Virus record (IMG/VR): IMGVR_UViG_3300006324_000008
Span: 1 to 20,126 of that record
Direction: 5' to 3' (one strand)
Source: a virus
DNA length: 20,126 nucleotides
In this document: positions 1 through 20,126 of the stretch, in pieces
Position numbering within the stretch: position 1 is the stretch's first letter
How the letters are laid out: every line of letters begins with the position of its first letter
Position numbers and translations under genes: made by a program
The notes under the pieces: model-generated
What the model was told of the DNA's origin: nothing
What the model saw: the letters and a program-made list of their open reading frames with translations, nothing else
Database searches by the model: none

Positions 1-197
1 ATAACAGTATTTCAAAAGAATATTTAAAAGTAATTGGATTAGCATTAGTTTGGTTCTTTATGAACTGGAAATCTTTAGTGTTCTATGTATTGTGGGCAGG
101 AGTTACATTAGTTGCTTTGTTTGAAGGTGGAGTGTTAAGTGCTTTATTTGTCTTTATGGCATTATGGGGAGTATATAAAATAGGGAAGTTATTTTAA
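1..197 (+). CDS. Small hydrophobic membrane protein, 5' end outside window
   Basis: An open frame enters from the left edge (first full codon at base 3) and stops at TAA 195-197. The visible 64 residues are mostly hydrophobic, with two likely membrane helices: one around LVWFFMNWKSLVFYVLW and a second around VALFEGGVLSALFVFMALWG. The family is not recognised. Its stop overlaps the ATG of the next gene (TAATG), so the two are probably translationally coupled. The start and total length cannot be seen. Confidence 0.6.
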   Translation, partial: NSISKEYLKVIGLALVWFFMNWKSLVFYVLWAGVTLVALFEGGVLSALFVFMALWGVYKIGKLF

Positions 198-364
198 TGT
201 CTGCTTGTCAATGTGGTAGGTCGCCAACACAACTTTGTATAGGTTGGCATAGTTTAACAGAAGAAGAATATAAAAAAAAGAAAAAGAAATATGATGAATT
301 GAAAGAAGAGGAAAAGAAAGAGAATCCTTTTCACGCAAGAGCAATAGATGGATTTGGAGAATAA
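197..364 (+). CDS. Small CxCGRSP protein, putative metal-binding
   Basis: This 55-residue protein has an N-terminal MSACQCGRSPTQLCIGWHSL segment, with Cys at 4, 6 and 14 and His at 18, followed by a highly charged Lys/Glu helix. The C-x-C-x7-C-x3-H arrangement suggests a small zinc-knuckle fold, but binding is inferred. Short proteins with a CGRSPTG-like core are frequent hypothetical genes in T4-like marine phages (from memory, not searched). It overlaps the upstream stop by one base and its own stop TAA 362-364 overlaps the thyX ATG by one base, which supports both the start choice and coupled translation. Confidence 0.65.
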   Translation: MSACQCGRSPTQLCIGWHSLTEEEYKKKKKKYDELKEEEKKENPFHARAIDGFGE

Positions 365-978
365 TGGACATAGAACTTATAGATAAATTAGGTACTGACC
401 TATCAGTAGTAAATGCTGCTAGAGTATCATTTGCAAAAAGAAAAGATGTACTTGATGAAAAAGATGACAAGTTAATTAAGTATTTGGCATTGCACGGACA
501 TTGGTCACCATTTGCTCACGCCTTTCTATCATTTAGAATTAAAGCACCTATCTTTGTTGCAAGACAATTAGTTAAACATCAAGTAGGTTTAAGTTGGAAC
601 GAAGTGAGTAGACGATATGTTTCAGATAAACCAGAGTTTTATATACCTTTTATGTGGAGAAAGAAACCAGAGAAGAGTATTAAACAAGGTTCAAGTAATG
701 AAGAAGTTGAATTTGATATTACAGAATTAATAGATAATTGTAAAGGAACTTATAACTATATGTTAGAGGAAGGTATAGCACCTGAAATGGCAAGAATGGT
801 GTTACCTCAATGTATGATGACCGAGTGGATATGGTCAGGTAGTGTATTTGCATTTAGTAGAGTTTGTAATTTAAGGAGTAAGAGTAATGCTCAAGCAGAA
901 ACAAGAATGGTCACTCACCAGTTATCAAGACATATGAAAGACCATTTCCCAATTTGTTATAAGTATTTGATAGATTAG
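364..978 (+). CDS. thyX: Flavin-dependent thymidylate synthase ThyX
   Basis: ThyX makes dTMP from dUMP using methylene-tetrahydrofolate, FAD and NADPH, supplying thymidine for phage DNA synthesis. The 204-residue length fits the family. The signature region lies at residues 67-85 (RQLVKHQVGLSWNEVSRRY); the C-terminal block LPQ...TEWIWSGS...ARVCNLR-like residues at about 148-175 is the usual substrate-binding part, including NLRSKSNAQAE. The classic RHR-x7-S signature appears here as KHQ-x8-S, a variant I believe also occurs in other ThyX proteins. The ATG overlaps the previous stop, and gp59 starts one base after its stop. Identification is confident; activity of the variant motif is inferred. 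Confidence 0.93.
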   Translation: MDIELIDKLGTDLSVVNAARVSFAKRKDVLDEKDDKLIKYLALHGHWSPFAHAFLSFRIKAPIFVARQLVKHQVGLSWNEVSRRYVSDKPEFYIPFMWRKKPEKSIKQGSSNEEVEFDITELIDNCKGTYNYMLEEGIAPEMARMVLPQCMMTEWIWSGSVFAFSRVCNLRSKSNAQAETRMVTHQLSRHMKDHFPICYKYLID

Positions 979-979
979 T

Positions 980-1603
980 ATGGCATATGGAGGATTTGAC
1001 GTATATAAGATATATCTAGGAGTTAAGTTGCATTTTACAACAGACACCTATGACTATCATAAATATAGTGGAAAGGTAAATGCTACATTGGATTCATTTA
1101 CCAAAAGAAAAGATAGATACTTCTTCTATAAGTTATCTACAAGATATAGTCCAAGTGAAGTGCTTGATTTCTTTGTAAGTAATTTTATTGACGATAGTAA
1201 GAAATGGATAGGGAATTTATTAAATGACAATGGACACAAAACCTACCTTCAGTACAGAAAATATTTTGAGTCTTTTGACTACAGTTTACGAAGCAGTATT
1301 AATAGTATTGTTTATGACTTTAGTAGGAGGGGCATTTCTTTTGATGATGGCTTTAGCGTGGTTAATGGGCAACATCCACGAATGCTACGATTACTTATTC
1401 AACGGAAAGTTTCATACCCAACCGCCATCATACTTGATTCAGTCCTTGGTTTTATTAAAGACTGGGATAAACAAGTTACGGAAAAAGTTGTGTGGACTGA
1501 TATGTCCAGAAAATTGCGGAAAATGAAACCATTTATATCATTTAACAAGACGAAAGCTAAATTAGTAATGAAGGAGATTATAACTAGTGAACTCAAATCT
1601 TAA
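980..1603 (+). CDS. 59: DNA helicase loader, T4 gp59-like
   Basis: gp59 loads the replicative helicase gp41 onto gp32-coated forked DNA during recombination-dependent replication. The 207 residues (T4 gp59 has 217) follow the T4 protein throughout. N-terminal DVYKIYLGVKLHF matches the T4 SVYKLYLMIKQHM region. KRKDRYFFYKLSTRYSPSE at about 41-59 matches KRRDKYFFQKLSEKYKLKE. There are also SNFIDD..WIG and a C-terminal ILDSVLGFIKDWDKQ. It starts one base after the thyX stop. The gp32 partner gene lies 1.6 kb downstream on the same strand. A 100-codon open frame inside it (1224-1526) is treated as a shadow. Confidence 0.9.
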   Translation: MAYGGFDVYKIYLGVKLHFTTDTYDYHKYSGKVNATLDSFTKRKDRYFFYKLSTRYSPSEVLDFFVSNFIDDSKKWIGNLLNDNGHKTYLQYRKYFESFDYSLRSSINSIVYDFSRRGISFDDGFSVVNGQHPRMLRLLIQRKVSYPTAIILDSVLGFIKDWDKQVTEKVVWTDMSRKLRKMKPFISFNKTKAKLVMKEIITSELKS

Positions 1604-1682
1604 TAAGAAGATTAACGGTACGTGGACTATAGCAGAAATACTAGAGGCAATGGAGGTTATATGCAACTCTACGAAGTCATAG
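1587..1682 (+). CDS. Possible 31-residue peptide with GTG start
   Basis: A GTG at 1587 is preceded by a good ribosome binding site, AAGGAG at 1571-1576, ten bases away. The short frame encodes a 31-residue peptide with an INGTWTIAEILEAMEV core and ends at TAG 1680-1682. It overlaps the end of gp59 by 17 bases and the start of the oxygenase gene by 22. No family is recognised. The strong site inside the gp59 end has no other obvious start to serve, which is the main argument for the gene. It could equally be chance. Confidence 0.4.
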   Translation: MNSNLNKKINGTWTIAEILEAMEVICNSTKS

Positions 1683-2191
1683 ATAATTTTTTAGATAAAG
1701 AAGACTTTAGGGAATTAAGTGCAAAGGCATTGGGTAGATATTTTCCTTGGTTTCACTATGACGAAATAGTAAGAAGAGGTGAAAAACAAGGTCATACATT
1801 TTATTCAATGCATATGTTATATGACAATGACCGACCAACATTTAATACATCTTTTGAATTAATGAATCCAGTTTTGAAAAAATTAAGAGAACTTAAAGAT
1901 GAAAGATGTCGTTTAAGTACTTTAATAAGAGTAAAAATGAATTCATATCCTAATCAAGGCACACTAATTGAACACGATATGCACGTAGATTGGCCGAGTA
2001 GTACTTCTTTAAATCGTAAGGCGTGTTTGTTTAGTATAAACACTTGCAATGGATATACAAAACTTGATGATGGTACTAAAGTTGATAGTGTTGCAAATAG
2101 AGCATTGCTTTTTGATCCAACTATTCCACATTGTAGCTCAACTACAACAAACGATACAAGGAGAGTTAATATAAATTTTAACTACTTTTAA
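1661..2191 (+). CDS. 2-oxoglutarate/Fe(II)-dependent oxygenase-like protein
   Basis: The protein is 176 residues from ATG 1661, which has GGAGG five bases upstream; an in-frame GTG at 1622 without a site is less likely. The jelly-roll oxygenase signature is visible: HVD at 108-110 within IEHDMHVDWP, a distal His at 157 in TIPHCSSTT, and Arg 167 or 168 in the C-terminal RRVNINFNYF strand, which would bind 2-oxoglutarate. These are the expected iron- and cosubstrate-binding residues, so an active enzyme is plausible. The substrate is unknown. Similar small oxygenases are frequent in marine T4-like phages. The next gene begins directly after its stop. Confidence 0.75.
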   Translation: MQLYEVIDNFLDKEDFRELSAKALGRYFPWFHYDEIVRRGEKQGHTFYSMHMLYDNDRPTFNTSFELMNPVLKKLRELKDERCRLSTLIRVKMNSYPNQGTLIEHDMHVDWPSSTSLNRKACLFSINTCNGYTKLDDGTKVDSVANRALLFDPTIPHCSSTTTNDTRRVNINFNYF

Positions 2192-3079
2192 ATGATAATA
2201 TCAGAAGACGTTGAAGAGTTAGCAAAAGAAATTAAAGAAGAAAAAAGGTCTAGTAGAGTATTCTGTATCGGTAACGGTGAGAGTAGAATAGGTATAGATT
2301 TATTAAAGTATAAAGAATTTGGTAAGATATATGGTTGCAATGCCATTTATAGAGATTATCCTAATTTATGTGATGTGTTAACTGGTGTAGACCACGGAAT
2401 GATACACGAAATATATCACGCAGGTATGGCACAAAAGATACCTTGTTATTTTAGAAATTGGACTAAAGTGCCTGCTCATACATATGACGCAATAATACAA
2501 GATGGTTTACCTAAAGAAGAATTAGATAGAGCAATAGAACAAGGTGCTGTTATAACCAATGGACGTGGTGATAGTAAAGAATATGTTTTACACGGTTCTA
2601 ATTTAAAAGGTGTAGTAAGTGTATTGACAGATGGTGCAGTACTTAAAAGGAAAGTTGACCAAGCTCAAATTAAAGTTAGTTGGATAAAAGAACCAGATTA
2701 TTCACACTCATTAGATGATGTATGCGAACCTAGAGACCACGGTTGGGCGTGTGGGGCAAGTGCTGGTTTGGTTGCAGTTAAGAAAGAGAATCCTTGTGAA
2801 GTGTACCTAATAGGACACGATTTACATAGTCATAATGAAAAGATTAATAATATCTACAAGAGTAGTAAGCATTATACAGCAAAAGATAACAGTCCAACAC
2901 CAGGGTTGAATTGGATCAACCAATGGAGAACTATGTTCCAATGGTATCCAGACATACATTTTTATAAGGTCAATAGATATAATGATGGCAGGGATAAGGT
3001 CAATGGACCTATTGAAGAGTGGAAAGGCATACCTAACCTGAAGTACATAGATTATACCACACTTGACTCTATGCTCTAA
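2192..3079 (+). CDS. Rossmann-like protein, possibly glycosyltransferase-related
   Basis: The 295-residue protein starts on the base after the previous stop, without a clear ribosome binding site, so coupling is likely. Near the N-terminus, VFCIGNGESRIG (23-34) followed by IYGCNAIYRDYP (46-57) resembles the nucleotide-binding start of GT42 sialyltransferase and DUF115-type proteins (GNGPS...CN..Y). Near the C-terminus, VYLIGHDLHS follows a Gly/Ala-rich helix, DHGWACGASAGLVAV. These features suggest a Rossmann fold that might transfer or bind a nucleotide sugar. The match is by pattern only, so function is tentative. A sigma70-like promoter for gp32 overlaps its 3' end. Confidence 0.55.
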   Translation: MIISEDVEELAKEIKEEKRSSRVFCIGNGESRIGIDLLKYKEFGKIYGCNAIYRDYPNLCDVLTGVDHGMIHEIYHAGMAQKIPCYFRNWTKVPAHTYDAIIQDGLPKEELDRAIEQGAVITNGRGDSKEYVLHGSNLKGVVSVLTDGAVLKRKVDQAQIKVSWIKEPDYSHSLDDVCEPRDHGWACGASAGLVAVKKENPCEVYLIGHDLHSHNEKINNIYKSSKHYTAKDNSPTPGLNWINQWRTMFQWYPDIHFYKVNRYNDGRDKVNGPIEEWKGIPNLKYIDYTTLDSML

Positions 3080-3091
3080 TTATGTTATATT
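3063..3091 (+). promoter_or_regulatory. Sigma70-type promoter upstream of gp32
   Basis: TTGACT at 3063-3068 and TATATT at 3086-3091 are separated by exactly 17 bases; each box matches the host consensus at five of six positions. It overlaps the end of the preceding gene and points at gp32. It would allow early or middle expression of the single-stranded DNA binding protein by unmodified host polymerase. Activity is inferred from sequence only. Confidence 0.55.
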
Positions 3092-3105
3092 AGACATAGT
3101 GAGTG

Positions 3106-3113
3106 TATAAATA
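3106..3113 (+). promoter_or_regulatory. T4-type late promoter upstream of gp32
   Basis: The sequence TATAAATA is an exact match to the T4 late promoter -10 element recognised by the gp55 sigma factor. It sits in the gap between the 2192-3079 gene and gp32, 66 bases before the gp32 ATG. Together with the upstream sigma70-like promoter it suggests that gp32 is transcribed in more than one phase. Confidence 0.6.
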
Positions 3114-3179
3114 ATAATGAAGACGATTATACAGTCTACACAAATACAACGAATATGTTAATACAAAAGGAGAATACAT

Positions 3180-4070
3180 ATGGATTTTGAAACATTAAAA
3201 TCATCATCAAGTAACTTTGATAAGATTACAAAGGCACTTGAAAAGAACCTCGGTCCCGAGGATCAAGCAAACAAAAACAAGTATCAAGACGATAGACTTT
3301 GGAAACCAGAGTTAGATAAAACTGGTAACGGTTATGCTGTTATTAGATTTTTACCTGCGTCTAACAACGAAGAAATGCCTTGGCAAAGAGTATGGTCACA
3401 CGCATTTCAAGACAAAGGCGGTTGGTACATTGAAAATTCATTAACAACTTTAAATACTAAAGATCCAGTTAGTGAAGATAATACAAGATTATGGAATACA
3501 GGTGTTGATAGTGATAAGGATATTGCTCGTAAGAGAAAAAGAAAATTATCATACTATTCTAACATCTATATTGTTAGTGATCCAAAACATCCCGAAAATG
3601 AAGGCAAAGTTTTCTTATACAAATTTGGTAAAAAGATATTTGATAAGATATCAGAAGCAATGCAACCTCAATTTGCGGATGAAAAGGCAATCAACCCATT
3701 TGATTTTTGGAAAGGTGCAAACTTTAAACTAAAAATTAGAAAAGTTGATGGCTATTGGAACTACGACAAATCTGAATTTGAAGGTGTTACGCCAGTAGCA
3801 AGTGAAGATACTGCTATTAAAGCAATATGGGCGAAACAGTATCCTTTGAAACCATTTGTGGACCCTAGTAATTTTAAATCTTATGACGAACTCAAAGAGA
3901 AACTGAATAGGATAATTATGGGTACACGAAGCACCGAAACTGTTGAAACAGTTGACCTCCCACAACAGGTCAATGGCAAGGTGAAAAGTACTAACGTTGT
4001 GAACTCTAAACCTGCTAGTGAGGAAGACGATACGTTGTCTTATTTTAGTAAATTGGCAGACGAAGAGTAA
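3180..4070 (+). CDS. 32: Single-stranded DNA-binding protein, T4 gp32-like
   Basis: gp32 coats single-stranded DNA at the phage replication fork and in recombination, and contacts gp59. The 296-residue protein aligns by eye with T4 gp32 (301): GNGYAVIRFLP at 49-59, SHAFQDKGGWYIE at about 73-85, a basic KRKRKLSYYSNIYIV segment, PENEGKVFLYKFGKKIFDKI, and an acidic C-terminal tail ending in DEE that would bind partner proteins. The T4 zinc-binding cysteines are absent, and the whole protein has no cysteine. The start has AAAAGGAG seven bases upstream. It forms its own unit: two promoters before it and a strong terminator after it. Confidence 0.95.
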   Translation: MDFETLKSSSSNFDKITKALEKNLGPEDQANKNKYQDDRLWKPELDKTGNGYAVIRFLPASNNEEMPWQRVWSHAFQDKGGWYIENSLTTLNTKDPVSEDNTRLWNTGVDSDKDIARKRKRKLSYYSNIYIVSDPKHPENEGKVFLYKFGKKIFDKISEAMQPQFADEKAINPFDFWKGANFKLKIRKVDGYWNYDKSEFEGVTPVASEDTAIKAIWAKQYPLKPFVDPSNFKSYDELKEKLNRIIMGTRSTETVETVDLPQQVNGKVKSTNVVNSKPASEEDDTLSYFSKLADEE

Positions 4071-4101
4071 ACCTTTCTCTCTCAAAAAACGTTAAAACTT
4101 C

Positions 4102-4130
4102 AAGGGCACCTAGTAATAGGTGCCCTTTTT
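4102..4130 (+). terminator. Intrinsic terminator after gp32
   Basis: A perfect inverted repeat AAGGGCACCTA (4102-4112) and TAGGTGCCCTT (4117-4127), with a four-base GTAA loop, runs into a T tract at 4126-4130. It is 32 bases downstream of the gp32 stop and is the clearest rho-independent terminator in the window. It separates the gp32 unit from the late promoter at 4134. Confidence 0.92.
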
Positions 4131-4133
4131 CAT

Positions 4134-4141
4134 TATAAATA
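4134..4141 (+). promoter_or_regulatory. T4-type late promoter, five bases from start codon
   Basis: Exact TATAAATA, directly after the gp32 terminator and ending only five bases before the ATG at 4147. A T4 late transcript begins roughly six bases downstream of this element, so the mRNA would start at or next to the start codon, leaving no room for a ribosome binding site. It probably begins the late tail operon. Confidence 0.75.
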
Positions 4142-4146
4142 GTTGT

Positions 4147-4701
4147 ATGGCAAATATATTTGGACCCATAAAGGATAGGCAGGCAAATGTACTAAAGTCA
4201 GCATCCTGGTATAGGAATGCTGTACAAGGTATAGCAAGTAAGGCAACTGCTAGTGGTCTTATGCGACAAGGTAAATTAAACCAAAGACCTAGTGCAGGAC
4301 GTTTGAATATGTATTTTTACGACCCTAAAACTAAAAAGAAATTACCATACTACGATATATTCCCATTAGTTTTACCAGTAGATACATTTAAAGGTGGGTT
4401 TGTAGGGTTGAATTTTCACTATTTACCATACATAATGAGATTTAGATTATTACAAGACATACAAAGATATGCTAGTAATACACAATTTGATTCAACAACA
4501 AGAATAAATGCAACATACAGTACGCTTAAAAATATACCTATGATACAACCAACGATTAAGAAATATTTGTGGCGACACGTAAGGTCAAACTTTTTAAGAA
4601 TAGACGCAGACGAAATGGCTATTGCAGTATATTTACCTGTGCAACAATTTAGAAAAGCAACACCTCAAAAGGTGTGGGCAGATAGTAGGAGAGCAATTTA
4701 A
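4147..4701 (+). CDS. Conserved T4-like phage virion/structural protein, unknown role
   Basis: The protein is 184 residues from ATG 4147. An in-frame GTG at 4120 lies inside the terminator and is rejected. A central motif, YDPKTKKKLPYYDIFPLVLPV, with the following GLNFHYLPYIMRFRLL, recurs in uncharacterised T4-like marine phage proteins as I remember them. The N-terminus is basic and Ala/Ser rich, and the C-terminus is also basic. No T4 name can be given with confidence. It is first in a late transcript, ends immediately before gp54, and shares its stop/start junction (TAA then ATG), so a baseplate or tail role is likely by context. Confidence 0.6.
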   Translation: MANIFGPIKDRQANVLKSASWYRNAVQGIASKATASGLMRQGKLNQRPSAGRLNMYFYDPKTKKKLPYYDIFPLVLPVDTFKGGFVGLNFHYLPYIMRFRLLQDIQRYASNTQFDSTTRINATYSTLKNIPMIQPTIKKYLWRHVRSNFLRIDADEMAIAVYLPVQQFRKATPQKVWADSRRAI

Positions 4702-5658
4702 ATGGCAATATTCAGAGCAGGTAAACGTATCGGTAATATGGACATACGAGTTGGTCTACCGAGAGATAGGTCATTAGAAAACGTTGAAGGTGATTCAAGA
4801 ATAAAATCTGAGCAAAAAATTGGACCAAATGTAACTACATCTATTGGTAGATTTATGGCTCAAATAAATGAAGGTGAAGGTATTGCTAGAGCAAACAAAT
4901 TTTTAGTTAGATTTTATCCACCAAAAGATATGGTGTTTGATGGTGCAGATAATGAATTTTTTAACGGTGTGAAGATGAGATCCAATATAGAATTGATGTG
5001 TACATCTATAGTATTACCACATAGAGATACATTAACTACAAATTATGTGACTTATGGACCAGGTAGAAAAATGCCTTATGCATATAATTATGGTACAAGA
5101 GTTGAGTGTATGTTTATGGGAGATAAGTTTTTAAGACAAAGAGCTTGGTTTGAAATGTGGCAAGGTAAAATGCATAGTTTAAAAACACATAACTTACAAT
5201 ATTATGATAGTTATGCTGGTACTATGGAGATATTTCAGTTAGGATCATTTAGAGATTCAGACAAAAACGCAGGATATGATGATAACTATAGATTGACCTA
5301 TGGTGTGAGATTGCACGAAGTATATCCAGAAACAATAGGAGAAATACAATATCAATCAGTAGTAGATGATATGATACCTATGGACATACCTGTAAGTTTT
5401 GCATTTAGAACTTGGGAGAATATAACACTAGATGAATTAAGTGGTGTTGGTCACGCTAAAGCAACAGGTTGGATGCCAAACATAAAAGCTAGTAAGCAAT
5501 ATGGAGGTGCAATATTTGGTAAAGTATTAGGAAAAATGCCACCAGATATGCAAAGAGCAGTTAAAACTGTTGTTGGTAAAATTAAAAGAGATATACCAAT
5601 TGGTAGGAAGACTGGTGGTAGAGTGTTTCCACCATTTGAGATAAATAAGGTTAAATAA
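4702..5658 (+). CDS. 54: Baseplate/tail-tube junction protein, gp54-like
   Basis: In T4, gp54 binds gp48 on top of the baseplate hub and starts tail-tube polymerisation. This 318-residue protein (T4 gp54 has about 320) has the tube-protein layout. ANKFLVRFYPPKDM opens the first strand at about 65. Next come an ELMCTSIVLPHRDTLTTN loop and a YAYNYGTRVECMFMGDKFLRQRAWFEMW block. The sequence then continues to a long YGVRLHEVYPETIGEIQY...IPVSFAFRTWENI second half. The C-terminus is basic and Gly rich. It directly follows the 4147 gene and precedes gp26/gp51. Assignment to gp54 rather than another tube-like protein is from memory of marine homologues. Confidence 0.72.
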   Translation: MAIFRAGKRIGNMDIRVGLPRDRSLENVEGDSRIKSEQKIGPNVTTSIGRFMAQINEGEGIARANKFLVRFYPPKDMVFDGADNEFFNGVKMRSNIELMCTSIVLPHRDTLTTNYVTYGPGRKMPYAYNYGTRVECMFMGDKFLRQRAWFEMWQGKMHSLKTHNLQYYDSYAGTMEIFQLGSFRDSDKNAGYDDNYRLTYGVRLHEVYPETIGEIQYQSVVDDMIPMDIPVSFAFRTWENITLDELSGVGHAKATGWMPNIKASKQYGGAIFGKVLGKMPPDMQRAVKTVVGKIKRDIPIGRKTGGRVFPPFEINKVK

Positions 5659-5680
5659 TATATAATAAAAGGAGTAAATT

Positions 5681-6415
5681 ATGGCATTGCCTATAGTAGA
5701 AACAGCGACATTTGAATTGACATTACCATCTAAAGATGTAAAGGTTAAATTCAGACCTTTTCTTGTTAAAGAAGAAAAGATATTATTACAGGCATTGGAA
5801 TCTGGAGAAGATAAACAGATAAACAATGCATTGAAACAAATAGTACACTCTTGTACATTTGGAACTGTAGATATAGATACAATACCTCTATTTGATGTAG
5901 AGTATATATTTTTACAGATAAGAGCAAAGTCAGTTGGTGAAATAGTAAAACTTAAATTACTATGTCCAGATGACAATAAAACTTATGGTGAGGTTGAGGT
6001 AGATTTGTCTAAAGTGGAAGTACACGTAGAAGATAATCACTCTAACAACATTGTGGTTGATGAAGCGAAAAAGATTGGGATTATTATGAGTTATCCTACC
6101 ATTAATTCAACTAATACGATAGGTGCTAAGGGTATGAAAACCCAGCAGATGTTTGATTTGTTGGTAAGTACAATTCATCAAGTATATGAAGGAGATAAGA
6201 TACACTCTCCTACTGATTATACTAAAGAAGAAATGCATAAGTTTATAGAGAGTTTAGACAGTCAATCATATAAGAAAATCAATGAATTCTTTGATAGTAT
6301 GCCTAAATTAAAGCAAGAAGTAGAATTAGAGAATCCGAAGACGAAAATTAAGAGTAAAATTACGTTGGCTGGATTAACGGATTTTTTCGTATTGCCCTCT
6401 CTCACGAATCGTTAG
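5681..6415 (+). CDS. 26: Baseplate hub/assembly protein, gp26/gp51 type (short form)
   Basis: The ATG has AAAAGGAG six to seven bases upstream. The 244-residue zero-frame product shows the T4 baseplate-hub family pattern: LPSKDVKVKFRPFLVKEEKI at 14-33, then ALESGED, QIVHSC, and LFDVEYIFLQIRAKSVGEIVKLKL at about 69-92. In T4 the gp26 and gp51 proteins are needed to assemble the central hub. The last eight residues (VLPSLTNR) follow the slippery heptamer at 6382-6388. About a fraction of ribosomes should shift by -1 there and continue to 6585, making a 301-residue fusion. Which of the T4 names, gp26 or gp51, belongs to this half is uncertain. Confidence 0.82.
   Translation: MALPIVETATFELTLPSKDVKVKFRPFLVKEEKILLQALESGEDKQINNALKQIVHSCTFGTVDIDTIPLFDVEYIFLQIRAKSVGEIVKLKLLCPDDNKTYGEVEVDLSKVEVHVEDNHSNNIVVDEAKKIGIIMSYPTINSTNTIGAKGMKTQQMFDLLVSTIHQVYEGDKIHSPTDYTKEEMHKFIESLDSQSYKKINEFFDSMPKLKQEVELENPKTKIKSKITLAGLTDFFVLPSLTNR
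6382..6388 (+). other. Programmed -1 ribosomal frameshift site T TTT TTC
   Basis: The zero-frame codons GAT TTT TTC GTA become TTT TTT CGT in the -1 frame, so both tRNAs can re-pair, as required for an X XXY YYZ slippery site. In the zero frame translation stops nine codons later at TAG 6413-6415. The -1 frame continues in a family-like sequence to TAA 6583-6585. A weak hairpin (TCTCT 6398-6402 with AGAGA 6414-6418) lies 9 bases downstream and might assist. The arrangement resembles the tail-assembly chaperone frameshift common in tailed phages. Confidence 0.72.
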
Positions 6416-6585
6416 AGAATTACTATCAAGTGAATTTTGCATTAATGCAACATCATAAATATTCATTGACTGAACTGGAGAATATGGTGCCTTGGGAGAG
6501 GGAAATATATGTGGGGTTATTAACGGCACATATTAAAGAAGAGAACGACAAAATTAGATTGAGGAATTCAGCGCCGAAAGGATAA
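6389..6585 (+). CDS. gp51/gp26-type C-terminal extension read by -1 frameshift
   Basis: The -1 frame after the slippery site encodes 65 residues: RIALSHESLENYYQVNFALM, then QHHKYSLTELENMVPWEREI and a charged tail. The YSLTELENMVPWERE block is a typical conserved helix of the gp26/gp51 hub-assembly proteins of marine T4-like phages. There is no ATG before residue 20 of this segment and no ribosome binding site. Expression as a fusion (236 residues plus 65) is therefore more likely than an independent gene. A downstream ATG at 6445 would remove most of the domain. The next gene starts four bases after the stop. Confidence 0.75.
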
Positions 6586-6588
6586 ACA

Positions 6589-6912
6589 ATGGCAGATGAT
6601 TTAGTAAAAGTAAAAAAGACAACAGAAGAATACGAGTTGGCGAAGAGTGACCTTGTTCCTGATTCAGGTGAGGATGCTCCTACTTGGTATAACAAAACAG
6701 CAGGTCTATTAGATAAGTTTAGAGTCATACCTAGATTAGTAATGTTGGCATACATTTATGCCTTCTATAAATCAGTAACTTGGTTTATGACATTACCTGA
6801 TCCAACTAATTCACAAGCAATGTACATATCAACTATAGTTGGTGCTGGTGCTGCCTTCTTTGGATTATATGTTGGCAAACCTGGAACAAAATTACCGAAG
6901 AGTAAGAAATAA
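6589..6912 (+). CDS. Two-helix membrane protein, holin-like
   Basis: The 107-residue protein has an acidic N-terminus, a membrane helix at about 46-66 (VIPRLVMLAYIYAFYKSVTW), a short LPDPTNSQ turn and a second helix at about 77-95, ending with a basic tail. The RxIPRLVML...LPDPTN...GAGAAFFGLYVG pattern is a common uncharacterised type in T4-like marine phages. Its size and two helices would fit a holin, but this is inference. It sits between gp26/gp51 and another membrane protein in the tail operon. Confidence 0.7.
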   Translation: MADDLVKVKKTTEEYELAKSDLVPDSGEDAPTWYNKTAGLLDKFRVIPRLVMLAYIYAFYKSVTWFMTLPDPTNSQAMYISTIVGAGAAFFGLYVGKPGTKLPKSKK

Positions 6913-6920
6913 GGACATTT

Positions 6921-7367
6921 ATGGCAAAGAATAGATTAGATATATCAGACCAAACAGCAGTAAGTATGCCTATGAAGAACTTAATTGCTATAATCGGTGC
7001 CGTAGCCGTTGGCGTGTGGGCATATTTTGGCGTGATTGAGCGATTGAATAAATTGGAAACTAATACAACACTATTAGAAAAAGATTTAAACCAGGCAAGT
7101 GAAAGACTTTCTGGTGATATAGAGAAGAACAACGAATTTAGAATCAAATGGCCGAGAGGTGATTTAGGTTCACCACCTGCTGATTCCGAGCAATTTATGT
7201 TGATTGAATTTTTAAGTGGACAAGTAGAGTCCATACAGAAAGATTTACAAAATATGATGAACAATGCAGTTAACATTGAGAGATTGCAGAAAGATATGGA
7301 AAAGGTTCTAGCAGACGTAGAGAAATTAAAGGACAAAATAAGAAGTGTTAAAAACGGAGGAGAATAA
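6921..7367 (+). CDS. Single-pass membrane protein with coiled coil
   Basis: The 148-residue protein has a membrane helix at about 18-38 (PMKNLIAIIGAVAVGVWAYF). A helical heptad-like region follows (39-75), then a FRIKWPRGDLGSPPADSEQF linker at about 86-105, and a second long charged helix to the C-terminus. The family is seen in marine T4-like phages without a known role. Topology would put the coiled coil in the periplasm if the short N-terminus is cytoplasmic. That would resemble an inner-membrane spanin, but no partner is proven. AAGGACATTT precedes the ATG. Confidence 0.68.
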   Translation: MAKNRLDISDQTAVSMPMKNLIAIIGAVAVGVWAYFGVIERLNKLETNTTLLEKDLNQASERLSGDIEKNNEFRIKWPRGDLGSPPADSEQFMLIEFLSGQVESIQKDLQNMMNNAVNIERLQKDMEKVLADVEKLKDKIRSVKNGGE

Positions 7368-7370
7368 GAT

Positions 7371-7670
7371 ATGGACGCAACAACACTAGTTACCATCATC
7401 ACAATGTTTATTGTGACCAATACTTCAAGCGAATTTGTTAAGTATGATGGATTAATGGATTGTCTTAAAGACAAAAGAAAAATAGAAAAAATGAAAGATG
7501 GTCGTAGAGTTATTTGTGGTCCATCTATGGCAGAAATTGACGCAGATGGTAATATTGTCAGTATTAAAAACAAAATGCCTGACCAATCTGGTAGTTTAAA
7601 ACTAGGTGGTACAGCGAAGTCTTTAACAGAAAAGAAAAAAGAAAAAAAGACTAAAGTATTAACGCAATAG
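7371..7670 (+). CDS. Small exported or anchored protein with DCLKxKR motif
   Basis: The 99-residue protein has a weak hydrophobic N-terminus (LVTIITMFIV, 6-15), then DCLKDKRKIEK at 30-40, a second Cys at 49 (VICGP) and a Lys-rich C-terminus. The DCLK-x-KR-x-[IV]-EK motif recurs in the gene at 8724-9212 (residues 94-104), so the two are probably related, flanking the amino-acid binding protein. The start has GGAGGAGAATAAG upstream. Paired Cys suggest a periplasmic disulfide; function is unknown. Confidence 0.62.
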   Translation: MDATTLVTIITMFIVTNTSSEFVKYDGLMDCLKDKRKIEKMKDGRRVICGPSMAEIDADGNIVSIKNKMPDQSGSLKLGGTAKSLTEKKKEKKTKVLTQ

Positions 7671-7680
7671 GATAGATTAT

Positions 7681-8715
7681 ATGAAAAAAATATTAATGAG
7701 TTTATTAGTTGCTCTATTTTTGGTTGGTTGTAATACAACAAAGAGTATTAAAATAGAACAAGAAGTCGGTCTCTTAAAAACCGTACAAGAAAGAGGTTAT
7801 GTTATTTGTGGAGTTAATGCAGGTCTACCAGGATTTTCTGCTCAAGACGAGAGTGGAAACTGGAGTGGTTTAGATGTAGATTTCTGTAAGGCAGTAGCCG
7901 CTGGTATATTTGGTGACTCAAGTAAAGTAGAATTTATAGGATTAAATGCTAGTCAAAGATTTCCAACATTGGCGTCTGGCAATATTGATGTACTTGCAAG
8001 AAACACTACTTGGACAATTAGTCGTGATGTTAATTTAATGTTTGAATTTGCAGGTGTTAATTACTATGACGGCCAAGGATTTTTAATACCTACTGATTTG
8101 GATATTAAAAGTGCAACAGAATTAGATGGTGCGTTTGTATGTATTACAAAAGAAACAACATCTGAATTAAATTTAAATGATTATTTTGCAGAACAAAATA
8201 TGGCATATGTGCCAGTATATGTTGAAGGTAACAAAGACGCAAAGGCAAAACTATTTGCTGGTGATTGTGATGTATTCACAACAGACGCTTCTGGTTTAGC
8301 ATCCGCTAGAGCAGGTGCAGAAGACCCAAGTAAATGGATAGTATTACCAGAAATTATATCTAAAGAACCTTTAGGTCCACTTGTAAGACAAGGCGACCAA
8401 GAGTGGGAAGATATAGTTAGATGGACACATTTTATTATGATAAATGCTGAAGAGGCAGGTATTACAATGTACAATGTTGATTTAATGTTAACTTCAAAGA
8501 ATAAAGAAGTTAAAAGAATACTAGGTGTTGAAGGTTATATCGGTCCTATGTTAGGATTGGGTATGAAATTTGGTTATAATATTATCAAACAAGTAGGAAA
8601 CTATGGGGAATCATTTGAGAGAAATGTAGGACCTAATACTCCACTTGCATTAGAACGAGGATTAAATAATCTTTGGAAAAATGGTGGCGTAATGTACGTA
8701 CCACCAATTAGATAG
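7681..8715 (+). CDS. aapJ: General L-amino-acid ABC transporter substrate-binding lipoprotein, AapJ-like
   Basis: This is a full-length 344-residue periplasmic solute-binding protein of the general L-amino-acid (Aap) type. After the N-terminal signal come YVICGVNAGLPGFS (about 40-53), NWSGLDVDFCKAVAAGIFGD, SGNIDVLARNTTWTISRDVN, FAGVNYYDGQGF, DVFTTDASGLASARA and LPEIISKEPLGPLVRQGDQ. The C-terminus is IIKQVGNYGESFERNVGPNT through to PPIR, as in alphaproteobacterial AapJ. Unlike typical AapJ it has a lipobox, L14-V15-G16-C17, with Asn at +2, so it is probably a membrane-anchored lipoprotein. No permease or ATPase gene is nearby. No stop or deletion disturbs the fold, which argues for a selected function. 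It is embedded in the tail operon between two DCLKxKR proteins. Confidence 0.92.
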   Translation: MKKILMSLLVALFLVGCNTTKSIKIEQEVGLLKTVQERGYVICGVNAGLPGFSAQDESGNWSGLDVDFCKAVAAGIFGDSSKVEFIGLNASQRFPTLASGNIDVLARNTTWTISRDVNLMFEFAGVNYYDGQGFLIPTDLDIKSATELDGAFVCITKETTSELNLNDYFAEQNMAYVPVYVEGNKDAKAKLFAGDCDVFTTDASGLASARAGAEDPSKWIVLPEIISKEPLGPLVRQGDQEWEDIVRWTHFIMINAEEAGITMYNVDLMLTSKNKEVKRILGVEGYIGPMLGLGMKFGYNIIKQVGNYGESFERNVGPNTPLALERGLNNLWKNGGVMYVPPIR

Positions 8716-8723
8716 GGAGAACT

Positions 8724-9212
8724 ATGTTTAAAAAATTATACGATATGATAGGATTTAGAAACGGCGACACTAAAATGTTATTAAAGATTTTAGCAGGTTT
8801 GTTTTTGATTGCAATAGTATTTGGTGTAGTATTGCATAGTACAAGAGCCAATGCAGATTGTACAGGTTGCGGAGATGATGGACACCAAATTTGTCCAGTA
8901 GAAGGTGCAGACCACGAACACAATAAACCAGAAGTAGTATTTGCAGTATGCGTATTTGCAGATGGTTCATTAATTGACCATAAAGGTGCAAATAGTATGT
9001 CCGATTGCTTAAAGACTAAAAGAGAAGTAGAGAAAAAGTGGAGAAACAAATCTGAAGAAACAGATAGTGTAGAAATAAATGGTATTACTTACAAGATAGA
9101 CGGAGAAAGTTTAGCATTTATGTGTGATTTAGTTGACGCAAGAGTACATCATTATAATGATGGTACTTGGGAAATAGTAGAGATACTAGGCAAACATAAA
9201 AAGGACGAATAA
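8724..9212 (+). CDS. Exported Cys-rich protein with CxxC motif
   Basis: The 162-residue protein has a signal or anchor helix at 18-37 (MLLKILAGLFLIAIVFGVVL), followed by a possible cleavage site RANA-D at 41-45. The mature part begins with C46-TG-C49, H54, C57 and H64/H66, a pattern that could bind metal or form disulfides. DCLKTKREVEK at 94-104 matches the 7371-7670 protein, with a further Cys at 134. No enzyme family is recognised. It lies nine bases after the AapJ-like gene with GGGAGAACT before its ATG, and shares one base with the next gene. Confidence 0.66.
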   Translation: MFKKLYDMIGFRNGDTKMLLKILAGLFLIAIVFGVVLHSTRANADCTGCGDDGHQICPVEGADHEHNKPEVVFAVCVFADGSLIDHKGANSMSDCLKTKREVEKKWRNKSEETDSVEINGITYKIDGESLAFMCDLVDARVHHYNDGTWEIVEILGKHKKDE

Positions 9213-9352
9213 TGTTAAAAGAAATAAAAAGATGGTGTATTGAAGTTTCAAAAGAATTATGTAGTGAAACTGTTGATACAGCAGGAACCATTTGTGATAA
9301 AACAAAGAAAGCAAATGCTGACTTTGTTAAAGCAATAATGGATAGTATCTAA
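9212..9352 (+). CDS. 46-residue hypothetical protein
   Basis: ATG 9212 overlaps the preceding stop by one base (TAATG), and the frame ends at TAA 9350-9352. The product is a single amphipathic, charged helix-like sequence with Cys at 9, 17 and 28 and no membrane segment. The junction and the tight fit between neighbours support a real gene, although no family is recognised. The tape-measure-like gene follows after 11 bases. Confidence 0.6.
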   Translation: MLKEIKRWCIEVSKELCSETVDTAGTICDKTKKANADFVKAIMDSI

Positions 9353-9363
9353 TAGGATAATCA

Positions 9364-11310
9364 ATGGCAGATTCAGTAGTAGTTGCTGACAACGTATCGT
9401 TAATAGCAAATAATATACAATCTAAAGTAGGCGCAACATTGCTTGGTGGTAAAGCGATGGCAGCTGATACTGCTAAAGAGTCTGGTCCTGTTGATACTGT
9501 ATTAAAAGAACTTACAATATTACAATCAGCTGTTGTTGCCAAGTTGGGTGATGTTTGGGATACATTAAAAGCACAATTAGATTTTGTAAAAGAACAAGAC
9601 CGTAGATTTAGAGAACAACTAAAACCTGGTCAAAAACCAATACCACCAACACCTAAAGGTTTAGCAGGTGCTGTAAATACAACAGATGAAGGTGGATTTT
9701 TACAAACTTTGAAAAATGTGGTACCTGCAACATTATTAACATTGGGTGGATTGAGATTGTTTTTTTCAAAAGTATTTAAAGGTGCTCTTTGGGGATTGTT
9801 AGGTGCTATGGCAGGTTCAGCTTTAGTTAAAAAAATGTCCCTAGAAGGTGGTGCCGCCGAAGACGCAATTATGACAACGTTGCCTACTGTTGCCGCTTTG
9901 ATGGCAATGTTTAATGTTAAAAAGGCATTGTTATTAGCATTACCTGTTGTTGCTGCTCTTGGTATGAAGTCTATGGTAGATTGGTTAACAGGTGATAAAC
10001 TAGCTAGTGATGTATCAGGTTTTGATTGGGCAAGTGTTGCTATAACAGGTCCAGCAGCAGTAGCATTAGCGGCAGCATTTGGTGCCAAATTTACTATGGC
10101 AGGTGGTTTAGCATTAGGTACTGTTATGACAATAGGTATGCCAGTTTTGATAGCTGCTTCACTTGCAATTGCATTAGCGGCAGGTGCTGGTTTTATAGCC
10201 AGTAGCATCGGCAAAATTGAAAACACAATGCTTGAACATTTAGATGAGTCAACAGATTTATCGCAAAAAGAATTTGAAAGAAGACTAAACGAACATAGGT
10301 CTCATTTTATAGCACAAATAAGTCCAGGGATAGCTAAAATGTTTGGTATTGATTTAACTATGGGACAAGAGCTAGTTTTGGCGTCAGCAGCAGCAAAAAA
10401 GAAATCAAAATTAGAAGGTGAAAAAGGTAAGTTTAATATGCAAGAAGTTGATAAAATTACTAAATCTATTGACAAAACTACTAAAATGGATGATAAAACA
10501 TTAAGAATTCAATTAGATGATGAAGATAAGGCAGAAGAATTATTACAATTTCTTTATAATATGAAGATTGTAGTACAATCACAAAAATTAGGAAAAGAAA
10601 ATTCTAAACGATTGTGGCTAGACTTAATGGCTATGGACCAAAATATTCAGATGACGGCTAAAGATATGTTTAAAGAAAAGGATGACGCAGGAGAAGCTGG
10701 TTTCTTATCTGGCGAAAGTTATTTAAAGAGTATTAGTGAAGGAGGTCATAAAGATATGGGAGACTCTATGGAAAGTTGGGTAAACTTTCAAAACAAAGTA
10801 AGACCAATACAAGATAATATAAAAGCATTGGAAAGTGATCCAAGATTTATGGACTTACAAAAAATAGGTACTGCTGTTGAAATGGAACCAGAAGACGCAA
10901 AATATTGGAAGAAGCAGAAAAATGAGATTGAGAGAGAGAAAAAAAGATTGGCACAAAAATATAATGATTGGGTGTGGATGTACTCTGGTAGGGGACCAGA
11001 TAAAGCAGCTGGTGTTGATGTCCAAAAAATGATGGCTATGTATTCTACAGAAGAACAAAATAAAATGATGATTGACTCTGTAAACCAAAGTAAACTAGAT
11101 ATGAAAAATAAACACAAGCCATTGAAAGTTGGTATGATTTCAGAAAAAATGGCACCAGTTATTATTGATGGTTCTAAAAACAATCAACAAAATAATAGTT
11201 CAACTAATCTTTTTGAGTCTAACAATTATTCAGGCAATGGATCTGTTGATGGAGTACGATTAAGACACGCATTAATTGACCAAAGAACTTATAGTGGGAT
11301 GGGTTCATAA
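9364..11310 (+). CDS. Large tail protein, probably tape-measure-like
   Basis: This 648-residue protein is the longest in the window. Residues 1-110 are Ala-rich and helical with a Pro-rich linker (PGQKPIPPTP). Residues about 117-155, 171-201 and 222-282 are long hydrophobic Ala/Gly/Leu segments, and 290-560 is charged and helical. The last 60 residues are Asn/Ser rich and end in RQ/RT-type polar sequence. Hydrophobic central segments plus long helices, and a position after a frameshifting chaperone-like pair and before gp48, suit a tape measure protein (T4 gp29, about 590). The sequence itself does not prove this; a membrane-active ejected virion protein is the alternative. Confidence 0.55.
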   Translation: MADSVVVADNVSLIANNIQSKVGATLLGGKAMAADTAKESGPVDTVLKELTILQSAVVAKLGDVWDTLKAQLDFVKEQDRRFREQLKPGQKPIPPTPKGLAGAVNTTDEGGFLQTLKNVVPATLLTLGGLRLFFSKVFKGALWGLLGAMAGSALVKKMSLEGGAAEDAIMTTLPTVAALMAMFNVKKALLLALPVVAALGMKSMVDWLTGDKLASDVSGFDWASVAITGPAAVALAAAFGAKFTMAGGLALGTVMTIGMPVLIAASLAIALAAGAGFIASSIGKIENTMLEHLDESTDLSQKEFERRLNEHRSHFIAQISPGIAKMFGIDLTMGQELVLASAAAKKKSKLEGEKGKFNMQEVDKITKSIDKTTKMDDKTLRIQLDDEDKAEELLQFLYNMKIVVQSQKLGKENSKRLWLDLMAMDQNIQMTAKDMFKEKDDAGEAGFLSGESYLKSISEGGHKDMGDSMESWVNFQNKVRPIQDNIKALESDPRFMDLQKIGTAVEMEPEDAKYWKKQKNEIEREKKRLAQKYNDWVWMYSGRGPDKAAGVDVQKMMAMYSTEEQNKMMIDSVNQSKLDMKNKHKPLKVGMISEKMAPVIIDGSKNNQQNNSSTNLFESNNYSGNGSVDGVRLRHALIDQRTYSGMGS

Positions 11311-11317
11311 AATATTA

Positions 11318-11626
11318 ATGATAACAATATTAGAAAACGCAAAAAATAGATTAACAGAATTAACACAAACAAATAGAAAAGTATTTGTTAGATTATCTGT
11401 AAAGGGTGGTGGTTGTGCTGGGTTTGGGTATGATTGGTCGTTTGAAAATGAATCTAAACCAGAGGATATTCTTGTAGATAATATATTATTAGTAGATAAA
11501 CAATTTGAATTGTATTTATTAGGTATGCAATTAGATTATAAAAATGATTTATTTGGTTCTAATTTTGTATTCAACAACCCTAAAGCCAAATCCTCTTGTG
11601 GATGTGGCACATCATTTAGTATTTAA
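11318..11626 (+). CDS. A-type iron-sulfur cluster carrier (IscA/ErpA/HesB family)
   Basis: A-type carriers hold and pass on Fe-S clusters to target proteins. The 102-residue protein starts MITILENAKNRL like the family and keeps all three cluster ligands: C33 in VKGGGCAGFGYDW and C94/C96 in the C-terminal SSCGCGTSFSI. The ATG at 11318 is chosen over an in-frame upstream ATG at 11276, which would lie inside the previous gene. There is no clear ribosome binding site, so coupling to the gene ending eight bases before is likely. It converges on gp4 with an 11-base overlap. Whether it serves host metabolism or a phage iron protein is not known. Confidence 0.9.
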   Translation: MITILENAKNRLTELTQTNRKVFVRLSVKGGGCAGFGYDWSFENESKPEDILVDNILLVDKQFELYLLGMQLDYKNDLFGSNFVFNNPKAKSSCGCGTSFSI

Positions 11627-12050
11627 AACCTAAATTCTTTTCAGTAAGTAACTTAAACTCCATATTATTATTTACACAATATGCTTTGGCTGCTTGCCAT
11701 TTTGCTTTATTTTTGATATACTCATATGACTCACGCATATAAGATTTAGTTTTCTTTTTAGGTGGTTTAGGTTTTACTATTTGTCTTGATGGTTTAATTT
11801 CAATCATATACTTTTTATTCTTTGTTGTTTTAATGATGAAGTCTGGAAAGTATCTATGAAATTTCTTGTCTAATGGATTGTAGTATCTTACAGGCAATTC
11901 TTCACTTGCCCAAACTAATATATCAGGATTTTGGTCGCAATAGTGCATAAACCTACGCTCTAATAGTGACCTATACACTATCATATTAGGGTTGCCTACA
12001 TACTTTCTAGGGTACGTTGGTCTGTAAATTCCTTTGTAACTCTTTCTCAT
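11616..12050 (-). CDS. 4: Head completion protein, T4 gp4-like
   Basis: T4 gp4 acts after DNA packaging to finish the head before tail joining. The 144-residue protein (T4 about 150) shows the family pattern: KYVGNPNMIVYRSLLERRFM at 17-35, NPDILVWASEELPVRYYNP at 41-59 and KFHRYFPDFII at 63-73. It contains a PD-x13-E-x-K arrangement (P69-D70, E84, K86), as in PD-(D/E)xK nucleases, with E31 as a further candidate. Nuclease activity is inferred. It is the only T4-type gene here on the minus strand, has its own late promoter at 12083-12090, and overlaps the Fe-S carrier end by 11 bases. Confidence 0.88.
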   Translation of the reverse strand: MRKSYKGIYRPTYPRKYVGNPNMIVYRSLLERRFMHYCDQNPDILVWASEELPVRYYNPLDKKFHRYFPDFIIKTTKNKKYMIEIKPSRQIVKPKPPKKKTKSYMRESYEYIKNKAKWQAAKAYCVNNNMEFKLLTEKNLGFKY

Positions 12051-12067
12051 ATATTACCTATAAATCA

Positions 12068-12075
12068 TATAAATA
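12068..12075 (+). promoter_or_regulatory. Late promoter for gp48 operon
   Basis: Exact TATAAATA in the 52-base gap between gp4 and gp48, ending 27 bases before the gp48 ATG. An AAGGAT ribosome binding site at 12093-12098 lies between promoter and start, so this transcript has a normal short leader. Confidence 0.75.
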
Positions 12076-12082
12076 TTAGAAG

Positions 12083-12090
12083 TATTTATA
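12083..12090 (-). promoter_or_regulatory. Late promoter for gp4
   Basis: TATTTATA on the plus strand is an exact TATAAATA on the minus strand, 32 bases upstream of the gp4 start at 12050. It lies just seven bases from the oppositely directed promoter at 12068-12075, so the two transcripts overlap at their 5' ends. Confidence 0.7.
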
Positions 12091-12102
12091 ACAAGGATCA
12101 AA

Positions 12103-13365
12103 ATGGGAAACAATGTCAATATAAAGAGATTTATTAATAACGCAGTAAAAGGTGTTAAGAGTTTTGTGGTTAACAAGGCAATGAATAATCCAATGAATCC
12201 TTTATCACTTATTAACAGTTGGGGCAGTCAAAATGTAAAAACTAGCTCAAATGCCGCTGAGATACAGGCATTAATGAAGAAATCTCCATTTGAAAAAGAG
12301 AAAGATAGATACTCAAATTACAAAAAAACTGATCCTTTAGGATTCCAACACGTACAATATCCAGCAGATTTAACAGGCAATGAATTAGGTAATTGGATAC
12401 TATTCTTTACAATTAATTCCAATCTTCATAAAGGCAAAGAACTTGCTGCTGATTTACAATTGTCAAAAGGTATGGGTATGCCGAAAGCATCCCAAACAGA
12501 TATTTTGAGAAGGCAAAATATTGAGGAAAGTGGTACAGGTGGTGATATGGATTTAATGAGAGACCAATATAAATTAAAAGGAATTACTATACCTAAAATT
12601 TCAACTGACTATGAAGACTTTAATTCTGTATCAGCTGGCTATAAACCTAACGATATGGTGACTAGTGCAATTGCATTATATATGCCACCTGATATTAAAG
12701 TTAGTTATGGTGTGGAATGGGGTACAGAAGAAGCAATGTTAGCAGGAGATGTATCTAAACTTTGGTTAGATATAAAAGATTCTGAAGAAACTGGTGGAGA
12801 TTTAATTCAAAGTATGTTAGGACACGGAACTGGTATTGCTATTCAAAATTTGCAGAAATTACTTGGAAGTTTAGGTGCAGGTGCTGGGGTAGGTGATTGG
12901 GTTAAAATATTAGGTAAGAATATGGGAATGGCGGTTAATAACCATAGAGAACAAGTATTTGAACATCCTAATTTTAGAGAATTCTCATATCAATTTAAAT
13001 TCTTTCCTAGAAATAATGATGAAACTGAAAGAGTACAAAATATAATTACATTGTTTAAGTATCATATGCACCCTTGGAAAGAGGAAGATGAGTGGAAGGG
13101 ACGTATGTTTTTGTATCCGTCAGAATTTGAAATACATTATTTAAAAAATGATCCTCCAAGAGCTGGAGAGGATGATGTAGGTGGAATCAATGAGAAGCTA
13201 CATAAAATATCAAGATGTGCTTTAAAGAAATGTGATGTAAGTTATTCACCCGAAGGTGGTAATTTTAAAACGTTTCACGACCACGCACCAGTTACATATA
13301 CTATTGATTTAACATTTGTTGAATTAGAATTTATGACGAAACAGAAAATATTGAAAGGATTTTAA
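12103..13365 (+). CDS. 48: Baseplate tail-tube cap, gp48-like
   Basis: gp48 sits on the hub and, with gp54, nucleates the tail tube. The 420-residue protein (T4 gp48 has 364) has features of marine gp48: FQHVQYPADLTGNELGNWIL at about 76-95, a TSAIALYMPPDIKVSYGVEW strand at about 187-206, a Gly-rich hydrophobic middle, and FREFSYQFKFFPRNNDETER at about 289-308. It then has TLFKYHMHP...RMFLYPSEFEIHYL and a C-terminal VTYTIDLTFVELEFMTK strand. The first 70 residues are basic and variable. Its stop overlaps the gp53 ATG (TAATG). A divergent late promoter precedes it. Confidence 0.85.
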   Translation: MGNNVNIKRFINNAVKGVKSFVVNKAMNNPMNPLSLINSWGSQNVKTSSNAAEIQALMKKSPFEKEKDRYSNYKKTDPLGFQHVQYPADLTGNELGNWILFFTINSNLHKGKELAADLQLSKGMGMPKASQTDILRRQNIEESGTGGDMDLMRDQYKLKGITIPKISTDYEDFNSVSAGYKPNDMVTSAIALYMPPDIKVSYGVEWGTEEAMLAGDVSKLWLDIKDSEETGGDLIQSMLGHGTGIAIQNLQKLLGSLGAGAGVGDWVKILGKNMGMAVNNHREQVFEHPNFREFSYQFKFFPRNNDETERVQNIITLFKYHMHPWKEEDEWKGRMFLYPSEFEIHYLKNDPPRAGEDDVGGINEKLHKISRCALKKCDVSYSPEGGNFKTFHDHAPVTYTIDLTFVELEFMTKQKILKGF

Positions 13366-13907
13366 TGGCTGAAGCATATTTTTCACAGTTTCCGAAGATG
13401 ATATATGACATTAAAGGTAATGGACATTACAAATTAGTACCTGATATATTTCGTAGAGTTAAAATAAAAAGTAAAATAAAAGATAATTTAACTCTATTAG
13501 AAGTATATGATGTTGATGATGGAGAAAGACCAGAACACGTGGCATTTAAATTGTATGGTGATACAGATTATTTTTGGGTTGTATGTATGATAAACAATAT
13601 TGAAAATGTTTATTACGATTGGCCGTTGTCAAATATACAATTTGAAAGTTTTTTAAAAGACAAATATGATGAACCTGAAGCAGTACACCATTATGAAAAA
13701 TTACAATCAAGTGGACCTCAAATAGGTGGTGGACCTGAAGATTATTCTCATATGATAGAGTGCAATTCAACAGACGCAGGCGCAGGCGCAGTAACTAATG
13801 CTGAATATGAACGAAGATTATTAGACAAGAAAAGACAAATTAAAGTCCTTGAACCAAAATATCTTGGTTTATTCGTAGAAGAATTTAAAAATTTGATAAG
13901 ACAATGA
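13365..13907 (+). CDS. 53: Baseplate wedge protein, gp53-like
   Basis: gp53 joins neighbouring wedges around the central hub. The 180-residue protein has the gp53 signature: VPDIFRRVKIKSKI near residue 25, RPEHVAFKLYGDTDYFWVV at about 55-73, then NNIENVYYDWPLSNIQF, equivalent to T4 RPEELANAIYGNPQLYWV...DPYYGW. A short Gly-rich and DAGAGA insert follows, and the C-terminal helix is charged. It is translationally coupled to gp48, and the hub protein gene starts one base after its stop. Confidence 0.9.
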   Translation: MAEAYFSQFPKMIYDIKGNGHYKLVPDIFRRVKIKSKIKDNLTLLEVYDVDDGERPEHVAFKLYGDTDYFWVVCMINNIENVYYDWPLSNIQFESFLKDKYDEPEAVHHYEKLQSSGPQIGGGPEDYSHMIECNSTDAGAGAVTNAEYERRLLDKKRQIKVLEPKYLGLFVEEFKNLIRQ

Positions 13908-13908
13908 T

Positions 13909-15405
13909 ATGGCAAGTAATCCAGAGAAATTAACAAGAGCGGGTGAATACGTTATAGATAACGCTGAAATTATATCTTATAGAATAACAGGTGGTGGTCC
14001 AGGTGTTGGCAATGTGCCATACAGGATGAACATTACAGGCATTATAGGTAAAATAGAATTAGACCAAAACCTTTTTAACCATTCAATGTATGGTAGGATA
14101 CAAGTATTGGACGCAAACGATATACGTACAATATTACCAATTACAGGTTTAGAAAAATTAAATTTATCATTTCATACACCAGGGTTGGAGGGTCCACGTG
14201 GTGTTGCAGGCAATGATAATGGTCACCCATTTCACATAACTAGAATTGAAAATGTAGCACCTGATATTAAAGCAGGTAAGAATATTCAAGCGTATGATAT
14301 TTATTTTTGTTCAAGAGAAGTTATGTTTAATCAAATACGTAAAGTTAGTAAGGCATATGATGGAGCAGTTGAATTAGCTGTTGAAGATATATTTAAGAAT
14401 AAAAAATATCTTAACAGTAGAAAAGATTTATACATAGAACCTACAGTACATCCTACTAAAATAGTAATACCAAATACTACTCCATTTCAAGCTATTAATA
14501 TGTTGCAACAAAGGGCAATAGCTGAACGATATCAAAATGCAAATTACCTATTTTATGAAAACAATGAAGGCTATCATTTTAGAAGTCTTGAATCATTATT
14601 AGCAATGTCAGGTGCTGGTAGACGACCATCAAGATGGCGTTACCGTCTTCAAGTCCAACCTATACGTCATCATAGTGGTGGTAGGGATGTTTCAACAGAT
14701 TTAAAAGGTGTAAGAAGTTGGTCAATTAACAAACCAGTTGATATGGTAAATAGTTTATCAACAGGCGCTTATGCAAGTAAATTAATTGAACACGATATGT
14801 TTAATAAAACGGTGACCACATCTGAATATGATTATGCTAAAGATTGGGAAAATCATTTTCATACTGAAAGAAGTGAAGAAGGTAATAGTAAGATACCACT
14901 ACCTAGTGCTAAATTTGAGGACACAGGTAAATATTTAAGTGAAGAATTTGATTCAAGGGTGATGTTAAAATCTCATACAAGCAATATACATAATGACTCG
15001 TATAATGCGAGTGCTAAATTTACACTACAAAAGGCAATATCACAAAGACGATTATTATTTAATGGTACTTTAACATTTGTTGCTCTTGGTTTATCTCATT
15101 TACAGGTAGGAGATATTATTACATTTGATGTACCTTTAATTAAACCTCTAGGGCATAATCAAAAACAAAAACTATCTCCTTATTGGTCAGGTCGTTATTT
15201 AATTTATGATTTAAAACATATTGTTAAAAGAGACCCAACAGAATATTTGATCCTAGTTAAAGCATTTAAAGATAATCCTGAAACGGCATATCCAGAAGAA
15301 CATAATGAGTGGACACACGTGGCACAAGGACAATCACATAATGCTTATGATTTGGATGAACAAATAATACAGAAGGCAGGTATATCTAGTAAATTTGGAT
15401 TATAG
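13909..15405 (+). CDS. 27: Baseplate hub protein, gp27-like
   Basis: The 498-residue protein has the hub (gp27/gpD/VgrG) pattern. An N-terminal barrel reads IDQN...MYGRIQVLDANDIRTILPITGLEKLNLSF-like, with an inserted FHITRIENVAPDI...AYDIYFCSREVM second strand set. NTTPFQAINMLQQRAIAE and ANYLFYENNEGYHFRSLESL are both typical of this family. A C-terminal barrel includes LQVGDIITFDVP. It is longer than T4 gp27 (391). Position between gp53 and gp5 supports the call, since gp27 is the gp5 partner. It ends with tandem stops TAG TAA. Confidence 0.78.
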   Translation: MASNPEKLTRAGEYVIDNAEIISYRITGGGPGVGNVPYRMNITGIIGKIELDQNLFNHSMYGRIQVLDANDIRTILPITGLEKLNLSFHTPGLEGPRGVAGNDNGHPFHITRIENVAPDIKAGKNIQAYDIYFCSREVMFNQIRKVSKAYDGAVELAVEDIFKNKKYLNSRKDLYIEPTVHPTKIVIPNTTPFQAINMLQQRAIAERYQNANYLFYENNEGYHFRSLESLLAMSGAGRRPSRWRYRLQVQPIRHHSGGRDVSTDLKGVRSWSINKPVDMVNSLSTGAYASKLIEHDMFNKTVTTSEYDYAKDWENHFHTERSEEGNSKIPLPSAKFEDTGKYLSEEFDSRVMLKSHTSNIHNDSYNASAKFTLQKAISQRRLLFNGTLTFVALGLSHLQVGDIITFDVPLIKPLGHNQKQKLSPYWSGRYLIYDLKHIVKRDPTEYLILVKAFKDNPETAYPEEHNEWTHVAQGQSHNAYDLDEQIIQKAGISSKFGL

Positions 15406-15568
15406 TAAAAGGGGAACAACTGAAAGACCCTCGGAGATTCGCAAAATTTTGGGTATTGCTACGCAAGACGTGTAAGAACTACCACTCCAGCAGGTCTCTT
15501 TAGAGAATACGACAGCATTATGACACAGCATATAAGAACAAACTATGAACAACTTGAAGCATTTGGGA

Positions 15569-15597
15569 TTGACAATGTGAGCGGTATCGTGTATAGT
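15569..15597 (+). promoter_or_regulatory. Near-consensus sigma70 promoter inside the gap
   Basis: TTGACA (15569-15574, six of six) and TATAGT (15592-15597, five of six) are spaced exactly 17 bases apart. Transcription would start near 15604 and run through the hairpin cluster into gp5. It is the best sigma70-type match seen in the window. Confidence 0.55.
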
Positions 15598-15640
15598 GCA
15601 GGTCATCTGAGCATACCACAGCAAGGTCGCCAGACATCTA

Positions 15641-15674
15641 GGCTGTTTGCGAAGCCACACAGCCACTCCGCTGT
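15641..15674 (+). other. Two mutually exclusive hairpins
   Basis: GGCTGT (15641-15646) can pair with ACAGCC (15659-15664), or ACAGC (15659-15663) can pair with GCTGT (15670-15674). The shared middle strand makes the two stems exclusive. This lies about 40 bases after the predicted transcription start and could be a switch or attenuator; folding was done by eye. Confidence 0.35.
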
Positions 15675-15713
15675 ATTCAATATGTTTCAAAATGACATAT
15701 TAGGTACAATAAT

Positions 15714-15862
15714 ACCTTTTACGCAAGAGTGCGTAAAGGTGGTCGCTGGTACGCAAACTCGCCTGCGTAAACTATTTTCTTTACGCAGAATGCACACGAA
15801 CCTGCGTAAAGGTTGCGTAAAGGATAACTAAATAATATTAAATTGCGTAAGTGCTACGCATT
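15714..15862 (+). repeat. Cluster of TACGCA/TGCGTA hairpins
   Basis: TACGCA occurs at 15720, 15750, 15782 and 15855, and TGCGTA at 15730, 15764, 15803, 15814 and 15844; another TACGCA lies upstream at 15460. Four hairpins result: ACCTTTTACGCA with TGCGTAAAGGT (15714-15740, loop AGAG, one bulged T), TACGCA with TGCGTA (15750-15769), TTTACGCAG with CTGCGTAAA (15780-15810), and TGCGTA with TACGCA (15844-15860). Such density is far above what 33 percent GC DNA should give. Candidate roles are protein-binding iterons, a replication or recombination site, or a structured leader. Confidence 0.75.
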
Positions 15863-15891
15863 AAAAGAAAAACAATATGGGAAAAAACTAA

Positions 15892-16980
15892 ATGGCTAAC
15901 TCAACATTTTTAGGATTCAATGACTTCATTTGGTTTAACGGAGTTGTTGAAGATAGACTTGACCCTTACAAGATAGGACGAGTGCGAGTACGTTGCATAG
16001 GCATACACACACACGACAAAGAAGTTTTGCCAACTGCCGACTTGCCTTGGGCGCAAGTTGTACTGCCTGTTACATCGCCAGGCATTTCAGGTTTAGGTTC
16101 TAGTCCAAGTTTTTTATTACAAGGCAGTTGGGTCTTCGGTTACTTTAGAGATGGCACAGATTGCCAAGAGCCAGTTGTACTTGGTTCTATACCTGGGCGA
16201 CCTGTTCAGTCGGCTGATACTTCAAAAGGTTTTGCTGATCCTTCTGGTGAATATCCTTTGTATGTGGGTGAGAGTGATGTGAATCGATTGGCGACCAATG
16301 ATAATACGCATCCTGCATTAACGGCAAGAATGAATGTCGCAACTGGCATACCGACAGCAGATTTTAACGCAACGACCAATGCAGATGGCGGCGAAATAAA
16401 AGCAAGTGATGGCACAACTTGGGATCAACCTGCCATTACCTATAACGCACAATATCCTTATAACAAAGTTTACGAAAGTGAGAAGGGACATATTTTTGAA
16501 ATAGATGATACGCCTGGCGCAGAAAGAATTTATCAAAGCCATAAGACAGGCACCTCTTATGAAATAGACGCCGATGGAAACATTGTTTACATCAACAAAG
16601 CCGACAAATATGAAATCACATCAGGCAAACAATGTCACGCCATCACAGGCAATAGTGACATTACCATAGATGGTCGCCACAAGATTTTTATTAATAAGAA
16701 TGCCCACCCAAATAACAATTACGATATACAAATAGGCGCCAATGCAAACGTTAACATACAAGTAGATAAAGGCAATATCAACTTGGTCACCGTAGACGGC
16801 AACATCAATGTCAATAGTGGAGGAGATTATAATTTGAAAGTAAAAGGAAATTACTCTAGTGTCATAGAAGGCTATAAATCAGAAATCATTGAAGGCACGA
16901 AGACATCAAGTACCACAGGCGCTGTCGTACACAAAGGGTCTACAATTGACTTGAACCCAGGCAGTATGCCAGGTCAATAA
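15892..16980 (+). CDS. 5: Baseplate central spike, gp5-like without lysozyme domain
   Basis: gp5 forms the membrane-piercing needle under the hub. The 362-residue protein starts like T4 gp5: FIWFNGVVEDRLDPYKIGRV (12-31) with LPWAQVVLPVTSPGISGLG (about 50-68) forms the OB fold, followed by GFADPSGEYP. T4 gp5 (575) then has a lysozyme domain, which is absent here. Residues about 110-180 are a short linker, then YPYNKVYESEKGHIFEIDDT and a Asn/Gly-rich beta-helix of short repeats (NITIDG, NINLVTVDGNINVNSGG-like) to the C-terminus. Base composition is clearly GC-richer than the preceding genes. Confidence 0.92.
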   Translation: MANSTFLGFNDFIWFNGVVEDRLDPYKIGRVRVRCIGIHTHDKEVLPTADLPWAQVVLPVTSPGISGLGSSPSFLLQGSWVFGYFRDGTDCQEPVVLGSIPGRPVQSADTSKGFADPSGEYPLYVGESDVNRLATNDNTHPALTARMNVATGIPTADFNATTNADGGEIKASDGTTWDQPAITYNAQYPYNKVYESEKGHIFEIDDTPGAERIYQSHKTGTSYEIDADGNIVYINKADKYEITSGKQCHAITGNSDITIDGRHKIFINKNAHPNNNYDIQIGANANVNIQVDKGNINLVTVDGNINVNSGGDYNLKVKGNYSSVIEGYKSEIIEGTKTSSTTGAVVHKGSTIDLNPGSMPGQ

Positions 16981-17143
16981 GACATATATCATACTCAAAA
17001 AATTCTAAAAAGAAATCTCAAAAACGAGGCCAGAGAAAAGGCATTTGTTTAAAAAAGAAAAACTTTAGTCTATATTGGACTTTAACATCCCTAGATATAA
17101 CGATTGCCCTTTTTTTCCGGCCAGCTAGGAAATTCGCCAGGAT

Positions 17144-17151
17144 CATAAATA
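17144..17151 (+). promoter_or_regulatory. Late promoter-like CATAAATA before 17159 gene
   Basis: CATAAATA differs from the late consensus at one position and ends seven bases before the ATG at 17159. No ribosome binding site fits between them. The remaining 17000-17143 stretch holds a T tract at 17110-17116 but no convincing hairpin terminator. Confidence 0.5.
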
Positions 17152-17158
17152 CCTACAT

Positions 17159-17515
17159 ATGTCCATTACAAAAGAATCATACGCCGACTTAAAAGAGTAC
17201 TGGGACTTTCAACGTAAGATAGAATACAATAAAGAGAAACTTCGGTTGATGTCCAAAGAAATGCACGGTAAAGTGTACAATCAAATGGGTATGTTAACCG
17301 AGCAAGAACTCTTTGATAGTATCTGGACTAAACTTCCGCAAGAGGCATACGAAACGCCAAGTGTTAACTGGATACCAGAAAATAAGGATTACAGATTTGA
17401 CTGGGAAGGCGAACCCAAAAGCCACGTGAAGGCTATCCCTTACAATAAGCCAGGACGTAAAGTTGTTTTACGTGCAAGAGAAAAATTAGATGAGGTTTAT
17501 CCTTGGGATGACTAG
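17159..17515 (+). CDS. Hypothetical 118-residue protein
   Basis: The protein is charged and probably helical at the N-terminus (residues 1-45, many Lys/Glu), then contains FDSIWTKLPQEAYETP and an aromatic, Pro-rich C-terminal half ending in VYPWDD. There is no signal, membrane segment or recognised family. Its ATG is seven bases after a CATAAATA late-promoter-like element, so it may be a late, possibly leaderless gene. It sits downstream of gp5. Confidence 0.6.
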   Translation: MSITKESYADLKEYWDFQRKIEYNKEKLRLMSKEMHGKVYNQMGMLTEQELFDSIWTKLPQEAYETPSVNWIPENKDYRFDWEGEPKSHVKAIPYNKPGRKVVLRAREKLDEVYPWDD

Positions 17516-17573
17516 TGTATATGTAATGGTGATTATATTCATAGTCTTTGCAATCATTGTTGGAAACTTATAA
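17508..17573 (+). CDS. Possible 21-residue hydrophobic peptide
   Basis: ATG 17508 overlaps the preceding stop by eight bases and the frame ends at TAA 17571-17573. The peptide (MTSVYVMVIIFIVFAIIVGN plus Leu) would be a single membrane helix. The nearest Shine-Dalgarno-like bases (GAGG) are about 12 bases upstream, which is long. Such tiny membrane peptides are easily missed but also arise by chance in AT-rich DNA. Confidence 0.35.
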   Translation: MTSVYVMVIIFIVFAIIVGNL

Positions 17574-17610
17574 AGCATATATAGACGTGTAGTGTCTGCA
17601 AGAATGCTTT
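17572..17610 (+). other. Hairpin between convergent genes
   Basis: AAAGCAT (17572-17578) pairs with ATGCTTT (17604-17610), with an inner AGAC/GTCT stem (17583-17586 and 17594-17597). It lies in the gap between the convergent genes ending at 17515/17573 and 17642. It lacks a T tract, so it is only a weak terminator candidate. Confidence 0.35.
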
Positions 17611-17641
17611 GAGTGCTTAAAGACCAAAACGCCGAAATTTC

Positions 17642-17917
17642 TCAATATCTCTTTCCTTTTACATAACTCTTATTCCACAAATAGATATAATGACCTCTAC
17701 GTGTATATCTAATAGTTAACGGTCTCCATCTATCGTGTTGTCTTAATGTTTTAATATATGCAATGCAATACTCGGGTTCCCAATCTACAATTCTTACACG
17801 AAATGGTTGACGTGAGTATAATGCCTTTTGACAATAGACGATAAAGTCTACGTCAGCAAAGGTGTGACTATGATGGCTTGATTCTATGATGATTTTATTT
17901 TTAGACAGGACCTTCAT
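17642..17917 (-). CDS. Hypothetical 91-residue basic protein, minus strand
   Basis: The start at 17917 is nine bases from an exact minus-strand late promoter at 17927-17934, which supports a real gene. The protein is basic and aromatic, with SHHSHTFADVDFIVYCQKAL at about 14-33 and a C-terminal RWRPLTIRYTRRGHYIYLW-type stretch. There is no signal peptide or membrane helix, and no family is recognised. The basic surface could bind nucleic acid, which is a guess. Confidence 0.6.
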   Translation of the reverse strand: MKVLSKNKIIIESSHHSHTFADVDFIVYCQKALYSRQPFRVRIVDWEPEYCIAYIKTLRQHDRWRPLTIRYTRRGHYIYLWNKSYVKGKRY

Positions 17918-17926
17918 CTAAAGTTA

Positions 17927-17934
17927 TATTTATA
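17927..17934 (-). promoter_or_regulatory. Late promoter, nine bases from start codon
   Basis: TATTTATA on the plus strand is exact TATAAATA on the minus strand. The intervening bases before ATG 17917 contain no Shine-Dalgarno sequence, so the transcript would be leaderless or nearly so. Confidence 0.72.
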
Positions 17935-18024
17935 AGAGTATACTGCTTATTGGGCCTTTTGTCAAGTGCCAAATTTTTGCGAATCTGAATCAATCGTAGG
18001 TCCTTTAAGCGTGGGCGCAGGTCT

Positions 18025-18032
18025 TATAAATA
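18025..18032 (+). promoter_or_regulatory. Late promoter for the 18052 operon
   Basis: Exact TATAAATA, ending 19 bases before the ATG at 18052, with an AGGAG ribosome binding site (18040-18044) between them. It is directed away from the 17927-17934 minus promoter, making a second divergent late pair about 90 bases apart. Confidence 0.75.
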
Positions 18033-18051
18033 GTATTATAGGAGATTATGT

Positions 18052-18375
18052 ATGAATAGATTTTTAGATGATATCGCAAACAACACACCCAACTCTAGTA
18101 TGTTTGACCAGGTCAAGCAAAAATCAAAAAAACTACGACACCAAGTTATCAACTTAAATAACTATGAACGTTATTGGGATAACTCAACACCCACAGGACA
18201 CCAAATAAGAATAGTTAACAAAGATGATTCTACTTTAACACTCAATCTGAATTGGCCCAAAGACTATAACCCACGACTACACGATATAGACGAAAGGACA
18301 TTATATGGCGGAATTAAAAGCAAATCACAAAGACTTAAAAAGAAAAACAAGACTACAAGAAGAGGTACGCAATAA
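18052..18375 (+). CDS. Hypothetical 107-residue basic protein
   Basis: Start is supported by AGGAG eight bases upstream and a late promoter before it. The protein has an Asp/Asn-rich N-terminus, a central VINLNNYERYWDNSTPTGHQ segment, a DSTLTLNLNWPKDYNPRLHD strand-like part, and a Lys/Arg-rich C-terminus (KSKSQRLKKKNKTTRRGTQ). It overlaps the next gene by 71 bases. No family is recognised; the basic tail suggests nucleic acid or membrane-surface contact. Confidence 0.58.
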   Translation: MNRFLDDIANNTPNSSMFDQVKQKSKKLRHQVINLNNYERYWDNSTPTGHQIRIVNKDDSTLTLNLNWPKDYNPRLHDIDERTLYGGIKSKSQRLKKKNKTTRRGTQ

Positions 18376-18493
18376 CGATAGGTCATCTGATTCTTGGAGA
18401 GATTTAAAAGACTTGAAGAAACTGAAACTCGCATTGAAAGATAAACTACAGTATGAAAAACGCAACACAACACTTTCTAAAGTACAGACCTAA
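18305..18493 (+). CDS. Small helical protein, DUF465/YdcH-like
   Basis: ATG 18305 has AAAGGA six bases upstream. The 62-residue protein is highly charged: NHKDLKRKTRLQEEV (7-21) and a DLKKLKLALKDKL helix (about 36-48) resemble the short coiled-coil DUF465/YdcH proteins (LKK..LALKDKL). Function of that family is unknown. The gene overlaps both neighbours in different frames (71 and 41 bases), which is compact even for a phage. Confidence 0.6.
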   Translation: MAELKANHKDLKRKTRLQEEVRNNDRSSDSWRDLKDLKKLKLALKDKLQYEKRNTTLSKVQT

Positions 18494-18956
18494 TGCACGG
18501 TATATAGAAAGGGTTGAACATAGACCGAGTCCTAGTTATGAACCACGTGAGTGTATGAATATGTCGGTGGTAGAAGCAAAAAACTTTGGTACGAAGTTTA
18601 TGACAGGTTGGTTGATTGATGATTATAATAAAAGTATAGACGCAACACCGATTATACATCATTGTTGGAACATAGATACAAATGGATTGCATTATGATAC
18701 AGCACCGACCATACAGAATAAATATGATTATGTTATGGATCCAGATGTTTATAAATTTTATAAACACGAAGAGGTAGAGTACACGACACCAGTATTTTAT
18801 TTAACGGATACAGCACTAAAGATAATTATACGTGATGGTAAAACAGCAACCATTACAGCAGAAGAACATAAACGATTTATCAATGCACACACGACCGCTG
18901 ATGATAAAGAAAAAGAAATCATTTTAGAGATGATGGATAAAATAAGGGAAGAATAA
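18453..18956 (+). CDS. Hypothetical protein with Cys/His arrangement of papain-like fold
   Basis: The 167-residue protein contains RECMNMSVVEAKNFGTKFM (Cys 34), then TGWLIDDY, and IIHHCWNIDTNGLHYDT (His 70, Trp 72, Asp 82). C...GW...H-x-W...D spacing is reminiscent of small papain-like or NlpC-type phage proteins that have a Cys-His-Asp set, but no catalytic proof is visible. The C-terminal third is charged and helical. The start overlaps the previous gene by 41 bases and has no strong ribosome binding site. The family name is not assigned. Confidence 0.58.
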   Translation: MKNATQHFLKYRPNARYIERVEHRPSPSYEPRECMNMSVVEAKNFGTKFMTGWLIDDYNKSIDATPIIHHCWNIDTNGLHYDTAPTIQNKYDYVMDPDVYKFYKHEEVEYTTPVFYLTDTALKIIIRDGKTATITAEEHKRFINAHTTADDKEKEIILEMMDKIREE

Positions 18957-18958
18957 CT

Positions 18959-19144
18959 ATGTATGATGAAATGAATGGACTACAAGTACTATGGTACTTA
19001 TTAACAAATTGGGAAGAAGGAAAGGGTCTTTGGTTGATAATTGGCTTTGCAATGATTGTCTTATGTTTTTCAATATGGGCAGATAAACATTTTGATAATG
19101 ACGGATACAAACCTAAACCAAATGAATATGATTATTGGATATGA
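18959..19144 (+). CDS. Small single-pass membrane protein
   Basis: The 61-residue protein has one membrane helix at about 24-40 (LWLIIGFAMIVLCFSIW) with a charged C-terminal tail. AGGGAAG precedes the ATG by about six bases. Its TGA overlaps the next ATG (ATGA), so it is coupled to the oxygenase gene. Role unknown. Confidence 0.62.
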   Translation: MYDEMNGLQVLWYLLTNWEEGKGLWLIIGFAMIVLCFSIWADKHFDNDGYKPKPNEYDYWI

Positions 19145-19872
19145 TAGAACTAGATAACAAAAACACAAAGATAGAACAAGAACAAAAAGGTGGCAATTTA
19201 AATTTTGGTCCTTATGTGGCTATGTATTTTGCTCACGAAGAATTATTAGAAGGACTTGAGGACCGAGGTAATAAAAGTCGTGAAGGTTCGGGCAATAGTA
19301 ACTTAGCAGGTATAATGGAAGACCAACGAGGTTATACAAAAGAAGATAAAGAATGGTTTGTAAAAGAGTTTCAACGATACATAGATGATTATGTACAAAG
19401 TTCAGCGGAGTATATTGGAAAACCTTTTACAGAAGAACAGTTTTCAACTAAATTCACACTCATAGATTTATGGATTAATTATATGAAAGAGAACGAAGAT
19501 AATCCTGAACATACACACGGTGGTATGTTATCTTGGGTTATATTTTTAAAGACACCAGACTTAACAGAAGAAAGAAAAAAGTATAAAGGCAAGAGTTTTG
19601 GTCCTGGTGGAATAACGTTTCATTATGGTGAACACTCTAATCCAAAATGGACAGAACACTCCTATGGTTATGAACCCCAAAATGGTGGACTGTGGATATT
19701 TCCAGCACAATTAAGACATCAAGTAATTCCTTTTCATACACCAGGAACAAGAGTAAGTGTATCAGGTAATTTATTCTTTAATCATCCGAAAGATACATCA
19801 AAAGTGCTTCAAGACCCATTAGAAAGAAAATTGGAACAGTTTGCTCAGAAAGTAGCAGCAGAAACAGACTAG
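19141..19872 (+). CDS. Putative 2OG-Fe(II) oxygenase (PF13759-type)
   Basis: ATG 19141 overlaps the upstream TGA by four bases; an in-frame TTG at 19135 is less likely. The 243-residue protein ends in the recognisable block NPEHTHGGMLSWVIFLKTPD (121-140, His 124/126), GITFHYGEH, NGGLWIFPAQLRHQVIPF (His 193) and TRVSVSGNLFFN (Arg 204). This is the pattern of the 2OG-FeII_Oxy_5 family, common in marine viruses. Substrate is unknown; it differs from the oxygenase at 1661-2191. The hemF gene starts four bases after its stop. Confidence 0.8.
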   Translation: MIELDNKNTKIEQEQKGGNLNFGPYVAMYFAHEELLEGLEDRGNKSREGSGNSNLAGIMEDQRGYTKEDKEWFVKEFQRYIDDYVQSSAEYIGKPFTEEQFSTKFTLIDLWINYMKENEDNPEHTHGGMLSWVIFLKTPDLTEERKKYKGKSFGPGGITFHYGEHSNPKWTEHSYGYEPQNGGLWIFPAQLRHQVIPFHTPGTRVSVSGNLFFNHPKDTSKVLQDPLERKLEQFAQKVAAETD

Positions 19873-19875
19873 GTA

Positions 19876-20126
19876 ATGAAACAAGAAGCGTTGCAATGGT
19901 TTATTGAATTGCAAAAATCAATTTGTCAGACTATTGAAGAGTTAGAAACTAAAGCAAAATTTAAAGATAACAAATGGAAATTTGGTAACTTTAAAACAAT
20001 TAAAGGTGACGTGATTGAAAAGGGAGGTGTCACCTTTAGTAATGTTGTAGGTAAGTTTCCAAAAGACTTCGCAAAAGAAATCCCTGGTACAAAACATAGT
20101 AGAAACTTCTGGTCAACAGGAGTATC
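19876..20126 (+). CDS. hemF: Aerobic coproporphyrinogen III oxidase HemF, N-terminal part
   Basis: The frame runs off the right edge after 83 codons. HemF converts coproporphyrinogen III to protoporphyrinogen IX with oxygen in heme synthesis. The visible part follows the family: FIELQKSICQTIEELE (9-24), a KFKDNKWKF segment matching the FVEDSW region, then VIEKGGVTFSNVVG (49-62), equivalent to VFEQAGVNFSHVHG of E. coli HemF, and FWSTGVS near the end, equivalent to FEAMGVS. The catalytic centre lies outside the window, so completeness cannot be judged. It is probably an auxiliary metabolic gene coupled to the oxygenase gene upstream. Confidence 0.88.
   Translation, partial: MKQEALQWFIELQKSICQTIEELETKAKFKDNKWKFGNFKTIKGDVIEKGGVTFSNVVGKFPKDFAKEIPGTKHSRNFWSTGV

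Follow-up and report, generated by a model that had tools for sequence, protein, structure and literature searches.

Known systems and the novelty of the locus

Marine phages are known to carry solute-binding proteins (SBPs) such as PstS as well as transferred multi-gene units such as the curli genes (PMC6359870, PMC7029224, PMC9599517). Phage PstS is presumed to serve the permease of the host (PMC6359870), and a study on marine pelagimyophages mentions "substrate transport" genes without naming them (PMC7029224). Our literature search revealed neither aapJ nor any other amino-acid SBP in phages, nor an amino-acid SBP lipoprotein within a fixed unit that changes its genomic site. What appears new about the locus described here is an amino-acid SBP, predicted to be a lipoprotein, in such a fixed, site-changing unit, whereas phage PstS and transferred multi-gene units as such are known.

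Among the closest systems, alphaproteobacterial AapJ (PF00497; 4z9n) shares with the viral SBP full-length homology, the ligand signatures and a C-terminal extension to PPIR/PPFR, but the viral protein comes without aapQMP, has a lipobox or a Cys-less hydrophobic N-terminus and a longer N-terminal tether, and forms a clade of its own on a long stem. Like phage PstS in the cyanophages (and the annotated phosphate ABC transporter gene of phage Mosig), it is a binding protein that a T4-like marine phage encodes without its permease (PMC6359870), but it is a protein for amino acids and not for phosphate, is a predicted lipoprotein and is locked in a four-gene unit that changes place. The pelagiphage curli or type VIII secretion suite is likewise a host-modifying multi-gene unit common to pelagiphage lineages (PMC7029224, PMC9599517), and at one of its sites the SBP unit has a CsgG gene nearby; the two consist, however, of different genes, and the SBP unit occupies five defined sites in related myophages.

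The locus and its phage

The window, i.e., the entire 20,126-base IMG/VR record analysed, encodes T4-like proteins (DNA end protector, tail tube type protein, baseplate hub, gp48 tail tube cap and gp53), and the neighbours of the SBP gene are T4-like tail genes in a tail region of the pelagimyophage type. Its tube protein shares 48% identity with that of pelagimyophage Mosig and 37% with that of HTVC008M. The features of the locus, all on the + strand, are as follows.

6921..7367, +, gene 1 of the unit: 148 aa, N-terminal transmembrane (TM) segment and coiled coil, phrog_20984 (E = 1.3e-35)
7371..7670, +, gene 2: 99 aa, CLKxKR...C motif, invariantly placed between gene 1 and the SBP gene
7681..8715, +, AapJ-type SBP: 344 aa, complete (PF00497, match to 4z9n, tree)
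7720..7731, +, lipobox L-V-G-C, residues 14-17, with predicted lipidated Cys17 (sequence reading)
8724..9212, +, gene 4: 162 aa, predicted to be exported, with signal/anchor helix, Cys/His-rich linker and C-terminal CLKxKR domain; phrog_24646 (E = 1.3e-5); conserved 3' of the SBP gene
9212..9352, +, 46-aa ORF, in some contexts included in the shared block, with homology reaching about +1672 from the SBP start (L008, L011)

A complete AapJ-type binding protein

The SBP gene is an intact frame of 344 codons from its ATG to a PPIR-stop, and the initial annotation was right to describe an AapJ-type protein complete to its C-terminal PPIR. Membership in SBP family 3 and in AapJ is indicated by the match to PF00497 (SBP_bac_3; E = 1e-13, 51.7 bits against a gathering score of 26.4) together with a resemblance to AapJ that spans the whole mature length; among solved structures the closest is 4z9n, a periplasmic protein that binds amino acids (E = 8e-105 across residues 31-344). 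Cellular AapJ has 91 positions with an invariance of at least 95%, and 86 of these are identical in the virus, including R115, D202, T110, T159, T160 and E162. R115 and D202 are invariant in the virus and in 62/62 cellular sequences and align with Arg/Asp stretches of 2v25; we take them to be the two conserved residues with which family-3 binding proteins hold their ligand, Arg at the carboxylate and Asp at the amino group, so that the ligand is presumably an amino acid. By contrast, T161S and 16 further residues are fixed in the viral proteins and rare in cells.

The viral sequences are very uniform, and dN/dS is about 0.05-0.25 across viral pairs, a sign of purifying selection that argues against a decaying gene. 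As a host-derived metabolic gene under purifying selection in a bona fide phage genome it is a candidate phage auxiliary metabolic gene. Structure predictions for the SBP (pLDDT 41) and for gene 4 (pLDDT 58), built on shallow viral alignments, were too poor for use. In a single relative (L069:1208-2238) the frame is broken after 258 aa and continues in a new frame, probably by sequencing or assembly error.

The N-terminus (MKKILMSLLVALFLVGC) comprises an n-region, an h-region and the lipobox in agreement with the type II signal peptide pattern, and with its first 17 residues reading as a textbook lipoprotein signal the window SBP is predicted to be a lipoprotein. A lipobox is found in 0/19 SAR11 and 0/8 other alphaproteobacterial AapJ N-termini inspected, SAR11 AapJ having an ordinary signal peptide that ends in ANA or AHA followed by GT, or similar. 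The LVGC box is thus not standard in the host copy, and the claim that it sets this protein apart from ordinary AapJ stands for the window, but it does not extend to all viral copies. Most of these carry LVGC, LVSC, LIGC or LTGC, whereas a supported subclade (e.g., L039-L041, L047, L049, L053, L054, L067) has a Cys-less hydrophobic N-terminus, which might serve as an anchor or be cleaved off as a signal, and the early-branching L063 has a hydrophobic N-terminus without cysteine, too. Because of these Cys-less forms the lipobox is typical of the viral family but not essential to it. Lipoprotein signal peptidase is present in three of five SAR11 assemblies, all of which are partial.

A single viral clade next to SAR11 AapJ

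A scan of viral contigs yielded 91 relatives, 80 of which, 77-99% identical to the window protein, were kept; a wider profile scan recovered the same set and then fell to a single contig, L210, at 47% identity. The AapJ of L210 groups with Aurantimonadaceae, and this IMG/VR contig is probably cellular DNA classed as viral. In a protein tree of 98 sequences the viral SBPs form one clade (support 100) on a long stem of 0.8 changes per site, which sits beside SAR11 AapJ with moderate support (SH-aLRT 84) and away from Rhizobiales. The phylogeny proposed in the initial annotation as a check thus gives a single viral clade with SAR11 AapJ as its sister, and the nearest cellular genes are SAR11 aapJ at 58-62% identity. 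The best explanation of these sequence relationships is that the gene was acquired once, long ago, from an alphaproteobacterial aapJ, nearest to that of SAR11, and has since been retained in T4-like viruses of the pelagiphage type.

A fixed four-gene unit

Wherever a viral locus has sufficient flanking sequence, the order is gene 1 - gene 2 - SBP - gene 4 (6921-9212 in the window), so that the SBP is accompanied by three companion genes which the initial annotation had not mentioned. The C-terminal domain of gene 4 is related to a 70-aa protein of podophages (hhalign 97.3%, E = 2e-11), and gene 2 has a weak profile match to the same 70-aa family (77%, E = 2e-5). Homologues of gene 1 occur in 44 phage records, 39 of them named Pelagibacter phages, and are absent from the cultured myophages Mosig and HTVC008M. 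Because gene 1 ties the unit to Pelagibacter phages in this way, SAR11 is supported as the host of the SBP-bearing phages, to which the partner families as a whole, gene content and a low G+C also point.

In SAR11 podophages, genes of phrog_20984 and phrog_24646, homologous to genes 1 and 4 of the unit, lie next to each other without an SBP, e.g., gp54-gp55 of HTVC019P, gp53-gp54 of HTVC121P and gp15-gp16 of HTVC027P (beside an M15 peptidase), near terminase and lysozyme or M15 peptidase (endolysin) genes. In contrast to this pair, the unit has the CLKxKR protein doubled, with one copy bearing an export signal. In gene 4 (8724-9212) the part that joins signal helix and domain is variable and rich in Cys and His (CTGCGDDGHQICP...HEH); this stretch looks metal-binding and is missing in some relatives (L008, L029 and L035).

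An i-spanin has an N-terminal TM segment, a periplasmic coiled coil, an outer-membrane lipoprotein as partner and a holin/endolysin neighbourhood. In gene 1 a TM plus coiled-coil layout was read from the sequence, and in podophages it has neighbours on the lysis side, but it matches no spanin family, and the 70-aa partner has no lipobox. A spanin or holin (lysis) reading of the partners gained no support from family searches (Pfam, PHROG).

Five genomic sites and movement between them

Typing of the flanks in 81 viral sequences placed the unit at five sites, with one sequence untyped and one mixed (portal, protease and sheath were named by inspection of their sequences).

Site A: between gp26 and tape measure (40/81)
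Site B: between portal and prohead protease (12/81)
Site C: between DUF6267 plus a kinase-like gene and a nucleotidyltransferase-like gene (8/81)
Site D: near genes for adenylate cyclase and CsgG, or near other variable genes (14/81)
Site E: adjoining TctA (5/81)

Each of 12 records (12/12) has a single SBP copy, and alleles without the unit exist. In a 177-kb record (G001) with the unit at site A, the neighbours of sites C, D and B are contiguous, and in a 171-kb record (G002) with the unit at site D the same holds for sites A and C; the SBP is also missing at site A in Mosig and HTVC008M. Between records of different sites DNA homology extends from about -750 to +1530 relative to the SBP start, i.e., from the start of gene 1 to the stop of gene 4, with none beyond these edges except for a run-on through the 46-aa ORF in some. 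To fit the SBP DNA tree, the site must have changed at least 12 times. Assembly chimeras might account for individual near-identical pairs that differ in site, yet each site recurs across many assemblies. Since the unit moves among defined sites, the transfer history of an auxiliary gene unit becomes measurable.

The initial annotation had considered the position in the tail operon, between hub and tape-measure genes, as informative. As a clue to function this has to be rejected, the tail position being one of five sites, some of them beside non-structural, curli or TctA genes.

At site E a full-length TctA permease gene (PF01970, E = 2e-96) directly follows the unit (L060:11618-14580; also L056, L058, L059). 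In L059 and L060 a divergent secreted protein beside TctA is TctC-like by eye, and the two look like a putative phage-borne tripartite tricarboxylate transporter. Further TctA genes are found in G001 and G002.

In the same genome pairs, dS is 0.25-0.54 for the SBP gene against 0.55-1.40 for terminase, sheath and portal, with 1.25 for gp32 (window or G001 versus G002) and 1.04-1.21 for the capsid gene; fourfold-degenerate sites differ at 26-30% in the SBP gene against 43-55% in the core comparison genes. A recent transfer of the whole unit, which the low dS of the SBP gene might suggest, was rejected, as the companion genes are mostly intermediate to core-like (0.37-1.28, up to 2.65). Because the companion values lie mostly near those of the core, it is the SBP gene alone that has clearly been exchanged more recently; this gene appears to recombine most between phages, and relocation of the whole unit would be older or rarer. 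The codon bias of the SBP gene (ENC 34, against 33-48 for other window genes) is too ordinary to account fully for its low dS, although some synonymous constraint is possible.

Amino-acid uptake as the likeliest function

The claim that the SBP lacks a permease partner proved correct: no BPD_transp_1 (PF00528) permease was found in any of the 12 SBP-bearing phage records, including the 177-kb and 171-kb contigs, whereas 14/14 control genomes were positive. As linkage to AapQ, AapM and AapP is not seen in the virus, the protein is an AapJ homologue and not part of a complete Aap system. SAR11 itself has an aapJ-Q-M-P operon, with genes for two PF00528 permeases and an ATPase downstream of aapJ, so that a receiving permease exists in these bacteria.

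We consider uptake the likeliest function, and give a probability of about 0.5 to the reading that the viral SBP is a functional, tethered AapJ-family protein that feeds amino acids to the host AapQMP and so raises uptake during infection. The protein would be exported and tethered to the membrane, by a lipid in the subclade of the window and by a hydrophobic N-terminus (uncleaved or possibly cleaved) in the other, and would pass amino acids on to the AapQMP permease that the host itself makes. Uptake by the infected cell would then rise, as is thought for phosphate with cyanophage PstS, and the three companions, co-transmitted envelope proteins with relatives in a widespread gene pair of SAR11 phages, would probably act with the SBP. 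Also in favour of uptake are the TctA transporter gene (PF01970, E = 2e-96) that follows the unit at site E and the annotated phosphate ABC transporter gene of Mosig, the nearest isolate. On the other hand, the long stem of the clade (0.8 changes per site) leaves room for a changed function, T161S and the 16 further residues fixed in the virus are seldom seen in cells, three obligatory companions are unexpected for a plain uptake gene, the type of anchor varies within the viral family, and the sister position of SAR11 is moderately supported (SH-aLRT 84).

Amino acids are a main food of SAR11, and SAR11 transport proteins are among the most abundant proteins in the sea. Should the uptake reading be correct, the uptake of dissolved amino acids would differ between infected and healthy cells. 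The tie to a protein of known biochemistry also offers a first handle on the widespread SAR11-phage families phrog_20984 and phrog_24646.

Alternative functions

The main alternative, possible though rather unlikely in our view, is a phage-made periplasmic sensor complex in which the captured SBP reads how much amino acid is available and its partners, the membrane coiled-coil protein and the CLKxKR proteins, relay the signal, e.g., to lysis timing. To a similarly tentative degree, the mobile unit might be a complex with the SBP as nutrient receptor for envelope partners, in nutrient-gated lysis or envelope remodelling, and not a simple uptake booster. The same three partners always accompany the SBP, tethering fits a complex, and the partner pair would itself be an old envelope or lysis-associated module of SAR11 phages, occurring without the SBP near terminase and lysozyme or M15 peptidase genes in podophages, gene 1 having the inner-membrane layout of an i-spanin on reading its sequence. 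However, the partners have no Pfam or PHROG link to lysis, the absence of gene 1 from Mosig and HTVC008M implies that it is not essential for lysis, and nearly all AapJ-invariant residues are kept, as expected if a permease partner still matters.

It is unlikely that the tethered SBP serves superinfection exclusion or receptor masking by obstructing a transporter or surface site of the host that other phages use. The SBP gene moves between phages as an exclusion gene might, and lipoprotein exclusion factors such as T5 Llp are a known kind and provide a precedent, but a decoy would not need the ligand-site residues and the 86/91 family-invariant residues that are kept, and the very uniform sequence is unlike that of arms-race proteins. 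Family searches of the SBP and the window proteins gave no match to a known exclusion lipoprotein, and we know of no SAR11 phage receptor in this system.

Being tethered, divergent and without a permease, the SBP might also compete with host AapJ and redirect or block uptake (dominant-negative), which we regard as very unlikely, as depriving the host of amino acids while virions are being made is of no obvious benefit and the retained family residues suggest normal docking. Still less credible is a virion component, i.e., a tail or baseplate accessory protein: the gp26/tape measure site accounts for 40/81 sequences and another site has portal and prohead protease genes on its two sides, but sites C, D and E lie among non-structural genes, the SBP carries a signal peptide and lipobox, and the relatives Mosig, HTVC008M and G002 lack it at site A. 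Host DNA misassembled into a viral contig, considered in the initial annotation and favoured by nothing except the metabolic family of the SBP, is ruled out by a monophyletic viral clade separate from all cellular copies and by the phage genes that flank the SBP on either side in about 80 contigs, which come from many metagenomes.

Other features of the window

The tail module is strongly mosaic. When the window (4702-6415 and 9364-13365) is compared with G001, identity is 99% for gp32, 94% for an FeS protein and 95-99% for the unit, but 53% for the tube protein, 74% for gp26, 32% for the tape measure and 41% for gp48. A small protein with the pattern GGGCAGFGY...SSCGCGTSF (11276-11626) overlaps the 3' end of the tape-measure gene, is kept in relatives and is apparently an A-type iron-sulfur carrier (IscA/ErpA-like). 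A two-TM protein at site A (6589-6912; phrog_10198), also present in Mosig and G002 and located downstream of the unit in L018, L049 and L053, has a holin-like layout, and no family match supports a holin. Finally, the tail region is bordered by a thymidylate synthase of the ThyX type and by proteins resembling 2OG-Fe(II) oxygenases (364-978, 1622-2191 and 19135-19872), the last of these matching phrog_81 and the first two being identified by inspection.
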